Source: an uncultured delta proteobacterium (GTDB lineage Bacteria; Myxococcota_A; UBA9160; JAFDET01). From it: a DNA stretch of 64,000 nt. The DNA lies in assembly GCA_947259215.1 (NCBI GenBank), contig CAMYLJ010000038.1, positions 1 through 64,000 of the forward strand. The letters are read 5' to 3'. A program made the position numbers and the translations under genes. Positions 1 to 64,000 of the stretch are shown here, one piece after another. Under the pieces are notes generated by a model. The model was given only the letters and a program-made list of their open reading frames with translations. It was not told the DNA's origin and searched no databases. Each line of letters begins with the position of its first letter. Positions within the stretch are counted from its first letter, which is position 1.

Positions 1-880
1 GCCATCGGTGGCCTCCAGCGGGCAGGCGCCGGACGCAGGCCAGGGCGAGGGCCGCGTTCGCCGCCTGGTGTTCTCCCAGCGACGGCAGGTCCAACGTGAG
101 CGCGAAGTCGCCGTCGCGGAGATCGAGGGTCGAACCGTCCGCGCCGCGACTCCGCACGCGCAGCTCGATCTCGTCTCCGATGCGGGCCAGGGGCGCACCC
201 AGCTCGCGCGCGCGCGCGGCCACCACTGCGGCCGCCTCGGCCGGCAGCGTCCCGCACACCGCGGGAACCCCGGGCTTCAGGATCCCGGCCTTCTCGCCCG
301 CGATCGCCGCCAGGCTGTCGCCCAGCCGGTCCGTGTGCTCGAGCTCGATGCTGGTGATGCAGCAGACCGCCGGATCCACCACGTTGGTGGAGTCGAGCCG
401 GCCCCCCAGGCCGACCTCGAGCACGGCCCGATCCACCTGCGCCTCGCGGAAGAGCAGCAGCGCCGCCGCCGTCGTGACGTCGAAGAAGGTCGGCGCGTCG
501 GCCGGGTCCTGCTCGCGCAACGCCTCCACGGGGCGGCGCAGGCGCCCGAGCACCGCAGCCAGGGCCGCGCCGTCCGCTTCTTCCCCGTCCACGCGGAAGC
601 GCTCGGTCCAGCGCTCGAGGTGCGGCGAGGTGAAGGTGCCGACCCTTTCACCGGCCGCACGCAGCAGCGCCTCGGCCGCGAGCGCCGTCGAGCCCTTGCC
701 CTTCGAGCCGGCGACGTGGAGGACGCTCTGTCCGTGCTGGGGATCGCCCACCTGCGCCAGCAGGCGCCGGATCGGACCGAGTCCCATGCGCGCGTAGGGC
801 CAGTCGGGCCGCCGCTCGACGTTGATCAGCCCCTCCAGCCAGGAGGTGGCCTGCTCCACGCTCTCGAAGGGCGTGCCCAC
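1..880 (-). CDS. folC: FolC, bifunctional folylpolyglutamate/dihydrofolate synthase (3' end beyond window)
   Basis: ATP-dependent ligase that adds glutamate to dihydropteroate or folates in the cytoplasm. The minus-strand frame opens with a GTG at 880 and runs off the left edge, so about 293 N-terminal residues are present. Visible family motifs are the P-loop HVAGSKGKGST (about residues 55-65), a FTSPHLERWTERF block, LEVGLGGRLDSTN and the IELEHTDRLG segment followed by GEKAGI. A stop at 908-910, which ends the upstream gene, limits the start to this GTG or in-frame codons between 880 and 907. The gene lies 27 bp after the small Cys protein and is probably co-transcribed with it. Identity is confident; the exact start is not. 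Confidence 0.93.
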   Translation of the reverse strand, partial: MGTPFESVEQATSWLEGLINVERRPDWPYARMGLGPIRRLLAQVGDPQHGQSVLHVAGSKGKGSTALAAEALLRAAGERVGTFTSPHLERWTERFRVDGEEADGAALAAVLGRLRRPVEALREQDPADAPTFFDVTTAAALLLFREAQVDRAVLEVGLGGRLDSTNVVDPAVCCITSIELEHTDRLGDSLAAIAGEKAGILKPGVPAVCGTLPAEAAAVVAARARELGAPLARIGDEIELRVRSRGADGSTLDLRDGDFALTLDLPSLGEHQAANAALALACVRRLPAGGHRW

Positions 881-907
881 GCGCGGCTCACGCCGCCGTG
901 GCGTACG

Positions 908-1234
908 TCACTGGGTCTGGTAGCGCTTCCAGCGCCGGTAGTCCTTCACGGCGTCGCTGGTGGACTCCACCGCCGGGTAGAAGAAGCGCAGCGCGTAGCC
1001 GCACTCCTCGCAGAGGCGGTAGCAGAACTTGAAGCCGTCCACCTCGCGCACCGTGCCCACGTTGATCCGGTTGTCGTCGTTGCAGCACGACTTCGGCTTG
1101 GTGGGCGAGATGATGCGCTTGGGATAGTCGTTGCGCGGCTTTTCGTCGTCCGTGTAGCGGATGATGTTCCGCGTCGGCCGGTTCGACCGGGCGTCCGCGT
1201 TCTGCTTCCGGATGTTGCTTCCGATCCTTCTCAA
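908..1234 (-). CDS. Small cysteine-containing conserved-looking protein, unknown function
   Basis: A 108-residue protein that I do not recognise. The start is taken as the TTG at 1234, which overlaps the TGA of the upstream NRDE gene in a TTGA quartet, with a GAGGAA Shine-Dalgarno a few bases before it; an in-frame extension to 1327 would only re-read that gene. The product is basic in its first half and then carries a CC pair, a C-x3-CEEC block and an aromatic tail rich in Tyr, Arg and Trp, so metal binding is possible but unproven. Translational coupling suggests expression with the NRDE protein and folC. Confidence 0.7.
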   Translation of the reverse strand: MRRIGSNIRKQNADARSNRPTRNIIRYTDDEKPRNDYPKRIISPTKPKSCCNDDNRINVGTVREVDGFKFCYRLCEECGYALRFFYPAVESTSDAVKDYRRWKRYQTQ

Positions 1235-2004
1235 CGCTGGTTCCTCGTGTTGGGGGTGCCCGTCGCGATCCGGGACGGCCCGAGTTCGCGCAGGAGTGGG
1301 GTGAGATCGCGGTAGGGCGTGGTGCACGGCGGCCCGTCGGCGTGGCGCAGGACGTCCTGCCCGGGCTCCTCGCCCAGGGCCAGCAAGCTGGAGCTGCGCG
1401 TGCCGTACGCGCCCGCGTGAATGCAGGTGTTCTCGAGCGGCGGGGCGTCGCGCAGGTGCACGCGGCAGACCGCGGCCAGGGCGTCGAGCACGCCCGCCGC
1501 GGGCACGCGCGCCGCCACGTCCGCCTCCACCAGCAGGCGCGCCACCTTGGGGTGTCCGCGGTCATTGGGGTCGGCGTTGGCCACCACGTGCGCGCCGGGC
1601 TCGAGGCTCCACACCTTGGGCTCCGCCTCGTAGCGGGTGACGAAGGCGTCGCGGGCGTCGGCCACCAGCAGGTTGAACGGGTTGTAGGCCGCCAGCGGCA
1701 GGCGCTCGAGCTCGGCGGCCGCGGCCCGGGCGCTGTCGGCGGCCAGCACGTCCTGGACCAGCAGGCCCCGGGAGCGGCGGCTGCGGTCCGGGCTGGCGTT
1801 CGGCCGATTGGTGAGCCCGACGAATACGCCGTGGCGATTCACCCCCAGCCAGGTGCCCCCTTCTCGGGCGTCACGAGGAGCCAGGAAGCCCTGGTCGCGC
1901 AGCGCGAACCCCTCCGCCGGACGCTCCAGATACTCGTCCCGGTTGGCAGCTACCACGAGGGGCATGCCCGGAACGCACCGGTGGAGAGCGATGAGGGTGC
2001 ACAT
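1231..2004 (-). CDS. NRDE family protein (TANGO2-like)
   Basis: A 257-residue protein whose N-terminus has Met-Cys followed by the diagnostic AANRDE motif at about residues 19-24, as in the NRDE/TANGO2 family. The conserved Cys2, exposed after Met removal, suggests an N-terminal-nucleophile-like fold, but the biochemical role of bacterial members is not settled; TANGO2 itself is linked to haem and lipid handling. GTWLGVNRHGVFVGLTN at about 50-66 and NPFNLLVAD near 105 are typical of the family, and the length fits. The ATG at 2004 has no clear Shine-Dalgarno. The 3' end is coupled to the small Cys protein. Confidence 0.88.
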   Translation of the reverse strand: MCTLIALHRCVPGMPLVVAANRDEYLERPAEGFALRDQGFLAPRDAREGGTWLGVNRHGVFVGLTNRPNASPDRSRRSRGLLVQDVLAADSARAAAAELERLPLAAYNPFNLLVADARDAFVTRYEAEPKVWSLEPGAHVVANADPNDRGHPKVARLLVEADVAARVPAAGVLDALAAVCRVHLRDAPPLENTCIHAGAYGTRSSSLLALGEEPGQDVLRHADGPPCTTPYRDLTPLLRELGPSRIATGTPNTRNQR

Positions 2005-2057
2005 GGAGAACCCGGCAGTATACCCTTCGGGCCGGATTCTGCAAGTTTATGGCGAGG

Positions 2058-3422
2058 TTACGCCCTTCGGTCGCCCACCAGGCGGAGGGAAGGGCGCTCG
2101 TCGTCGGCAGCCTCGCGGGCTGTCTCGTTGCCGCTCCAGCCCTTGCGGGCCCGGGCGCGCTGGGCCTTCCGGAGGGCGGCATCCCGATCGAGCACCAGGC
2201 CGTATTGGCCGAACACGTCCCGCAGCTGGTCGAAGTTCTGCTCGATCGTGCGCCGCACGGACTCGAAACCGTGCTCGATGGCGGCCTCCCGCTTCCAGAA
2301 GGCCAGCGGGTTCACCTCGAAGAAGTCCGAGTCCGTCTCGCGGGGCTCGATCAGGATGATGTCGCCCTGGAAGCGGTCGTCCGCCAGGTAGCGCTGGATC
2401 CCGAGCTTGAGCCGCGAGTGCAGCAGGGTGCGGAACACCTGGTTCAGGACGGTCTTCATCCCGCGGTCCGACAGGTAGCGGCCGTCGGCGAAGTACTCCA
2501 CGCCCTCGTCCTCGGCGTCCAGGCGGTTCAGGAACGGGCGGAAGGGGTTGTAGCAGATGATCAGGTCCGCCCCCTTCTCGATGGCGAGGTCGATGTTGGC
2601 CGTGTGGCGCACGCCGCCGTCCACGTAGTCCACGCCGTTGATCCGCGCGGGCCGGTAGAAGAGCGGCAGCGCCGTCGAGGCCTTCACCGACTCGGAGATC
2701 GTGACCTCGGCGTTCTCGTCGGGGCCGAAGATGGCACGCTCGGCGGTGTCGAGGTCGCAGGCCGTCACGTAGAGGCGCTTGTTCTGCTTGCGCTCGAAGG
2801 CCCGGAAGTCGTTGGGCATGCGCAGGCGCTCGAGGTTCACGCGCAGCCAGCGCTCGAGGCTCGAATTGTCGAAGAAACCCGAGGGGATGTGGTTCGTGAG
2901 CGCCGGCACCTCGCGGGTGGGCGCCACCTCCTCGATCAGGTTCATCGCGAAGGCTTCGAAGTTGCGGTAGCTCGGCTCGCTCACGAAGCGCCGCGCCGAT
3001 TCGCCCGCCACCTGCGAGAGCCGCGGCAGGCCCGTGGCCAGCTCGTACGCCACCGCGGGCAGGTAGCTCGCCAGGTCGTACGCGAACTTCGCGGGACGCT
3101 CCAGGAACTCGCGCCAGTTCGGGTTGTAGAAGTCGAAGGGCTTCAGCTGGCGCAGGCGCGCGCTCGAGCCCTCGAGCACCGCCACCATCTCGTCGGGCGT
3201 GACGCCCGCCGCCAGGGACACCGCCAGCATGGAGCCGGCCGAGAGCCCGACGTACATGTCGAGATCGGTGACCTTGCGGCCCACCAGGAAGTCGTTCAGG
3301 GCCTTCAGGCCGCCGATCTTGAAGGCGCCCCCCGAGACGGCGCCGCCCGCCAGCACCAGCGAGACCACGGGATCCCGCCGAGGGCGGGTGCCATCGCTCT
3401 TGCGGATGAGCGTCAGTCCCAC
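2058..3422 (-). CDS. Patatin-like phospholipase family protein
   Basis: Predicted Ser-Asp dyad acyl hydrolase acting on phospholipids or other lipid esters. A glycine-rich oxyanion segment (AGGAVSGGAFKIGG) precedes the nucleophile elbow GLSAG (Ser about residue 61), and the catalytic Asp sits in a DGG motif near residue 270. The GTG at 3422 is preferred because GGAGGGGG stands 6 nt before it; an in-frame ATG at 3497 gives a longer product but lacks a ribosome site. The C-terminal 120 residues, charged and helical, lie outside the core domain. There is no signal peptide, so a cytoplasmic or membrane-peripheral location is likely. It is transcribed alone, divergent from the lipoprotein gene. 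Confidence 0.9.
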   Translation of the reverse strand: MGLTLIRKSDGTRPRRDPVVSLVLAGGAVSGGAFKIGGLKALNDFLVGRKVTDLDMYVGLSAGSMLAVSLAAGVTPDEMVAVLEGSSARLRQLKPFDFYNPNWREFLERPAKFAYDLASYLPAVAYELATGLPRLSQVAGESARRFVSEPSYRNFEAFAMNLIEEVAPTREVPALTNHIPSGFFDNSSLERWLRVNLERLRMPNDFRAFERKQNKRLYVTACDLDTAERAIFGPDENAEVTISESVKASTALPLFYRPARINGVDYVDGGVRHTANIDLAIEKGADLIICYNPFRPFLNRLDAEDEGVEYFADGRYLSDRGMKTVLNQVFRTLLHSRLKLGIQRYLADDRFQGDIILIEPRETDSDFFEVNPLAFWKREAAIEHGFESVRRTIEQNFDQLRDVFGQYGLVLDRDAALRKAQRARARKGWSGNETAREAADDERPSLRLVGDRRA

Positions 3423-3739
3423 TCGAACCCCCTCCGCCCGGGCCGCTATTGCCGGGGGGGCGGCCGTGGAGCCTCTCCGGGCGGTCAGTCGCAGCATTCG
3501 TTCGCTGCGTTGCGTTAGGATACTTATCGACCGGACGGCCGTCTACCACAAATCGATTCGGTCTCTGCCGGATTCTCATCGAAAACCGAGGAGTTCGGGT
3601 AGCAAGGGATGGTGGGGAAATACCCCCTGGGGTCCCAAGCCGGCCCCTGGAGTTGCCGCGGCGCGTCGGCCCTGCCGGCCCGTGGGCGCGAAACCTCCAC
3701 CGTGCTACCTCCCACTAAGCTCTCTGGAGGTGCCGTTCG
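3423..3739. other. Divergent intergenic region, 317 bp
   Basis: Separates the patatin gene (minus) and the repeat lipoprotein gene (plus). It holds the patatin Shine-Dalgarno at about 3429-3436, a less GC-rich stretch at 3515-3530 that could contain a promoter, a perfect 10-bp palindrome GACGGCCGTC at 3534-3543, and a TGGAGGTG ribosome site before the ATG at 3740. No convincing gene is visible inside. Confidence 0.5.
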
Positions 3740-5011
3740 ATGGCCACGCGCACGCTCGCCCTGGCGCTGGCCGCAAGCCTGGCCGTTTCGGCGGGCTGCG
3801 CCACGACCGGCGTTCCCGTGGACCCGAACGACCCGACTGCCCAGGCTTCCGGAGGACCGTCCATCGGCCGGCGCGTCGGGGCTGTCGCCGAGGGCGCGCT
3901 GATGGGAGCCGTGATCGGTGGCCAGATGGGCCCCATCGGGATGGCCGTGGGCGCCGCCAGCGCCATGCTCTACAGCGCCATCACCGGAAAGGTGCCGTTC
4001 TCCGCCCAGGGCGGCGGCGGCGGCGGCTGGGGCGGCGGTCCCGCGACCGGCAGCGAGCGCGAGCGGGAGCGCGAGCTCGAAGACGAGATCGAGCGCGAGA
4101 TGTCCCGCCAGGCCTCCCTCGAGACCGAGATCGAGGAGGAGCTCGAGCGCCAGGACGCGCTGCTCCAGCAGATCGACAACAACGCGGCCCAGCCTCAGGC
4201 CGATCAGGCGCCTTCGGCGCCGGAGCCGGTGAAGCCCCAGGACATCGACCCGCGGGCGGCGCCCACGGCGCCGACCGACCGCAACCTGCCGGCCGTGGTG
4301 TTCGACGAGAAGCCGGTGGAGGTGCCCAAGGGCACCTGGGACAACGACCGCAAGCTGCGGGTGCTCGAGCGCACGCTCGACGCGGACCGCGACGGAGTGC
4401 CGGAGCAGGTGCGTTACCTGGACGCCCAGGACGGGCAGATGGTGCGCAAGGAGCAGGACCGGGACTACGACGGCAAGCTCGACGCCTGGACGCGCTACGA
4501 GGACGGCCAGGTCGTCGCGCGGAGCGTCGACGAGAACAAGGACGGGCTTCCGGACGTGTGGGAGGAGTACGACCGCGGCGTCATGAGCCGCCGCGAGGTG
4601 GACCGCGACCAGGACGGCGTGCGCGACGCCTTCTACGAGTACGAGGCCGGCTCCCTGGTGGAGGAGCGCCACGACGCCAACGGCGACGGTGAGCCGGACC
4701 TGGTCGTCACCTACAAGGACCGGGTGCGGGTGCGGGCCGAAGAGGATCGCGACAAGGACGGCCGCATGGACACCTGGAGCACCTTCGAGGTGGTCGAGGG
4801 CGAAGAGGTGGTCACCCGCATCGAGCGCGACCAGAAGGGGCGGGGACAGGCCGACACCTTCGAGACCTACCGCGCGGTGGACGGGAAGCCCGAGCTGGCC
4901 CAGAAGGAGGAGGACGTGAACGGCGACGGGGACGTCGACATCACGTCCGTCTACGAGGACGGAAAGCTCAAGCGGCGGGAAGTGAGCGACCCCGCCATGA
5001 TGCCGCTCTAG
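3740..5011 (+). CDS. Lipoprotein with glycine zipper, coiled coil and EF-hand-like Asp repeats
   Basis: A 423-residue protein with a lipobox signal (hydrophobic stretch ending SAGC, Cys at 20), so a diacylated outer-membrane or periplasmic lipoprotein. A glycine-zipper-like segment (about 44-75) is followed by a Gly run, then a highly charged coiled coil (105-140, Glu/Arg alternation) and a Pro/Ala linker. From about 210 to the end there are seven to eight copies of a D-x-D-x-DG loop in a 25-35 residue period (for example DADRDGVPE, DRDYDGKLD, DANGDGEPD, DVNGDGDVD), each followed by a short aromatic strand. Such loops bind calcium in EF-hand, dockerin and thrombospondin-3 folds; binding here is inferred. 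TGGAGGTG precedes the ATG. Confidence 0.85.
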   Translation: MATRTLALALAASLAVSAGCATTGVPVDPNDPTAQASGGPSIGRRVGAVAEGALMGAVIGGQMGPIGMAVGAASAMLYSAITGKVPFSAQGGGGGGWGGGPATGSERERERELEDEIEREMSRQASLETEIEEELERQDALLQQIDNNAAQPQADQAPSAPEPVKPQDIDPRAAPTAPTDRNLPAVVFDEKPVEVPKGTWDNDRKLRVLERTLDADRDGVPEQVRYLDAQDGQMVRKEQDRDYDGKLDAWTRYEDGQVVARSVDENKDGLPDVWEEYDRGVMSRREVDRDQDGVRDAFYEYEAGSLVEERHDANGDGEPDLVVTYKDRVRVRAEEDRDKDGRMDTWSTFEVVEGEEVVTRIERDQKGRGQADTFETYRAVDGKPELAQKEEDVNGDGDVDITSVYEDGKLKRREVSDPAMMPL

Positions 5012-5020
5012 GCGAGCGCC

Positions 5021-6304
5021 CTACGGCTCCGGCGCTTCGGGGCTGAGCTCGAGCTCCCGACGCTGCATCTCGCGCTCCCGGAAGGCGTCGATCCGGCGCC
5101 GCTCCAAGAGCAGCTGGAGTTCCTTGTTGCGCGTGCGGATCCGCTCGAGCTCCAGCGCCAGCTCCCGGTCCGAGAGCTCCGCCATCTTGAAGTCCAGATC
5201 GATCTCGACGCTGGCCCGGGTGCCGTCGGACGCCAGGGCCGTCACCCGCACCCGGTTCGTGCCCTCGCGCACGGGGACGAAGCCCGAGAAGGTGCCGTCG
5301 GGCGAGAGCTCGACGTCGGTGGAGAAATCGCCGGTGGTCAGGTTGGTGAGCACCAGGTCCTCGATATTGGCGAACGACACGCCCTGGAGGAGCGCCACGA
5401 TGTCGCCCGGGTTCTGGACCGGGGTGAACTGCCCGTGGGTCACCCGGGCCATCTCCGTCAGCGCCACCGGATAGGAGAGCGCCTGGGGACCGAGGGCGTA
5501 GGTGTTGATGGTGATGCCGGCCTTCTGGGCGAGCCGCGCCGCGTTGACGGCGGCCTCCGTGTCGCCGGCGTCGGACTGGTTCCCGCGGCCGATGGGCAGG
5601 GTGGGCACCCCGTCGGTGAGGAAGAGCATCACCTTGCGCGCGCCCCGCGGCTTGCTCTTGGAGCCGGGAAGGGCCGCCAGCTCCGTGATTCCCAGCCGGA
5701 CCCCAGCGGCGAAGTTCGTGGCGCCCCGGGCGCCGCGCGCCTTCACACCGACCAGGGCGCGCCGGACCTTGTCGAAGTCGTGGGTGAAGGCGATCTCCAG
5801 GAAGGCGTCGCGCTGGTAGGGATCGAGGCGCTCGCCGGTCAGCGGGTTCACCTCGCCCCCGAACGTCAACAGACCCAGGCGCACACGCCGGGGGTCGATG
5901 CTGTCCACCAGGGCGCGGGCCGCCGCCACCTGGGCGCCCAGGATCGTGTCGTCCGGATCCGTGGAGCGGACGTCGTCCGAGAAGGCGCCGGGCGGCAGGA
6001 GCTCCACGTGCGGGTTGATCCCGACCTCGCCGTCGCCGTCCACGTCGACGCCGCTGGCGTCGTTGGTGGAGTCGGAGATGTCGATGGCGATCATCACGTC
6101 GAAGTCCGCGGACCCCCCGCCCTCGGCGACGGCGCTGCCGCGGATGGGCGCGATGTGGACCTTGTTGCGCACCACCTCGCCCGTGGTGGGGTCATCCACG
6201 AAGATCTGCACCGGGGATTGGGCGGCGGCCTCGGCCGGCGACACCGCCGGGGCCGGCCCGGCGGCCAGCACACCCAGGGCGGCGACGGCGACCCACAGCC
6301 TCAC
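5021..6304 (-). CDS. Secreted von Willebrand factor A domain protein
   Basis: A 427-residue exported protein. The GTG at 6304 overlaps the stop of the M28-like gene in a GTGA quartet. A signal peptide (about 1-28) is followed by a VWA domain with an intact metal-ion-dependent adhesion site, D75-x-S77-x-S79 (MIAIDISDST), and an inserted Asp-rich loop DVDGDGEVG that resembles a calcium site. Downstream come a TDGVPTLP segment, a beta-sandwich-like region with EGTNRVRVTA, and a C-terminal coiled coil rich in Glu/Arg (about 375-420). VWA proteins of this layout mediate protein binding at the cell surface; the partner is unknown. Tight coupling suggests it works with the M28-like protein. Confidence 0.85.
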   Translation of the reverse strand: MRLWVAVAALGVLAAGPAPAVSPAEAAAQSPVQIFVDDPTTGEVVRNKVHIAPIRGSAVAEGGGSADFDVMIAIDISDSTNDASGVDVDGDGEVGINPHVELLPPGAFSDDVRSTDPDDTILGAQVAAARALVDSIDPRRVRLGLLTFGGEVNPLTGERLDPYQRDAFLEIAFTHDFDKVRRALVGVKARGARGATNFAAGVRLGITELAALPGSKSKPRGARKVMLFLTDGVPTLPIGRGNQSDAGDTEAAVNAARLAQKAGITINTYALGPQALSYPVALTEMARVTHGQFTPVQNPGDIVALLQGVSFANIEDLVLTNLTTGDFSTDVELSPDGTFSGFVPVREGTNRVRVTALASDGTRASVEIDLDFKMAELSDRELALELERIRTRNKELQLLLERRRIDAFREREMQRRELELSPEAPEP

Positions 6305-7563
6305 GGCGAGGCGGGCTCCGACGCGGCGCCTTCGCTGCTGGGGGGCGGCGGAACCTCGGCGTCGGACGGAGGCGCCTCCGCATCGGACGGGAGCGTGTCG
6401 GCGTCGGGCGGCGCCGCGGATTCCGTCGCGGCCTCCTCGCCGGCGGCCGCAGCGCTCTCCGCGTCCTCGACCACCTCGGACTCCGGTCCCTCCTCGAGCA
6501 CAACGACCGGCTCGGGCTCGGGCGGCGGCAGCAGCCGGTCCACCTTGGCGAGCCGCGTGGTGATGTCGCCCAGGCCGTCCAGCGCCACCTGGCCCACGGC
6601 GCCGAGGCTCTCGGGCGAGACCTGATCGAGGGTGTCCGCGGGGGCGTCCTCGGGCAGCTCGCCCACGAAGGCCACCACGCGCTTGATGCCGGCGTCGCGC
6701 AGGGCCTGGTGGGCGGCCTCGCTGGGCTCCGTCGGCACGTCGCCCCGGAAGATGCCTGCCTTTCCTCCGCGGGTGGCGGCGCGCCAGAAGGCCTCGCGGC
6801 TCGAACGGTGGGAGCGCAGGTCGCGCTCGATCTGGAGGTCGATGCCGCCCACCCGGCGGAAGATCATCGCCATGCGGATGCGGGAGAGCACGCCCTCCCG
6901 CTCCAGGATCTGCGCCCACACGCGCCCGGTTCCGACGGCCTGCTCGCCCGGCGAGGCCTCCAGGAACGCGACCCAGGTGGTGTAGTCCAGCGGCTGGGCC
7001 GCGACCTGGCGCGCCAACTCCAGCACCACGGCGGGACCGCTGGCCACGCCGTTGGCTGCCGGGCCCTCTTCGTCGGGGGTGGTGGCATAGGCGGCGCCCA
7101 ACAGGACCACGTCGGAGAGCTCGCCCGGAATCTCGGCCCACAGCACACGCGGGAGGTGGCCGAGCTCCTCGACCGAAGGTCCGGCCGCGGGGTCCGCGCC
7201 CTCTGCGGCGCCGTCGCTGAAGACCTCTTCCACAGACTCCCCTTCCCCAGCGGACGCCTCCTCGGTCGCAGCGGCGGCAAGCGCGGCCTGCTCCTCTTCG
7301 TACACCTGGGCGAAGTCGATCTCCTCGACCTCCAGACCCAGGGCTTCGAGCTCCCCGCGCAGGTAGCGACGCGTCTGCTCCACGCCCTCGCTGCCCAGGG
7401 GGCGAGGGCCGATCGCCGCCATGGTCTCCAGATCGGCCCAGGCGCGCTCCGTCTGGAAGCTGCGGCTCCGGGTCCACTCCGCCTGCTCCTCGTAGACGGG
7501 CGGGGCATGACAGAAGGTGTACGACCAGGGGCCAACCGCGACGAGAAGGACGGCGATGCGCAT
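6301..7563 (-). CDS. M28-type peptidase homologue lacking metal ligands, exported
   Basis: A 420-residue protein starting at the ATG at 7563 with a hydrophobic export segment (residues 2-20). IGPRPLGSEG at 51-60 and the following helix match the N-terminus of M28 aminopeptidases and glutaminyl cyclases. The positions that normally hold the zinc ligands are changed: GAHYDT is here GAAYATTP (156-163), the GANDNASG block is PAANGVASG (168-176), and the acidic FDGEE segment is FLEASPG (200-206). An acidic, Ala/Pro/Glu-rich tail fills residues 330-420. I infer a non-catalytic scaffold or receptor. It is coupled by GTGA overlap to the VWA gene. A longer start at 7602 is possible. Confidence 0.75.
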   Translation of the reverse strand: MRIAVLLVAVGPWSYTFCHAPPVYEEQAEWTRSRSFQTERAWADLETMAAIGPRPLGSEGVEQTRRYLRGELEALGLEVEEIDFAQVYEEEQAALAAAATEEASAGEGESVEEVFSDGAAEGADPAAGPSVEELGHLPRVLWAEIPGELSDVVLLGAAYATTPDEEGPAANGVASGPAVVLELARQVAAQPLDYTTWVAFLEASPGEQAVGTGRVWAQILEREGVLSRIRMAMIFRRVGGIDLQIERDLRSHRSSREAFWRAATRGGKAGIFRGDVPTEPSEAAHQALRDAGIKRVVAFVGELPEDAPADTLDQVSPESLGAVGQVALDGLGDITTRLAKVDRLLPPPEPEPVVVLEEGPESEVVEDAESAAAAGEEAATESAAPPDADTLPSDAEAPPSDAEVPPPPSSEGAASEPASP

Positions 7564-7663
7564 GGGACCGGTTAGATTAGCGGGCCCCAACCTCCCAAGC
7601 ACCCGGTTCGGCGCGGTTTTTCACCCACCGGCAAGTTTGGGCGACACTTTTGCGGCGGGAAAG

Positions 7664-7739
7664 CCACTTCTCTCTTGAGGGCCCCTCCTCGCGGGGCTTT
7701 CAGAAGTGGAAGGTAGGGCCCGGCATGGGCCGGGCCCTA
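7664..7739 (+). ncRNA. Structured intergenic element, candidate leader or small RNA
   Basis: Between divergent genes lie nested inverted repeats: CCACTTCT (7664-7671) pairs with AGAAGTGG (7702-7709) around an inner GCCCC/GGGGC hairpin (7681-7697) followed by TTT, and next to it TAGGGCCCGGC (7714-7724) pairs with GCCGGGCCCTA (7729-7739). No ORF explains them. They could form the 5' leader of comM, a small RNA or a terminator pair. Strand and function are inferred. Confidence 0.35.
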
Positions 7740-7806
7740 TCTTCGTCCTTCCGCCCCTGCACGCAGCCCCACCCCCTCATCCCACCGGTCCCGATGGGAA
7801 CTCCGC

Positions 7807-9309
7807 GTGTCCCGCGTATTCGGAGCCACGTTACGGGGCGTGGACGGCGTCGCCGTCGAGGTGGAGGTGCGCATCAGCTCCCAGCTGCCGCGGGTGGACA
7901 TCGTCGGTCTGCCCGAGCCGGCGGTGCGCGAGGCCGCGGCGCGGGTGCGCGCGGCGCTGGCCGCCGCGGGCGAGATCTTCCCGGACCGCCGGGTGACCGT
8001 GAACCTGGCCCCCGCGGCCGTCCGCAAGTCCGGCGCGGGACTCGACCTGGCCATCGCCGCCGGCATCCTGGCCGCGTCCGCGCAGCTCGAGCCCGCGACG
8101 CTGGACGGTGTGGGACTGCTGGGCGAGCTGGCGCTGGACGGCAGGCTGCGACCGGTGACCGGCGCGCTGGCGCTGGCCCTGGCGGTGCGGGACGCCGGCT
8201 GCACCCGCGTGGTGGTTCCCGAAGGAAACGGCGGCGAGGCCGCACTGGCCCCGGGCATCGAGGTGCGCGCCGGCCGCGACCTGGGCTCGGTGCTGCGACA
8301 CCTGCGTGGCGACCACGCGCTGCCGCAGCCGAGCGCGCCGGACGCCTCCGGCGCGGCCGACCTCGCCTGCGAGCTGGCGGACGTGCGCGGACAGGAACGG
8401 GCGAAGCGCGCCACCCTCGTGGCCGCCGCCGGTGGCCACGGCGTGCTCTTCCAGGGGCCGCCCGGCTCGGGCAAGACCATGCTCGCCCGGCGCCTGGCCC
8501 CGCTGCTGCCGCACCTCGACCCCGACGAAGTGCTCGAGGCCACGCGGGTCCACAGTGCCGCGGGCCGCCTGGACGAGCGCCAGCCGGTGGTGCGCACGCG
8601 GCCCTTCCGCGCACCGCATCACTCGGCCAGCCCGGCGGGCCTGCTGGGCGGCGGCAGCCCACCGCGCCCGGGCGAGGCGTCGCTGGCGCACGCGGGCGTG
8701 CTCTTCCTGGACGAGCTGCCGGAGTTCGAACGCCGCGCGCTCGAGGGCTTGCGCCAGGTGCTGGAGGAGCGCCGGGTGGTGGTGGTGCGCGCCGCCGGCC
8801 GCTGCACCTTCCCCGCCCGTTTCCAGCTGGTGGCGGCCGCCAACCCCTGCCCCTGCGGCTGGCGCCTCTCGCGCGTGCGCGAGTGCCGCTGCGACGACGC
8901 CGCCGTGGCGCGCTACGCCGCGCGTCTCTCGGGCCCGCTGGTGGATCGCATCGACCTCCACGTGGAGGTGCCCCACGTGCCGTGGAAGGACCTGGACGCG
9001 GACCCGACGGGACCGACCAGCGCCGAGGCGCGCGCGGCCGTCGCGGCCGCGCGCGGCCTGCAAGCCGCGCGCCTGCACGGAAGCGGCGCGCGCACGAACG
9101 CCGAGATCCCCGACGGCGCGCTCGACGAGCTGGTGGCCGCGACGGTGGAGGCGGGCGCGCTCCTCGGACGCGCCGTCGACCGACTGGGGCTCTCGGCGCG
9201 GGCGGCGCGGCGCGTGCTGCGGGTGGCGCGCACGATCGCGGACCTGGCAGGCGAACCCCGGGTGCACGGGCACGCGGTGGCGGAGGCGCTCGGGTATCGG
9301 GCGCTCTAG
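7807..9309 (+). CDS. comM: ComM/YifB family Mg-chelatase-like AAA ATPase
   Basis: A 500-residue ring helicase of the ComM group, which drives branch migration during integration of incoming DNA in natural transformation. Order: N-terminal Lon-like domain (1-170, with VDIVGLPEPAVREA and NLAPAAVRKSG), the AAA domain with Walker A GPPGSGKTM (about 218-226), Walker B FLDELPEF (about 302-309), a Cys-rich CPCGW..CRCDD segment, and the C-terminal YifB helical domain. Length is normal. The start is a GTG at 7807. The gene stands alone; no competence pilus genes are visible in this window. Confidence 0.95.
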   Translation: MSRVFGATLRGVDGVAVEVEVRISSQLPRVDIVGLPEPAVREAAARVRAALAAAGEIFPDRRVTVNLAPAAVRKSGAGLDLAIAAGILAASAQLEPATLDGVGLLGELALDGRLRPVTGALALALAVRDAGCTRVVVPEGNGGEAALAPGIEVRAGRDLGSVLRHLRGDHALPQPSAPDASGAADLACELADVRGQERAKRATLVAAAGGHGVLFQGPPGSGKTMLARRLAPLLPHLDPDEVLEATRVHSAAGRLDERQPVVRTRPFRAPHHSASPAGLLGGGSPPRPGEASLAHAGVLFLDELPEFERRALEGLRQVLEERRVVVVRAAGRCTFPARFQLVAAANPCPCGWRLSRVRECRCDDAAVARYAARLSGPLVDRIDLHVEVPHVPWKDLDADPTGPTSAEARAAVAAARGLQAARLHGSGARTNAEIPDGALDELVAATVEAGALLGRAVDRLGLSARAARRVLRVARTIADLAGEPRVHGHAVAEALGYRAL

Positions 9310-9321
9310 ACGCCCGCGTCC

Positions 9322-9510
9322 TCAGACCCCCCAGTCGCCCCAGCCGGGCCAGGCGTAGAGGTCCGCGACACCGCTCACGATCACCCACGCCAGCAGCCGG
9401 CCGCCGGGGACGGCGTTGGTCATCACGGCGACGCCCAGGCCCAGGCCGCGGGTGTCACCGACGATCACGCACTGGAAGCCCGTGTTGCTGCCGACGTGGA
9501 AGAACCGGTC
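9322..9510 (-). pseudogene. C-terminal relic of a serine beta-lactamase/penicillin-binding-like hydrolase
   Basis: About 62 codons ending at a TGA at 9322-9324 read like the C-terminal sheet and helix of class C beta-lactamase family enzymes: an FHVGSNTGF block (normally GHGGSNPGF), a GLGLGVAVMTNA strand and an AWPGW end. The catalytic S-x-x-K and Y-x-N region is absent; upstream sequence (9511-9697) has no continuation. It is therefore a decayed or truncated gene. The rest of the 9310-9751 gap shows nothing else that I can support. Confidence 0.6.
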
Positions 9511-9751
9511 GGGACTTCGGCCAGGATAGGAGACCGCCCCGGCCGAAGGGCCGCCGTCGCTCCGCGTCCCGGCGTCCGCATTTCGACACCCGGGGACAAA
9601 ATCTGACACCGGCAGCTGCCAACGGCCGGAAACCCGAGCCGACCACCGCCTCCCAAGAGCCTGATTTCATTAGGCTTTCATTCAGACGGAGTTTCTCGTG
9701 AACTGGCACGCTTCATGCTTCGTCCAATGGGTGCAAGGGGGACGAGGTCCG

Positions 9752-9934
9752 ATGGCGGCAGCACCGGCGACGGCAGCGATCGAGCAGGAGACCACGCTCC
9801 TGGATCTGGTGACGGCCGTGAGCGAGCACGCGCACAGCGATGCGGAGGTCGTGGCCACGGTGCTCCACCTGCTGCGAAGCGGCCGGGTCCGGCTCTGCGG
9901 CAGCTTCCGCGGCTCGCTTCTCGAAGAGGGCTGA
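9752..9934 (+). CDS. Small protein upstream of topoisomerase VI
   Basis: A 60-residue protein starting at ATG 9752, with GAGG about 8 nt upstream; an in-frame ATG at 9698 would add 18 residues. The core, LLDLVTAVSEHAHSDAEVVA then TVLHLLRSGRVRLCG, looks like a compact helical domain with a short amphipathic end, and codon use is typical of real genes here. I do not know its function. It lies 36 bp before topoisomerase VI subunit B in the same direction and may be part of that operon. Confidence 0.65.
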   Translation: MAAAPATAAIEQETTLLDLVTAVSEHAHSDAEVVATVLHLLRSGRVRLCGSFRGSLLEEG

Positions 9935-9970
9935 CCGCCCGCTACCATCCCCCGCGGACCGATCGGGGGG

Positions 9971-11692
9971 ATGGTCCCAATGGCCGAGCAGGAGACGTTC
10001 CGCTTCGGGGGCAAGGTGGCCGCCGGCAAGAAGACGTCCAAGCGCAAGGCGCCGGCGGCCCGCAAGGGCGGGGCCTCCCGGAAGAAGGGCCCCAAGCAGC
10101 CGGCCTCCAAGAAGCCGGCCGCACCCCGCACCCGCCAGGACGCCAAGGACCTCGCCCGCGGGCAGCGCGACATCTCGGTCTCGGAGTTCTTCGCCAAGAA
10201 CCGCCACCTGCTGGGATTCGACAACCCGAGCAAGGCGCTCCTCACCACGGTGAAGGAGGGCGTCGACAACTCGCTCGACGCCTGCGAAGAGGCCGGCATC
10301 GTTCCCGAGGTGCGGGTCGAGATCCAGCAGCTGGAGGAGACCCGCTTCCGCATCGCGATCGAGGACAACGGGCCGGGGATCGTGAAGGCGCAGGTGCCGA
10401 AGATCTTCGGGCGGCTCCTCTACGGCTCGAAGTTCCACCGCCTGCGCCAGAGCCGCGGCCAGCAGGGCATCGGCATCAGCGCCGCCGGCATGTACGGCCT
10501 GCTCACGACCGGCAAGCCGGTGGTCATCACCACCCGCACGGGCGCGAAGAAGGAAGCCCACCACTTCGAGCTGGTGATCGACACGCAGAAGAACGAGCCG
10601 CGGGTCAAGGTCGACCGGACGGTCGACTGGGGGCGCGACCACGGCACCCGGGTGGAGATCGAGCTCGAAGGCAACTACCGCGGCGGGCAGCACTCGGTGG
10701 ACAACTACATCCGCCAGATCTCGCTGGCGAACCCGCACGCCGAGATCACCTACGTGCCTCCGAAGGTCGAGGAGCACGGCGCCCAGCACACCTTCCCGCG
10801 CGTGACCGAGGAGCTCCCGCCGGAGACCGCCGAGATCAAGCCGCACCCCTACGGGGTCGAGCTCGGCGTGCTGATGCAGATGTTCCGGGACACGCGCTCA
10901 CGCAACGTCCGCGGCAGCCTGATGTCGGACTTCAGCCGCGTCTCGGGCCGGATCGCCGACGAGATCTGCAAGCGCGCCAAGGTGCAGCCCACCCGGCGCC
11001 CCAAGGAGGTCACGCGCGAGGAGGCCGAGGCGCTCCACAAGTCCATCGCGGCCACCAAGATCATGGCGCCTCCCACGGACTGCATCGCACCCATCGGGGA
11101 GGAGCTGATCGAGAAGGCGCTGCGGGCCGAGGTGGAGGCCGACTTCTACGCGTCCGTCACCCGGCGGCCGGCGGTCTACCGCGGCAATCCCTTCCTGATC
11201 GAGGTGGGTCTGGCCTACGGCGGAAAGCTCGGGTCCGAAGACCCCATCACCCTCTACCGCTACGCCAACCGCGTGCCACTCCAGTACCAGCAGGGCGCCT
11301 GCGCCATCACGAAGGCGGTGACCGGCACCGACTGGAAGGCCTACCAGCTGCAGCAGCCCCGCGGCGCGCTGCCCGTCGGGCCCGCGCTGCTGATGGTGCA
11401 CATCGCCAGCGTGTGGGTCCCCTTCACCTCCGAGAGCAAGGAGGCCATCGCCCACTACCCGGAGATCATCAAGGACATCCGACTGGGCCTCCAGGAGTGC
11501 GGGCGGCGGGTGGCCACCCACATCCGCAAGCAGCGGCGCGCCGCCGACGAGGCCAAGAAGCGCGCCTATATCGAGAAGTACATCCCGCAGGTGGCCGTGG
11601 GCCTGCAGCAGATCCTCGGCTTCGCGGACGGGGAGCGCGACAAGGTGGTGGCGAACCTGACCGACGTGCTCGAGAAGAGCCGCAAGCTGTAG
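9971..11692 (+). CDS. top6B: DNA topoisomerase VI subunit B
   Basis: ATP-binding subunit of the type IIB topoisomerase, which captures and passes duplex DNA through the break made by subunit A. The 573-residue product has a GHKL ATPase core: N box KEGVDNSLDACEEAG (95-109), EDNGPGI (131-137) and the lid GQQGIGISAAGMYG (163-176), followed by the H2TH and transducer regions, where DFSRVSGR and the conserved YRYANRVPLQYQQG block (about 430) fit the family. Residues 15-58 form a Lys/Ala/Pro-rich tail unlike archaeal enzymes. Start could be ATG 9971 or ATG 9980. Subunit A follows after 20 bp. Confidence 0.95.
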   Translation: MVPMAEQETFRFGGKVAAGKKTSKRKAPAARKGGASRKKGPKQPASKKPAAPRTRQDAKDLARGQRDISVSEFFAKNRHLLGFDNPSKALLTTVKEGVDNSLDACEEAGIVPEVRVEIQQLEETRFRIAIEDNGPGIVKAQVPKIFGRLLYGSKFHRLRQSRGQQGIGISAAGMYGLLTTGKPVVITTRTGAKKEAHHFELVIDTQKNEPRVKVDRTVDWGRDHGTRVEIELEGNYRGGQHSVDNYIRQISLANPHAEITYVPPKVEEHGAQHTFPRVTEELPPETAEIKPHPYGVELGVLMQMFRDTRSRNVRGSLMSDFSRVSGRIADEICKRAKVQPTRRPKEVTREEAEALHKSIAATKIMAPPTDCIAPIGEELIEKALRAEVEADFYASVTRRPAVYRGNPFLIEVGLAYGGKLGSEDPITLYRYANRVPLQYQQGACAITKAVTGTDWKAYQLQQPRGALPVGPALLMVHIASVWVPFTSESKEAIAHYPEIIKDIRLGLQECGRRVATHIRKQRRAADEAKKRAYIEKYIPQVAVGLQQILGFADGERDKVVANLTDVLEKSRKL

Positions 11693-11712
11693 CCCGGCCG
11701 CAGGAGGCGAAC

Positions 11713-12909
11713 ATGGCCGCACGCAAGAAGACGACGGCGAAGAAGCCGGCCCGCAAGAAGTCCCCGGCGCGGCGCCCGCGCGGCTCGAAGAACGCCTCCG
11801 GTGCCACCCAGGCCACCGACGAGCAGACCGTGGCGGCCATCGTCGGCACGGCGGGAGACGTGCACAAGTCGATCCAGAAGCGGCAGAAGCCCGATCTGGC
11901 CTTCCCGCTGCGCACGCTCTCGAACGTCTCCTACAGCCAGAAGAAGGGCTTCTTCGAGATCGGACGCCAGAAGAAGACGCGCACCCTCACCGTCAACACG
12001 GTGAAGACCTTCGCCCAGACCCTGCGCATGATGGGGCTCTCCAAGGAGCTGGTGGAGACCAACGACTTCGCCACCAAGCGGGACGCCTACTACCAGAGCA
12101 AGAACTGGGAGGAGGCGCACTTCGACGAGCAGTCGGAATCCGACGCGGTGATGGACGACATCGAGGCGCTCTTCTCGGCGCAGTCCGTGTCGCGCGAGCA
12201 GCTGCGCTTCGTGCCCGACGAGCACGGCGGGGCGGTGTCCGGCCGTCTGACGGTGATCGACCCGGATCGCGAGACCGGCGAGCTGATCCGCATCGACTGC
12301 ACCCGCTTCGGCTCGGGCGCGTACTCGATCCCCTCCAGCGTGGAGCACCTGTCCTTCGAGACGGACGCGGATTTCGTGCTGGCCATCGAGACCGGCGGCA
12401 TGTTCCAGCGGCTCCAGAGCCATCGCTTCTGGGACACCAGCAACTGCATCCTGGTCTCGATGGCGGGCGTGCCCACGCGCGCCACGCGCCGCTTCATCCG
12501 CAAGCTCTCCGACGAGTGCACGCTCCCGGTCTACGCCTTCGTGGACTGCGATCCGTACGGCATCTCCAACATCTACCGGACGCTCAAGGTGGGCTCGGGC
12601 AACGCGGCGCACCTGTCCCAGTTCTTCTGCGTGCCCCAGGCGCACTTCCTGGGAGTCACGCCCCAGGACATCCTCGACTACGAGCTGCCCACCCACCCCC
12701 TCCAGGACGTGGACATCAAGCGCGCCAAGGACGCCCTCAAGAACGACCCCTTCTTCCAGTCCCACAAGGAGTGGCGCAAGGCCATCGAGCAGCTGCTCAA
12801 GCTGAACGTCCGCGCCGAGCAACAGGCGCTGGCAAAGTGGGGCCTCAACTACGTGATCGAGCGCTACCTGCCGGACAAGCTGGGGGCGACCAGCAAGTTC
12901 CTGCCGTGA
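11713..12909 (+). CDS. top6A: DNA topoisomerase VI subunit A (Spo11-like)
   Basis: A 398-residue DNA-cleaving subunit. AGGAGG sits 8 nt before the ATG. A basic tail (residues 1-26: repeated Lys/Arg with Ala/Pro) precedes the winged-helix CAP domain with the catalytic tyrosine in [10 protein letters not shown] (Tyr126 or Tyr127). The Toprim domain follows, with the acidic residue in [11 protein letters not shown] (E226) and the DCDPYG motif (D278, D280). [11 protein letters not shown] and the LGVTPQDI region also fit Spo11/Top6A. With subunit B it should form an A2B2 enzyme that relaxes and decatenates DNA. Type IIB enzymes are mostly archaeal and plant; bacterial copies are scattered. Confidence 0.96.
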
Positions 12910-12955
12910 TGCCGGGCGCCGGGCGGGCCTGCGTGCTTGCTACACTGCCGCGGTC

Positions 12956-13828
12956 ATGAAGGGCATCGTCCTCGCCGGCGGCAGCGGAACGCGCCTCTAC
13001 CCGATCACCCGGGCGGTGAGCAAGCAGCTGCTGCCGATCCACGACAAGCCGCTGGTCTACTACCCGCTCTCGACCCTGATGCTCGCCGGGATCCGGGACG
13101 TCCTGATCGTCACGACGCCTCGCGACGCCGACGCGTTCCGCGAGCTGCTGGGAGACGGGGAGCAGTTCGGCCTGAGGATCGCGTACGCGAGCCAGCCGCG
13201 GCCGGAAGGCCTGGCACAGGCGTTCCTGATCGGGCGCGAGTTCATCGGCTCGGACCGGGTGGCGCTCGCGCTGGGCGACAACCTCTTCTACGGCGGCGGC
13301 CTGACCGGCGTCCTCGAGCGCGCGGCGGCGCGCGAGACCGGGGCCACCGTCTTCGGCTACTGGGTGCGTGACCCGGAGCGCTACGGCGTGGTGGAGTTCG
13401 CCGAGGACGGGAAGGTCAGCGGCCTGGAGGAGAAGCCCGCCCAGCCGCGCTCCCACTGGGCCGTGACGGGCCTCTACTTCTACGACAACCGGGTGGTCGA
13501 GGTGGCGGAATCGCTCAAGCCCTCGGCCCGGGGAGAGCTCGAGATCACGGACGTGAACCGTCGCTACCTGGAGTGGGGAGAGCTGACCGTGGAGCGCCTG
13601 GGGCGCGGCTTCGCCTGGCTGGACACCGGAACCCAGGAGACGCTGCTCCAGGCCTCCAACTTCATCCACGCCCTCCAGGAGCGACAGGGCCTCAAGGTCG
13701 CCTGCCTGGAGGAGATCGCCTTCCACAAGGGCTGGATCGACCGTGATGCGCTGCTGCGGACGGCCCACGAGATGAAGGGCAACGCCTACGGCCAGTACCT
13801 GGCGAGCGTCGCGGAGGAGCAGGCGTGA
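12956..13828 (+). CDS. rmlA: Glucose-1-phosphate thymidylyltransferase RmlA
   Basis: First step of dTDP-L-rhamnose synthesis: glucose-1-phosphate plus dTTP gives dTDP-glucose. The 290-residue product carries the nucleotidyltransferase signature [13 protein letters not shown] (residues 5-17), [19 protein letters not shown] (22-40), ALGDNLFYG near 107 and the EEKP motif near 160. Length is normal. The ATG at 12956 follows a 46-bp gap after top6A. The 3' end overlaps rmlC by 4 bp (GTGA). rmlB is not in the window. Confidence 0.97.
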
Positions 13829-14397
13829 AGTTCCTGGCCACGGACATCTCGGACGTGGTGGTGGTGGAGCCCGTGGTCCACGGCGACCCGCGCGGCTTCT
13901 TCCTGGAGAGCTGGCGCTCGGACCGCTACCGCGAGGGCGGCATCGACGCGCACTTCGTGCAGGACAACCACTCCTCCTCGCTGCACGGCACCCTCCGCGG
14001 CCTGCACGCGCAGCTCGCGCCCCACGCCCAGGGCAAGCTGGTGCGCGTGATCGACGGCGAAGTCTACGACGTCGCCGTCGACATCCGCCGCGGCTCGCCG
14101 AGCTTCGGCCGCTACGTCGCGGCGATGCTCTCGGCGGAGAACTTCCGCCAGATCTGGGTGCCGCCCGGCTTCGCCCACGGCTTCTGCGTGACCAGCGAGC
14201 GGGCCCAGGTCGAGTACAAGTGCACGGCGACCTACGCCCCGGAGTGCGAGCTCGCGATCGCCTGGGACGATCCGGAGCTCGGGATCCCCTGGCCGGTGCG
14301 GGATCCGATCCTTTCGGATCGCGACCAGGCCGCGCCGCGCCTGGCCGACGTGGGCGAGCGCCTGCCTCGACTCGGCGAGGAACGGGGCGGGACGTGA
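13825..14397 (+). CDS. rmlC: dTDP-4-dehydrorhamnose 3,5-epimerase RmlC
   Basis: Cupin epimerase converting dTDP-4-keto-6-deoxyglucose to the L-lyxo isomer. The 190-residue protein has [11 protein letters not shown], the active-site region LRGLHAQ with the catalytic His (about residue 63), the [20 protein letters not shown] strand series and the [10 protein letters not shown] motif. The GTG start overlaps rmlA (GTGA) and its stop overlaps the rmlD start the same way, so the three genes are translationally coupled. Confidence 0.96.
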
Positions 14398-15183
14398 AGA
14401 TCCTCCTCACAGGCGCCACCGGTCAGCTCGGCCGCGCGCTGCAGGCGACCCTGGCGGACCACGACGTCGCCGCCCTCGGATCCCGCGAGCTGGACGTCAC
14501 CGATCTCGAGGCCGTCCGGGGCACCGTCGAGAGCACCGGCGCGGAGCTGGTGCTGAACGCCGCCGCCTGGACCGACGTGGACGGCGCCCAGGCGGACCCC
14601 GAGGGCGCCTTCCGCGTGAACGGGCTCGGCCCCCGGAACCTGGCGCTGGCCACCCGCGCCTGCGGCGCCGCACTGCTGCACGTCTCCACCGACTACGTCT
14701 TCGACGGCGAGTCGGACCGCCCCTACTGCGAGTTCGACGCGACGAACCCCCAGTCCGTCTACGGCCACAGCAAGCTCGCCGGCGAGGACGCGGTCCGGAC
14801 CTTCAACGAGCGTCACTGGATCGTGCGCACCGCCTGGCTCTACAGCCCCTGGCGCAAGAACTTCGCCCTCACCATGCGCGGGCTCGCCAGCCGCGACGAG
14901 GTGCGGGTGGTGAACGACCAGGTGGGATCGCCGACCTACGCGCCGCATCTGGCCCGCGGCATCGCGCGGCTCGTCGAGACCGACGCCTACGGCACCTACC
15001 ACCTGGCGGGCAGCGGCCAGGCCAGCTGGCGAGACGCCCGTGCACCCGGTCGGGACGGAAGCCTTTCCGCGGCCGGCGCCGCGGCCGCGCTTCGCGCCGC
15101 TCGTGAGCGTGCAGTCGCCCCGGATCGAGCTTCCGCCCTGGCAGGAGGGCGTGGGCGCCTTCGCCCGCGACCTCGAGGCCTAG
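14394..15183 (+). pseudogene. rmlD: dTDP-4-dehydrorhamnose reductase RmlD, broken by internal deletion and frameshift
   Basis: NADPH-dependent last step of dTDP-rhamnose synthesis. The first frame (GTG 14394) reads TGATGQLGRAL, the NAAAWTDVDGA segment, STDYVFDG and the YGHSKLAGE active site (Y-x3-K), up to GSGQASW at about 15029. The expected helix of roughly 12-20 residues is then missing and the family C-terminus (TPVHPVGTEAFPRP and on to RDLEA, stop at 15181-15183) continues in another frame from about 15034. The original frame would read on into antisense sequence. Either a real deletion or an assembly error; the bulk of the fold is intact. Confidence 0.85.
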
Positions 15184-15395
15184 AAGTCCTCTTCGGGCTC
15201 GAGGTCCTCGAGGTCCGCGTCCGGCTTGCCACGCAGCACCAGGGGCGCGCCGCAGTAGCTGCAGTAGACGTCGTCCCCGCTGCGCTCGTCACCGGCGAGA
15301 GCCAGGTCGGCATTGCAGACGGGGCAGCTGAGATCGGCCACGTCCTTGAGATCGGAGTCCTCGGCCGGGTTCTTGAGTCCGGGGGGCCACGCCAT
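15180..15395 (-). CDS. Small zinc-ribbon protein
   Basis: A 71-residue protein with two CxxC knuckles, CPVC (24-27) and CSYC (45-48), spaced as in a zinc ribbon, and an acidic C-terminus (DADLEDLEPEEDF). GGGGAAGG lies before the ATG at 15395. Its stop shares a CTAG with the rmlD stop. Zinc binding is strongly suggested by the motif; the partner (nucleic acid or protein) is unknown. The start is only 17 bp from the divergent membrane-protein start. Confidence 0.75.
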   Translation of the reverse strand: MAWPPGLKNPAEDSDLKDVADLSCPVCNADLALAGDERSGDDVYCSYCGAPLVLRGKPDADLEDLEPEEDF

Positions 15396-15412
15396 CGGGT
15401 ACCTTCCCCGCC

Positions 15413-15814
15413 GTGATCTTCCTGCGCGCGGGCGGAGTTGGGCGGCGGGTTGCGGGCGCAGCGGCCTTGCTGGCCCTGGGACTCGCAGCCGCCGCGGCCG
15501 CGCTGGCGTCGACTCCCGTGGAGGCCGCGAGCGCCGGCGCGCCGGCGGGGGCCGACCCGGGAACGGCCCTCGTGCTGGCGGGTCTGGTAGGAGCCCTGGC
15601 GGGGGCGCCGCGCCGCACGCGAGCGCGGGCCGGCCTGCTGGGTGCAATCGCCGCCGGGGCCGTGGTCTGGATGCTGGCGCGAGAGCCCGGTCTGGCCCTC
15701 GCCGCAGGGGCGCTGGGCGGGGCCGTCGGCGCCTGGTCGCCAGCCCAGGGGCGCCGTGCGCGACCGGCCGCCTGGGGCGCCCGGCCGGGGGAGGTCAGCG
15801 TCCGATGGCCATGA
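15413..15814 (+). CDS. Ala/Gly-rich small membrane protein
   Basis: A 133-residue hydrophobic product with an N-terminal signal-like helix and about three further membrane segments (50-66, 76-91, 95-110), rich in Ala and Gly. I recognise no family. Codon third positions are G/C as in real genes, but Ala-rich shadows are common at this GC content. The last 10 bp overlap the TPM-domain gene start, which supports a two-gene membrane unit. The GTG start has no clear ribosome site. Confidence 0.5.
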   Translation: MIFLRAGGVGRRVAGAAALLALGLAAAAAALASTPVEAASAGAPAGADPGTALVLAGLVGALAGAPRRTRARAGLLGAIAAGAVVWMLAREPGLALAAGALGGAVGAWSPAQGRRARPAAWGARPGEVSVRWP

Positions 15815-16452
15815 GGCCCTCGACGGTGATGGACCCGACCGACTGCCTGCGCGTCGAGGAGGCGGTGCTCTCCTCCGAGCGCGCCACGGCCGGCGAGATC
15901 TCGGTCGTGGTGGTGGACGCCTGCGACGCCTACACCGGAGCCAGCTGGCGGGCGGGAGTGCTCCTGGCCGGCCTCGCCCTCGCGGCGCTCGCGCTCGCGG
16001 CCCCGGGCCTGCCAGCGTGGGCCCTGCTCGGCGCCCAGGCGGCGGGGCTCGCGACGGGCCATGCCGCGTGCCGGGTGCGCGCCGTGCGGCGCCACTTCGT
16101 GGCCGACTCCCAGGCCGAAGCGCGGGTGGTGGAGCGCGCGCGGCGCGCCTTCGCCGAGCAGGGTCTCGCCCGGGCGGACGGACACGGCGGCATCCTGCTC
16201 TTCGCGGCCCTGCTGGAGCGGCGGGTCGTGATCCTGGCCGACCGCGGCATCCACGAGGCGGTGGCGGCCGACGCCCCCTGGGCCGGCATCGCCGCCCGGG
16301 CGGTCCGCGGCCTGGCGGAGGGGCGCCGCGCCGACGCGCTGGTGGAGGCGGTGGAGGCCTGCGGCCGCGTCCTCACGCGGCATCTGCCCGGTCCGCCGCG
16401 GGAGGCGGCCCGGCTGCCGGCGGCCCTGGCCGTGGAGGAGCCGGGTGCTTGA
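15805..16452 (+). CDS. TPM-domain membrane protein
   Basis: A 215-residue protein resembling the shorter class of TPM (YgcG-related) membrane proteins: an acidic helix and strand (VEEAVLSSERATAGEISVVV) at about 13-34, a hydrophobic double span (about 48-85), and the conserved GGILLFAALLERRVVILADRG core (about 122-142) ending with an ADALVEAVEACG helix. The molecular role of this class is unclear; related TPM domains act in photosystem II repair. ATG 15805 follows GAGG at a loose spacing; ATG 15811 or 15829 are alternatives. Confidence 0.75.
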   Translation: MAMRPSTVMDPTDCLRVEEAVLSSERATAGEISVVVVDACDAYTGASWRAGVLLAGLALAALALAAPGLPAWALLGAQAAGLATGHAACRVRAVRRHFVADSQAEARVVERARRAFAEQGLARADGHGGILLFAALLERRVVILADRGIHEAVAADAPWAGIAARAVRGLAEGRRADALVEAVEACGRVLTRHLPGPPREAARLPAALAVEEPGA

Positions 16453-16459
16453 CGGCTCC

Positions 16460-16473
16460 TGACCGGCCGGTCA
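16460..16473. promoter_or_regulatory. Perfect 14-bp palindrome, TetR-type operator candidate
   Basis: TGACCGGCCGGTCA is its own reverse complement and lies 40 bp before the di-iron gene start. TetR-family repressors often bind such sites. It abuts a second palindrome. Binding is inferred. Confidence 0.45.
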
Positions 16474-16490
16474 AACTGGTCCGACCAATT
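16474..16490. promoter_or_regulatory. GntR/FadR-type operator candidate
   Basis: AACTGGTCCGACCAATT is an odd-centred inverted repeat (TGGTC-C-GACCA). It matches the known PdhR consensus AATTGGTnnnACCAATT at all but one specified base and resembles FadR sites. It lies 23 bp before the di-iron gene ATG, where a repressor would block transcription or early elongation. Confidence 0.5.
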
Positions 16491-16513
16491 TCCTGTGCGC
16501 CCCCGGAGCCTGC

Positions 16514-17605
16514 ATGAGCACCGCCGAGACCCTGCCCTCCCAGCATCCCGCCGAAGGCGAGGGCGTCCGCGCCTCGCTCGAGGCCGTCTACAACTGGAAC
16601 TACGACAGCGAGATCGACGAGCTGCGCACCCTGTACGGGAATGCCCTGGAGCGGCAGTGGATCGCCGTGCGCGACCTCGACTGGGACCACGAGATCGATC
16701 GCGACGCCTTCTCCAGCAGCTTCAGCATCGGGGGCTTCCCGATCGAGAAGACCCGCTTCTGGCAAGGCCTGCCGCGCGACGTGCGCTGGGAAGTGTCGCG
16801 GCGCTCGGCTGCCTTCATGCTCTCGAACTTCCTGCACGGGGAGCAGGGAGCCCTGATGGTGGCCTCGCAGCTCGTGAACGCGGTGCCCCACATGGACGGC
16901 AAGTTCTACGCCGCCACCCAGACCCTGGACGAGGCGCGTCACGTGGAGGTCTTCGCCGCCTACGTGCGCAAGCTCGACGAGGTGCGCCCGATCGCGCCGT
17001 CGCTGAAGCAGCTGCTGGACAACGTGCTGGCGGCCGACGGCTGGATGCACAAGGCCGTGGGCATGCAGGTGGTGACGGAGGGGCTCGCCCTCTACAGCTT
17101 CCGCGACATGCGCAACAAGACCGAGGAGCCGCTGCTGAAGGAGCTTCTCACCTACGTGTCGCGGGACGAGGCGCGCCACACGGGCTACGGCATCAAGTAC
17201 CTGAACGCCGTGGTGCCGAGCCTCGACGAGCGTGAGCGCGGCGAGCTCGAGGACTTCGCCTTCGAGGCAGCGCGGCTGCTGGTGGATTCGCGGGCCGGCA
17301 CCTCCATGCGCGACTCGGTGTTCGAGATCTGGGAGGAGGCCGGAGTCGAGCGCACGACGGCCCTGGCCGAGCTGGCCCAGGAGCGCGACACGATCCGCCA
17401 GGCCATCGAGGAGAACGGCGGGCGCCGCGGCCCGATCCGCGGCTTCGTGATCCCGACCCTGCGCGCCATCGGTCTCTTCAGCGAGCGCATCGAGGGCCAC
17501 TTCGCCGACATGTTCCGCGCCAACCTCGGCGAGAGCTTCGGCAGCCTGTCCGACGACCCCCGCGACGTCCCCGAAGACCTGGAAGCCTGGGCCACCGGCT
17601 CCTGA
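16514..17605 (+). CDS. Ferritin-like di-iron (R2-like) oxidase/oxygenase family protein
   Basis: A 363-residue four-helix-bundle protein with a complete carboxylate di-iron ligand set: E110 (FLHGEQGAL), E140 and H143 (LDEARH), E189 (VVTEGLAL), E219 and H222 (RDEARH). This pattern is shared by ribonucleotide reductase R2, R2-like oxidases and AurF-type N-oxygenases; the substrate is not evident. There is no signal peptide. Two tandem palindromes immediately upstream suggest control by a ligand-responsive repressor of the FadR/GntR or TetR type, hinting at a role with fatty acids or a xenobiotic. It is monocistronic, ending at a strong palindrome. Confidence 0.85.
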   Translation: MSTAETLPSQHPAEGEGVRASLEAVYNWNYDSEIDELRTLYGNALERQWIAVRDLDWDHEIDRDAFSSSFSIGGFPIEKTRFWQGLPRDVRWEVSRRSAAFMLSNFLHGEQGALMVASQLVNAVPHMDGKFYAATQTLDEARHVEVFAAYVRKLDEVRPIAPSLKQLLDNVLAADGWMHKAVGMQVVTEGLALYSFRDMRNKTEEPLLKELLTYVSRDEARHTGYGIKYLNAVVPSLDERERGELEDFAFEAARLLVDSRAGTSMRDSVFEIWEEAGVERTTALAELAQERDTIRQAIEENGGRRGPIRGFVIPTLRAIGLFSERIEGHFADMFRANLGESFGSLSDDPRDVPEDLEAWATGS

Positions 17606-17625
17606 ACAACGCAAGCAACGGGGAC

Positions 17626-17700
17626 GGACCTAAGAAACGGGGACGGTCCTAAGAAACTCCGCAGCGGAGTTTCTTAGGACCGTCCCCGTTTCTTAGGTCC
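17626..17700. repeat. 75-bp palindrome, 37-bp arms with a 1-nt loop
   Basis: The arms 17626-17662 and 17664-17700 are perfect reverse complements around a single A. Each arm contains two tandem copies of an ACGGGGACGGTCC-TAAGAAA-like unit, with a further partial copy at 17618-17630. It sits exactly between the convergent di-iron and phosphatase-like genes and abuts the latter's stop, so it can act as a bidirectional terminator. The internal unit structure looks like a REP-type dispersed element; other copies are not in this window. Confidence 0.85.
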
Positions 17701-19350
17701 TCACGAGCCGGTGAGCGGCAGGACCTGGCCGTCGAGGCCGGCGGGCGGATCCACGCCCAGCAGGGTCGAGAGCGTGGGCGCCAGGTCGACGCTGGCGGCG
17801 CGGCCGCGCACGACCCCGGGCTCCACGCCGCGCCCCCAGAAGACGAGCGGCACCGCCCGGTCGTAGGGGTAGGGGGTGCCGTGGCTCGTGCCCGCCGGGT
17901 AGAGCGCGACCAGGCAGTCGCGCCGGGTCTGCACCGCGAAGTCGCCCCCGCGCTCGGCGTGATGGGAGTTGTGGTAGAGCTTGGCGAAGGGCGCGGGGCC
18001 CTCGGCCGCCGCCATCTCCTCCGCCGTCCAGACACGCTTCACCACCGGCTGCGCCACGAGCATGGCGCTGGCCTCCTCGACCACCCGCGCGACGGACACC
18101 CCGGCCACCGCCGCCCGCGCGCGGCGCACACGGAAGCGATAGCCCGCGCGCGCCAGCCACGGGCCTGCCTCCCCACCGGCGCTGCCGAAGGCCTCATCCA
18201 GCGCGAACTCGAGCGCCGCAGCGATGCCCTGCTGGACGACGCGACCCCCCTGCACCGGGCAGTCGCTGGTGCCGCTCTCCCACAACCACTCGGGAAGCGC
18301 GAGGACTCCGTGGTCGGACGTGAGCGCCACCACCAGGCTGCCGCGCCCGAGCCGGGCCTCGAGCGCGTCGAGGAAGCGGCCCAGAGCGGCGTCGAGACGC
18401 AGCAGCGCGTCGCGCGACTCCTGGCTCCGGGGGCCGTAGGCGTGTCCCACCAGATCCCCCGCCGAGAGCGAGAGGGCCAGCAGGTCCACCGCCGGACCGC
18501 TGCCCACTCCCTCGTTCGCGATCAGCTCGAGCGCGAACTCCAGGGTGACCTCGTCCAGGAACGGGGAGAAGTAGAGCGCGTCCAGGGTGACCGCCCGCTC
18601 GTCCTGCACGATCGGGTGGGGCGAGGTGGCCGAGAAGCGGTCGACCTCGCGCGGGTGCACGTCGGGTCGCGCGCCGTTCGGGGGCGCACCCGTCGCGTGC
18701 TCCCAGGTCGCGGGCAGGCGGCCCACGAAGCCCCCGTCCGCGCCAGACCCGTTGAACGCGGTCGCCCAGGCCGGCAGGGCGTCGCGGTAGTAGCCGCTCG
18801 TGTTGAACCCGAGCGCGCCGCGGCGGTCGAGCCAGTAGACGCCGTCGGGCCGCTGTCCCCCCAGGCTGATGGCGGCGCGGTCCTTGCCCGACACGCTGAA
18901 CACCCGCGTCCCCGGTCGCGCGGCGCGCAGCCAGTCGCCGAGCCCGGCGGCATCGATCGTGCGCGGAGAGCGTCCCGGCCCCCCGCCCAGCACCTGCGCG
19001 GCGGGATCGGAATCCGCGACGCAGTAGAGGACCTCGTCGCTGGCGGGATCGACGAAGTGGTTGCCGGGAACGCCCACGGACCCGGGATGGCGCCCGGTCA
19101 CGGCGGCGACGTGGCCGGGGCAGGTCTCGCTGTCCGCGTGGGCCAGGGCGGCGTCGGCGAAGACGCGTCCCTCGCGCGCCAGGCGACCGAGCCCTCCCGG
19201 CAGCCCCGGATCCAGGCGATCCGCCCGCAATTGGTCCACGACCAGGAGCAGCGCCAGGCGCGGCTCGCCGGACTCGACGCCACAACCGAGGACGGCCAGC
19301 GCAGCGATCCCCGCAAGACCGGCGATCAGTCGCCGCGGCAGTTCCGGCAA
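17701..19350 (-). CDS. Alkaline-phosphatase-superfamily lipoprotein
   Basis: A 549-residue predicted lipoprotein; the TTG at 19350 gives a short signal with lipobox VLGC, whereas longer starts lack one. The fold is that of alkaline phosphatase/phosphodiesterase enzymes: LLLVVDQLRADRLD holds the first metal Asp, THE ADSETCPGHVAAVTGRHP region holds the probable nucleophile (Thr or Ser), LSLSAGDLVGHAYGP a metal Asp and His, and LTSDHGVLALP the Asp-His pair; a late H-x-H cluster (SHGTPY) supplies the last ligand. It probably hydrolyses phosphomonoesters or diesters in the periplasm. It overlaps the end of fur by about 25 bp. Substrate is unknown. Confidence 0.85.
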   Translation of the reverse strand: MPELPRRLIAGLAGIAALAVLGCGVESGEPRLALLLVVDQLRADRLDPGLPGGLGRLAREGRVFADAALAHADSETCPGHVAAVTGRHPGSVGVPGNHFVDPASDEVLYCVADSDPAAQVLGGGPGRSPRTIDAAGLGDWLRAARPGTRVFSVSGKDRAAISLGGQRPDGVYWLDRRGALGFNTSGYYRDALPAWATAFNGSGADGGFVGRLPATWEHATGAPPNGARPDVHPREVDRFSATSPHPIVQDERAVTLDALYFSPFLDEVTLEFALELIANEGVGSGPAVDLLALSLSAGDLVGHAYGPRSQESRDALLRLDAALGRFLDALEARLGRGSLVVALTSDHGVLALPEWLWESGTSDCPVQGGRVVQQGIAAALEFALDEAFGSAGGEAGPWLARAGYRFRVRRARAAVAGVSVARVVEEASAMLVAQPVVKRVWTAEEMAAAEGPAPFAKLYHNSHHAERGGDFAVQTRRDCLVALYPAGTSHGTPYPYDRAVPLVFWGRGVEPGVVRGRAASVDLAPTLSTLLGVDPPAGLDGQVLPLTGS

Positions 19351-19757
19351 TGCCCGTAGAGCTCGTGGCGATGGCGCAGGATCTGGAACCCGTAGCGCTC
19401 CGCGATGTCGTTCTGCGCGCTCTCGATCATCTGGCACTCGAACTCCACGATCTTGCCGCAGCGAACGCAGACCAGGTGGTCGTGGTGCTCGTGATGGATC
19501 TCGTAGCGGGTGACCCCGTCCTCGAAGCGACGCTCGTGCGCCAGGCCCGCTTCGCAGAGGAGCTTCATCGTGCGGTAGACCGTCGTGTATCCGATGTGCG
19601 GATGCTTGTCGCGGACCCGCCCGTAGATGTCCTCGGCCGTGATGTGTCCGCGCGCCTCGAGGAAGGCCTCGAGGATGGCGTCGCGCTGCCGCGTGTGGCG
19701 GAGATTGTGGCCTTCGAGGAACCGCGCCAACGACTCGCGCTCGACGTCGTGCGCCAT
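19326..19757 (-). CDS. fur: Fur-family metalloregulator
   Basis: DNA-binding repressor sensing iron, zinc or peroxide. The product from ATG 19757 is 143 residues: winged helix with RHTRQRDAILEAF and TTVYRTMKLLCEAG, then the dimerisation domain with HHEHHDHLVCVRCGKIVEFE and a C-terminal CRNC. The two CxxC pairs form the structural zinc site. An in-frame ATG at 19793 would add 12 residues; neither start has a clear ribosome site. Subfamily (Fur, PerR, Zur) cannot be fixed from motifs alone. The phosphatase-like gene follows with overlap. Confidence 0.92.
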   Translation of the reverse strand: MAHDVERESLARFLEGHNLRHTRQRDAILEAFLEARGHITAEDIYGRVRDKHPHIGYTTVYRTMKLLCEAGLAHERRFEDGVTRYEIHHEHHDHLVCVRCGKIVEFECQMIESAQNDIAERYGFQILRHRHELYGHCRNCRGD

Positions 19758-19799
19758 GGGCACGAGACTACGAGACACCCCGTCCCGGTTCAAGTCGCG

Positions 19800-20288
19800 C
19801 TACGCGCCGCCCAGGGCGTCTTCGGCCGCCTCGGCGATCTCGTCGTCGGGATCGTCCGCCAGCATGCGAAGCTGGCTGCGGAGCCCCGCGGACAGGCGCT
19901 CGGCGCCCAGGGCAGCGAGGGCGCGCAGCGCTCCCACCACCAGATCCCGATCTCCGCTGTCGAGGAAGAGCGCGAGCAGCGCCGGGTCGTCGGGGAAGCC
20001 CACGGCGTCGCGGTAGGCGGCGCACGCCGGCGCCAGCTCCGGCGTGCCGTGGGCCTCGCGCACCGCTTCGGCCAGGCGCTCGCCCTCCGCGCCACCTTGA
20101 TCCACGGAGAACATGCCGTCGATCTGCTTCAGGTACTCCGAGGTCGCGCGCTGCGAGCGCGCCTCGGCCGCGGCGCCACGCGGCCGGCGCTCTTCCGGGC
20201 GGTGTCCGGACCCGTCGCGCGCGCGGTCGATCTCCCGCCAGCTCTTGCGGGGACGCTCGTCGCGATCGTCGTCGCGGCCGTCCGTCAC
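19800..20288 (-). CDS. Small charged protein with HEAT-like C-terminus
   Basis: A 162-residue protein whose first 60 residues are disordered and very charged (Arg/Asp/Glu, with KSWREIDRARDGS) and whose C-terminal half consists of short helix pairs typical of HEAT repeats (DLVVGALRALAALGAERLSA, then a DDEIAEAAEDAL end). GTG 20288 overlaps the stop of the TPR lipoprotein in a GTGA quartet. The function is unknown; protein binding is likely. Its stop is 42 bp from the fur start, so fur could be co-transcribed. Confidence 0.75.
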   Translation of the reverse strand: MTDGRDDDRDERPRKSWREIDRARDGSGHRPEERRPRGAAAEARSQRATSEYLKQIDGMFSVDQGGAEGERLAEAVREAHGTPELAPACAAYRDAVGFPDDPALLALFLDSGDRDLVVGALRALAALGAERLSAGLRSQLRMLADDPDDEIAEAAEDALGGA

Positions 20289-20611
20289 GGCGTGGCCGCC
20301 GCGCGCAGGCGTTCCAGGTTCTGCTTGGCGGTCGGGTCCGAGCAGTCGAGCGCCACCGCGCGCTCGAAGGCCAGGCGGGCGTCGTCGTCGCGGCCCGCGG
20401 CCAGGTAGGCGACCCCCAGGTTGTTGTAGACGTCGCCGGCCTGGGGGATGCGGGCCGCCGCTGCCTCGAGGTCGTGGATCGCGCGCTCGGTGTCCCCTGC
20501 CTCCAGGGCCTCGGTGCCCTGCTCGTAGAGCCGCGCTCCCTCCCAGGAGGCACAGCCCCCCAGCGCGGAGCCGAGCAGTAGCAGGCCGGCGGCGAACAGC
20601 GGGCGCAGCAT
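20285..20611 (-). CDS. TPR lipoprotein, small
   Basis: A 108-residue product: signal peptide with lipobox ending GGC (Cys about 19), then two to three tetratricopeptide repeats (ARLYEQGTEALEAGDTERAI, GDVYNNLGVAYLAAGRDDDA, then a third partial). It should be membrane-anchored and bind a protein partner. It heads the minus-strand unit TPR - HEAT-like - fur - phosphatase. Confidence 0.85.
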   Translation of the reverse strand: MLRPLFAAGLLLLGSALGGCASWEGARLYEQGTEALEAGDTERAIHDLEAAAARIPQAGDVYNNLGVAYLAAGRDDDARLAFERAVALDCSDPTAKQNLERLRAAATP

Positions 20612-20830
20612 CGCGGGTTGCGAGCCTCCGAAGCGGGACGGCGATTGCCACCCCCAGGGCGAGATGATAGCCTGCCGCGCGACGGACAGGAGTACGGATG
20701 CTGCGGACCAACGACAACGGCGCGGGAAACCCGCGGAAGGGTGTACGAAAGATGCCCATCCGTGCGGTTCGCCCGATCCAGGGGAGAGTTCGTCGCGCTC
20801 GTCCGTGAGCAACCCGTGATTCGAAGCCAA

Positions 20831-20866
20831 CGAAGGCCGCGGGCGCGACATCGCACGCGGCCTTCG
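20831..20866 (+). other. Hairpin in the leader of the MATE gene
   Basis: CGAAGGCCGCG (20831-20841) pairs perfectly with CGCGGCCTTCG (20856-20866) around a 14-nt loop, 20 bp before the ATG at 20886. It could be a transcription attenuator, a translational control hairpin or the terminator of an unannotated short transcript. The rest of the 20612-20885 gap shows no gene. Confidence 0.4.
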
Positions 20867-20885
20867 TCGTTCTGGAGCTCGAATC

Positions 20886-22256
20886 ATGGCCACGCCCGCT
20901 GACACCACCGCCGTCCCGCTCCCGGCCGCCGAACGCGGCGGTCTGCGCCAGGTCGTCGGCCTCGCCTACCCCGTCGTCCTCTCGAACCTCTCGATGACGA
21001 TGCTCCACCTGGTGGACAGCGCCTTCGTCGGCCGCCTCGGGGCCACGGAGCTCGGCGCCGTCGGGTACGCGGGCATCTGGTACTGGACCGCGCTCTGCTT
21101 CTTCATGGGCACGGCCCAAGGCGTGCAGACCTTCGTCTCCCAGGCCCACGGCGCCGGCCGCGAGGGCGAGTGCGGCGCCTGGTTCTGGCAGGCCCTGGCC
21201 TGGCTCGCGCCGCTGGCGGCGCTGGCGCTGGGGGCGTTCGCGCTGCTCTTCCCGCTGCTGCTGGGCGTGCTCGGGCCGTCGGCGGATCTCCAGAGCGTCG
21301 CGGCGGAGTACGTGCGCCCGCGCTCCTTCGGCGCCTTCGCGTCGGTGGCCGCCATGGCGCTGGCCTCCTTCTTCCGCGGCATCGGCGACACGCGCACTCC
21401 GCTCTACGCGATGCTGGTCGCCAACGTCGCCAACGGCCTGCTCGACTACGGGCTCATCTTCGGGAACCTGGGCATGCCGGCCCTGGGCGTGGCGGGTGCG
21501 GGCGGCGCCAGCGCCGCAGCCGAGTGGCTCTACGCGGGCATCCTCTTGTTCGCGTTCCGGCGTCCGCGGGTGGCGCGGCCGTTCGTCACCCGGGCGATCC
21601 GTCCCGAGCGCAAGGCCATGCGCCGGCTCGCGCGCACGTCCACGCCGATCGGCGGCCAGTGGTTCCTGGAGATGATCAGCTTCGCGCTCTTCAGCACCCT
21701 CGTGGCGCGCATGGGCGACGAGCAGATGGCCGCGAGCCAGGCCTTCCTGGCGCTGCTCCACCTCTCGTTCATGCAGGTGGTGGGCGTCTCGGTGGCGACC
21801 GGCACCCTGGTGGGGCGCTACCGCGGCGCGGAGGACCTGGAGGCCGCCGAACGCAGCCATCGCACCGCGCAGCGCGTGGGCCTGGCCCTCGCGTTCGCGG
21901 TGGGCGCGCTCTTCCTCAGCGTGCCGGAGCAGCTGATGCGGATCTTCAGCAACGACGCCGAGGTGCTGTCCCTGGGGCGGCCGCTGCTGGCCGTGGGCGC
22001 GGCCTTCCAGCTGCTCGACGCCGTGGGGATCATCGCGAGTGGCGCCCTGCGCGGGGCCGGCGACACGCGCTGGCCCTTCGTGGTGCAGGCGACCCTGGCC
22101 TGGACCGTGTTCCTGCCTCTCGGCTGGCTCTTCGGCGTGGTCCTGGGAGGCGGGCTCTTCGGCGCCTGGGTCGGCGGCACGGTCTACGTGGCCGCGCTGG
22201 CCACGGTCTTCCTGTGGCGCTTCCGCTCTGGGGCGTGGCGATCGATCGCGATCTAG
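20886..22256 (+). CDS. MATE-family multidrug/organic cation exporter
   Basis: A 456-residue inner-membrane antiporter with twelve predicted helices in two homologous halves. The first helix region LAYPVVLSNLSMTMLHLVDS and the AFVGRLGATELGA segment, the FFRGIGDTRTPLYAMLVANV block, and the second-half counterpart ASGALRGAGDTRWPFVV are characteristic of the NorM/DinF superfamily. It would expel drugs or metabolites using Na+ or H+ gradients. Its stop shares CTAG with the convergent EEP gene. A stable hairpin lies in its leader. Confidence 0.94.
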   Translation: MATPADTTAVPLPAAERGGLRQVVGLAYPVVLSNLSMTMLHLVDSAFVGRLGATELGAVGYAGIWYWTALCFFMGTAQGVQTFVSQAHGAGREGECGAWFWQALAWLAPLAALALGAFALLFPLLLGVLGPSADLQSVAAEYVRPRSFGAFASVAAMALASFFRGIGDTRTPLYAMLVANVANGLLDYGLIFGNLGMPALGVAGAGGASAAAEWLYAGILLFAFRRPRVARPFVTRAIRPERKAMRRLARTSTPIGGQWFLEMISFALFSTLVARMGDEQMAASQAFLALLHLSFMQVVGVSVATGTLVGRYRGAEDLEAAERSHRTAQRVGLALAFAVGALFLSVPEQLMRIFSNDAEVLSLGRPLLAVGAAFQLLDAVGIIASGALRGAGDTRWPFVVQATLAWTVFLPLGWLFGVVLGGGLFGAWVGGTVYVAALATVFLWRFRSGAWRSIAI

Positions 22257-23056
22257 CGGCGGGGCTTGCGGCCCGGGCTGGCGGGGCGGGGCGGGAGCTC
22301 GATGCGGGCCACGACGGGCAGGTGATCCGAGGCCCGGCGGGCAGCCGGCGAGTCGTGGCTCCTCACCTCCAGGATCCGGGCGCCGCGGGTGTAGATCCGG
22401 TCGAGGGCCAGCATGGGGCGCGCCGCGGGAAAGCTGGCGGGCCAGTCCTGGTTGTGGTGCTGCTCGTCGAGACCGTCCTCGAGTGCGCGGGTGGCCTTGC
22501 ACTTGCGCCAGGCGTTCATGTCCCCGAGCAGCACGGAGGCGCCGGCGCGCAGCTGCGGGTGGCGCAGGAGCGATGCCACCTGGCGCTCGCGCGTGCGGTC
22601 CACGAGCCCTAGGTGTGTCGCGACCACGTTCAGCCCCTCGCCCGGCACCTCCGACAGCCCGTCGAAGGAGGCAGCCACGGCGACCCGGCGCTCCATGCGC
22701 GAGTAGGAGAGGTCCAGGATCGAGACGCCGGCGATCGGCCAGCGCGAGAGGATCGCGTTGCCGAGCTCGCCCTTGCGGTGGATCCGGGTCACCGCGAAGG
22801 CCAGGTGCAGCCCCAGGGTGTCGGCCAGCTGGACCAGGGGATCCTCGACGTCGAAGGGCCGCAGCACTTCCTGAAGCGCCATCACGTCGGCGCCGAGCTC
22901 GGAGATCACGAACCCGGCGCGCGCCGGGTCCGGCGTCGCGCGGCCGGAGAAGCCCGTCCAGCGGTGCACGTTGTAGGTGGCCACCGTGATCTCGCGCGGC
23001 ATGGCATCGAGCGTCATCGGCCTGGCGGGGGCGCGGACCAAGCCCAGGTGGGGCAT
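22253..23056 (-). CDS. Endonuclease/exonuclease/phosphatase (EEP) family protein
   Basis: Predicted Mg-dependent phosphoesterase with the EEP catalytic set: TYNVHRW (Asn metal site), MALQEV (Glu), THLGLVD, LLGDMNAW (Asp-x-Asn) and ASDHLPV (Asp-His pair) near the end. The product from ATG 23056 is about 267 residues and has a basic N-terminus and C-terminus. GTG 23149 or ATG 23017 are other possible starts. Related proteins next to cardiolipin synthases act on membrane lipid head groups, others on nucleic acids; nothing here decides between them. Confidence 0.88.
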   Translation of the reverse strand: MPHLGLVRAPARPMTLDAMPREITVATYNVHRWTGFSGRATPDPARAGFVISELGADVMALQEVLRPFDVEDPLVQLADTLGLHLAFAVTRIHRKGELGNAILSRWPIAGVSILDLSYSRMERRVAVAASFDGLSEVPGEGLNVVATHLGLVDRTRERQVASLLRHPQLRAGASVLLGDMNAWRKCKATRALEDGLDEQHHNQDWPASFPAARPMLALDRIYTRGARILEVRSHDSPAARRASDHLPVVARIELPPRPASPGRKPRR

Positions 23057-23315
23057 GTCCAGGCGCTCGGGCTCCGAGCGTCGAGTCACCCGCTTGCGCC
23101 GGACCGGCTGGCTGCGGGAGCGGAACTTGCGGGAGCGAAGCGCGGGCACCGAGCCCAGGATAGCGCTCCGGGATCTCCACCCCCCGGGACGCTTCACGGA
23201 CGTTTCATGGACGTGCAGCGGACGGGGGCAGAGCCCCGCGCCCGCAGGGATTCCGCCCCCGGCGCGATCGGGTCGGCCCAAGCAGGCGGGGGCATCGACC
23301 GATACGCTCTGGACC

Positions 23316-24695
23316 ATGGCCCGGCGACGCGCAAATCCCCTGGGGTCGCTCGCGGAGGTTCCCGCGGTGCGCGAGGCTGCGGCGGCGCTCGTCGACGCCG
23401 TCGCCGAGGCCGCGCGCGAGCGCGTGCTCTCGCCGAAGGAGTACGAGCGCGCCCTGCGCGATCTCGGCCGCATGCGCGGCCGGCCGCTCTACTACCCGCT
23501 CCTCATGGGCCGCGGCGGCCGCGGCGCGCGGGTGCAGCTGGCCGACGGCAGCCTGAAGCTCGACTTCATCGGTGGCATCGGCGTCTACGCCTTCGGGCAC
23601 GCCGACCGCGACCTGCTCGAGACCGCGGCGGCGGCGGCTGCCGCGGACGAGGTCTTCCAGGGCCACCTGGCGCCGGGGCCCGAGGCGCTTCAGCTCTCGA
23701 AGGCGCTCCTGCGTCACGCGGGGCCGCACCTGCGCCACGTCTGGCTCTCGGTGTCCGGTGCCATGGCCAACGAGAACGCGCTGAAGCTGATCTGGCAGAA
23801 GAAGGCCCCGGCCGACCGCATCCTCGCCTTCGAGCAGGGCTTCGCCGGGCGCACCAGCACCCTGGCGGAGATCACGGATCGCCCCGCCTACCGCGAGGGC
23901 CTGCCCCTGCGCGGCAACGTGGACTACGTGCCCTTCTACGACCCGCAGGATCCCGGCTCGAGCGAGCGCAGCCTGGCGGTGCTGGACGCGCACCTGGCGC
24001 GTCACCCGGGCCGGTACGCCGGCATGCTCTTCGAGCTGGTGCAGGGCGAAGGCGGGGTCGTCACCGCGCCGCCGCCCTTCTTCGTGGCGCTGATGGAGCG
24101 CTGCCGGGAGGCCGGCCTCGCCGTCTGGGTGGACGAGGTGCAGACTTTCGCGCGCACCGGCGAGCTCTTCGCCTTCCGCCACTACGGCCTCGAGGACTAC
24201 GTGGACCTCGTGACCTGCGGCAAGGCGCTCCAGGGAAGCGCGCTCTTGTTCTCGAAGCCCTACAACCCGAAGCCCGGTCTGGTGGCAGGCACCTACGCGG
24301 GCTCGACGGTCGGCATGGCGGTGGGCGCGCGCATCATCGAGCGGCTGGAGAGCGAGGGCTACCTCGGCCCCGAGGGCCGGGTGGCCGTGCTCGAGCGGCG
24401 CATCGCGCGGCGCTTCGAGCAGCTGGCGAAGACCCTGCCCCGGGCCGTGGGTCCGCGCAGCGGGATCGGCGCCATGCACGCCTTCGTGCCCTTCGACGGT
24501 CGACCCGAGGTGGTCTCGGCGTTGCTGCGCACCTGCTTCGAGGAGGGCCTCCTGATCTTCGGCGCCGGCCAGCGCCCCGGCAAGCTGCGCATGCTGCTCC
24601 CCGTGAACGTCACCGACGCCGAGCTCGAGGCCGGCTTCACCATGCTCGAGAAGGCGCTGCGGCGCGTGGCCGAGGAGCACGACCTGGCGTGCTGA
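23316..24695 (+). CDS. Class III aminotransferase, succinylornithine transaminase-like (AstC position)
   Basis: PLP enzyme, 459 residues, first gene of an arginine-catabolic unit. It shows the class III fold: SVSGAMANENALKLIWQKK, AFEQGFAGRT, ELVQGEGGV, WVDEVQTFARTG and the PLP lysine in DLVTCGKALQGSA. At 459 residues it is longer than typical AstC (about 400) and closer to larger omega-aminotransferases, so lysine or ornithine aminotransferase activity is also possible. Position before astA and astD makes succinylornithine plus 2-oxoglutarate the favoured reaction. The stop overlaps the astA start by 7 bp. Confidence 0.85.
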   Translation: MARRRANPLGSLAEVPAVREAAAALVDAVAEAARERVLSPKEYERALRDLGRMRGRPLYYPLLMGRGGRGARVQLADGSLKLDFIGGIGVYAFGHADRDLLETAAAAAAADEVFQGHLAPGPEALQLSKALLRHAGPHLRHVWLSVSGAMANENALKLIWQKKAPADRILAFEQGFAGRTSTLAEITDRPAYREGLPLRGNVDYVPFYDPQDPGSSERSLAVLDAHLARHPGRYAGMLFELVQGEGGVVTAPPPFFVALMERCREAGLAVWVDEVQTFARTGELFAFRHYGLEDYVDLVTCGKALQGSALLFSKPYNPKPGLVAGTYAGSTVGMAVGARIIERLESEGYLGPEGRVAVLERRIARRFEQLAKTLPRAVGPRSGIGAMHAFVPFDGRPEVVSALLRTCFEEGLLIFGAGQRPGKLRMLLPVNVTDAELEAGFTMLEKALRRVAEEHDLAC

Positions 24696-25711
24696 TCGTG
24701 CGCCCCATCGTCGAGGAGGACTCCGCCGACCTCCTCGCTCTGGCGCAGCTGCTCGACTCCGTAAACCTGCCCGCCGAGCCGGAGTTCCTGCGTGCGCGCA
24801 TCGCCACCTCGCAGCGCTCCTTCGAGCATCGGCTCGACGACTGGCGCCAGGGCGTCTACCTCTTCGTGCTCGAGGACACCGACGCGGGCCGCTGCGTCGG
24901 CACCTCGATGATCCGCGCCAAGCACGGCACCCCCGACGCGCCCTACTACTACTTCGAGGTATCGACCGAGGAGCGCCGCAGCACCGAGCTGGGCAAGCAC
25001 TTCGTGCATTCGCGTCTCCAGCTGATGCACAGCACCGACGGGCCCAGCGAGATCGGCGGGATCGTTCTCGACCCCGCGTACCGCGGCCATCCGCAGAAGT
25101 GCGGCAAGGCGCTCTCGGTGGTGCGCTTCGCGTTCATGGGCGCGCATCCGGACTGGTTCGAGCGGGAGGTGGTGGCGGAGATGCTCTCGCGCTTCGACGC
25201 CGAGGGGCGAAACCGCCTGTGGGACGCCTTCGGCGCCCGCTTCACGGGTCTCTCCTACCGCGAGGCCGACCACCTCTCCGCGCGCAACACGCGCTTCATC
25301 GCAGACCTCTTCCCGCGCGATCCCGTCTACGCGACGCTCTTCCCCGAGGAGGTACGCGCCAGCATCGGCGAGCCCAACGAAACCGCCAAGGCGGCGGTCC
25401 GCATCCTCGAGAAGGTAGGCTTCCACGAGCTGAACCGGGTGGACCCCTTCGACGGCGGGCCGTACTACGGCGCGGCGCGGGACGCGATCGTCTCGGTGCG
25501 CGAGCGCCGAGAGCTGGTGCTGCCGAGTGTCCCGGCGGCGTCCGACGCGCCGGGCGGACCCCTCGCCCTGCTCTCGGCCGAGGGGCGCCTGGGCTTCCGG
25601 GCGGCGGTGCTGCACCTCGACGCGGACGGCGCGCCCGTCGTCCCGGCTGCCGTGCGCGAGGCGCTGGGCGTCGCGGCCGGTGACCGCGTGAGCGTGACCC
25701 CGTTGCCCTGA
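24689..25711 (+). CDS. astA: Arginine N-succinyltransferase
   Basis: Transfers succinate from succinyl-CoA to the alpha-amino group of arginine, the first step of the AST pathway. The 340-residue product starts at GTG 24689 and has the family pattern LIVRPIVEEDSADLLALAQ, FVLEDTDAGRCVGTSMI, the PYYYFEVST region, a GGIVLDPAYRG strand-turn, RLWDAFGARFTGLSYREAD and ETAKAAVRILEKVGF. Length agrees with AstA. It is embedded between the aminotransferase and astD with overlapping or 2-bp junctions, so the operon is tightly coupled. Confidence 0.95.
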   Translation: MLIVRPIVEEDSADLLALAQLLDSVNLPAEPEFLRARIATSQRSFEHRLDDWRQGVYLFVLEDTDAGRCVGTSMIRAKHGTPDAPYYYFEVSTEERRSTELGKHFVHSRLQLMHSTDGPSEIGGIVLDPAYRGHPQKCGKALSVVRFAFMGAHPDWFEREVVAEMLSRFDAEGRNRLWDAFGARFTGLSYREADHLSARNTRFIADLFPRDPVYATLFPEEVRASIGEPNETAKAAVRILEKVGFHELNRVDPFDGGPYYGAARDAIVSVRERRELVLPSVPAASDAPGGPLALLSAEGRLGFRAAVLHLDADGAPVVPAAVREALGVAAGDRVSVTPLP

Positions 25712-25713
25712 CC

Positions 25714-27135
25714 GTGACGGAAACCCTGCACAGCGTCTCCCCCGCGGACCCGGCCGACGAGCTGGGCCGCTTCCCCGTGGCGGACACCGCGGCCGTGGAC
25801 GCGGCGGTTGCGCGCGCCCGCGCCGCCTTCCCCGCCTGGCGCGACGCGGGCTTCGAGGCGCGCGCCGCCGTGCTGCGCCGCTTTCGCGACCGGGCCGCCG
25901 AGCGCAGCGACGAGCTCGCACAGCTCGTGGCCCGCGAGGTGGGAAAGGCACTCTGGGACGCGCGCGGCGAGGCGCGCCTGCTGGCGCCGAAGGTGGACGT
26001 GACCCTGGGCGACGGCATGGGCTTCGTGGCACCGATCGCGCCCGCAGCGGGCACGCGCGCCACGTGGCACCCGCGCGGCGTATTGGCCGTGCTCGGCCCC
26101 TTCAACTTCCCCGCGCACCTGCCGAACGGCCACATCGTCCCCGCCCTGGCGCTGGGCAACACCCTCGTCTTCAAGCCGAGCGATCTCACCCCCGCCGTCG
26201 GAGCGTGGATGGCGGCGCTCTGGCGCGAGGCGGGCCTGCCCGAGGGCGTGCTCGAGATCGTGCACGGGGGCGCGGATCCGGGGCGCGCGCTCGCGCTGCA
26301 TCCGGACGTGGACGGCGTGCTCTTCACCGGCTCGTGGGCCGTGGGCCGCGCCCTGCGCGAGGCCACCGCCGACCAGCCGGAGAAGATCCTGGCCCTCGAG
26401 ATGGGCGGCAAGAACGCGATGGTGGTATTGGCGGACGCGGACCTCGACCTGGCCGTGGCCGAGGCCGCCCTCTCCATCTGCGCCACCACGGGCCAACGCT
26501 GCAGCTGCACGAGTCGCATCTTCGCGGAGCACGCGATCCTCGAGCCCTTCGCGGAGAAGCTCACGCGCGTGCTCGCGGGCGTGGTGGTTGGCCCGCCCCT
26601 CGAGGACGGCGTCTTCATGGGGCCGCTGGTCTCGCGCGCCGCCTTCGACAAGGTGATGCGCTACCGGGAGCTGGCAGCGGCCGCCGGCGGCGAGCGGGTG
26701 AGCCTCCCGCAGCCTGACCGGCCCCCGCCCTACCTGGGCCCGGGCCTCGTGCGCTTCCCCGATGCGCGCCAGGACCACGCCTACCACCGCGACGAGATCT
26801 TCGGCCCGGAGGCGGGCCTCTACCCGGTGGGCGACCTTGACGAGGCCATCGCCGCCGTGAACGACAGCGACCTCGGCCTGGTGGCCTCCGTCATGACCCG
26901 TGACCGCGCGCGCTACGAGCACTGCATCGGCCGCATCGAAACGGGCCTCCTCAACTGGAACCGCGGCACTGTCGGTGCCAGCGGACGCCTGCCCTTCGGC
27001 GGCCGCAAGCGGAGCGGCAACGACCGGCCGGCGGGGGTGCTGGCGACCCTCTACTGCGCCGTGCCCCAATCGCATCTGGAGCACGCCGGCGGCTTCGACC
27101 CGGACGCGCTGCCCCCGGGAATGCCGCGCCCGTGA
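25714..27135 (+). CDS. astD: Succinylglutamate-semialdehyde dehydrogenase
   Basis: NAD-dependent aldehyde dehydrogenase oxidising N-succinylglutamate semialdehyde. The 473-residue protein has the ALDH core: GPFNFPAHLPNGH, FKPSDLTPAVG, FTGSWAVGRALR, LEMGGKNAMVVL with the general base Glu, the catalytic cysteine in TTGQRCSCTSRI and the EIFGPEAGLY motif. NFPAHLPNGHIVPAL is typical of the AstD subgroup. GTG start at 25714; stop overlaps the next gene by GTGA. Confidence 0.94.
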   Translation: MTETLHSVSPADPADELGRFPVADTAAVDAAVARARAAFPAWRDAGFEARAAVLRRFRDRAAERSDELAQLVAREVGKALWDARGEARLLAPKVDVTLGDGMGFVAPIAPAAGTRATWHPRGVLAVLGPFNFPAHLPNGHIVPALALGNTLVFKPSDLTPAVGAWMAALWREAGLPEGVLEIVHGGADPGRALALHPDVDGVLFTGSWAVGRALREATADQPEKILALEMGGKNAMVVLADADLDLAVAEAALSICATTGQRCSCTSRIFAEHAILEPFAEKLTRVLAGVVVGPPLEDGVFMGPLVSRAAFDKVMRYRELAAAAGGERVSLPQPDRPPPYLGPGLVRFPDARQDHAYHRDEIFGPEAGLYPVGDLDEAIAAVNDSDLGLVASVMTRDRARYEHCIGRIETGLLNWNRGTVGASGRLPFGGRKRSGNDRPAGVLATLYCAVPQSHLEHAGGFDPDALPPGMPRP

Positions 27136-28100
27136 GCTGGATCCGCACGGTCTTGATGGGCGACCCGACCCACTTCAGCGTGAAGGGCGGCGCCAACCCC
27201 CACACCCGCACGCGCTGGGGCACGCGCCGCACGGTCGACCGCGCGCGCGCCGTGGCCCAGTGGCAGCGTCTGCGCGAGACCCTGCGCGACCTCGGCGTGC
27301 GCGTGCTGGTGGTGCCGCCGGACCCGACCCAGCCCGGCCTCGTGTATCCGGCCAACGCGGGCTTCCAGAGCGACGTCGACGCCGAGCGTCCGCTGGCGGA
27401 GAAGATCTTCACCCTGTCCAACCTGCTTCCGACCCGCGCCGGCGAGAAGCCCCACTACGAGCGCGTGCTGCGCGAGAGCGGCTTCCGCGTGGCGGAGATC
27501 GACCCGAGCCTGCGCTTCGAAGGCGAGGCGGACTTCTTCCCGGCTTGCGAGCGCTACCTCTTCACCCACGGCCGCCTGGAGCGCCAACGCTTCGTGCCGG
27601 CGCTGGCCTGGCCGCCCTGGCGCCGGGTCTACGGCTTCCGCACCGACGCGCGGGCCCTCGACCTGCTGGCGCAGCTCGTCGCACCGCGCCCGGTGCTGCG
27701 CCTCGAGCTCGTGCGGGAAGCGCACTACCACGGCGACACGGCCCTCTGCGCCTTCGGCCCGCAACGCGAGCACCTCCTGGCCTGGCGCCCGGCGCTGGCA
27801 CCGGAGAGCTGGGAGCCACTCGCCAGGAGCGTGGGCGACGCCCTGATCGAGCTCTCCGACGCCGACGCCGGCGTCTACGCCGCCAACTCGTTCACGTTCA
27901 CCCGCGAGGGCGAGTCCTTCCTGGTGATGCCCGGCGGCGTGTCGGAGCGCCTGCTCGCCCAGGTCCGCGAGCGCGGCGTCACGCCGATCGTCGCCGACGT
28001 CTCCGAGTTCCTGAAGAAGGGCGGCGGGTCGGTGAAGTGCATGATCGGGGACCTGGGGCCGGTGCGGGCGGAGGATCTGGTGGAGGCTGGCGCGGCGTAA
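27132..28100 (+). CDS. DDAH-like amidinotransferase-superfamily hydrolase in the AstB position
   Basis: A 322-residue guanidino-modifying enzyme fold. Motifs along it: VYPANAGF (71-78), FEGEADFF (129-136, Glu), AHYHGDTALC (197-206, His200 and Asp202) and GGGSVKCM (297-304) with the probable nucleophile Cys303. This Cys-His-Glu set is that of dimethylarginine dimethylaminohydrolase, arginine deiminase and AstB. AstB is about 440 residues and has other motifs, so this is not AstB itself. Its place as the fourth gene of astC-A-D suggests it hydrolyses N-succinylarginine to succinylornithine. The start is the GTG overlapping the astD stop. Confidence 0.85.
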   Translation: MSWIRTVLMGDPTHFSVKGGANPHTRTRWGTRRTVDRARAVAQWQRLRETLRDLGVRVLVVPPDPTQPGLVYPANAGFQSDVDAERPLAEKIFTLSNLLPTRAGEKPHYERVLRESGFRVAEIDPSLRFEGEADFFPACERYLFTHGRLERQRFVPALAWPPWRRVYGFRTDARALDLLAQLVAPRPVLRLELVREAHYHGDTALCAFGPQREHLLAWRPALAPESWEPLARSVGDALIELSDADAGVYAANSFTFTREGESFLVMPGGVSERLLAQVRERGVTPIVADVSEFLKKGGGSVKCMIGDLGPVRAEDLVEAGAA

Positions 28101-28541
28101 CGACCGCGCCGCAGTCTCCGACGCGGTCGGGTCGAGGGGCCGTCCGAGGCCGCCGCGAGCGCGTCGGCGAAGCCCCGGGGCACCGTCGGCATGAAGTGGC
28201 CGTGTCCAGCAGCACCCGGACGTCGTCCGGTCACCCTGCTCCTGGATCCACTTGAGGCCGGGGCTTCACCGGCGTCCTCATGGCGTTCGGCAGGCGCCGG
28301 GAGGCGTGGCCCGGGTGGACCTGTTCCGCTTCCGAGCCCATGCTCGGCACCAGTCTCCAGGCGCCGCCTCCGGGTCCTCCGAGGCTGAGATTCCCCCGGG
28401 AGCTGTCATAACGGAAGATTCTCGGACCTCGAAGCCCGCTTATTCCGCTGATCCCCTGAGGCCCTTCCCCTGGGAGCAGACCCGCAGGACGTGGGCAAAA
28501 AGCCTCAACCGGGTGGGTCGGTCGGCCGATGACGGCTCACG
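28101..28541. other. Gene-poor stretch with a possible alpha/beta-hydrolase relic (minus)
   Basis: No intact gene in 441 bp. On the minus strand between about 28235 and 28150, joining two frames gives a strand VRVLLDT followed by GHFMPTVPRGFADALAAA, which resembles the C-terminal catalytic-His region of alpha/beta-hydrolases with a one-base loss. This reading is weak. A hairpin-free stretch precedes the PEP-CTERM gene. Confidence 0.3.
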
Positions 28542-29303
28542 ATGCTGGGTACTCCCCCCAACCGGCCTCGCGGATTCTGGGCCGCCGTCGCCCTGGCCCT
28601 CGGGCTGGCGCTGGCGCCGGCGGCGAGCGCGATCCCCATCGCCGCATGGGATTTCGACGGCGGCACCGCCAGCGACGTCTCGGGCACGCCTCCGCCCTAC
28701 GACCTCGGCGCCGTGGGTGGCGGCCCGGACCTGTCCGGGGGCTTTGCCGCCTTCGACGGGGACGAGGGGAGCCCCTCCTATCTGGAGGTCGCGGGGCCGG
28801 GCGGGATGACCCAGTACACGGTCTCGCTCTGGGTGCGCACCCAGGGCCAGATCGACCAGGGCAACTTCCAGGGCATCTTCAGCAACAACACCAGCTCGGG
28901 CGCCGCGTGGTCGTGGCAGCTCGAGAGCTTCAGCGGGACGTACCAGTGGCGGAACCAGGCCGGCACCTTCGTGGTCGGCGCGCCGAGCGCGCTCGGCACC
29001 TGGGACCACATCGCCATCCGCAAGTTCGGCGGCAGCGACGGCGACATCTGGTACAACGGCGTCCAGATCGTGGGCGGTATCGGCGGCAACCCGGGCGGCC
29101 TCCAGAACTTCCGGCTCGGGACCAACCGCAACAGCAGCAACTTCTGGCAGGGCGACATCGACGACATCGTCGTCTTCGATTCGGTCGAGGATCCCGCCGC
29201 CCTCTTCGCAGCCGGCCCGCCCGTCCCGATCCCCGAGCCCGCCACCGCCACGCTGCTGGCGTTCGCGCTCGGGGTCGGACTGAGCCGCCTCCGAGCCAGC
29301 TGA
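28542..29303 (+). CDS. PEP-CTERM protein with LamG-like domain
   Basis: A 253-residue exported protein: signal peptide (about 9-30), a concanavalin/LamG-like beta-sandwich (IAAWDFDGGTASD through FWQGDIDDIVVFDSV, about 32-220), and a C-terminal sorting tripartite signal of IPEPA, a hydrophobic helix and a short Arg-containing end. Exosortase recognises such tails and the proteins accompany extracellular polysaccharide. No exosortase gene is in the window. LamG domains bind glycans or other ligands; the ligand is unknown. Confidence 0.85.
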   Translation: MLGTPPNRPRGFWAAVALALGLALAPAASAIPIAAWDFDGGTASDVSGTPPPYDLGAVGGGPDLSGGFAAFDGDEGSPSYLEVAGPGGMTQYTVSLWVRTQGQIDQGNFQGIFSNNTSSGAAWSWQLESFSGTYQWRNQAGTFVVGAPSALGTWDHIAIRKFGGSDGDIWYNGVQIVGGIGGNPGGLQNFRLGTNRNSSNFWQGDIDDIVVFDSVEDPAALFAAGPPVPIPEPATATLLAFALGVGLSRLRAS

Positions 29304-29440
29304 AGCTCAACACGAAGACGTGGCCGTCGGTGTCGGGGCCCTGGCGCGGGTTCCCGTGGATCCACGGGTAGCCCCCCGCCACCCGCAGACCCCCGCCCAG
29401 GGTTCGCCGCAGGGCCACGCCAAGACGGTTCTGCTCGGAG
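29296..29440 (-). pseudogene. C-terminal relic of an outer-membrane beta-barrel-like protein
   Basis: About 48 codons on the minus strand (NRLGVALRRTLGGG, GLRVAGGYPWIHGN, then DTDGHVFVLSFSW) have the alternating pattern of the last two strands of an outer-membrane barrel, which normally ends with an aromatic residue. No stop follows the final Trp and no upstream part exists, so it is a fragment at best. It overlaps the end of the PEP-CTERM gene. Low certainty. Confidence 0.3.
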
Positions 29441-29466
29441 GCCCCGGGTGGGGATCGCCAACGCAA

Positions 29467-29486
29467 TACGAACGTAGTACACTCCC
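29467..29486. promoter_or_regulatory. Possible antitoxin operator/promoter
   Basis: TACG-AA-CGTA (29467-29476) and the adjacent TAGTACACT lie just before the antitoxin ATG, in a locally AT-richer stretch. Ribbon-helix-helix antitoxins usually bind short inverted repeats there. Inferred only. Confidence 0.3.
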
Positions 29487-29490
29487 TCTC

Positions 29491-29748
29491 ATGGCCCGGA
29501 GCACCACCAGCATCCGCCTCCCGGACGATCTCATCGAGGCCCTGGACGAACGTGCCGCTGCGCTCGGCGTCACGCGTAGCCAGCTCATCATCGAAGCGGT
29601 CGAACAGGCGCTCGACGATCGCTCCTCGTGGTCGCCGGGCTTCCTGAAGGCGATCGGGGCCCCACGCCCCGAGTTGGACGAAGCGGTCGCTGAGATGGTG
29701 GAAGCCATCCGGGACCGCAGCTCCCGGAGCGAACCTCCCGACCTTTGA
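29491..29748 (+). CDS. Ribbon-helix-helix antitoxin (VapB/CopG type)
   Basis: An 85-residue protein. The first 45 residues form a ribbon-helix-helix domain: a short strand with SIRLPDDLI, then two helices through ALGVTRSQLIIEAVEQAL. The C-terminal part, acidic, is the likely toxin-neutralising segment. It is coupled to the PIN toxin through a TTGA overlap and should repress its own promoter with the toxin. Confidence 0.85.
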   Translation: MARSTTSIRLPDDLIEALDERAAALGVTRSQLIIEAVEQALDDRSSWSPGFLKAIGAPRPELDEAVAEMVEAIRDRSSRSEPPDL

Positions 29749-30146
29749 GATACCTGCTCGACACCAATACGGTCTCCGCCTTGATGCGCGGCGAACCGCA
29801 AGTGGCGGCGCGCGTGGCCGGGACGCCGCGCGAGAACGTCGCGATCTCCCAGGTGACGGCGGCCGAGATCGAGTTCGGCCTCTGCTATCTGCCGGCGTCC
29901 AGGCGCCGCAGGGCGCTCGAGGCGCAGTGGTCGGCGATCGGGCCGGAGCTGATCCGCCTGCCCTGGAGCGACGAGGTGAGTCGGCGCTTCGGAGAGCGAA
30001 AGGCCCGGCTCGAGAAGGCGGGCCGGCGGCTGAGCGACTTCGATCTCGCGATCGCGGTACACGCACTTGCCTACGGTCTCACGCTCGTCAGCGCCGATCG
30101 GGCCTTCGAACGCCTTCGGCTGCGTCGAGAGAACTGGCTGGCCTGA
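29745..30146 (+). CDS. PIN-domain ribonuclease toxin (VapC type)
   Basis: A 133-residue endoribonuclease with the PIN acidic residues in LLDTNTVSALM (Asp6), TAAEIEFGL (Glu near 42), SDFDLAIAVHA (Asp near 99) and SADRAF (Asp near 117). VapC toxins cleave tRNA or rRNA when freed from antitoxin. The TTG start at 29745 overlaps the antitoxin stop. The pair sits among gene relics, consistent with a mobile or recently inserted module. Confidence 0.9.
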   Translation: MRYLLDTNTVSALMRGEPQVAARVAGTPRENVAISQVTAAEIEFGLCYLPASRRRRALEAQWSAIGPELIRLPWSDEVSRRFGERKARLEKAGRRLSDFDLAIAVHALAYGLTLVSADRAFERLRLRRENWLA

Positions 30147-30247
30147 CGCCGAGAGGGGCCGCATAGGGGCCGTCGGGCGGTCGTGGTTGCACCCCCTTGC
30201 CGCCTCCTGCACTCCCTCGCAGCACATCAGGAACAACCTCGCGTCAC

Positions 30248-30331
30248 TTCTTGCGCGGTCGGCCGACGTGCATGATCGGCGACCTCGGGCCGGTGCGGGG
30301 GAAGGACCTGCGCGAAGCGACCGAGCCGTAA
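30248..30331 (+). pseudogene. Duplicate C-terminal fragment of the DDAH-like hydrolase
   Basis: The frame ending TAA at 30329-30331 reads FLRGRPTCMIGDLGPVRGKD then LREATEP, matching residues 293-319 of the hydrolase ending at 28100 (FLKKGGGSVKCMIGDLGPVR and on), with two residues lost around the Gly-rich turn. Third codon positions differ often, so the copy is old or came from a paralogue. Nothing upstream continues it. The flanking 30147-30247 and 30332-30370 show no gene. Confidence 0.75.
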
Positions 30332-30370
30332 GAACTCTCGGGCGAACGTTCCTGCTCGGACCGATGCCGG

Positions 30371-31356
30371 CTACTTCCGATGGCGCTCGGCCAATCCCAG
30401 CCTCACGAAGAGCAGAGGGCCGAGGAAGATGCCCGCGGTGGCCGCCACGGCGTAGCGGATGTACCGCAACAGATGCCCCAGGACGGAAGAGTCGGCACTC
30501 ACCGCCCCGAAAGCCTCATCGAGAAGGATCAACGTCCCCATGACCAGGCCGACGACGAGTACGCACCTCAGGACCTTGCGCAGTAGCGTCGAGCTCCGCG
30601 GGTCGAACCCGACCTTCTTCGCCTCCAGTGGATAGGCGATGACGATCCCCGCCAGGAATCCCGTGTAGCTCAGGAAACCGAGCGGCAGGCTGGCCATGTC
30701 CCAGGCGCTCAGTGCGAGTGTGGCGAACCAGAGAATCGCGCTCGCTGCCACGACGATGCCGACCTGCCCCTTGTACGAGAAGCGGTCCCATCGACTGCGG
30801 ATGCCCCGGGCGTACTTGACCGCGACCAGAGCGATCGCGATCCCCAGCACCCAGCCGCCGAGGACGTCCTCCAGGTAGTGGACTCCCAGATACGGACGGG
30901 ACAGTCCCGTGAGCAGCAGCAGCACGACGCAGGCGATCCGGACGGATCTGCGCTTCACGCTCGCATAGAGGTAGCCGTAGAAGCTGGCTCCGCTCATGGC
31001 ATGGCCGGAGGGCGTCGAGTACTCCGTGGCCAGCTCTGCGGCCTTCGCCGGGGAGACGGCCCATTTCTCGGCCCAGGTGCCCTCACGGATGAAGGGCCGG
31101 GGGTTCATGATGAGCGTCTTCAGCAGGTGGTTGATCGACATCGTCACCAGGGTGAGGGCCGCCAGTCGGAAGGCCAGTCCCTTGTCGTAGCTGGCGTAGA
31201 TGACCGAGATGAGCAGAACGTAGCCCTCGACGTCGCCGAGAAAGGTGAAGAACAGGAAGACCCGCGTGAGCAGGACAGGTCTCCGCGGTCCTCCGCCAGC
31301 TGTCGGATCAGATCGAGGCTGAAAGGCAGCTCCGCCACGCCACCGACGTACATCAT
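30371..31356 (-). CDS. PAP2-family membrane phosphatase, N-terminal frameshift
   Basis: Integral membrane phosphatase of the PAP2 superfamily, likely acting on lipid phosphates such as undecaprenyl diphosphate or phosphatidate. The main frame has the three motifs: K-x6-RP in LKTLIMNPRPF, PSGHAM (STPSGHAMSG) and SR-x5-H in LSRPYLGVHYLED, within about nine hydrophobic spans. The family N-terminus MYVGGVAELPFSLDLIRQLA (ATG 31356) is in a different frame; the frames meet near 31280-31290 where one base seems missing. Either a sequencing error or a truncated gene; an in-frame TTG at 31366 gives an implausible N-terminus. Confidence 0.75.
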
Positions 31357-31501
31357 CCACCGGCAACTGCGCAAGAAATAGCCGCCACTGTGCGGCGCGC
31401 GAGCAACGCAGCGGAAGCGAGCGTGCAACTTCGCGCCGGTCGACTCAGGCCCATCCGTGGAACCGTCGATGTAAAGAGGAGGAGATCCCCACGGAGGACG
31501 A

Positions 31502-32146
31502 ATGGGCGCGATCGGCGTCAAGCGAGTAGCGGTGCTCGTCGCCGCGATTCTCGGGCTGGGCCTGGGGGCCCGCCCCGCGCTCGCCACGTTCATCTCCAGC
31601 GCGGCCGATCCCGCCCTGTCCGGAGCCACCACGTTCGACTTCGACAGCGAGCCCGGCGACATCTACTTCGGGACGCGCACCTTCGGTGGCGCCTTCACGT
31701 TCACCGCCGACGCCAACGACCTGCACATCGACGACGTCTGGTGCGCGAGCTTCGGCACCACCGGGAACTGCCTCGACACGCTGTCGTCCGGGGGTCAGCC
31801 GAACGACCACTTCCGTATCGACTTCATCACTTCGGTGTCGGCCTTCGGCTTCGTGCTGAACGCACTCGACACGGACTGGGTGATGGAGACGTACGACGCT
31901 TCGGACAACCTGCTCGGGAGCTACACGATCCTGAGCCAGAGCCCGGGCTTGACCGGCTTCAACCGGCGCGGCTACGCCGGCGCCAGCGAGGCGACGCCGA
32001 TCTCCTACGTGACCATCACGTCGCCCGGGGCGGACGATCGCGCGCTGATCGACGACTTCGCCTGGGTCGCCATCCCCGAGCCCTCGCTGGCCTGGCTCCT
32101 CGGGCTCGGACTGACTGGCCTGGCCTGGGCGTCGCGCCGCCGCTAG
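31502..32146 (+). CDS. PEP-CTERM sorting-signal protein
   Basis: A 214-residue exported protein: signal peptide (about 8-29), a beta-rich domain (30-185) with one Cys pair (C81, C90) and repeated Asp-Asn turns, and a C-terminal IPEP-hydrophobic helix-SRRR sorting signal. GGAGGAC lies before the ATG at 31502. It would be processed by an exosortase and presented with extracellular polysaccharide. The domain is not one that I can name. It is unrelated to the LamG-type PEP-CTERM protein 2 kb upstream except for the tail. Confidence 0.85.
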   Translation: MGAIGVKRVAVLVAAILGLGLGARPALATFISSAADPALSGATTFDFDSEPGDIYFGTRTFGGAFTFTADANDLHIDDVWCASFGTTGNCLDTLSSGGQPNDHFRIDFITSVSAFGFVLNALDTDWVMETYDASDNLLGSYTILSQSPGLTGFNRRGYAGASEATPISYVTITSPGADDRALIDDFAWVAIPEPSLAWLLGLGLTGLAWASRRR

Positions 32147-32212
32147 CGGGCCTCCCCGGACGCCGCCGGCTCGGTCTTGAGTCCGCGCGGCAGCCCACGC
32201 ATCATCCCCGGC

Positions 32213-33475
32213 ATGAGGCTCCCGCGCGCCCTCGTCTTCCTGGGAGCGGCCCTGGCCTGCGGGAGCGGAGCGCCCGAGGGCATCGTGGTCAGCTTCCCGG
32301 GGAGCGCGCTCGGCGCCGAGGCGGAGCTGCTCCAGAGCCAGCTCGAGCGCTTCATGGCGCTCCAGCCCGAGATCCGGGTCGTGCAGCAGCGCACGCCCGA
32401 CGCGGCCGACCAGCGCCACCGGCTCTATGTGCAATGGCTGAACGCCTGGGCCGACGACCCCGACATCCTCCAGCTCGACGTCATCTGGACGCCGGAATTC
32501 GCGGCGGCGGGCTGGACGCTCCCGCTGAAGCGGTTCGAGCCCGACACGTCGGACTTCTTCCCCGCTACCGTCGCGACCAATAGCTGGCGCGGCGAGCTCC
32601 ACGCGGTGCCGTGGTTCGTGGACGTGGGGCTCCTCTACTGGCGGAGCGACCTGCTCGGTCGCGCGCCGCGGAGCCTGGACGAGCTCCTCGACGCCGCGTC
32701 GCGCGAGCGCCGCGTGCGCCACGGCTGGGTCTGGCAAGGCGCCCGCTACGAAGGCCTGGTGACGGTCTTCGTCGAGCTGCTGGGCGCCTTCGGCGCGGCG
32801 ATCCTCGACGACGCGGGCCGCGTGGTGGTGGACTCGCCGCAGGCCGTACGCGCCCTCGAGGTGCTACGGAACGCCCTCGACGCGGGCGTGGTGCCGCGCG
32901 ACGCGCTCTCCTGGCAGGAGGAGCAGACGCGCTTCGCGTTCCAGAACGGCCACGCCCTCTTCATGCGCAACTGGCCCTACGCCTACCCGCTGATGCAGCA
33001 GCCCGGGGAGTCGGCGGTGGCGGGACGCTTCCGGGTGACGGCCCTGCCCGCGGCGCCGGGGGGCCGGCCGAGCGCCGCGCTCGGGGGCTCGCAGCTCGCC
33101 ATCAACGCGCGCAGCGACGAGCCCGACGCCGCCTGGCAGGTGATCGCCTTTCTCACCCATCCCGATCAGATGCGCGAGCGCGCCGAGCGCCTCGGCCAGT
33201 ATCCGCCGCGCCGTTCTCTCTACGCCGGCGACTCGCTCGCCGGAGCGCTCGCCATCCCGCCGGCCGAGGCCCGGCAGGTGATCGAGCACGCCGTGGCGCG
33301 CCCCGCGACGCCCGTGTACACCGAGCTGTCGGGCGTGCTCCAGATCTGGCTGCACCGCGCACTCAGCGGGCAGGAGTCTCCGGAGGACGCGCTGGCGGGA
33401 GCGGCCCGGGAGATCCGCAAACTGTTGAAACGCAGCGGCCTGGCGGCGGAGACGCGGGACGGGATGGCGCCGTGA
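32213..33475 (+). CDS. Sugar ABC transporter substrate-binding lipoprotein
   Basis: A 420-residue family 1 extracellular binding protein of the trehalose/maltose type. From ATG 32213 the N-terminus is a lipoprotein signal (lipobox ALAC). Segments such as DILQLDVIWTPEFAAAGW, the AVPWFVDVGLLYWRSDLL region, NGHALFMRNWPYAYPLM and GGSQLAINARSDEPDAAW are characteristic. The family delivers di- and oligosaccharides to the permeases; the exact sugar is unknown. It is followed by two permeases (1-bp TGATG overlaps) and an ATPase. A longer start at 32177 lacks a signal. Confidence 0.92.
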   Translation: MRLPRALVFLGAALACGSGAPEGIVVSFPGSALGAEAELLQSQLERFMALQPEIRVVQQRTPDAADQRHRLYVQWLNAWADDPDILQLDVIWTPEFAAAGWTLPLKRFEPDTSDFFPATVATNSWRGELHAVPWFVDVGLLYWRSDLLGRAPRSLDELLDAASRERRVRHGWVWQGARYEGLVTVFVELLGAFGAAILDDAGRVVVDSPQAVRALEVLRNALDAGVVPRDALSWQEEQTRFAFQNGHALFMRNWPYAYPLMQQPGESAVAGRFRVTALPAAPGGRPSAALGGSQLAINARSDEPDAAWQVIAFLTHPDQMRERAERLGQYPPRRSLYAGDSLAGALAIPPAEARQVIEHAVARPATPVYTELSGVLQIWLHRALSGQESPEDALAGAAREIRKLLKRSGLAAETRDGMAP

Positions 33476-34380
33476 TGACCCGACCGGAGAGCGAGCGCCG
33501 GGAGGCGCGCCTCGCCTGGCTCCTGTGCGCGCCCGCGCTGGCGGCCATCCTCGCCGTCGCGGTCTTTCCCCTGGGCTGGACCCTGCTGGAGTCCCTGCAC
33601 CTGCACGACCTGCGGATGCCCTGGCTGGGCCGCCCCTTCGTCGCCCTCGCCAACTACACCGAGGCGCTGGCGCAGCCGCGCTTCTGGCAGGCCCTGGCCC
33701 ACACCGCCTTCTTCGCGGCAGCCAGCGTGAGCCTGGAGATCGTGCTCGGGCTGCTGCTGGCGCTGGGTCTGCATGGCGCGTTCCGCGGCCGGGGCCTCGC
33801 GCGCACCGCGGCCCTGCTTCCCTGGGCGATCCCGACGGTCGTGGCCGCGCTCGTGTGGCGCTTCCTGTTCGAGGGCCCGACGGGCGCAGCGAACCAGATG
33901 CTCGTGGGCAGCGGTCTCGTCGGCGAGGCTCCCGTGTGGTTCGCCGACGCGCGGCTCGCCTGGGTGCCGATCATCCTGGCCGACGTGTGGAAGACGACGC
34001 CCTTCGTCGCGCTCCTGCTGCTGGCGGGACTCCAGGGCATCGACGCCGAGCTCTACGAGGCCGCCCGCGTGGACGGGGCGGGCGCGCTGGCGCGGTTCCG
34101 GCACGTCACGCTCCCGCTGCTGCGCCCGGCCCTGGTGGTGGCCGTGATCTTCCGCGCCCTCGACGCGCTGCGCGTCTTCGACCTGGTCTACGTGCTCACC
34201 GCCGGAGGGCCGGGCACCGCCACCGAGCCGGTCGCCGTCTACGCCTTCCAGAGCCTGCTGCAGGACCTGCGCTTCGGCTACGGGTCGGCGCTCTCGCTCA
34301 TCATCTTCGGCGTGAGCTTCGCCCTGGCCTGGGCTTACATCCGGCTGGCCGGCGCCTCGCTGATCGAGGTGGAGCGCTGA
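33475..34380 (+). CDS. Sugar ABC transporter permease (MalF type)
   Basis: A 301-residue inner-membrane protein with six predicted spans. The EAA loop that docks on the ATPase is ELYEAARVDGAGALARFRHV, followed by TLPLLRPALVV. The ATG at 33475 shares one base with the stop before it. It forms the heterodimeric channel with the next gene product. Confidence 0.93.
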   Translation: MTRPESERREARLAWLLCAPALAAILAVAVFPLGWTLLESLHLHDLRMPWLGRPFVALANYTEALAQPRFWQALAHTAFFAAASVSLEIVLGLLLALGLHGAFRGRGLARTAALLPWAIPTVVAALVWRFLFEGPTGAANQMLVGSGLVGEAPVWFADARLAWVPIILADVWKTTPFVALLLLAGLQGIDAELYEAARVDGAGALARFRHVTLPLLRPALVVAVIFRALDALRVFDLVYVLTAGGPGTATEPVAVYAFQSLLQDLRFGYGSALSLIIFGVSFALAWAYIRLAGASLIEVER

Positions 34381-35198
34381 TGCGGGGCGCGATCGGACGC
34401 GGCGCCTTTCTCGCCGTGGCGCTCGCCGCCATCGTGCTTCCCTTCTACTGGGCGCTCGTGGCCTCGCTCACGCCCGAGGCGCAGCTCTTCGATCGCGGGG
34501 TACCGCTGCTTCCGGGAGCGCCGGTCGCGGACCACTACCGCGCCCTGTTCGACGAGCGCGACTTCCTGGTGCCGATCCGGAACTCCCTGGTGGTGGCGGG
34601 ATCGACCACCCTGCTCTGCATCACCCTGGGCTCGCTCTGCGCCTACGCGCTCGCGCGGCTGCGCTTTCGCGGCAAGACGCTGCTCCTGGCCGGCATCCTG
34701 GCCGTCTCCATGTTCCCGCAGATCTCGATCGTATCGCCGCTGTACCTCCTGCTGCGCCGGCTGGGGCTCATCAACAGCTACCCGGGGCTGGTGCTGCCGT
34801 ACGTCACGTTCGCCATGCCGCTCACCATCTGGCTGCTGGTCGGGTTCTTCCGCCAGCTTCCCCGAGATCTCGAGGAGGCCGCGCGGGTCGACGGGGCGGG
34901 CCGGCTCCGCACCTTCGCGGAGATCGTCCTGCCCCTGGCGGCGCCCGCGGTGGCGACCACCGCGATCCTGACCTTCGTCTACTGCTGGAACGAATTCCTG
35001 TTCGCCCTCTCGTTCACCCTCGGACCGGAGCGACACACGGTGCCGGTGGCGATCGCCCTCTTCCGCGGCCAGTACCAGGTGCCGTGGGGACAGGTGCTGG
35101 CCGCGGCCATCGTCGCGACCGCGCCCGTGCTGGCGCTGGTGCTGGCCTTCCAGCGCCGGATCGTGCAGGGTCTCACGAGCGGAGCCGTGAAGGGCTGA
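34380..35198 (+). CDS. Sugar ABC transporter permease (MalG type)
   Basis: A 272-residue inner-membrane protein with six spans. The EAA loop is DLEEAARVDGAGRLRTFAEI, followed by VLPLAAPAVATT; FVYCWNEFLFALSFT near the end is typical of MalG-like subunits. The start overlaps the preceding stop by one base, so the two permeases should be made in equal amounts. Confidence 0.94.
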   Translation: MRGAIGRGAFLAVALAAIVLPFYWALVASLTPEAQLFDRGVPLLPGAPVADHYRALFDERDFLVPIRNSLVVAGSTTLLCITLGSLCAYALARLRFRGKTLLLAGILAVSMFPQISIVSPLYLLLRRLGLINSYPGLVLPYVTFAMPLTIWLLVGFFRQLPRDLEEAARVDGAGRLRTFAEIVLPLAAPAVATTAILTFVYCWNEFLFALSFTLGPERHTVPVAIALFRGQYQVPWGQVLAAAIVATAPVLALVLAFQRRIVQGLTSGAVKG

Positions 35199-35201
35199 TC
35201 C

Positions 35202-36317
35202 ATGACGGCGGTCCGACTGGAAGCGATCGACAAGACCTTCGCGGGCGACCCGTGCGTGCTCCAGGGCGTCGACCTGGAGATCGCCGACGGAGAGCTGCTG
35301 GTACTCGTCGGACCGTCCGGCTGCGGCAAGTCGACCTTGCTGCGCATCGTCGCCGGGCTGGAGGCGCCCACCCGCGGTCGGGTCCGGATCGGCGAGCGCG
35401 ACGTCACCCAGCAGGAGCCGCGCGAGCGCGACGTGGCCATGGTCTTCCAGAGCTACGCGCTCTACCCCCACAAGCGCGTGCGCGAGAACCTCGGCTTCGG
35501 CCTGCGCATGCGCGGCGTCGCGCAGGCCGAGATCGAGCGCCGGGTGGCGGCCGTCGCCCGCCGCCTCGGCCTGGAGCCGCTCCTCGACCGGCGCCCGGCC
35601 GCCCTCTCCGGTGGCCAGCGCCAACGGGTGGCCCTGGGTCGCGCGCTGGCGCGCTGCGGAGACGGGCCGAACGCAGAGGGCCCCCACGCGGTGCTGCTGG
35701 ACGAGCCGCTCTCCAACCTGGACGCGCGCCTGCGGCTCGAGACACGCGCCGAGCTGACCCGCCTGCACCGGGAGCTGGGCGTCACGATGATCTACGTCAC
35801 CCACGACCAGGAAGAGGCCATGACGCTCGGCGATCGCATCGCGGTCCTGCACGCAGGGCGGCTCGAGCAGGTGGCGCCGCCCCTCCAGGTCTACCGCGAG
35901 CCGGCCTCCGTCTTCGTGGCGGACTTCATCGGCGTGCCGCCCATCAACTGGCTGGAGGGGCGCGTCGACGGCGACGCCGTGGTCCCGGACGGCGAGCGGG
36001 AAGCGCTCCGGATCGCGCTGCCGGGCGGACTGCGGCCCGGACAGGGACGACGCCTGAGGGTGGGCTTCCGTCCCGCGGACGTCGCCCTGACGGCTCCCGA
36101 GCCGGGCGGGCTTCGCGGCGCGGTGGACGTCCTGGAGGCGCTCGGCAGCACCCTGGTCGCCCACGTCCGCAGCGACACCGGTGCGCTGCATCGGGTCTCG
36201 ACGCCGGCCGAGACGAAGCTCGCCGTGGGGGAGTCGGTGGGGCTTGCGCTCGTCCCGGAGCGCCTGCACTTCTTCGACGCGGAGACGGGCCGCCGGCTGG
36301 CGGCCGGCGAAGCCTGA
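35202..36317 (+). CDS. Sugar ABC transporter ATPase (MalK/UgpC type)
   Basis: A 371-residue ATPase that powers the importer. Walker A GPSGCGKST (about 37-45), Q-loop VFQSYALYPH, the signature LSGGQRQR and Walker B VLLDEPLSNLD followed by the H-loop THDQEEAM are intact. A short insertion (CGDGPNAEGPHA) lies between the signature and Walker B. The C-terminal 130 residues form the TOBE/regulatory domain found in MalK-type ATPases, which couples transport to sugar regulation. It starts 4 bp after the permease. Confidence 0.95.
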   Translation: MTAVRLEAIDKTFAGDPCVLQGVDLEIADGELLVLVGPSGCGKSTLLRIVAGLEAPTRGRVRIGERDVTQQEPRERDVAMVFQSYALYPHKRVRENLGFGLRMRGVAQAEIERRVAAVARRLGLEPLLDRRPAALSGGQRQRVALGRALARCGDGPNAEGPHAVLLDEPLSNLDARLRLETRAELTRLHRELGVTMIYVTHDQEEAMTLGDRIAVLHAGRLEQVAPPLQVYREPASVFVADFIGVPPINWLEGRVDGDAVVPDGEREALRIALPGGLRPGQGRRLRVGFRPADVALTAPEPGGLRGAVDVLEALGSTLVAHVRSDTGALHRVSTPAETKLAVGESVGLALVPERLHFFDAETGRRLAAGEA

Positions 36318-36512
36318 GGCGGCTCGCAGCCGCGCCGTTCGCGTTCGCGATACCGCGAGCAGCACGCGCGCAACTCGGCGGCATCGAAGACGCCCGGGGG
36401 CTCGAGCCGCGTCCGACACAGGCCGCGACGAACCCGCAGCGCGATCCAGACTTGCGACCTGCGGTTGCCGCCGGGAACAGGGGCGGACGCGCCTGTGACA
36501 GGCTGCGCCGGC

Positions 36513-36845
36513 ATGCAAGGCCGCCACGAGACGGTCCCGGAACTGCTGCGGCGCTGTGAGAAGCTGCGGCTCCCCTACAACGCCGTGCTCCTGGTCGTCG
36601 TGCTGGTCCTGGGTCCGGTCATCGGACGCGGACTTCCCAACGCGGGACGCCTGCTGCTGCTGGCGCTGCTGGCGGCCAACTTCGCCTTCCTGGCCGGGCC
36701 GGTGCTGGACGGCTACCTGGGCTGGCTCGGCCTGCGCCGCGCCTCCGTCACCGGCGTGCTCTTCGCGGCGGTCACCGCGCCGGCGGCTCTCGGCGTGGCC
36801 TTCGTCGTCTACTGGATCGAGGCCGACCAGTTCGTCCGGCGCTAG
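36513..36845 (+). CDS. Small membrane protein, unknown
   Basis: A 110-residue product with three strongly hydrophobic segments (about 23-40, 45-65, 80-100) and a short charged N-terminus (QGRHETVPELLRRCEKL). I recognise no family. Hydrophobic pattern and codon use support a real gene. Its stop shares CTAG with the convergent methyltransferase stop. The 195-bp gap before it (36318-36512) contains nothing that I can identify. Confidence 0.6.
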   Translation: MQGRHETVPELLRRCEKLRLPYNAVLLVVVLVLGPVIGRGLPNAGRLLLLALLAANFAFLAGPVLDGYLGWLGLRRASVTGVLFAAVTAPAALGVAFVVYWIEADQFVRR

Positions 36846-37768
36846 GAGCCTGACCCGGGCCTGCGAAACAGCATCCAGCCAGGCTGGAGCGGGTCGTCCG
36901 GGCCTCGCCCCCCGCGCACGAGCCACTGCGTGAAGCCCACCCGGATTCCGTGGAGGGACGGGCGCCGACCGAGACGCGCGTAGGGATGCTCCAACTGCCA
37001 GTCGAAGCGCACCTCCGTCCCCCTTGCGCGCTCGCGCTCCAGCAGCCGCTCGGCGTAGGAGTTGAAGAGCGCGTCCGCGGCCCAGGTGGTGAGGATTCGG
37101 GGAGAGGAGTGGCGCACCTCGAACCCCTGATGGCGCGCGAACTTCACCATCAGGTGGTGATAGAAGAGCTCGTTGTAGAAGAGCAGCGCCATGCCGCCCG
37201 GCTCCAGATGCCGATCGAGCTCCCGGACGATGGAGAAGCCCAGGTCTCCGGTGTCGGTCACGGCGGTGTTGCGGGTCGCATCCAGGTCCAGGGAGTAGGG
37301 CGGGCTGGAGAGGACCACGTCGAAGCGCTCGTCGTCGGCGATCACCGAGTACGCGGACATGTCGCTGGGCGGGACCAGGCGCACGTCGACGACGGAGTCG
37401 AAGCCGAGCGCGCTGGCGTTGGTCCGCGCAGTCTCGACGGCCGTCTCGGAGATGTCGGTGGCCACCACGCGCGTCGCGCCCAGCCGAGCCGCGTAGAGGG
37501 CGATGATTCCCGAGCCGGTGCCGATCTCCAGCACGCGCTTGCCCCGGAACCAGTCACGATGTGCAGACATCACGGGCAGCACTTCGTTCTCCGCCTCAGC
37601 GGGCAGGAAGACCCCGGGCAGGACGACGATCTCCGCCCCCAGGTGCGACGCGCGGAAGTGCAGGGGCTCTTCCCGCACCGTGAGCTCGCGCGACGTGTCC
37701 GGAGCCGCGGCGGCCACGCTCAGGCCGAGCACGGCCACCAGCGCGAACCGCGACGCCGTGGGGCTCAA
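36842..37768 (-). CDS. SAM-dependent methyltransferase with N-terminal export-like segment
   Basis: A 308-residue class I methyltransferase: SAM site VLEIGTGSGIIALYA (about 93-107), ATDISETAVETAR, and the catalytic-type SSPPYSLDL motif (N/D/S-PPY), as in enzymes that methylate amide or ring nitrogens. TTG 37768 overlaps the GT2 stop (TTGA). Residues 8-24 are a hydrophobic signal-like helix ending in Ala residues, unusual for a SAM enzyme; a later GTG start would remove it. It is the last gene of the glycan cluster, so it may modify a sugar or a lipid-linked product. Confidence 0.8.
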   Translation of the reverse strand: MSPTASRFALVAVLGLSVAAAAPDTSRELTVREEPLHFRASHLGAEIVVLPGVFLPAEAENEVLPVMSAHRDWFRGKRVLEIGTGSGIIALYAARLGATRVVATDISETAVETARTNASALGFDSVVDVRLVPPSDMSAYSVIADDERFDVVLSSPPYSLDLDATRNTAVTDTGDLGFSIVRELDRHLEPGGMALLFYNELFYHHLMVKFARHQGFEVRHSSPRILTTWAADALFNSYAERLLERERARGTEVRFDWQLEHPYARLGRRPSLHGIRVGFTQWLVRGGRGPDDPLQPGWMLFRRPGSGS

Positions 37769-38655
37769 CGCACCCCGCCCCGCAGGCCTATGCGCGCGAT
37801 CTGGTCGGCCAGCAGCCCGACCGACCACAGCAGCGCCCCCCCGAGGAATCCGATCAGCGCGGTCTCGGAGAAGTCCCCCTTCACCACGTCGTAGGCGAAC
37901 TTCCCGATGCCGATGGCGATGAAGACGGCGCCGAGCGGGATGAAGACCTTGAGCGGGTTGAAGTAGACCACCGTGCGCAGCACCAGCAGCAGGAAGTCCA
38001 GCGCGTGCCGCGGCCGGATCTTCGAGCGGCCGGAGCGCTCGTAGTAGTCGATCGGGTGGTAGTACACGAGGTGGCCGTTGCAGAGCGCCGCCAGGGTGAT
38101 CGTGGTGGTGAGGGAGAAGCCCTGGGGCAGGACGTGCGCGTAGCGTTCCAGCAGACCGCGGTCCATCACGCGCAGGCCGGAGTTCAGGTCCGGGATGCGG
38201 CGTCCGGCCAGGTAGCTGGCCAGGCGGTTCAGGAACCACTTGGCGGGACGGCGCGCCCACGGGATCGCCACGTTGGCTCCCTGCCGGGAGCCCACCACCA
38301 TGTCGTAGCGGTCGGCGCGTGCCAGCAGCGCGGGCAGGGCGTCGGCCGGGTAGGTCCCGTCCGCGTCCGTGATCGCGATCTTGTCGTGGCGCGCCACCTC
38401 GACCCCGGCCTTGATGGCGGCGCCGTAGCCGCAGTTCTCGGGCAGCGAGATGACGCGCGCCCCGGCCTTTTCGGCCAGCTCGGCGGTGCGGTCCGCGGAG
38501 CCGTCGTCCACCACCAGGATCTCGGTCTCCGCATCCAGGCCGGCCAGCACGCCCTGCATGGAGGCGACGGCCTCCTCGATCCCTTCCTCCTCGTCGTAGG
38601 CGGGCATGACGAGGCTCAATCCGGCGGGCCGGGCCGCGAAGTCCTTGGCGCTCAT
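37765..38655 (-). CDS. Family 2 glycosyltransferase (DPM1/GtrB type) with C-terminal membrane helices
   Basis: A 296-residue GT-A enzyme. Nucleotide-sugar site residues appear in VMPAYDEEEGI, ILVVDDGSADRT and ITDADGTYP (DxD). Two C-terminal hydrophobic segments (about 230-252 and 263-285) anchor it, as in polyprenyl-phosphate glycosyltransferases, so it probably loads a sugar on to undecaprenyl phosphate. It is coupled to the methyltransferase by TTGA and lies 63 bp after the flippase. Confidence 0.92.
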   Translation of the reverse strand: MSAKDFAARPAGLSLVMPAYDEEEGIEEAVASMQGVLAGLDAETEILVVDDGSADRTAELAEKAGARVISLPENCGYGAAIKAGVEVARHDKIAITDADGTYPADALPALLARADRYDMVVGSRQGANVAIPWARRPAKWFLNRLASYLAGRRIPDLNSGLRVMDRGLLERYAHVLPQGFSLTTTITLAALCNGHLVYYHPIDYYERSGRSKIRPRHALDFLLLVLRTVVYFNPLKVFIPLGAVFIAIGIGKFAYDVVKGDFSETALIGFLGGALLWSVGLLADQIARIGLRGGVR

Positions 38656-38718
38656 GCGCTCACTCTCCCTGCCATTGGCGCCAAGGGCAACCCCTGGGGC
38701 ACGCGATCCGCCCCCGGA

Positions 38719-40164
38719 TCAACGTCCCGTCTCCGTGGCGGTATCGGCAGCCGGCGTCCGCGCCTGCAGCAGCGCGCGCAGGTCGCGCAGCAGGCGCGGC
38801 TCGAGGATGGGCGCCGCGGCGGCGTAGAGCCCCAGGGCCGCAGCGACGCGCGCCAGCTCGGAATCGGCCGGGAGCCACGCCGCCAGGGCGACCGCGGCCC
38901 CGGCGGCGGCCGCCGGCCGCAGGGCCGGTCCGGCGAAGGGCAGACCCGGGAGGTCGAGGCGCGCCGCCGCGTGCGCCAGCAGCCAGACCGCGATGGCCGA
39001 GCCCAGCATGGCCCAGGCCGCACCGGGCGCCCCGAGCACCGGGACGAGCCCGAAGGCCAGACCGAGCGTCACCACCACCCCGCCCGCCTGGGCCCAGAGC
39101 TCGCGCTTCTGGTGGCCCGCGCCGATCAGGGCGAAGCGCGCGTGGCCGGAGAGGAGGCCCACCGGCAGCACCCAGGCCAGGATCGCCAGCGACGCGCCCG
39201 CCGGCGCGAAGGAGTCGCCGTAGGCGAGGCGCGCGATGGGCTCGGCGGCGAGGGTCACCGCCAGGGCCAGTCCGATCCCCGCCCAGCTGGTGGCCCGGAA
39301 GGAGTGGCGCGCCAGCTCCGGAAACCCGCCACTGCGCGTCGTGCGCACGATCGAGGGGTAGAGATTGAAGAAGTAGAGCCAGGTGAAGGTGCCGAGGCTG
39401 ACCACCACCCGGTGCCCGCTGCCGTAGAAGGCCAGCTGGGAGCCGCCGACCAGGGCCGCCAGCACGAGCGTGGGCAGGTAGTGGTTCAGGGCCCAGAAGA
39501 CCTGGCTGACGGCCACGGGCCAGGCCTCGCGCACCAGCGGCGCGATCTCGCGGCGCCCGAAGTCGAGGCCGGGTGCCACCGCGCGCCAGCGAGCGGCGGC
39601 CACGAAGTAGGCCGCCATCGCGGCCGCGGCGACGATCTCGGCGGCGCCCACCTTCCAGAGGTCCGCGGGGCCGCGCACCAGCAGCAGCACCGCCCCGGCG
39701 AACAGACCCATGCGCAGCGCCTGGGCCCCCGCGACCCAGCCCATGCGGTCGAGTCCCTGAAAGAGCCAGTTGAGCGTCCACGGCAGGGCCAGGAGCGAGA
39801 GGCCGAAGATCCACGCCAGGCGCTTGGCCGCCGGGGGCTGGTCCAGGAGCGCGACGCAGGCGGCGAGCAGCGCGTAGGCCGCCAGCGCCAGCACGGCGCG
39901 CGCCGCGGGAATCGAGGCGGCCAGCGCGCGCGCGCGCGCCGGATCGCCGGTCACCTCCCGCGATCCGATCGGGCCGAAGCCGAAGTCCACGACCAGGCCG
40001 AAGAGCATCGCCAGGGCCACGGCGAACTCCACGGCGCCGTAGTCGTCGGGCCCGAGCACCCGCGCCAGGTAGGCGAAGGCGAGGAAGCCTGCGATCTTGG
40101 CGAAGAGCTCGCCCGTCGCCAGGGCGAGGAAGTCCGCGGCGAGGCGACGCGCGCGCCGGGGCAT
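38719..40164 (-). CDS. Wzx-type polysaccharide/lipid-linked glycan flippase
   Basis: A 481-residue membrane protein of the MOP superfamily with about 12-14 spans. The N-terminal FLAFAYLARVLGPDDYGAVE and the GSREVTGDPARARALAAS block are typical of O-antigen translocases. It should flip an undecaprenyl-linked oligosaccharide across the inner membrane. ATG 40164. It follows the radical SAM gene by 11 bp. Confidence 0.92.
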   Translation of the reverse strand: MPRRARRLAADFLALATGELFAKIAGFLAFAYLARVLGPDDYGAVEFAVALAMLFGLVVDFGFGPIGSREVTGDPARARALAASIPAARAVLALAAYALLAACVALLDQPPAAKRLAWIFGLSLLALPWTLNWLFQGLDRMGWVAGAQALRMGLFAGAVLLLVRGPADLWKVGAAEIVAAAAMAAYFVAAARWRAVAPGLDFGRREIAPLVREAWPVAVSQVFWALNHYLPTLVLAALVGGSQLAFYGSGHRVVVSLGTFTWLYFFNLYPSIVRTTRSGGFPELARHSFRATSWAGIGLALAVTLAAEPIARLAYGDSFAPAGASLAILAWVLPVGLLSGHARFALIGAGHQKRELWAQAGGVVVTLGLAFGLVPVLGAPGAAWAMLGSAIAVWLLAHAAARLDLPGLPFAGPALRPAAAAGAAVALAAWLPADSELARVAAALGLYAAAAPILEPRLLRDLRALLQARTPAADTATETGR

Positions 40165-40175
40165 GGCGCCCGCGC

Positions 40176-41324
40176 CTAACGCTCCGGGACCGGAGGAGTC
40201 CCGGAGACCGCCGGCGGGGCCTCGTCCGGAGCCAGCGGCTCCGGCTTCTCCCACACGCGCGCTCCAACCATGGCGCGTGCGAGCTGGGTCGGCTGGAACG
40301 TCAGGCTCGGCCACAGGAAGACTTCGTTGGTGCAGTGGCACTGTTTGCGGCGAATGCGCTCGCGCTGGGCCCAGGCCTCGGGAGAGTTCCAGATCTCGCG
40401 GAAGCTCTTGTCCCGCAGGTTGCCCACGGGCGGGTGGGACGCGGTCGTCTCGCACAGCTGCACGTCGCCGTTGGCGTTGATGACGCCGGTCAGCACGCCG
40501 GCCTTGCACGGCACCACCTGCTTCCGCTCGCGGGCGGTGCGCACCTTGGCCCAGGTCAGCATGGGATCGACGATGGCGCCGAAGCGGCCCTCCTCGCGCT
40601 CCGCCCACAGCCGCTTCGCGTAGCGGTCCAGCTCGAGATAGCCGTCCAGCTCGGGCCCCTGGAGCGACTCGTTCTTGCGGTCGCCGCGGATGATGGCCAG
40701 GTTGTGGTGGTCCATCTTCGGGCAGCGTTGGTGGAGGTACGTGGTCAGCTCGCGGATCTCGTCCAGGTTCGGGCCCACCACCGTGGAGATCGCGTGGATG
40801 CGCAGGCGCGGGTCGCGCTGCTGGAGCTCGGCCAGGGCGTCGTAGGTCTCCATGGCCTTCTCGAACGAGCGCGGATTGCCGCGGAACTCGTTGTGGAACG
40901 CCGCCATCCCGTCCAGGGAGAGCTCGCACGCGAACAGCTCCAGCCGGTCGTCGGCAAGAACCTTCTCGAGGGCCTCGACGGTCTTCTCGGTGTAGTACCC
41001 GTTGGTGGGCACGTAGATCTGCTTCACCCCGTTCTGGCGGATGAACTGCAGGCAGATCTCGGCGAACTCCGGTCGCATGAAGGGCTCGCCGCCGGAGAGG
41101 TTGAGGTTCTCGATCGGGCCCAGGTCCTCGGAGAGCGCCACCAGCTCTTCGACGCTCAAGTCGTCGCGCTGGTTGAGGCGCTGCCAGTAGAAGCAGTGCT
41201 CGCACTTCAGGTTGCAGATCGAGTTGATGAAGAGGATCAGGAAGGGCGGCGTTCCCAGCTCCGGCAGGCCCGCGGCGCGCAGGGAGAGGCGAGCGTGGCG
41301 CGCGGCGCGCTCGACGACACTCAC
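40176..41324 (-). CDS. Radical SAM/SPASM domain protein
   Basis: A 382-residue enzyme with the radical SAM cluster C37-x3-C41-x2-C44 (CNLKCEHC), the GGE motif in [10 protein letters not shown], and a C-terminal SPASM-like domain with further cysteines ([20 protein letters not shown]) for auxiliary iron-sulfur clusters. SPASM enzymes modify peptides or, in some cases, sugars and lipids. Here it sits in a surface-glycan operon between an epimerase and a flippase (GTGA overlap), so a glycan substrate is plausible; there is no obvious small peptide gene beside it. Start GTG 41324. A Pro/Glu-rich tail ends the protein. Confidence 0.9.
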
Positions 41325-42289
41325 GGTCGGTCACCGCCCAGGTCCGCGATCACCCGGTCGACGATCTCCGCGGTCGAGAGGGTCGGCCGGAAGCCGATCG
41401 CCCGCTCCAGCTTGGAGACGTCCGGCACGCGCCGGCCCAGGTCCTCGAAGCCCTCGGCGTAGGCTTCCTCGTAGGGCACGTGCACGATCCGCGAGCGGCC
41501 GCCCGTGCGCTCGCACACCAGCTCGGCCAGCTCGTTGATGGAGATCTCGTGGGTGCTGCCCACGTTGTAGACCTGCCCCCAGGTGTCGCGGCGATCCACC
41601 AGACGCACGACGCTCTCCACCGCCTCGCCGACGTAGCCGAAGCAGCGGCGCTGCTCGCCGCTGCCGTAGACGGTGATGTCCTCTCCGGCCAGCCCCTGAC
41701 GCACGAAGGTCGGCAGCACCATCCCGTAGCGGCCCGTCTGCCGCGGCCCGACCGTGTTGAAGAAGCGTATGATCAGCACCGGCAGCTCGCGCTCGCGCGC
41801 GTAGGCCAGGGCCAGGTACTCGTCGATGGCCTTGGAGCACGCGTAGCCCCAGCGCGCCTTGGTGGTGGGCCCGAGCAGCAGGTCGTCCTCCTCGGAGTAG
41901 GGAATCTTGACCCCCTTGCCGTACACCTCCGAGGTGGAGGCCATCACCACGAGCTTGCCCTTCTTGGCCGCGGCCTGGAGCACCACCTCGGACCCGCGCA
42001 CGTTCGTCTCGATGGTGTGGGTCGGGTTCTCCACGATGAGCTTCACGCCCACCGCCGCCGCCAGGTGGTAGACCACGTCCGCGCGGTCCACGAGCTCGCC
42101 CACCAGGGATTCGTCGGTCACGTTCCCCAGGCGGAAGTGGAAGCTACCGCTGTCGGTCAGGTGGTCGATGTTCTGCATGGCGCCGGTAGAGAGGTCGTCC
42201 AGGCACCAGACCTCGTGGCCGTCCGCCACCAGGCGGTCCGACAGGTTCGAGCCGATGAAGCCGGCGCCTCCGGTCACGAGCGCGATCAT
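41321..42289 (-). CDS. NAD-dependent sugar-nucleotide epimerase/dehydratase
   Basis: A 322-residue extended SDR enzyme: [11 protein letters not shown] at the N-terminus, STSEVYG with the catalytic Ser, [12 protein letters not shown] with the Y-x3-K pair, and [17 protein letters not shown]. It resembles UDP-glucuronate decarboxylases and GDP-sugar dehydratases; the exact substrate cannot be read from motifs. ATG 42289 overlaps the GT4 stop (ATGA), and its stop overlaps the radical SAM start. Confidence 0.92.
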
Positions 42290-43551
42290 GCGCAGGCCTC
42301 CAGGGTCTCGAGGACCCGGCGATCGCCGCGGCGCTCGGCCACCCGGCGGATGAGGTCGAAATACTGACGCAGGACCGCACTCTCGGTCCAACGCTCCAGG
42401 AAGGCCTGGTGGCCCGCGTCCGCCAGCTTGCGCCGCAGCGCTTCGTCGCCGGCGAGCCGCCCCAACGCCTCGCCGAGCTCGGCCGGCGTCTCGAAGAGCA
42501 TACCGCCTCCGCTCTCGCGCACGATCTCCGGCAGGGGCCCCAGGGCCCGCGCCAAGACGGGCGTGCGGTCGCGGAAGGCCTCCAGGAGCGTGATCCCGAA
42601 GGTCTCGTAGCAGACCGAGGGCATCACCAGGGCCAGGGCGCCGGCGTAGAGCGCCCGCAGCTCCTCGGGCCTGCGCGGCCCGAGGAAGCGCACCCGGGGC
42701 GCGCCCTCGGCCTGGCGCCGGAGCTCCTGCTCGTAGTTGCCGGTGCCGACCACCAGCAGGTCGGCCAGCGCGTCGGCGCCGAAGTGCGGGATCACGTCCT
42801 GCAGGCCCTTGATCTTCTCCAGCCGCCCCACGAACAGGAAGTAGGGCGCCTCGGGCGCGTCGCCGGCGCGCGCCGACGTCTCCTCGGCGCCGCTCTCCGG
42901 GTCGGGCAGGAAGTACGGGATCACCTCGAGCTCGCGGGGGAAGCCGAACTCGCGGTGCTTGGCGGCGCTGAAGGCGCTGGGCGAGTAGAAGGCGTCCACG
43001 TGGCGGATCTCGCGCTCGAGGAGCCCGGTGTGCCGCCAGAGCTGGGGGGGCCGCCGGTAGTGGAGCTGGCAGCGCAGGCACTCGCGGCCGGTGCAGAGCT
43101 CGCGGCCGTGGCGCCAGAGGACGTGACTCGGGCACACGAGCCAGTGCTCGTGGGCCATGTAGAGCTTCAGCGCCGAGCCGTAGCCGAGCACGCCGGGCCC
43201 GCCCACCAGCGACACGTTGTGGAACTGGATCACGTCGAAGTCGCCGTCGTCCAGGATCCGGCGGATGCGCCGGCCGTGCACCAGGGGGCGTCCGCTCTGC
43301 TGGGTGGCCAGGCAGGAGAGGCTGCCCAAGCGGCTCTGCAGGGGATGGGTTCGCACGCCGGGCGTGGGCGCCTCGGGCTCCGGCAGCTCCCCGGGATGCA
43401 GCAGCGCGAAGGCGTCCATGTCGTGGATCACGTCCACGCTGTGGCCGCGCCGCGCCAGGGCCTCGGTCAGCCGCCGGATGAAGACCGCGTCCCCGCCGAA
43501 GTGGAACGGCGGGTAGAAGGTCGTCAGCATGGCGAAGCGGAGACCGGACAC
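42286..43551 (-). CDS. Family 4 glycosyltransferase
   Basis: A 421-residue GT-B enzyme heading the minus-strand glycan cluster. The N-terminal Rossmann half has FYPPFHFGGDAVFIRRL, an interdomain Cys-rich insertion (CTGRECLRCQLHYRRPPQ) and HEHWLVCPSHVLW. The C-terminal half has LFVGRLEKIKG and the ETFGITLLEAF motif with the E-x7-E pattern of family 4. It would transfer a sugar from a nucleotide donor to a glycan intermediate. The promoter is probably in the 43552-43817 divergent gap, where I see no gene. Confidence 0.93.
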   Translation of the reverse strand: MSGLRFAMLTTFYPPFHFGGDAVFIRRLTEALARRGHSVDVIHDMDAFALLHPGELPEPEAPTPGVRTHPLQSRLGSLSCLATQQSGRPLVHGRRIRRILDDGDFDVIQFHNVSLVGGPGVLGYGSALKLYMAHEHWLVCPSHVLWRHGRELCTGRECLRCQLHYRRPPQLWRHTGLLEREIRHVDAFYSPSAFSAAKHREFGFPRELEVIPYFLPDPESGAEETSARAGDAPEAPYFLFVGRLEKIKGLQDVIPHFGADALADLLVVGTGNYEQELRRQAEGAPRVRFLGPRRPEELRALYAGALALVMPSVCYETFGITLLEAFRDRTPVLARALGPLPEIVRESGGGMLFETPAELGEALGRLAGDEALRRKLADAGHQAFLERWTESAVLRQYFDLIRRVAERRGDRRVLETLEACA

Positions 43552-43817
43552 GGGGACCCCTTCAGCTCGGTTGGTGTAGGTCGCCGGAATACCCCTGGAA
43601 GTGACGTATCGGCAGTCCGATCCGGCCCTTGGGGGACACGAGCGTCAGCGGCTCGGCCTCCCCGGGGGGCGACCGGACGATACCCGAGGCCCGCCCGCCG
43701 CGCAGCGTGTGCCTGGATCGCACGCCGGGAGCCGGAGATCCCGGCGGAACCCGCCATTACACTACGGGGCTCGCTGCACCGAAGGGCGCAGCGAGGCGCC
43801 CCGAGGCGAAGGAGGCG

Positions 43818-45737
43818 ATGATCCCGTCCGCGCCGCACAGTCGAAACAGCGAGGGGCTGTGGTGGCTCGCGCTGGCACTGACGCTGGCGGCGTGCGCGCT
43901 GCGCTTCCTCCACCTGGAGGCCGACCCGCACTACTACGGCTGGGCCGGCCACATCCAGGACGAGGGCCGCTGGGTCGAGGCGGCGCGCAACCGGGCGCTC
44001 TCCCTGCCGACGGCGGGGCCCGAATGGAACCGCTTCGTCTCCGTCGCCTTCGAGATCCAGGCCTCCGTCGCCTTCTGGCTGGCCGGCGTCGGCCGGACCA
44101 GCGCCCGCTTCGTGCCCGCCCTGTGCGGGAGCGCCCTGGTGGTCCTGCTCTTTGTCCACCTGCGGCGGCACGTGTCGGCCACCGCCGCGCTGGCGGCGCT
44201 CGCACTGGTCGCACTGCACGCGGACTACGTGGTCCTGAGCCGCCTCGCCGTGCCCGAGGCGCCGCTCATGCTGGCCAGCCTGACGACCTTCCTGGTGCTC
44301 GTGGGCGGGCCACCGACGCGCCGGCGACTCGCAGCGGCGGGCGCGCTGATGGCGTTCACCGTCGGCTGCGTGAAGCTGACGAGCCTGCCGCTCGTGCCCG
44401 TGCTGACGCTGGTGGCCGCCGCCCAGCGCGAACGCGGCGCCTCCTGGCAGCAGCGGGCCGGAGACGTGCTGGCCTTCTGGGCAGGGGGGCTCGTACCGGT
44501 GCTGGTGGGCGCGGCGCTGACCGCCCCCCTGTGGCTTCCCCACATCCAGCGACTGGACGCGCTGCTGGCCACCGTCCAGTCCCTCTCCGGCGTGCGGAGC
44601 GGCTACCAGCTCGCCTCCCTCGTCTTTGGCAACGTCGCGGCGCCCGCGCTGAACGCGGGCGCCCTGGGACTCTGGGCGGCCCTGCTCGCGGGCCTCTTCG
44701 CCGGCGAGGCGCACGGCGGACCCGCGCGCCGGCTGCGAAGCGCCGTGCTGTGGAGCGTGGGCTACCTGGTGGTGCTCGGCATCCAGAGCTACGCGCCCAC
44801 GCGCTACTGGGTGCACGTCCTCACACCGATTGCGTTGGCGACCGCCTACGCGGTGGATCGCCTCGAGCAGGTCGGCCTCTCCGGCATGGAAGCGGCGTGG
44901 AGAGGCTCCAGCGGTGCCGAGCGGCTCCTGCGAAGCGCGGCCCTGGTCGCCCCGAGCGCCGTGCTGTTGGCCCCCCTCGTCGCGGCCGCCGCGGGACTGG
45001 TGGGCTTCGACGCCGAGCGGGTGACGCTGCGCCTCGCGTGCCTCGGGCTCAGCGCGCTGGCTCTCGTCGGCGCAGCCACGCGGCTTCCCGCCCGCCGGGA
45101 AACGATCCTGGCCTGCCTGGTCTTCCCGGTCGTCGCGACGCTGCTCTGGTTCGGCCTGTGGGCGCTTCGCGACGCGGGCTTCCCGTTCTGGCCGACCCCG
45201 CCCTGGGGTGCGTCGCTCCTGCGCTGGGGCGCCGTCCTGGCGGTAGCGGTCGCCACCAGCGCCGTGGTGTGCGCGTCGCTGGCCGGCACGCGCGGCGCGG
45301 GCGCGCGCTGGCCGCTGGCAGCCGCGGCGCTGGCGTGGGCCGGAGTCTGGCTCGGCCACCTGGCGCCGGGGTTCCTCGATCCGCGCTACAGCGTGCGCGA
45401 TGGCTCGCGGGAGCTGGGCGAGCTCCTGGCGGGCGAGCCGGAGATCGGGCAGATGTACGCCTGGGGGCTCTTCATCGACAACGCGCTCGGCTACCGCACT
45501 CTGGATGACGCCGCATTTCCGAGCGATCCGCCGCCGCTGCTGGTGATCCAGGAGTCGCTCACGGCGACCCGCGACGATCTGCGAGCGCACTACGAGGTGG
45601 TCGCGGCCTACGAGATCTACCTCCCGGCGCCCTATCGCGGCGCTCGCGTCGATCCCGAGACGAGCGCCTGCACGGGATCCAGCCACCGCTGCCTGGTGGT
45701 GCTGCGGCTGCGCGGGGACGAAGGCGACGGCGCCTAG
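43818..45737 (+). CDS. GT-C membrane glycosyltransferase (PMT/ArnT-like)
   Basis: A 639-residue protein with about 11-13 membrane spans, preferred from ATG 43818, which has GGAGG upstream; a longer frame to 43629 would add non-hydrophobic sequence. The first periplasmic loop has HIQDEGRWVEAARNR, matching the Asp/Glu region of dolichyl- or polyprenyl-phosphate-sugar-using GT-C enzymes such as ArnT. A soluble C-terminal region (about 525-639) follows. It could attach the sugar loaded by the nearby GT2 to a lipid, protein or glycan. It is divergent from the cluster and may share its promoter region. Confidence 0.88.
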   Translation: MIPSAPHSRNSEGLWWLALALTLAACALRFLHLEADPHYYGWAGHIQDEGRWVEAARNRALSLPTAGPEWNRFVSVAFEIQASVAFWLAGVGRTSARFVPALCGSALVVLLFVHLRRHVSATAALAALALVALHADYVVLSRLAVPEAPLMLASLTTFLVLVGGPPTRRRLAAAGALMAFTVGCVKLTSLPLVPVLTLVAAAQRERGASWQQRAGDVLAFWAGGLVPVLVGAALTAPLWLPHIQRLDALLATVQSLSGVRSGYQLASLVFGNVAAPALNAGALGLWAALLAGLFAGEAHGGPARRLRSAVLWSVGYLVVLGIQSYAPTRYWVHVLTPIALATAYAVDRLEQVGLSGMEAAWRGSSGAERLLRSAALVAPSAVLLAPLVAAAAGLVGFDAERVTLRLACLGLSALALVGAATRLPARRETILACLVFPVVATLLWFGLWALRDAGFPFWPTPPWGASLLRWGAVLAVAVATSAVVCASLAGTRGAGARWPLAAAALAWAGVWLGHLAPGFLDPRYSVRDGSRELGELLAGEPEIGQMYAWGLFIDNALGYRTLDDAAFPSDPPPLLVIQESLTATRDDLRAHYEVVAAYEIYLPAPYRGARVDPETSACTGSSHRCLVVLRLRGDEGDGA

Positions 45738-45743
45738 GGCCGC

Positions 45744-46127
45744 CTACTCCTGGAACCGCTCCACGATGCGCATGTCGCGCACGGAGATCCCCTTCACGTC
45801 CTGGTACAGGGGCTTGTTCATGTAGTTCCCGACCACGCGGATGACGTCATGGTCCTCGGGCGTGCCGTTCTTGTCCAGCAGGTGCCAGGGGATGTAGACC
45901 AGCATCTTGCCGGAGGCGTCTTCCAGCTCGAAGAGATTCTTGCCGAGGCTGCGCACGACCTCGCCCTGGATCGTGACGCGCTCGTAGTAGTTCGCGGCCG
46001 ACCGGATCTCCTCGATCTTCACGACCGGGCCGGGAATCCGCTCGAACTGGTCGCGCTTGGCCGGCTGAGCCAGGGCCACGCCCGCGGCGAGGCCCAGGAT
46101 GCTGACGATGGCGAGAATGCGCGGCAT
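45744..46127 (-). CDS. Exported OB-fold protein
   Basis: A 127-residue periplasmic protein: signal peptide 1-20 (ALA cleavage), then a five-strand OB-like domain with VTIQGEVVRSLGKNLFELED, the KMLVYIPWHLL strand, then VIRVVGNYMNKPL. This pattern is that of small bacterial OB-fold (YgiW/YdeI-like) proteins, some of which bind ligands in stress responses. It is convergent with the GT-C gene. Confidence 0.75.
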   Translation of the reverse strand: MPRILAIVSILGLAAGVALAQPAKRDQFERIPGPVVKIEEIRSAANYYERVTIQGEVVRSLGKNLFELEDASGKMLVYIPWHLLDKNGTPEDHDVIRVVGNYMNKPLYQDVKGISVRDMRIVERFQE

Positions 46128-46227
46128 GGCTGCCCTCCCTCAGGATCATTGGATCACGGAAGGCATCGGCCACTCGCGCCGGCAGCTTGACCCCGGACGC
46201 CGGGCCGCCGCTGGGGATCCGGGCCGG

Positions 46228-46506
46228 CTAGTTCTCCACCTCGCAGCGCAGGGTTCCGTCCGGCTGACGCTCGCAGCGCGGGTCGTCCTCCGGGTAGGCG
46301 GGCTCGATCTCGAGGGTGCGCTTCACCAGCGGGCACACGAGCACGTCGTCCTTGACCCAGCAGCCCTTGCCCACGCTGGGCGCCACCGCGCGGAAGGAAC
46401 AGGCGCACTCGCAGGGCGGCGCCTGTACGTTGACCACCGGCGGCGGCCGCTGACACGCGCTCGTGGCCAGCAGGAAGAGCAGGACGGCGGGCAATTCGTG
46501 GCGCAT
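46228..46506 (-). CDS. Small Cys-rich lipoprotein
   Basis: A 92-residue product with a lipobox (ATSAC, Cys about 18) and six further cysteines (CECAC, GKGC, LVCP and two near the end), suggesting disulfides or metal binding outside the cytoplasm. AGGAGG precedes the ATG at 46506. Unknown function. It follows the Ca/Na antiporter by 8 bp, so they are likely co-expressed. Confidence 0.75.
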   Translation of the reverse strand: MRHELPAVLLFLLATSACQRPPPVVNVQAPPCECACSFRAVAPSVGKGCWVKDDVLVCPLVKRTLEIEPAYPEDDPRCERQPDGTLRCEVEN

Positions 46507-46514
46507 GGCACCTC

Positions 46515-47504
46515 CTAGATCAGGATTCGCGAGCCGATGTACAGGAAGTAGATCACGAGCAGCAGCACCGCCTCACGGCGGATGATCTGCTGGCGATGGG
46601 TCAGGCAGATGAAGAGCATCAGGAACGACAGCAGGCACAGGACGGCCAGGTCGTAGCCGCCCCCCCGCGGTATCGGGATGGGGCTGATGCTGGCGCTCAC
46701 GCCGGCGATGAAGAGCAGGTTGAAGATGTTGCTGCCCACGATGTTGCCGACGGCGAGGTCGCTCTGGGAACGCAGCGCCGCCACCACGCCCGTCACGAGC
46801 TCCGGGAGGCTCGTGCCGAGCGCGACCAGCGAGAGACCGATCACCACCTGGGGCACGCCGAAGGCCGCCGCCAGCTCGACGGCGGCGTGCACCGTCAGCT
46901 CGGCTCCCGCCACCAGCGCCACGAGCCCCCCCACGGTCAGCCCGACGTTGAGGGGCAGCGAGCCCCAGAAGCGGACGGGAGCCGCCATGCCGGTCTGCAC
47001 CACGAACGGGTCCGTGGCGCGCTGCCGGAAGACGTCCGCCACCGTGTAGTAGAGGAAGACCCCGAAGAAGATCAGCAGGATCACGCCGTCGGTCTTGTCC
47101 AGGCTGCGGCTGCCGTTGCCCAACCAGCCGACCCCCATGACCGTGATCAGCAGGGTGGCGGCGATCATCATCGGCATCTCGCGGCGGATGATGGTCCCCT
47201 CGACCGGGATCGGACGCAGCAACGCGAAGCAGCCGATCACGAGCCCCATGTTCGCGATGTTGGAGCCGATGATGTTGCCGAAGGAGAGCTCGCCCTGGCC
47301 GCGCAGGGAGGCGTCCACGTTGACGGCGAGCTCCGGCGCGCTGGTGCCGAAGGCCACGACCGTGAGCCCCACCACCAGGGGCGACACGCCGAGGTCGCGG
47401 GCCAGCCCCGAGCCGCCGCGCACGAGGGCCTCGGCCCCGCCCACGAGCAGCGTGACGCCCACGATCAGCAGCAGGAACTCGAGCCCCAACCTGCCCTCCC
47501 CCAT
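46515..47504 (-). CDS. Calcium/sodium antiporter (CaCA, YrbG type)
   Basis: A 329-residue inner-membrane exchanger with about ten helices and two inverted alpha repeats: GTSAPELAVNVDASL with GNIIGSNIANMGLVIG in the first half and GTSLPELVTGVVAAL with GNIVGSNIFNLLFIAG in the second. Both ion-binding Glu residues (in PEL) are present. It would export calcium against Na+ or H+. A hairpin terminator separates it from the NFACT gene upstream. Confidence 0.95.
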   Translation of the reverse strand: MGEGRLGLEFLLLIVGVTLLVGGAEALVRGGSGLARDLGVSPLVVGLTVVAFGTSAPELAVNVDASLRGQGELSFGNIIGSNIANMGLVIGCFALLRPIPVEGTIIRREMPMMIAATLLITVMGVGWLGNGSRSLDKTDGVILLIFFGVFLYYTVADVFRQRATDPFVVQTGMAAPVRFWGSLPLNVGLTVGGLVALVAGAELTVHAAVELAAAFGVPQVVIGLSLVALGTSLPELVTGVVAALRSQSDLAVGNIVGSNIFNLLFIAGVSASISPIPIPRGGGYDLAVLCLLSFLMLFICLTHRQQIIRREAVLLLVIYFLYIGSRILI

Positions 47505-47528
47505 GACACGCCCGTTCAGGGTACCGGA

Positions 47529-47562
47529 GGCCGGCGGGCGGGGTGGCGAAACCCCGCCGGCC
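47529..47562 (-). terminator. Terminator hairpin after the NFACT gene
   Basis: GGCCGGCGGG (47529-47538) pairs with CCCGCCGGCC (47553-47562), a 10-bp GC stem between the NFACT stop at 47584 and the antiporter start at 47504. Some transcripts may read through. Confidence 0.55.
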
Positions 47563-47583
47563 GTTCACGATCCCTTCAGCCGA

Positions 47584-49101
47584 TCAGGCATCAGCCGGGT
47601 CCGAGTCCTCGATGCGCGCGGCCAGGATGCGCGCCAGCCGCTCCGGCTCGCGGCGCAGCGACAGGCTGCGGCCGCCCCGCACCCACACCAGTCCCGGCTT
47701 GGCGCCCTTCGGCTTGGACACCTGCTTGATGGGAGCCACGTGCACGTCGGCGCGCGAGGCATTCTTCGCCCGTGAGAAGTGGACGGCCAGCTCGGCGGCT
47801 TCCAGCAGGGCCTCCGAGGGCGGATCGCTGCGGCCCTCCGTGCGCAGCACCACGTGACTGCCGGGGGAACCGTCCAGGTGGAAGAAGAGGTCGTTGCCCC
47901 GTGCCAGCCGGGTGGTCAGGAGGTCGTTGCCCTCGTCGCTGCGGCCGACCCAGATCTCCAGGCCCGGGCTGCTGCGGTAGCGGCGCGGACGCAGGCGCGC
48001 CGGCGGACCACCGGACGGCGCACGCGGTCCGGCGGCCGGCGCGCGCGAGGCGTAGCGCGCCAGCAGCCGGCGCGGCTCGGGCCGCTCGGCGAAGCGCGCC
48101 AGTGCCTCGGCGTCGGGCGCCTCGAGGTCGGCCAGGGCGCGGAACTCGGCCGCCAGGGACTCGTGCTCGCGTAGCTGCAGCGCGAGGTCGGCGATCTGGG
48201 CGTCCAGGTGATCGCGCGCCCGCAATCGCTTGCGGTAGCGCTTGAATAGCGCCTCGAGATTCTGCTGCGGGCTCTTGCGCGGATCCAGGGCGATCGTGAC
48301 GGACTCCCCCGTGTCCCAGTCCTCGAGCGTCACCTCCCGGGCGCCGCGCGTGACGCGCTCGAGCGACGCCTTCAGCAGCTCGCCGCGGCGCCGGTCGGCC
48401 TCGGCGCCCTCGGCGTCCTGGCGGTCGCGGCGCAGGACCTCGAGCTTTCGGGCCAGTCCCCGCGCCTGGCGGGCGAGGGCGGTCTCCAGGCGACGCACGA
48501 GATCGTCGCTGCGGGCCTCGCCCTCCGCCGCCCCGAAGTGCGCCTCCACGGCGGCGAACCAGCCGGCATCCGCCACGTCGCGCCAGCGGTCCTCGCCGGG
48601 CGGCGGCGCCGGGGTGTCCGGGTTGCGCCAGGGCTCGCCGCGGGAGAGCGTGCGGCGCGTGCGCGCCAGCGGCCGCAACGATTCGCGCAGAATCCCCTCG
48701 CCGTCGAGGATGTACACGTTGGAGCGAGGCCCCAGGATCGAGAGCAGCAGATCCCACTCGCCGTCGGCCGCGCGCAGCGAGATCACCGCCTGACGGTCGC
48801 CTCCCAGCAGCCGGAGACCGCTGCACACGGCGCGGCCGAGCTGCTTGCGCAGGTACTGGGCGAAGGCCGGCGGCGTTCGCGGCGCCTGCGGCTTCTCCGG
48901 CAGCAGCGAGAGCCGGGCCGACGCGGAATCGCAGCACAGGAGCAGGTGGCGGCGCTCGCCGGACGCGGCCCGGAAGCAGAGCACCAGGCGCGCATCGTCC
49001 AGCTGGACCAGCTTGTCGAGCCGCGCCCCGACGAGCTCGCGCTCGAGGAGCGCCACGGCGCGCTCGAGCTCGCGCAGAGAGAGCCCGCTCACCGCTGGCA
49101 T
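47584..49101 (-). CDS. rqcH: NFACT-domain protein, RqcH-like
   Basis: A 505-residue ribosome-associated quality-control factor homologue, which in bacteria recruits Ala-tRNA to tail stalled nascent chains on 50S subunits. NFACT-N domain (1-170) with FAQYLRKQLGR and the DR pair in GGDRQAVIS (D102, R103) needed for tRNA recruitment, then a coiled coil (about 260-350), then a C-terminal NFACT-R domain (GLEIWVGRSDEGNDLLTTRL, and an HLDGSPGSHVVL motif). The start ATG 49101 overlaps mutM by 13 bp, an unusual pairing. Confidence 0.85.
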   Translation of the reverse strand: MPAVSGLSLRELERAVALLERELVGARLDKLVQLDDARLVLCFRAASGERRHLLLCCDSASARLSLLPEKPQAPRTPPAFAQYLRKQLGRAVCSGLRLLGGDRQAVISLRAADGEWDLLLSILGPRSNVYILDGEGILRESLRPLARTRRTLSRGEPWRNPDTPAPPPGEDRWRDVADAGWFAAVEAHFGAAEGEARSDDLVRRLETALARQARGLARKLEVLRRDRQDAEGAEADRRRGELLKASLERVTRGAREVTLEDWDTGESVTIALDPRKSPQQNLEALFKRYRKRLRARDHLDAQIADLALQLREHESLAAEFRALADLEAPDAEALARFAERPEPRRLLARYASRAPAAGPRAPSGGPPARLRPRRYRSSPGLEIWVGRSDEGNDLLTTRLARGNDLFFHLDGSPGSHVVLRTEGRSDPPSEALLEAAELAVHFSRAKNASRADVHVAPIKQVSKPKGAKPGLVWVRGGRSLSLRREPERLARILAARIEDSDPADA

Positions 49102-49964
49102 CGCGGGCAGTAGTGGGTGCTGCGCTGGGCCACGCTCGACTTGCGGATCGGCGAGGCGCAGACCCGACACGGCTCGCCGCTGCGCGCGTAGACCCGCCGC
49201 TCGTCCTGGTAGCGCCCGTCGCTTCCGTCCGGCGCCACGAAGTCGCTGATGCTGGAGCCGCCGGTCGCGATCGAGCGCCGCATGGAGCGCTTGATGCCCG
49301 TCACGATGGCGTCGCACTCGGCGCGGGTGAGCCGTCCGGCGCGGCGCGCGGGACGCACGCCCGCCAGGTAGAGGCCCTCGTCGGCGTAGATGTTGCCCAC
49401 CCCGGCGATGACGGACTGGTCGAGGAGGAGCGCCTTCACCGCGGCCCGCCGGCCTCGCGAAGCGCGGAAGAGCGTGCTGCCGCGCGCCGCGAGGGCGTCC
49501 ACCCCGAGCCGGTCGAGGCGGGGGCAGGGCTCGCCGACCCTGCCGAGCAGCACCTTTCCGAACTTGCGCACGTCGCGGAAGAAGACGTCCGGCCCTCCGT
49601 CGCGGAACTGCAGGCGCAGGTGCGTGTGGCGATCGGGACGGAAGCTCCGCTGCTCCCCCGGCGCCAGGGCCGCGCGCGCCGCGGCCGAGAGCAGCCGCAC
49701 GCTGGTGACGCCGTCGCAGAAGAGCTGGCCCGTCATCCCCAGGTGCAGCACGAGCCGGCCCCCGTCGTCGAGGGGAGCCACCAGGTACTTCCCCTGGCGC
49801 TCGAGCGCAGCCACCTTGCGCCCGGCGAGCGCTCGGGCCAGGCGCCGGGGCGGAGTCAGGAAGAAGTAGCTGGAGCGCGTGGTGCCCACCCGGTCGATCT
49901 CGCGGCCGACGAGCACGGGCTCGATCCGCCTGCGCGTGACCTCCACCTCGGGCAGCTCGGGCAT
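49089..49964 (-). CDS. mutM: Formamidopyrimidine-DNA glycosylase MutM
   Basis: Removes oxidised purines such as 8-oxoguanine. The 291-residue product starts MPELPEVE, giving the catalytic Pro (P2 of the coding sequence) and Glu; the H2TH segment VIAGVGNIYADEGLYLAGV and the C-terminal four-Cys zinc finger (CRVC, then CPRC) with KSSVAQRSTHYC are intact. The start is ATG 49964. Its 3' end overlaps the NFACT gene by 13 bp. Confidence 0.96.
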   Translation of the reverse strand: MPELPEVEVTRRRIEPVLVGREIDRVGTTRSSYFFLTPPRRLARALAGRKVAALERQGKYLVAPLDDGGRLVLHLGMTGQLFCDGVTSVRLLSAAARAALAPGEQRSFRPDRHTHLRLQFRDGGPDVFFRDVRKFGKVLLGRVGEPCPRLDRLGVDALAARGSTLFRASRGRRAAVKALLLDQSVIAGVGNIYADEGLYLAGVRPARRAGRLTRAECDAIVTGIKRSMRRSIATGGSSISDFVAPDGSDGRYQDERRVYARSGEPCRVCASPIRKSSVAQRSTHYCPRCQR

Positions 49965-50070
49965 GACCCGCAGCGTAGCGCCACGCGCCCGATCCGTTCC
50001 CCCCGGCTTCCACATCCCGGACCGCAGCGTCCCGGCCCGCCCCGCGCCCGACCCCGCGCCACCTCGAACC

Positions 50071-50187
50071 GGCGGCGGGGCGGGGCCTCCCGGAGCCGTA
50101 ATCCGCAGCGCGCCGACGGAATCGGAGCAGGCCACCGCGCACGCCGCGCGCGAGGACATCGGCGGAGGGAGGCCCCGCCCCGCCGCC
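50071..50187. repeat. 117-bp element with perfect 21-bp inverted ends
   Basis: Positions 50071-50091 and 50167-50187 are exact reverse complements (arms rich in GGCGG/GGGGC) separated by 75 bp. The element fills the gap between the cytochrome c peroxidase stop and mutM, with no ORF. It could be a miniature inverted-repeat element, a long-stem transcript or a processing/termination signal. No target-site duplication is visible. Confidence 0.7.
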
Positions 50188-50200
50188 GCGCGCCAAGGAC

Positions 50201-51241
50201 CTACGAAGGGTCGGGCGCCGGCGTGTCCGGACCGCTCGGCGGGAGCTCCGGCTTGGCGACGTAGCTGGCGGGAACCTCGCCGGTCAGGGACCCGAGGAAG
50301 GTCACGATCGACGCCGCCTCGTCGGAGGTGAGGGTCTTCCCGAACTGGAAGCGGGCCATCACGCGCACCGCCATGTCGAGAGTCTCGATGCTGCCGTCGT
50401 GGAAGTAGGGGCCCGTCTTGGCCACGTTGCGCAGGGACGGCACCTTGAAGAAGTACTCGTCCGAGGGCTTCGTGGTCGCGGCCATGCGCCCGATGTCCTC
50501 GGTGGGGTAGGGCTCCACCACGCCGAGCTTCTGGTAGCTGTTGCCCCCGACGATCGGGCCGTTGTGGCAGGTCGGGCAGCCGGTGGCGATGAAGGTCTGG
50601 AGCCCCTGCTTCTCCGCCTCGCTGAGCGCCGCGGCGTCCCCTTCCAGGAACTTGTCGAAGCGGGAGGGCGTCACCAGCCGGCGCTCGAAGGCGCCCACCG
50701 CGCGGGCGAAGTTGTCGTAGCTGACCGGGTCCGCCTCGTCGGGGAAGGCGGCCTGGAAGAGCGGCGGGTAGCCCGGGATCGAGTTCAGGGTCGCGACCAC
50801 GGCGGCCTCGTCGGGCATCGCCATCCGGACCGGGTTCAGCACCGGGCCCTTGGCCTGCTCCTCCACGTCCTTGGCCCGGCCGTCCCAGAACTGGGCGATG
50901 TGGAAGGCGGCGTTGTAGCTGGTGGGCGAGTTTCGGTCGCCGCGCTGTCCCTTGTGGCCCGGGGAGGTCGGCTCGTTGTCCACGCCGAAGCGATCGAGCT
51001 GGTGGCAGCTGTTGCACGAGATGTCGTGGTTCTTGGAGAGCCGGGCGTCGTAGTAGAGCATCCGGCCCAGCTCGATCTTGGGCTGCGTGATGGGATTGCA
51101 GGGGTTCGGCGCCTCGGCGGGCAGCACGCCGAAGATCTGCTGGGCCTGGGTGACCAGGGGATCGGCGGCCCCGGCCTGCACGGCGGGCATCCCGGCCGCG
51201 GCGGCGAGCACGAGCAGCTGACGAACGAGCTTCCGGCGCAT
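50201..51241 (-). CDS. Di-haem cytochrome c peroxidase
   Basis: Periplasmic enzyme reducing hydrogen peroxide (or a MauG-like oxidant) with electrons from cytochrome c. The 346-residue product has a signal peptide (1-25) and two haem c sites, CNSCH (76-80) and CPTCH (222-226), with [13 protein letters not shown] (57-69) and [19 protein letters not shown] typical of the CcpA/MauG family. A Pro-rich tail ends the protein. It lies 57 bp after the AAA ATPase gene. Confidence 0.94.
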
Positions 51242-51298
51242 GCCTCCTCCTCCCGACGAGACGCCCGAGAGTCGCTCTCGGAATCGGGTGCGCCGAGC

Positions 51299-52747
51299 CT
51301 AGCGAACCGGAACGAAGCGCTCCCGGCAGAACGCCTGGATGCCCTGGATCTCCTCCATGCGCGATACGGAGAGCGGCAGGGTGGCGTTCAGCTCCGCGAG
51401 GGACGCCACCACGGCCTGCTCGATCTCCGCGCCGCTGAAGCCTTCGCTGGCGTCGAGCAGGGGCGCGAGGGAGAAGGCCGACGGATCCTGCTTGCGCTGG
51501 GACAGGTGGATCTCGAAGATGGCCCGGCGCTCGTCGGCCTCGGGCAGGTCCACGAAGAAGATCTCGTCGAAACGCCCCTTGCGCATCAGCTCCGGCGGCA
51601 GCCCGCGCACCTGGTTGGCGGTGGCCACCACGAAGACGTCGGCGCGCTTCTCCTGCAGCCAGGTGAGGAAGGAGCCGAAGACGCGGCGCGACACGCCCCC
51701 GTCCTCGCTGCCGGCGCCGCCCTGGGCCAGCGCCTTCTCGATCTCGTCGATCCAGAGCACGGCGGGCGCCATGGTCTCCGCCAGCTCCATCGCCTTGCGG
51801 AAGTTCTTCTCGGTCTCGCCGACGTACTTGTCGTACAGCCGGCCCACCTCGAGCTTGATCAGCGGAAGCTGCCACGAGCGGGCCACGTACTTCGCCGCCA
51901 GGGACTTGCCGCAGCCCTGGACGCCCACCATCAGGATGCCCCGCGGCGGCGCCAGATTGAGCTCGCGCGCCTCGGGGCGGAAGCCGGCGCGCGCCCGGGT
52001 CAGCCACTGCTTCAGCCGCTCGAAGCCACCCAGCTCGAACGGGTTGTCCTCGGCCGGGTAGTACTCGAGCAGCCCGCTCTCCCGCAGAATCTGGGCCTTG
52101 CGCGCCAGGATGCCGCCGATGTCCGTGGCGTCGAGCCGGCCGTCTTCCACCACCGCCTGCGCGATCGCCTGGCGGGCCTGGTTCAGGGTGAGTCCGGACA
52201 GCGCGTCCAGCAGGCAATTCGTCTGGTCCTCGTCCAGACCCACGGGGACCGAGCGGTCGCCGCCGAGCGAGCGCAGGACGGCGCGCAGCACCGGACGCAG
52301 CTCGTCGCGCACCGGCATGCGCAGCGCGAAGTGCACGGCGTGGTGCTCGACGTCCGGGGGCAGGTTCAGGGAGCGCCCCGTCAGCACCATGGTGGAGCCG
52401 GACGCCGCAAAGTGGCTCGCCAGGTCCCTGAACTGGCGCACGACCTGGGGCGATTCCAGGTGTCGCCCGAAGTCCTTCAGGTGGTAGATGGCGTTCAGGG
52501 TCATCTTCTCCAGGTGGGCCAGCAGCTGGAAGGGGTCCTGGGTCCACTGGGTCGCGTGGGCCTCGCCGCTCGGCAGCCGCTCGAGCCCGCGGTTGATCGA
52601 CCAGCTGAAGTGGGTCATGCCGAGCTCCGAGGACGCCGCGTGGAGGAGGTCGCTGACGCGATCCTCCTCCACGGTCTCGATCACGATCACCGGGTGGAAG
52701 GAACGGATCAGGGTCCTGAGCTCGTGGATGCTGGTCGCCTGGCTCAT
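51299..52747 (-). CDS. Ycf46-like AAA ATPase
   Basis: A 482-residue ATPase with an N-terminal P-loop-like sensor half (1-235, with [15 protein letters not shown]) and a C-terminal AAA domain: Walker A GVQGCGKS (275-282), Walker [12 protein letters not shown], sensor 1 VVATAN and arginine finger [10 protein letters not shown]. This matches Ycf46, a chloroplast and cyanobacterial protein also found in other bacteria; its role (protein or RNA remodelling) is unclear. ATG 52747 overlaps the kinase stop (ATGA). Confidence 0.92.
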
Positions 52748-53712
52748 GACGCTCCGAAGCGGCGCGGAAGGGCCCCGGGAGGATCGGACGAACCTTCGGC
52801 GGGCTTGACCTCCGCCAGGAACTCGCGCAGCTCCCGCGCCTCGTCGCCGACCTTGTCCAGGCGACGCTCCAGACGGACCTTGCTGTGGATGCTGCGCACC
52901 AGCTCCACCAGGCGCACGTAGTCGAGGTAGTCGGGTGTCAGGAGGTCGGCGTCCGCGACCTGGGCGTAGCCCGCGCGGAAGGCCTCCCACTCCGCCAGGC
53001 GCTTGGGCTGGCGATAGCGCACCCCGGGCTTGGCCAGCAGCTTTGCGAACCCCATTCCCTTCAGCGTGTAGGCCAGACCCTCCTCGTCCACGTAGCGCAG
53101 GCGACCGCCGGGCTCGAGCATGAAGTTGGCCTTGTGGGTGTCCCACAGGTCGAGGCTGATGGGCGTGCCGTGCCGGCGCACCCAGATCCGGAAGGCCGCG
53201 CGCGCGCGGGCGGCCGTGTCGACGTCGACCACGCCGCGCCGCCCCAGGGCTCGCAGCTGGGCACGGAATCCCCGGCGCAGCCGCAGCGCCAGCCAGGCCG
53301 CGCGCAGCCGGCGCAGCGGGCCGGGCGGCCCGCCCATGCAGTGGACCTCGGCCACCAGTCGCCCCAGGAGCTCCGCGTGGGGGCGAAGCTCCTTGCGATC
53401 GTCCAGCCGCTCGCCCTCGACCCACTCGATCAGCAGGTGGCGCGCGCGCCGCGCGACCACGCGGGGAAAGACGTCCGGCAGCGCCCCGAGCAGCCGCTCG
53501 AGCTCGCGGGCCCGGCGCGCGCTGCCGCAGATGCGCAGCTTGTAGCGCTGGCCGTCCCCGGTCGCGACCCGGAACGCCATGCCGCTGTGGGCCTCGTCCT
53601 CGGCCAGGGGCTCGATGGCGCGCAGCTCCAGGCGTGGAGCGAACGGCTGCTCACGCAGGACGGTGTCAAGGTCGCTTGCGACGTCGCCGCGCGGCCCGCG
53701 CCGGATCGACAT
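52744..53712 (-). CDS. Lipopolysaccharide-kinase-like (Kdo/RIO-type) protein
   Basis: A 322-residue protein-kinase-like fold: HLLIEWVEGERLDD as the hinge, a catalytic-loop-like DLWDTHKANFML (Asp and Asn) and an activation-Asp strand YVDEEGLAYTLKGMG. It resembles LPS core kinases (Kdo/WaaP group) more than antibiotic kinases. Start ATG 53712; a second ATG at 53736 is possible. It forms an overlapping pair with the Ycf46-like gene; the substrate is unknown. Confidence 0.75.
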   Translation of the reverse strand: MSIRRGPRGDVASDLDTVLREQPFAPRLELRAIEPLAEDEAHSGMAFRVATGDGQRYKLRICGSARRARELERLLGALPDVFPRVVARRARHLLIEWVEGERLDDRKELRPHAELLGRLVAEVHCMGGPPGPLRRLRAAWLALRLRRGFRAQLRALGRRGVVDVDTAARARAAFRIWVRRHGTPISLDLWDTHKANFMLEPGGRLRYVDEEGLAYTLKGMGFAKLLAKPGVRYRQPKRLAEWEAFRAGYAQVADADLLTPDYLDYVRLVELVRSIHSKVRLERRLDKVGDEARELREFLAEVKPAEGSSDPPGALPRRFGAS

Positions 53713-53840
53713 GGCGCGGGAGTCTAACGGATTCATTCGTGCGTAGGGATAACCCCGCTGCCTGGGCGTCAAGCCCGCGGCCTCGGCGGCCGATGAGGTC
53801 GTGTGGGCAAGCCGCCCGCGGCCGAGGTGGGCTCCAGAGC

Positions 53841-55145
53841 ATGAGTCGACGTGCGAACCGCTACTCGATCTTCGCCCAGGGCCTCGATCGCGCCGTCTTC
53901 CTGGCGTACTTCCTCGGCGCGGTCGTGCCGCTGGCCGCCCTCGGCTACGTCTTCGTGCGCCCCGCACTCGAGTCCTCCTTCGGCGACAGCAGCTGGTTGG
54001 ACGACGTGGGGTCGCTGGCGCGGCTCGGCGTCCTGGCGTCGAGCGGTCTGCTGTGCCTGGTGTCCTTCTGGATCCTGCGGCGGTTCGCCGGCACCAGCCT
54101 GGCGCGCATGGCGGTGGACCGCGAGCGGCTGGCGCGGCTGGTGGACGTCTCGGGCAAGATGGCCGACGCGCCCCACGCCGGCGAGGTGGCCCGGATGGTC
54201 GCCGAGGCGGCGCTGGGCGTGACCGAGGCCCGTGCCTCCTACGTCCTGCTGGCCGGCGAGAAGGAGACCCCCCTCGAGCTGGTGCAACACGCCGGCGTCG
54301 AGGCCGAGGCCATCTACACCCGCGCCGCCCGCGCGATCGAGGCCATGGGCACGCTGGCCCTCGACGGCGGGCGACCGGCGCTGGTGGGTCAGGACGGCGG
54401 CCGCTCCCCCGACGCGGGGCTCGCCGCCGCCGCCGCGGTGCCGCTGCCGGGCAGCGGCGCCGGACGCGGCGTGCTGGTGGTGGTCCACGTAGAAGACGGC
54501 AAGGCGTTCGACACGCAACACGTGGGCTCGCTCTCGACCCTGGCGAGCATCGCTGCGGTGGCCGTCCACAACGCCGACCTGAAGGACTCCCAGCAGAACT
54601 TCTTCGCGCACGTGACGGAGCTGCTGGTCTCCGCGCTCGACGCCTACCTCGACTTCCACGTGGGACACTCGCGCCGCGTGGCGCACTACTCGAACGCCGT
54701 CGGCCGCGAGGTCGGGCTCGACGACCAGCGGCTCCAGAAGCTCCACTTCGCATCGCTGCTGCACGACATCGGCATGCTGCGCATCGACCGCGACGAGTGG
54801 CCCCTGCCCTCGGCGCACCGCAAGCATCCGGGCTTCGGCGCACGCATGCTCGAGCGGATCCAGCTGTGGGAGGACATCGCCCCCTTCGTGCTGCACCACC
54901 ACGAGTGGTGGGACGGCCAGGGCTATCCGGAAGGACTGGCGGGCGCCGCCATTCCGCAGGAGGCGCGAATCATCGGCATCGCCGAGGCCTTCGACAGCAT
55001 GACGACCGCCAGCTACCGCGGGCAGATCGAGACGGAAGAGGCCCTGCGGCGCGTCGAGTCCGGGGCCGGTACCCAGTTCGACCCGGAGCTGGCGGCGGTC
55101 TTCGTGCGCCTGGTGCGAGAAGGCGCGATCCGCCTCGACAGCTAG
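53841..55145 (+). CDS. Membrane-anchored GAF/HD-GYP cyclic-di-GMP phosphodiesterase
   Basis: A 434-residue signalling protein: two membrane helices (18-40, 62-80), a GAF-like sensor (about 95-245), then an HD-GYP domain with HSRRVAHYS, LLHDIG (HD 308-309), HHHEWWDGQGYP (GYP 361-363) and the KHPGFG element. These residues are those of active c-di-GMP hydrolases. Divergent from the LPS-kinase-like gene. Two strong hairpins follow the stop. Confidence 0.93.
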   Translation: MSRRANRYSIFAQGLDRAVFLAYFLGAVVPLAALGYVFVRPALESSFGDSSWLDDVGSLARLGVLASSGLLCLVSFWILRRFAGTSLARMAVDRERLARLVDVSGKMADAPHAGEVARMVAEAALGVTEARASYVLLAGEKETPLELVQHAGVEAEAIYTRAARAIEAMGTLALDGGRPALVGQDGGRSPDAGLAAAAAVPLPGSGAGRGVLVVVHVEDGKAFDTQHVGSLSTLASIAAVAVHNADLKDSQQNFFAHVTELLVSALDAYLDFHVGHSRRVAHYSNAVGREVGLDDQRLQKLHFASLLHDIGMLRIDRDEWPLPSAHRKHPGFGARMLERIQLWEDIAPFVLHHHEWWDGQGYPEGLAGAAIPQEARIIGIAEAFDSMTTASYRGQIETEEALRRVESGAGTQFDPELAAVFVRLVREGAIRLDS

Positions 55146-55148
55146 CTG

Positions 55149-55169
55149 ACGGAGCCCGAAGGGCTCCGT
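55149..55169 (+). terminator. Terminator hairpin after the HD-GYP gene
   Basis: ACGGAGCCC-gaa-GGGCTCCGT, a 9-bp stem 3 bp after the stop, followed by TTT. It suits the plus-strand gene. Confidence 0.65.
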
Positions 55170-55180
55170 TTGCGGCGCAA

Positions 55181-55209
55181 GCCGACCCAAGACTTCGTCT
55201 TGGGTCGGC
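55181..55209. terminator. Second hairpin between convergent genes
   Basis: GCCGACCCAAGAC-ttc-GTCTTGGGTCGGC, a 13-bp perfect stem 3 bp from the threonine aldolase stop. It probably ends that minus-strand transcript; the adjacent pair makes a two-way barrier. Confidence 0.65.
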
Positions 55210-55212
55210 CTG

Positions 55213-56235
55213 CTAGGCGCGCAGGACGGCCAGCGCCTCCCCGATCCGAGCCAGCGCGACGTCGACGTCCTCCCGCGACACGTCCAGGTGCGTGACCGCG
55301 CGCAGCACTCCCGGCTTGATCAGGCCCATCCGCACCCCGCGGCGTTCTGCTTCCGCCAGCAGCAACCGCTCGTCCTCGGCGCGGAAGAAGACCATGTTGG
55401 TCTCCGGGAAGGGATCCACGCGCAGGCCGAGCTTCTCGAGGCCCTCGGCCAGACGTCGCGCGTTCGCGTGATCCTCGGCCAGCCGCGCCACGTGGTGCTC
55501 CAGCGCATGGAGCCCGGCGGCGGCCAGGCCGCCCGCCTGGCGCATGCCGCCCCCGAGCATCTTCCGCAGCCGATGCGCCCGCTCGACGAGGGCCCGTGAG
55601 CCGCACAGCAGCGACCCCACCGGCGCACCGAGACCCTTGGAAAGACAGAACGCCACGCTGTCGAAGGGAGCGGCCCACTCGCGGGCGGGGACGCCGCTGG
55701 CGACCTCCGCGTTGAAGAGGCGGGCCCCGTCCAGGTGCAGGGCCAGACCGTGCTCGCGCGCCGCGTCGGCCACACCCGCCACCCGTTCGCGCGGGAAGAC
55801 CACCCCGCCCGCCCAGTTGTGGGTGTTCTCCACACTCACGAGACGCACGGGTGCGCAGTGGGGATCCACGGGCGGGATGGCGCTGCGCACGTCGTCGCCG
55901 TCGAACAGGCCGCCGCGCCCGAGCGCCTGGATCTGCACGCCGCCCACGGCCGCCGCGCCGCCGCTCTCCCAGAGCAAGGTGTGGGAGCCCTCGCCGGTGA
56001 GCAGGACGTCGCCCGCACGCGTCTGGGCCAGGATCGCGGCCAGGTTGGCCATCGTGCCCGAGGGCACGAAGAGCGCCGCCTGCTTGCCCAGGCGCTCCGC
56101 CGCCCGCTCCTGGAGGCGGTTGATCGACGGGTCCTCGCCGTAGACGTCGTCCCCGACCTCGGCGGCGGCCATGGCCTCGCGCATCGCCGGGGTCGGACGC
56201 GTCACGGTGTCGCTGCGCAGGTCGATGGTCGTCAC
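55213..56235 (-). CDS. ltaE: Low-specificity L-threonine aldolase
   Basis: PLP enzyme cleaving threonine or allo-threonine to glycine and acetaldehyde. The 340-residue product starts at GTG 56235 and reads [56 protein letters not shown] and the PLP lysine in [13 protein letters not shown]. All are diagnostic. Neighbours do not suggest another role. Confidence 0.95.
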
Positions 56236-56259
56236 ACGGCGTAGGGTACCATCGAGGCC

Positions 56260-56665
56260 GTGCCGGTCGCGCCGCGCTGGGTCACCGCCGTGTTCGTTCT
56301 CGCCGCCCTGGCCGGCGGCGCGGCGGGCCTGGCGGCAGCCGTCGATCCGGCTGCGACCGCGGCGGCGATCGGCCTGGATCCCGCTCCCGATCCGACCGCA
56401 GCGCGTGTCTGGGGCATCCTCGCCCTCCTGTTGGCCTCGCTCTGCCTGGGCGTCGCGCGCGATCCGGTGGGCGGGGCTCCGCTCGCCCAGTACGTATGGC
56501 CGAACCAAGGTCGGGATCGTGCTGGCCGTCGCGCTGGGCGTCGCCGCCGGCTACACCAGCCCGCGACTGCTGGCGTGCGTCGCCCTCAGCGACGGGATCT
56601 GGATCCCGCCGCTGATGTACGCCGACTACGTGCTGCGCAGCCCGCTGCTGCCGCGCCGGCGCTAG
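56260..56665 (+). pseudogene. Small membrane protein split by a frameshift
   Basis: A GTG at 56260 opens a frame with two hydrophobic helices ([20 protein letters not shown] and a [16 protein letters not shown] segment); at about 56493-56500 the coding signal moves to another frame, which continues as [20 protein letters not shown] then LSDGIWIPPLMYADYVLRSP and stops at 56665. One inserted base near the TACGTATGG stretch explains it. Joined, it is a protein of roughly 134 residues with three to four spans. Whether it is a true frameshift or a sequence error is open. No family recognised. Confidence 0.65.
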
Positions 56666-56678
56666 CCGGCGGGCTCCG

Positions 56679-57527
56679 TCAGCCCCCCGCGAGCATGCGG
56701 GCGATGAGCCGGTCGCGCAGCCGGTCCGGCACGAAGCGGACCAGCAACGCCTGGATCCGGGCGTCGGTTCCCACCACGTAGCGGGTGCGCGGTCGCCGCG
56801 CGGAGAGCGCGTGGGCGATGGCGCGGGCGCAGGCCGCCGGGGGCGCCCCGCGGCGGGCGCTCTCGTCGATCTGTCTGCGGACCGCGACGATGGCGTCGGC
56901 GTAGAGCTCGCGCGCTCGCTCCGGCAGCAGGGCCAGCATGCGATCGGCGTAGCCCTGGGTCTTCTCCCAGATCGGCGTGTCCACGTCGCCGGGCTCGACC
57001 AGCGACACGTGCATGCCCCACGCTGCGAGCTCCATCCGCAGCGAGTCGCAGAGGGCCTCGACCGCGAACTTGGAGGCGCAATAGGGACCCGCGAAGGGCG
57101 CGGAGAGGCGGCCCGAGATCGAGCCCACCACCACCACCCGGCCGCGCGCCCGCCGCAGCAGCGGCAGACACGCCTGGGTGACGGCCACGACGCCGACGGC
57201 GTTCACCTCGAGCACGCGGCGGAGCTCCTGCAACGGCAGGAACTCGAGCGGCCCTCCGACCGCGATCCCCGCGTTGTTGACCAGGCCCGCCAGCCCGGCC
57301 CCGCCGAGCTTCGTCTCGATCTGCTTGGCGGCGGCGGCGATGCTCGCCGCGTCGGTCACGTCGAGGAGGACCGGCGTCAGGCGTTCGGAGGCGTCGCGCC
57401 GGAGCGACTCGCCGTCGGGCTCCCGGCGCACGCCCGCGAAGACCCGGTAGCCGTCTCGATCCAGCAGCAGGGCCGTTTCCCGGCCGATGCCGCTGGAGGC
57501 GCCGGTGACGAGCACGGCGCCACTCAT
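56679..57527 (-). CDS. Short-chain dehydrogenase/reductase
   Basis: A 282-residue classical SDR: TGASSGIG (8-15), NNAG, SISG and YCASK (active-site Tyr and Lys), with a C-terminal 60-residue helical extension including LPDRLRDRLIARM-like basic helices that may touch the membrane. NAD(P) specificity and substrate are unknown. It overlaps the next SDR by ATGA; the two are paralogues (about a third identical by eye). Confidence 0.9.
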   Translation of the reverse strand: MSGAVLVTGASSGIGRETALLLDRDGYRVFAGVRREPDGESLRRDASERLTPVLLDVTDAASIAAAAKQIETKLGGAGLAGLVNNAGIAVGGPLEFLPLQELRRVLEVNAVGVVAVTQACLPLLRRARGRVVVVGSISGRLSAPFAGPYCASKFAVEALCDSLRMELAAWGMHVSLVEPGDVDTPIWEKTQGYADRMLALLPERARELYADAIVAVRRQIDESARRGAPPAACARAIAHALSARRPRTRYVVGTDARIQALLVRFVPDRLRDRLIARMLAGG

Positions 57528-58390
57528 TCCGGCAGCTCCCGCGGCACGCCGAACATGCGCGCTCGCACGAAGTCGAAGAGCCGATCCGGCAGCAGCCAGC
57601 CCAGGGCGGCCTGCGCCTTGGCGTCCATGCCCACCAGGTAGCGCGTCTTCGGGCGCGCCGCGGTGAGGGCGTGCTCGATCTCCAGCGCCACCTTGTCCGG
57701 TGGCAGGGCCTGCTTCTCCATCTTGCTGAAGGCATCCACCACGGCGTTGGCCATCCCCTCGTAGCGGCGGCGCGCCTCCTCCGACATCTTCACGATCATC
57801 TCGCTCCTGCGCGCACGCGCCTTGTCGAAGATCTCGGTCGCGATCGCGCCGGGCTCCACGATGGCCACGTGCAGCCCCCACGGCGCCAGCTCCACCCGCA
57901 GCGCATCGCCCAGGGCTTCGAGGGCGTGCTTCGACGCGGTGTAGGGGCCGATGATCGGCCCCGAGACCTTGCCGCCGATGGAGGTGACGAAGACGATCCG
58001 GCCCCGGGCTGTGCGCAGGAGCGGCAGGAAGGCCTGGGTGACCGCGATCGGGCCCACGGTGTTGACCTCGAACACCTCGCGCAGGTCGTCGAGATCCACG
58101 AACTCGAGCGGGCCGCCCATGTTGATGCCCGCGTTGTTCACGAGGCCCGCCAGGCCCTCGTCTCCGAGAGCGTCTGCCACGTGCTTGGCGGCGGCCTCGA
58201 TCGAGGCCGCGTTCCCCACGTCCAGGAAGATGGGCTCGAGCGACGCCGGCCCCTCCGCCCGCAGGGACTCGGCGTCCGCCTGCTTGCGGACCCCGGCGAA
58301 GACCCGCCCCCCGGCGCGCGCGAGGCGCAGGGCGGTGGCGCGCCCGATTCCCGTGGACGCTCCGGTCACGACGAAGGCAGCTCCGGCCAT
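57524..58390 (-). CDS. Short-chain dehydrogenase/reductase
   Basis: A 288-residue SDR, paralogue of the neighbour: TGASTGIGRATAL, GLVNNAGINMGG, the TSIGG segment and YTASK active site. The C-terminal RTRYLVGMDAKAQA-like helices again resemble those of the partner. Start ATG 58390. It follows the molybdoenzyme gene by 3 bp on the same strand, so fdh-like and SDR genes may form one transcript. Confidence 0.9.
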   Translation of the reverse strand: MAGAAFVVTGASTGIGRATALRLARAGGRVFAGVRKQADAESLRAEGPASLEPIFLDVGNAASIEAAAKHVADALGDEGLAGLVNNAGINMGGPLEFVDLDDLREVFEVNTVGPIAVTQAFLPLLRTARGRIVFVTSIGGKVSGPIIGPYTASKHALEALGDALRVELAPWGLHVAIVEPGAIATEIFDKARARRSEMIVKMSEEARRRYEGMANAVVDAFSKMEKQALPPDKVALEIEHALTAARPKTRYLVGMDAKAQAALGWLLPDRLFDFVRARMFGVPRELPE

Positions 58391-58393
58391 GGC

Positions 58394-60655
58394 TCAGTCC
58401 TCCCTGTCCGGGCCCGCGCTCGGGGCCAGGCTGATCACGATCGACTTGTAGGTGGGCGTGCGGCTCCCGTCGGCGAAGCTGTCGACGGGCACCAGCGGGT
58501 TGGCCTCCGGGAAGTAGGCGGCCGCGCAGCGTCGCGGCAGGTCGTAGGGCACGATCCGCAGCCCGGCGAGATGGCGCCGGCCCCCCGCCAGGTGGCTGGT
58601 GACGTCGACACGCGCTCCTGCGTCGAGGCCCGCTTCGGCCACGTCCTCCGGGTTCAGGAACAGGACGCGGCGATCGCCCGAGATCCCGCGGTAGCGGTCG
58701 TCCGAGCTGTAGACGGTGGTGTTGAACTGGTCGTGGCTCCGGATGGTCGTGAGCAGCAGCTGGCCCGGCTCGAGCGGGATCCGCGGGAGTGGGTGGACGT
58801 GGAAGCGGGCGCGACCCGAGGGAGTCTCGAAGCGGCGGCTGCGGGCGCCGCTCGGAAGCACGAAGCCTCCGGGCTTGCGCAGGCGCCGGTTCATGTCCTC
58901 GCAGCCCGGCACCACCCTGGCGATGGACGCGCGGATGCGGTCGTAGTCTTCGACCAGCCAATCCCACGCGACCGTGCTGCGCGAGGCCAGCACCGCTCGG
59001 GCCAGCCCCGCCACGATGGCGGGCTCGCTGCGCAGGTACGACGTGGCCGGAGGCAGGCTTCCGCGCGACGGGTGCACGACGCTCATGGAGTTCTCGACGC
59101 TGACGGTCTGCGGCCCGCAGGCCTGCTCGTCGCGCTCGCTGCGCCCCAGGCAGGGCAGCAGGAACGCCTCCTCGCCGGTCACCAGGTGGGAGCGGTTCAA
59201 GGTCGTGGCGATCTGGACGCTCGTGCCACAGCGGCGCAGCCCCGCCCGGGTGGTCTCCCAGTCCGGCGTGGCGACGGCAAAGTTGCCGCCCAGGGCGAGG
59301 AATGCGTCCACGCGCCCCTCGGCCATGGCCCGGATGGCCCCGACGCTGTCCAGCCCGGGTACCGTAGGCGGCGCGAAGTGGAACTCGCGGCCCAGGTCCT
59401 CGAGGAACCCCGTGGCCGGCTCCGGCGTAACGCCCATGGTGCGGTCGCCCTGCACGTTGCTGTGGCCACGCACGGGGCAGACGCCCGCTCCGGGCACGCC
59501 CAGGTTCCCGCGCAGCAGCAGCAGGTTCACGATCTCCTGCACGTTCGCCACCGCGTGCTTGTGCTGGGTGAGGCCCATGCACCAGCAGGCGATCACGCGC
59601 TCGGATTCGAGATAGATCCGGGCCGCCTCGCGGATCGCGTCGCGGGACACGCCGCTCTGCTCCAGCAGGTCGTCCCAGGCGGTGGCCTCGATCGCCGCCC
59701 GGTAGTCCTCGAAGCCCTCGGTGTGCCGCTCCAGGAAGTCGTGATCGAGCACCCGGGCTCCGGCGCGGCCGGCCGCCTCCAGCACCTCCTTGGCCACGGC
59801 CTGAAGCAGCGCCACGTCGCCGCCCACCCGCACCTGGAGGAAGCAGTCGGCGATGGACGTGCCCCCGGTGACCACGCCGATCGGATCCTTCGGGTGCGCG
59901 AAGCGCTCGAGGGAGCGCTCGCGCAGGGGGTTCACGGCCACGATGCGACAGCCGCGCCGCTTCGCCTCGATCAGGGTCGTGAACATCCGGGGATGGTTGC
60001 TGCCGGGGTTCTGGCCGATCAGGAAGATCGCGTCCGCGCGCGCGAAGTCGGCGAGTCCCACGGTGCCCTTACCGACGCCGATCGACTCCTTCAAGGCCGT
60101 GCCGCTCGACTCGTGGCAGAGGTTGGAGCAGTCGGGGAGGTTGTTGGTACCGAGCTGGCGTGCGAAGAGCTGCCACAGGAAGGCCGCTTCGTTGCTGGCG
60201 CGCCCGGACGTGTAGAACACCACCCGGTCGGGGTCGGCGACGACCTGGAGGCGCTCGGCGATGCGGGCGAAGGCCGCCTCCCAGGACACCGGCTCGTAGT
60301 GATCCGATCCGGGGCGCCGGCGCATCGGCTGGGCGATGCGTCCCTGGGCCTCGAGCCAGCGGTCGCTCCGCACGAGCAGCTGCGGGATCGGATGGCGCGT
60401 GAAGAAGTCCGGGTCGGCGCGGCGGCGCGTCGCTTCGTGGGCCACGTGCTTGGCGCCGTTCTCGCAGAACTCGATGCGCGAGCGCCGGGCGGGATCGGGC
60501 CAGGCGCAACCGGGGCAGTCGAAGCCGTCGGCCTGGTTCATGCGGGAGAGGCCGCGCCAGGCCCCGAGCGCGCCGGCCTCGTGCAGGGCCACACGCAGGG
60601 CGCGCGTGACCGCCCCGAGGCCGCCGGCCGGCGGTCCGCTGGAACCCGAGCTCAT
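58394..60655 (-). CDS. FdhF/YdeP-type molybdopterin oxidoreductase alpha subunit
   Basis: A 753-residue Mo/W-bis-PGD enzyme of the formate-dehydrogenase-like (YdeP) group. N-terminal cysteines in FDCPGCAWPDP with a later Cys in IEFCENGAKH fit the family; GRASNEAAFLWQLFARQLGT, SNLCHESSG and the C-terminal dinucleotide-binding RSHDQFNTTVY segment follow. No selenocysteine codon is involved. Members may oxidise formate or take part in acid or oxidative stress; substrate is not proven. fdhD upstream provides the sulfur insertion step. Confidence 0.92.
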   Translation of the reverse strand: MSSGSSGPPAGGLGAVTRALRVALHEAGALGAWRGLSRMNQADGFDCPGCAWPDPARRSRIEFCENGAKHVAHEATRRRADPDFFTRHPIPQLLVRSDRWLEAQGRIAQPMRRRPGSDHYEPVSWEAAFARIAERLQVVADPDRVVFYTSGRASNEAAFLWQLFARQLGTNNLPDCSNLCHESSGTALKESIGVGKGTVGLADFARADAIFLIGQNPGSNHPRMFTTLIEAKRRGCRIVAVNPLRERSLERFAHPKDPIGVVTGGTSIADCFLQVRVGGDVALLQAVAKEVLEAAGRAGARVLDHDFLERHTEGFEDYRAAIEATAWDDLLEQSGVSRDAIREAARIYLESERVIACWCMGLTQHKHAVANVQEIVNLLLLRGNLGVPGAGVCPVRGHSNVQGDRTMGVTPEPATGFLEDLGREFHFAPPTVPGLDSVGAIRAMAEGRVDAFLALGGNFAVATPDWETTRAGLRRCGTSVQIATTLNRSHLVTGEEAFLLPCLGRSERDEQACGPQTVSVENSMSVVHPSRGSLPPATSYLRSEPAIVAGLARAVLASRSTVAWDWLVEDYDRIRASIARVVPGCEDMNRRLRKPGGFVLPSGARSRRFETPSGRARFHVHPLPRIPLEPGQLLLTTIRSHDQFNTTVYSSDDRYRGISGDRRVLFLNPEDVAEAGLDAGARVDVTSHLAGGRRHLAGLRIVPYDLPRRCAAAYFPEANPLVPVDSFADGSRTPTYKSIVISLAPSAGPDRED

Positions 60656-60684
60656 CGACCCTCCGCCGCCCCCGGCGGTCGAGT

Positions 60685-61512
60685 CTACCCCAGCACCCGC
60701 TCGTGATTGGCGTAGACGTTGAGGGCGCGGCCGCGCAGGAATCCCACCAGGGTGACTCCGGCGCTCTCAGCCAGCTCCACCGCCAGGGAGGAGGGCGCGG
60801 AGACCGCCGCCAGCAGCGGAATCCGGGCCGCCAGGGCCTTCTGCACGATCTCGTAGGAGACCCGCCCCGACACCAGCAGGACGTGTCCCGCCAGCGGCAG
60901 GCGCCCCTCCCGCGCCGCCCAGCCCACCACCTTGTCCACGGCGTTGTGGCGGCCGACGTCCTCGCGCAGGGCCAGGAGCGACCCGTCGCCGGCGAAGAGC
61001 GCCGCCGCGTGCAGCCCCCCGGTGGCCTCGAAGACGGACTGGGCGCCGCGCATGCGCTCGGGCAGGCGGTAGAGGAGCTCCGCGGGCAGGCGCAGCGGGT
61101 CGTGCAGGGGAGGTGCGCTGGCCAGAGCGTTCTCGATGGTGGCCTTGCCGCAGATGCCGCAGCTCGAGCTGGCGTAGAGGTTGCGGCGCAGGCGCTCCCA
61201 GTCCACCTCGACCCCGTCGGCGAGGGTCGCACGGATCACGTTGTCCGCCGCCTCGGGATCCGAGGCCAGGCTGCAGTGGCGCACCGAAGTCACGTCCTCG
61301 AACCGCTCCACCACGCGCTCGGTCACGAGGAAGCCGGTCGCGAGCTCGGCGTCCGCGCCCGGAGTCCGCATCACCACCGCCACGGGCGTCGGCCCGATCT
61401 GGATCTCCAGCGGCTCCTCGCAGACCACGCGGTCCGTGCCGGGGTCGCAGGCGGCGTCGGCGAAGCGCGACATCCGCACGTCGCGGATCGAGTCGTCGTC
61501 GCCGGGCGGCAT
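60685..61512 (-). CDS. fdhD: FdhD, formate dehydrogenase sulfurtransferase
   Basis: Transfers sulfur from IscS to the molybdenum cofactor of formate dehydrogenases. The 275-residue product has the essential Cys pair in SSSCGICGKATIEN, and LATGFLVTERVV and REDVGRHNAVDKVVG, all typical. It shares one base with the ileS stop (TGATG) and precedes its client enzyme by 29 bp. Confidence 0.96.
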   Translation of the reverse strand: MPPGDDDSIRDVRMSRFADAACDPGTDRVVCEEPLEIQIGPTPVAVVMRTPGADAELATGFLVTERVVERFEDVTSVRHCSLASDPEAADNVIRATLADGVEVDWERLRRNLYASSSCGICGKATIENALASAPPLHDPLRLPAELLYRLPERMRGAQSVFEATGGLHAAALFAGDGSLLALREDVGRHNAVDKVVGWAAREGRLPLAGHVLLVSGRVSYEIVQKALAARIPLLAAVSAPSSLAVELAESAGVTLVGFLRGRALNVYANHERVLG

Positions 61513-64000
61513 CAGACGCGCGCGAGGCCCAGCACGAGCTCCTCGCCGTCGATCGCGAGCTCACGCACCGAGGCGTCGGCCTCCGGCGGTCGATCGAGGC
61601 CGACCTCGACGGCCAGGGTCTCGCGCGCGAGCTCGTCGACCCGGGAACGCAGCGCGTCGAGCAAGCGCTCGGATCCACGCACGGTCAAGCGGATGCGACC
61701 GGTGTACTCGAGGTCGAGCTCCTTGCGAAGGGTCTGCACCCGGTTCAGGACCTCGCGGTAGAGGCCCTCTTCCACCAGGGCGGGAGTGAGGGCGGTGTGC
61801 AGCACCACCACGCCGGCCCCGCCCGCCGCGGCCGCGAAGCCCTCGCGCGCCTCCAGGCGTACCGCGATCTCGTCCGAGGAGAGCGACAGCTCCTCGCCCT
61901 CCACCACAAGCAGCACGCGCCCCTCCGAATCGAGCTGGGCCAGCAGGGCCGCACCGTCGGCCTCGGCCAGGGCGGCCTTGACCTTGGGCATGCGCTTGCC
62001 CACTCGCGGTCCGAGGGCCCGGAAATTGGGCGTCACCTGGTAGCGCACGTACTCGTCGGCTTCGGGCACGAAGCGCAGCTCGCCGACGTTGAGCTCCTCG
62101 CGGATCAGGTCGGCGTACTCCGCCAGGGCGGCCTCCAGGGCCGGTTCGGCGAGCACCACCTCCGCCGCCGCCAGGGGCTGCCGCACCCGGAGCTTGCCGG
62201 CGGTGCGCACTTGGAGGCCCAGGGAGACCAGCTCCCGCACCACGCCCATCACCCGCGAGAGCTCCTCGTCCACGGCGGCGAGGTCCGGCTCGGGGTAGTC
62301 GGAGAGGTGGACGCTGGTGTCGTCGGAGTCCGGAAAGGGGCGCAGCACCAGGTTCTGCCACATCTCCTCGCTGGCGAAGGGCAGGAACGGGGCCAGCAGG
62401 CGCGCCGACGCCACCAGGCACTCGTACAAGGTCCAGTGTGCGTCGAGCTTGTCCTGTTCGAGCCCCGGCGCCCAGAAGCGGTCCCGGCTGCGACGCACGT
62501 ACCAGTTGGACAGCGCGTCCACGAAGTCCGTGAGCACCCCACTGGCCTCGTAGACACGCCAGGTGTCCATGTGCGCGATGGTGCGGCCCGCGCAGAGCGC
62601 CAGCTCGGAGAGGATCCAGCGATCGAGCAGGGCCCGCTCGCCCGCGGGCCGCCGGCCCCGGACCGCGGCCGCGTCGGCGGGATCGAAGCCGTCGATGTTG
62701 GCGTAGATCGTGAAGAAGGCGAAGACGTTGCGGAGCTTCAGGGGCAGCTCGCGCTGGAGGGCGCGCACGGCTCCGAGGGAGAGGCGTGTGTTGCTCCACG
62801 GCGGGTTCCCCGCGAAGAAGAACCAGCGGAAGGCGTCCGCGCCCGGCGCGGGCGAGGCCGGGTCCTCCACCCACACCTTGTGGCCGTGGGGCAGGTCGAT
62901 CACCTCGCGCGGCAGAGTGTCGCGGCCGTGGGGCGCGAAGTCCACGCCGAGGCGGGTACGGTCCTCCTCGGCCAGCAGGATCAGGCGCCGAGGCAAGCGC
63001 GCGGGGCGCAGCACCAGGTCGAGCCCGCCGCCTTCCGTGTCGCCGCGGTACACGCGCACCCTGGTCTCTTCGCCGCGCAGGTCGAGGCCCTCGTAGTCCT
63101 CGCGGGCGATCCCGGCCTCGCCGGGCGCCAGGCTCTCGCCCTCGGCGGCCACCGGCGCGAACTCCAGCCGGACCCGCTCCAGGATCACCTCGGGCGGCGT
63201 GTAGTTGCCCTTGCTCTTGCTCTCCTTCTTGCCGTCGCGGTCGCCGACCAGCCCGAGCACGATGCAGGTCTTGTAGGGATGGGGCGCCGCCTGGTCCGGG
63301 AAGAGCAGGGTCGAGATCCAGAGCAGCGAGTTGAACCAGCCTCGGGTCTGGTCGATCGCCTCGCTGATGAAGTCGGCCGGGTAGGCGGTGCGGAACTGCT
63401 CGTGCCCGGTATGCGGCCAGCCCCACTGGGCGAAGGGCATGCTGCCGGAGTCGAACCAGGCGTCGATCACCTCGGGGACGCGCCGGTACGTCCCGGGCTC
63501 GCCGGGCCGCGTCCACGAGACCTGGTCGATCCAGGGCTTGTGCACCATCAGGTGCTCCGGCAGGTCCGGGTCGGCCGCCCGCGCCTCCTCGAAGGCCGCA
63601 AAGGCGTCCGGGTTGCGCTCCAGGATCTCGGCCGCCGAGGCGGGCATGTCGACCGCGCCAGTCTCGTCGTTGATCCAGATGTTGAGGGGCGTGCCCCAGT
63701 AGCGCTCCCGGGAGAGGGCCCAGTCCACGTTGTTGCGCAGGAAGTCGCCGAAGCGCCCGTCCCGGATGTGCTCGGGCAGCCACTCGATGCGGGCGTTGTT
63801 GGCGAGCGCCTGCTGGACGTGCTCGCTGGTGCGGATGTACCAGGCGGGGCGCGCGTACTGGATCAGAGGGTCCTGGTCGGAGCGCTCGCAGAAAGGATAC
63901 TCGTGGCGGACGGTCTCCGCGTGCCACAGGAGCTCGCGCTCGCGCAGCTCGCGCGCCAGGTCGCGATCCGCCTCCTTCACCCAACGGCCCGCGTAGCGCT
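61512..64000 (-). CDS. ileS: Isoleucyl-tRNA synthetase IleS (N-terminus beyond window)
   Basis: Charges tRNA-Ile. The window covers the C-terminal 830 or so residues: editing/connective regions (WALSRERYWGTPLNIW), the core segment DAWFDSGSMPFAQWGWP, a KMSKS loop written KKESKSKGN (63207-63230), an unusual insertion of about 118 residues, then GADAFRWFFFAGNPPW and the anticodon-binding helices (NWYVRRSRDRFW). The first half, with HIGH, is outside. Its 3' end abuts fdhD. Confidence 0.94.
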   Translation of the reverse strand, partial: RYAGRWVKEADRDLARELRERELLWHAETVRHEYPFCERSDQDPLIQYARPAWYIRTSEHVQQALANNARIEWLPEHIRDGRFGDFLRNNVDWALSRERYWGTPLNIWINDETGAVDMPASAAEILERNPDAFAAFEEARAADPDLPEHLMVHKPWIDQVSWTRPGEPGTYRRVPEVIDAWFDSGSMPFAQWGWPHTGHEQFRTAYPADFISEAIDQTRGWFNSLLWISTLLFPDQAAPHPYKTCIVLGLVGDRDGKKESKSKGNYTPPEVILERVRLEFAPVAAEGESLAPGEAGIAREDYEGLDLRGEETRVRVYRGDTEGGGLDLVLRPARLPRRLILLAEEDRTRLGVDFAPHGRDTLPREVIDLPHGHKVWVEDPASPAPGADAFRWFFFAGNPPWSNTRLSLGAVRALQRELPLKLRNVFAFFTIYANIDGFDPADAAAVRGRRPAGERALLDRWILSELALCAGRTIAHMDTWRVYEASGVLTDFVDALSNWYVRRSRDRFWAPGLEQDKLDAHWTLYECLVASARLLAPFLPFASEEMWQNLVLRPFPDSDDTSVHLSDYPEPDLAAVDEELSRVMGVVRELVSLGLQVRTAGKLRVRQPLAAAEVVLAEPALEAALAEYADLIREELNVGELRFVPEADEYVRYQVTPNFRALGPRVGKRMPKVKAALAEADGAALLAQLDSEGRVLLVVEGEELSLSSDEIAVRLEAREGFAAAAGGAGVVVLHTALTPALVEEGLYREVLNRVQTLRKELDLEYTGRIRLTVRGSERLLDALRSRVDELARETLAVEVGLDRPPEADASVRELAIDGEELVLGLARV

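Follow-up and report, generated by a model that had tools for sequence, protein, structure and literature searches.

A perfect 75-bp palindrome between convergent genes of an uncultured delta proteobacterium: a probable REPIN-like hairpin with a cognate RAYT-type transposase

What is a long, perfect palindrome doing between the ends of two genes, and how did it come to be there? The question is raised by positions 17626–17700 of a 64,000-nucleotide stretch of DNA from an uncultured delta proteobacterium (the window, meaning the whole of this stretch; its G+C content is 72%). Two convergent genes enclose the palindrome, with their stop codons facing it. To the left is an AurF-like di-iron oxygenase gene (16514–17605, plus strand; Pfam AurF, E 1.1e-16), with 20 nt between its stop codon and the palindrome, and to the right is a type I phosphodiesterase/alkaline phosphatase-like gene (17701–19437, minus strand; its start is uncertain, being placed at 19350 in a second gene prediction), whose stop codon directly abuts it.

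The first-pass annotation described arms of 37 bp that match perfectly to either side of a single base, and this is confirmed: the left arm (17626–17662, plus) and the right arm (17664–17700, minus) are 37 nt each and 100% complementary, with a single A between them at 17663; the loop is also present at other loci as its reverse complement, with a central T. The part common to other copies, TAAGAAAC-GGGGACGGTCC-TAAGAAAC-loop-(reverse complement), spans 17631–17695, and within it the 19-nt repeat unit GGGGACGGTCCTAAGAAAC is present at 17639–17657 on the plus strand and at 17669–17687 on the minus strand. Outside this core lie the mutually complementary outer arms GGACC (17626–17630, plus) and GGTCC (17696–17700, minus), which vary between loci. 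Each arm had also been described as two diverged tandem units, and this is true of the left side, where an extra diverged outer unit at 17613–17631 (plus strand) is identical to 17632–17650 at 17 of 19 positions; it does not hold on the right, where there is one unit and the outer one is a 13-nt remnant, GTTTCTTAGGTCC, at 17688–17700. The predicted folds are very stable: −58 kcal/mol for single-stranded DNA of 17590–17720 (shuffle mean −20.6, sd 2.8, z −13.5, with none of 200 shuffles as good) and −76 kcal/mol for RNA of the palindrome region (z −14). In an Rfam search of 17400–17900 the six matches were to microRNA-precursor families, and each fell below its gathering score; the best of them, mir-627 (46.6 bits compared with 86, E 7.6e-10), was rejected as generic hairpin similarity. 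Within the whole window the 11-mer GGGGACGGTCC has five matches allowing up to one mismatch, three of them inside the palindrome. The chance expectation is 4.8, and nothing else in the window can be singled out as a second copy.

Copies are nonetheless found throughout the genome (5.7 Mb in 128 contigs). A genome-wide unit search had been proposed, with uniqueness as the outcome that would speak against a REP-like element, and it yields 45 matches to GGGGACGGTCCTAAGAAAC with up to three mismatches compared with none for the reversed control, so that the unit is not unique. Twenty complete palindromes of this type, which we refer to as family 1, could be read. Eighteen are on contigs C5 (five), C8, C10, C12, C15, C29, C38 (that of the window), C40 (two), C45, C48 (two) and C56 (two), and two further ones are at C30:11 and, in more diverged form, at C40:33667. 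The other matches include half units at C40:14376 and C56:36440, a unit on C61 that is cut by the contig end, and the pair of units bounding a transposase element described below; a match on C69 with three mismatches is taken as chance. As C30 begins and C61 ends at a family 1 unit, there may be further palindromes beyond those counted. The core usually consists of TAAGAAAC-GGGGACGGTCC-TNAGAAAC, followed by a loop of 7–16 nt (18 loci) and then the mirror image; the palindrome at C5:187089 is without the outer TAAGAAAC. The copies are uniform, with 30 of 972 arm positions off the consensus (18 loci), and this low divergence fits recent copying while giving no date.

Could such copies be products of misassembly at inverted repeats? 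Several contigs do start or end at units, with family 1 units at base 11 of C30 and at 14980 of 14998 on C61, and units of a second family (see below) at 61179 of 61224 on C40 and at 33399 of 33436 on C43. However, the flanks differ at every copy, coding frames reach the edge of many elements or continue into them, and comparable families are present in other genomes, and we regard an assembly artefact as barely credible.

A search for a RAYT-type transposase had also been suggested, and three Y1_Tnp matches are present in the genome (C26:97592–97921, C26:33789 and one on C58). The first, RAYT1, is an intact frame of 291 aa in whose translation an HVH motif and a tyrosine within LYVHRNP can be seen; it matches Y1_Tnp with E 5.3e-10 and NCBIfam REP_Tyr_transpos with E 3.6e-18 (65.8 bits, below that model's cut-off of 80), and a sequence search of the PDB gave no match at E 0.001. 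Only a single RAYT1 gene was found in this genome. The gene (L034 2080–2955, contig C26) lies between TAAGAAACGGGGACGGTCCT and the reverse complement of TAAGAAACGGGGACGGTCCT, such that family 1 units are inverted around it with a 20-nt exact inverted repeat. The transposase is therefore framed by the palindrome's own units and, together with the inverted unit pairs across the genome, this supports the suggestion in the first-pass annotation of a recently copied REP-like element.

From these sequence features we consider it highly probable that the palindrome is a non-autonomous, RAYT-mobilised hairpin, that is, a REPIN-like doublet of two inverted TIRYT-type transposon ends. The substrate of RAYT1, a Y1/HUH enzyme, would be the GGGGACGGTCC-TAAGAAAC end in its folded, single-stranded form, which the enzyme would recognise, cut and rejoin, copying the short hairpin to new sites. 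The insertions would persist mainly where they are harmless, at the tail-to-tail stops of convergent genes, often providing the stop codon, and an inserted hairpin may, as a by-product, serve as a bidirectional transcript end or as a shield for the mRNA 3′ end.

The RAYT1 element is itself flanked by a 53-nt direct duplication (L034 2008–2060 and 3048–3100, contig C26; 50 of 53 positions identical). The duplicated segment holds the ends of two convergent genes, such that both keep their stop codons. A direct duplication of this kind is not what the IS200/IS605 mechanism predicts. Long direct duplications do not accompany the short palindromes, none of 18 exceeding the largest background value of 35, and RAYT1 alone is above it (91).

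The second Y1_Tnp match, RAYT2 (C26:33789; L035 1760–2731), is 323 aa long and 54% identical to RAYT1 over 189 aa, and it is framed by a different, GGGGACG-type unit, GGGGACGTTGGTTNAGAAGTTCA. This unit has 56 matches in the genome (none for the reversed control) and forms palindromes of its own (family 2; loci L035 and L059–L086). There are thus two predicted RAYTs in one genome, each with a separate palindrome population, and with short and nearly uniform palindromes belonging to each, the two related proteins are a natural pair with which to test the bases that a RAYT recognises. The C-terminal helix-turn-helix expected of TIRYT transposases (Bac_DnaA_C, HTH_23 or HTH_28) is no more than hinted at: Bac_DnaA_C ranks second among the Pfam matches of each protein, under the cut-off in both cases (E 0.19 and 0.28). 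The third Y1_Tnp match (L036, about 2100–2420, contig C58; E 5.5e-28) is in an open frame of 115 aa that may encode a truncated IS200-type transposase, and the 1.3 kb read around it shows neither family 1 nor family 2 palindromes.

On its sequence organisation the palindrome is a new instance of a class of bacterial repeat already described: it resembles REPINs and has its nearest counterparts in TIRYT/TIRtron elements. In the sections of PMC3733652 and PMC6006769 that concern them, TIRYTs or TIRtrons (TnpAREP subclass 2.1) are described as transposase genes framed by inverted repeats, copies of which are moderately abundant and in many cases dimeric. The elements described here share with them a Y1/HUH transposase with a C-terminal extension, terminal inverted repeats starting with GGGG, and the presence of end copies as dimers in the genome. 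The motif GGGGWSAS is given in those sections for some or the majority of the terminal inverted repeats, not all, and the ends GGGGACGG fit it at seven of eight positions, with G rather than A at position 7. There are two differences. First, the family 1 arms have an extra direct repeat, with TAAGAAAC flanking GGGGACGGTCC. Second, the outer arms of family 1 vary with the locus and, at most loci tested, are complementary to each other. By their ends, the putative products RAYT1 and RAYT2 most resemble subclass 2.1, near whose transposase genes REP-like sequences were not found according to the relevant section of PMC6006769.

With the REPINs and BIMEs of Pseudomonas and E. coli, as portrayed in parts of PMC3116915 and PMC2817692, the palindromes share inverted doublets forming one long hairpin, a mostly extragenic location, a cognate RAYT framed by its own units, and compensatory changes between the two sides. 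However, neither GTAG nor GTGG occurs in the family 1 unit or consensus core, which sets it apart from the classic GTAG REP; there are 20 family 1 palindromes, whereas REPs typically have more than 100 repeat copies; and the family 1 units are only 7–16 nt apart with a self-complementary loop, unlike REPINs, so that nearly the whole element is one duplex. A Y1/HUH catalytic domain acting on structured DNA ends is a feature in common with IS200/IS605 elements (PMC6006769, in the portion dealing with these), although the family 1 ends are inverted repeats and not subterminal hairpins, and they have a non-autonomous palindrome population. A search of the open-access literature for GGGGACGGTCC or its complement gave, by titles and the starts of abstracts, nothing on genome repeats.

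By a simple codon model, convergent genes flank 14 of 19 family 1 loci (at the C15 locus the right-hand gene is a tRNA), compared with 9 convergent pairs among the 58 adjacent gene pairs in the window (binomial p 2.5e-8). They also flank 18 of 26 family 2 loci, by comparison with the same window pairs (p 1.2e-9). A predicted stop codon lies inside the family 1 element at 14 of 33 facing gene ends, a count that omits one implausible call at −267, and in seven of these it is the leading TAA. REPs lying at the ends of genes, and repeats that provide a stop codon, are both described in a part of PMC3733652.

This position suggests an alternative: that the palindrome is a bidirectional intrinsic terminator under selection, whose hairpin and T-rich tract (GTTTCTTA) on both strands end convergent transcripts, and whose copies have been spread or kept for that purpose. 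There are six terminator-like matches, nested and three to a strand (shuffle mean 0.3), and both the strength of the RNA fold (−76 kcal/mol) and the 14 of 19 family 1 copies between convergent genes are as expected of a terminator. However, it seems unlikely that the palindromes are terminators of this kind. First, the T-rich tract is base-paired in the full hairpin fold. Second, family 2 is equally biased towards convergent genes (18 of 26), yet its palindromes end in CCCC with no common T tract after them. Third, the units also frame a transposase gene, which a plain terminator leaves unexplained. Finally, survival of harmless insertions predicts the position at gene ends equally well, and we interpret the preference mainly in this way. 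A role of the palindrome in forming transcript ends is possible, as a candidate function.

The two arms of each palindrome tend to change together. Off-consensus changes are symmetric between the arms in 13 cases and asymmetric in four in family 1 (18 loci), and 30 compared with three in family 2 (25 loci), although part of this symmetry comes from the shared descent of subtypes and the events are not all independent. Compensatory changes of this type in REPINs are treated in a part of PMC3116915. Arm homogenisation is also what replication template switching would give, as set out in passages of PMC8604942 and PMC3820800, and a purely mutational origin of the palindrome, by local inverted duplication through template switching and without transposition, is a further alternative. 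We consider it very improbable: a nearly identical core is present at 20 loci and units lie at both ends of a transposase gene, whereas a local duplication cannot spread through a genome. Template switching is thus refuted as the sole origin, and it may act later, on the arms of an inserted element.

There is also a second form of symmetry. Up to 7 nt outside the family 1 core are specific to the locus and yet self-complementary. Past the first 8 nt of the outer arm (GTTTCTTA), a mean of 3.4 nt are complementary within a locus compared with 0.8 between loci (19 loci), and in a permutation test the observed sum is 64, the largest permuted sum is 40, and none of 20,000 permutations reaches the observed value; beyond 10 nt the means are 1.9 within and 0.3 between loci. 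(The 19 loci exclude C30:11, C40:14376, C56:36440, the C61 unit, the RAYT1 ends and C69; C5:187089, which is without the outer TAAGAAAC, is additionally excluded from the 18 loci of the symmetry count.) The complementarity derives partly from remnants of outer units (GGNCC), and the loci with GGGGCGC, ATCCGG, GTTTCC and GGCTCG share little with one another; at four of the 19 loci the outer-arm match is 0 or 1 nt.

Precise insertion of a fixed element leaves these locus-specific outer arms unexplained. A tentative reading, which we would put forward as possible rather than probable, is that the family 1 hairpin captures host sequence at insertion, with the result that the outermost 2–7 bp of most palindromes vary by locus and are complementary within it. 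Two routes could be envisaged. RAYT1 might insert at short pre-existing inverted repeats, using a hairpin target, or strand transfer or repair might, by template switching, copy one flank into the other arm, giving an ‘inverted target duplication’. If host sequence is captured, either route would leave an insertion mark that is unusual among Y1 transposases and informative about the movement of RAYT hairpins, the spread of which is called poorly understood in a passage of PMC8266576; the locus-specific symmetric arms are a concrete signature to look for. The two distant ends of RAYT1 have no symmetry beyond the core, as might be expected if one arm is copied into the other in short hairpins, although this is a single case. 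The right arm of the C15 palindrome extends into a tRNA-Leu gene at its 3′ end (CCA), its left arm is inside an open frame, and pre-existing symmetry is slightly favoured at this locus. The ancestral outer arm was sought at the orthologous gene ends of relatives, where the junctions are rearranged and the ends too diverged to show it.

The outer symmetry is a feature of family 1. In family 2 (26 loci for gene context, and 25 for symmetry after exclusion of RAYT2 at L035; L061, L078 and L080, in which only one arm could be located, are not included) the outer arms beyond the first nucleotide are not above background, with 2,215 of 20,000 permutations reaching the observed value, and with the first nucleotide included 156 of 20,000 do so; L075 is an exception, with 7 nt. 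In the palindrome family of the genome designated G075, none of the six usable palindromes (from 30 loci fetched) has outer symmetry above background. At the window palindrome, both convergent genes end in TGS (ACCGGCTC-N-TGA), encoded in a 13-nt inverted match with one mismatch between 17593–17605 and 17701–17713. Its inverted flank score of 22 is within the cross-locus background (mean 18.8, 95th percentile 26, maximum 33), and the match is therefore not relied upon as a sign of copying; among 19 places only C40:21502, with a score of 35, is above the background maximum.

How far do these repeats extend beyond this genome? The 79 genomes searched contain no other member of the genus. A 16-nt piece of the unit, allowing up to one mismatch, has 43 matches in its own genome and 21 in 18 of the 78 others, with a maximum of three in any one, whereas its reversed control has four in those 78; the match in one of them (G044) is part of a palindrome of another type. 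Within the taxonomic family, G002 and G003 have no match to this piece and G001 has one with a single mismatch, on another contig. In G001–G003 the region downstream of the oxygenase orthologue shows no family 1 unit, and the junction with the phosphatase gene is rearranged, G001 having an extra open frame between the two genes and G003 having them on different contigs; no phosphatase orthologue was found in G002 at E 1e-60.

Homologues of RAYT1 (E up to 1e-20) are present in 20 of the 79 genomes, including its own, and at 14 of 29 RAYT homologue loci of the order (its own two included) the gene is flanked on both sides by GGGGAC, after which the sequence is private. G002 and G003 have 88 and 101 units, respectively, of one private type seen at their RAYTs, and G075 has 80 units of another type seen at its own RAYT, with no matches for any of the reversed controls; the G002/G003-type unit has no match in G001 or G075.

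The convergent junction that carries the family 1 palindrome at C5:108711 has orthologues in G002 and G003 (L147 and L146, from another genus), where the genes are still convergent and one small open frame has been added. In both genomes a palindrome stands at this junction too, of the type private to them, as though repeats tended to land where genes meet tail to tail. The protein encoded to the left of C5:108711 ends in LR in two relatives and in LRS in the genome studied here, consistent with a final codon contributed by the element.

Finally, a scan of genome contigs with a 24-nt form of the unit, which may omit the source genome and very near ones, gave one contig, L058 (JAOTZH010000250.1, labelled Gemmatimonadota). 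At positions 2145–2245 it carries a longer, related palindrome, built on the same GGGGACGGTCCTTAGAAAC unit and with a doubled TTAGAAAC inside.

Follow-up and report, generated by a model that had tools for sequence, protein, structure and literature searches.

The AST pathway of arginine catabolism is encoded by astCADBE in E. coli and by the aru genes in Pseudomonas. Its dihydrolase, AstB (PDB 1ynf and 1ynh), has about 440 residues and the fold of the guanidino-group-modifying enzyme superfamily, which also includes DDAH (dimethylargininase) and the arginine dihydrolase domain of ArgZ and AgrE (Sll1336 and Alr4995). AgrE has been described as an arginine dihydrolase that is bifunctional and in which ornithine is the intermediate (PMC8262935). 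The operon described here, located in a window of 64,000 nucleotides (the whole stretch of DNA that was analysed), has in common with the AST operons the AstA and AstD homologues, an aminotransferase gene in the first position, and the tight aminotransferase-astA-astD-dihydrolase order, but it carries a gene designated X instead of astB, a non-AstC aminotransferase, and no astE, while an M20 deacylase gene is present in sister operons. The four genes are as follows:

23316..24695, forward strand: aminotransferase (AT) gene, class III PLP, 459 aa (PF00202, 162.5 bits)
24689..25711, forward strand: astA, GTG start at 24689 (PF04958, 310.7 bits)
25714..27135, forward strand: astD, divergent type (NF006992, 406.5 bits; TIGR03240, 392.3 bits)
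27132..28100, forward strand: gene X, 322 aa (phmmer match to ArgZ, 4e-16; AlphaFold2 model; Foldseek)

The AT stop and the astA start share 7 bp, astA and astD are separated by a 2-bp gap, and astD and X overlap by 4 bp (GTGA). An earlier note on this DNA had described the order aminotransferase-astA-astD-x with overlapping or 2-bp junctions, which is correct in coordinates and frames; its likening of this order to astCADB holds for the slots but not for the first gene, which encodes another class III aminotransferase rather than AstC (97.6 bits against the astC model TIGR03246, with a cut-off of 610). A MATE transporter gene (20886-22256, forward strand) and an endonuclease/exonuclease/phosphatase-family gene (22253-22987, reverse strand) lie on one flank, and a lectin-like gene lies on the other. 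Because of the nature of these flanking genes, the operon most likely consists of AT, astA, astD, and X alone.

Judging from its sequence, AT fills the AstC slot from outside the AstC clade, and its role is probably that of a succinylornithine aminotransferase; an AT homologue (45% identical) occupies the same slot beside a true AstB in genome G120. AstA, which exceeds the cut-off of PF04958 (29.4) but not that of TIGR03243 (235.6 bits, cut-off 284; equivalog cut-off 391), is classified as an arginine N-succinyltransferase of a divergent type. AstD, a member of the aldehyde dehydrogenase (ALDH) family, has the succinylglutamate-semialdehyde dehydrogenase model NF006992 as its best model and stays below the cut-offs of both NF006992 (514) and TIGR03240 (579), with subfamily scores far above those of all other ALDH models. 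Since AstA, AstD, and AT are all under their equivalog cut-offs, the substrate of the whole operon could have shifted.

The genome containing the window (G000; 5.70 Mb, 128 contigs, 95.7% complete) encodes a single AstA, that of the operon. AstB, whose presence elsewhere in the genome had been named in the earlier note as part of what would refute its reading, was searched for with AstB profiles throughout this 95.7% complete assembly, X included, and gave no match. AstE was likewise not matched in the same assembly by PF04952, PF24827, or TIGR03242.

The product of X had been described as a 322-residue Cys-His-Glu enzyme distinct from AstB, which the alignment of 25 homologues and the AstB profile search bear out, and as DDAH-like, a label that has to be dropped in that both sequence and fold are closer to the arginine dihydrolase ArgZ. 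In Pfam, X matches DDAH_eukar (PF19420) alone, over only 31 C-terminal residues (33.2 bits, cut-off 23). No cut-off was passed in the NCBIfam profile search; the best score was obtained with the M. tuberculosis-type DDAH model (128.5 bits, cut-off 300; DDAH models NF045658/9 and NF045660), and the scores were 90.4 bits for ArgZ/AgrE (NF052232, cut-off 450) and 24.7 bits for CtlX (NF046062, cut-off 334). When X was compared with all solved structures using phmmer, the matches were ArgZ (4e-16) and AgrE only, and a profile of 25 X proteins placed ArgZ/AgrE first (3e-33) and DDAH far behind (9e-7). Foldseek ranked ArgZ/AgrE (9e-22) above AstB (9e-13) and DDAH (1e-12) for the AlphaFold2 model of X (pLDDT 89.5, pTM 0.89), and this predicted fold showed a TM-score of 0.90 on the ArgZ length, with 25% identity. 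Neither AstB profile (PF04996 or TIGR03241) matched X, and hhalign aligned X with AstB over the C-terminal third only (E 0.001), giving no full-length alignment. Because of the missing PF04996 match and the weakness of this C-terminal match, X is judged not to be an ortholog of AstB. Sequence and modelled fold together identify X as a member of the guanidino-group-modifying enzyme superfamily, with two kinds of dihydrolase, ArgZ/AgrE and then AstB, as its nearest relatives of known function, rather than DDAH.

X is a single-domain protein without the ornithine cyclodeaminase part of ArgZ/AgrE, and it shares all catalytic residues, including Asn71, with the dihydrolase domain of these enzymes, its closest solved structure. 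The codons of these residues and of a signature loop are located as follows:

27186..27209, forward strand: loop GGANPHTR, residues 19-26 (invariant in the 25-member alignment)
27354..27356, forward strand: Asn75, equivalent to ArgZ Asn71 (alignment with 6juz, N71S; invariant)
27519..27521, forward strand: Glu130, catalytic Glu (ArgZ and 25-homologue alignments)
27729..27731, forward strand: His200, catalytic His in YHGD (ArgZ and 25-homologue alignments)
28038..28040, forward strand: Cys303, nucleophile, equivalent to ArgZ Cys264 (alignment with 6jv1, C264S; KGGGxxKCM invariant)

Cys303, His200, Glu130, and Asn75, all aligned with their ArgZ counterparts, are invariant among the 25 homologues, as are Glu132 and Asp134. 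The entry title of 6juz (ArgZ N71S) refers to a covalent reaction intermediate, and its retention in this mutant indicates that the Asn matters for completing the reaction. We rejected Asn75 as stand-alone proof of dihydrolysis, since more DDAH-like controls (L221, L222, and L228) also have Asn at this position. AstB resembles X in its superfamily fold, catalytic residue types, operon slot, and dependence on AstA, and its ANA, FHND, and GGGPAC motifs are comparable to the catalytic Asn, His, and Cys motifs of X.

X differs from ArgZ in the substrate loop, where GGANPHTR of X stands in place of DVDYVINPWME. Across about 85 X homologues this loop shows few changes and an invariant Arg, and position 18 is never acidic, unlike in the V[DE]YVIN loop of ArgZ; GGANPHTR was not seen in ArgZ or in the ArgZ/DDAH-like controls. 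Residues 19-28 of AstB, at the corresponding N-terminal place, are annotated as substrate-binding, and by analogy the GGANPHTR loop may contact the alpha-amino substituent of the substrate. ArgZ-like enzymes with a V[DE]YVINPWM loop are encoded by two other genomes of the window's order, G094 (338 bits) and G168 (321 bits; both NF052232), and AstA was found in neither. In an unrooted tree, the long branch that splits X from ArgZ has 100/100 support; the placement of the X proteins of Bradymonadia has weak support.

The adjacency of AstD and X is kept in all 25 loci of the window's order and its sister family, whose X proteins are about 58% identical or more, and the four-gene order recurs in named relatives, so the linkage is not due to chance; its absence from related genomes, the other ground for doubt raised beforehand, was looked for, and the linkage was there. 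These named relatives are Myxococcota/Deltaproteobacteria genomes, including the isolate UBA9160. Among 79 X loci of named genomes (Myxococcota, Binatota, Nitrospinota, Lindowbacteria, Omnitrophota, Elusimicrobiota, Chlamydiota, and Bradymonadia), astA and/or astD lay near X in 53 within the stretch examined, AT in 28, and an M20 deacylase gene in 15. A Lindowbacteria locus (L172) has the five genes AT-M20-astA-astD-X, one for each AST step. The swap can also be seen in place within the window's order: G120 has M20-AT-astA-astD-astB, with a genuine AstB (528.6 bits, over the NCBI subfamily cut-off of 452) in the slot of X, and G115 has astA-astD-astB with an adjoining AstE-like gene. Binatia loci in which X is surrounded by unrelated genes were considered as a counter-example to the linkage and set aside; AstA is encoded elsewhere in those genomes, often beside an M20 gene.

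The AstE step had been expected to be encoded elsewhere or to be done differently, which agrees with the lack of AstE in the genome and with the M20 gene beside astA in sister operons, although a profile built from the operon M20 alignment gave only weak matches in the window's family (best 39.7 bits, in G000). The M20 protein of X operons is nearest to the acetylornithine deacetylase model, under its cut-off, and keeps the family motifs HLD, EE, and GEP as well as the C-terminal His. Where X lies away from astA, an M20 gene was found beside astA in 20 of the 30 astA loci examined. The M20 deacylase of the sister operons probably replaces AstE. The M20 protein of G120 is of the PRK07338 type, whose relative in G000 reaches no more than 219 bits and lies on a different contig (C10:203478); this type showed no consistent pattern across the window's order. 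Proteins with the AstE_AspA_cat domain say little about this step because they are common in the phylum, including AstA-negative genomes.

The distribution of X was compared with that of AstB in 284 genomes of the phylum (X counted at E <= 1e-30, plus a split copy in G189). AstA was present in 111, X in 42, and AstB in 36 genomes, and X and AstB were never found together (0/284). AstA accompanied X in 41 of 42 genomes and AstB in 34 of 36, while 36 genomes had AstA with neither. Within the 111 AstA genomes, 12.6 overlaps of X and AstB were expected by chance and 0 were seen (hypergeometric P about 2.7e-9, uncorrected for relatedness); the association of X with AstA in the 284 genomes gave a Fisher P of 2e-18, with kinship ignored. 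Both states occur without overlap in the window's order (X in 22, AstB in 2) and in another family (f17, Lujinxingia/Bradymonadia by named matches; X in 16, AstB in 3). A second sample of 32 X genomes, which was reached from other loci and has Lujinxingia vulgaris in common with the first, contained AstA in 30 and AstB in none, and X was often unlinked to astA there. When both samples were joined, X occurred without AstA in only 3 of 73 distinct genomes. Because 36 AstA genomes lack both X and AstB, the dependence of X on AstA is one-sided, as it is for AstB, and this fits an enzyme downstream of AstA; in those 36 genomes, divergent AstA may have other roles. Mutual exclusion, co-occurrence with AstA, and the identical operon slot all support the view that X takes the place of AstB.

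We consider the operon a variant AST pathway with X as the N2-succinylarginine dihydrolase, at a probability of roughly 0.73; the substrate and reaction are those suggested by the operon slot and the exclusion of AstB. Here AstA would convert arginine to N2-succinylarginine, which X would hydrolyse twice via a Cys303 amidino-thioester to N2-succinylornithine, CO2, and 2 NH3; the non-AstC class III aminotransferase would form succinylglutamate semialdehyde, AstD would oxidise it to succinylglutamate, and in sister operons the M20 deacylase would most likely free glutamate and succinate. Succinylarginine dihydrolysis by a non-orthologous enzyme, as the earlier note had proposed, thus stands in so far as X replaces AstB, with the amendment that its kin is ArgZ rather than DDAH.

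The order of the first two reactions might be reversed, with X cleaving free arginine to ornithine, CO2, and 2 NH3, a divergent AstA succinylating ornithine, and AT and AstD acting as usual. ArgZ, the closest solved relative of X, does use free arginine, AstA is under its equivalog cut-off, and the 36 AstA genomes without X and AstB look as if AstA there used ornithine. We nevertheless regard this order as unlikely, and favour succinylarginine over free arginine, because X is rare in genomes that lack AstA but AstA is also present in genomes that lack X, just as AstB behaves, although a producer of ornithine should be useful without AstA; because the ArgZ-like enzymes of the same order sit in AstA-negative genomes; and because X carries GGANPHTR, with a non-acidic position 18, in place of the Asp-containing loop of ArgZ. 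In addition, X occupies the AstB slot.

Other activities of X appear far less probable still. The superfamily is rich in deiminases, and deimination to N2-succinylcitrulline with release of one NH3 had been proposed beforehand, but no conserved neighbour could process succinylcitrulline, succinylornithine is what AT and AstD need in the AST route, and Asn75, whose ArgZ counterpart when mutated leaves a trapped intermediate, is invariant; we think a deiminase very improbable. It is equally improbable that X is a dimethylargininase or a citrulline hydrolase of the CtlX type that sits in the operon without having to do with the AST route: the best NCBIfam score and the Pfam match do point to DDAH, but the DDAH and CtlX scores are far under their cut-offs, sequence and fold favour ArgZ, and the operon linkage and AstB exclusion extend across phyla. 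The divergence of all four proteins would suit the breakdown of another guanidino amino acid, such as homoarginine or canavanine, by AST logic; this too is hardly probable, given that in G120 the AT homologue is accompanied by AstA and a true AstB, and that the window's genome has a single AstA and no second, normal AST route was found in it.

The variant AST pathway with X therefore remains our preferred reading. Both its chemistry and its pathway logic are already known; the X family acting as AstB, the aminotransferase other than AstC, and the M20 deacylase were absent from the models searched. Our literature search, which covered open-access papers and is no proof of novelty, found no published substitute for AstB and no description of these three components. 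We lean slightly towards a parallel AST pathway in Myxococcota (the window's order and Bradymonadia), Binatota, Omnitrophota, Lindowbacteria, and others, with non-orthologous enzymes at three of its five steps: another class III aminotransferase for AstC, a dihydrolase from a third such family within the guanidino-modifying superfamily for AstB, and an M20 deacylase for AstE. If this is true, it would fill a gap that makes arginine catabolism seem incomplete in several mostly uncultured phyla, and it would correct the annotation of X proteins, which current models would call DDAH-like or leave unnamed. It would also bring to three the dihydrolase families of a superfamily in which the mechanism of the change from deiminase to dihydrolase is of interest. 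Through their mutual exclusion, X and AstB offer a natural pair in which to study how two scaffolds came to act on one substrate. The replacement of AstB by X in several bacterial phyla suggests that a classic catabolic pathway has a version that has gone unrecognised.

In the window and in several members of its order, the AST operon has a gene for a MATE-family transporter in its neighbourhood; in Lujinxingia such a gene is immediately upstream of X, the putative N2-succinylarginine dihydrolase. The window also holds, close by, genes for a lectin-domain and a PEP-CTERM-type protein, and a ribbon-helix-helix and PIN-domain gene pair with a 4-bp overlap that looks like a VapBC-type toxin-antitoxin system. 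The operon of order member G120, which has a true AstB, begins with an M20 hydrolase gene of a different type from the ArgE-like M20 of other operons; its product is possibly a second AstE substitute.

Features near X, in G120 and at other loci (L)
Window 20886-22256, +, MATE-family transporter
L171 6451-7926, +, MATE-family transporter
L050 8284-9759, +, MATE-family transporter
Window 28542-29303, +, concanavalin-like lectin-domain protein
Window 29494-30146, +, ribbon-helix-helix gene, then PIN-domain gene
Window 31502-32146, +, PEP-CTERM-type protein
G120, L206 10669-11958, -, M20 hydrolase, PRK07338/glutamate carboxypeptidase type
G094 C74 14904-15683 (L229), +, ArgZ-type arginine dihydrolase domain
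G168 C15 69-854 (L223), -, ArgZ-type arginine dihydrolase domain
L224 (G151) 304-1209, +, second GME group
L225 (G063), second GME group
L226 (G209) 247-1155, +, second GME group
L227 (G184) 305-1210, -, second GME group

ArgZ-type domains occur beyond cyanobacteria, in the AstA-negative order members G094 and G168. A second group of the GME superfamily, distinct from X and hosted mainly by X-carrying Bradymonadia-type genomes (f17), has an RGxANFKSR loop, YTAEAG in place of ANAG, and WFHGN, and reached no NCBIfam model cut-off.

Neither X nor AstB was found in 36 of the 111 AstA genomes of the phylum Myxococcota (G007, G077, G086, G269 and others; loci L199-L202), and in several such genomes AstA stands apart from any AST gene. 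Here AstA may conceivably succinylate ornithine.
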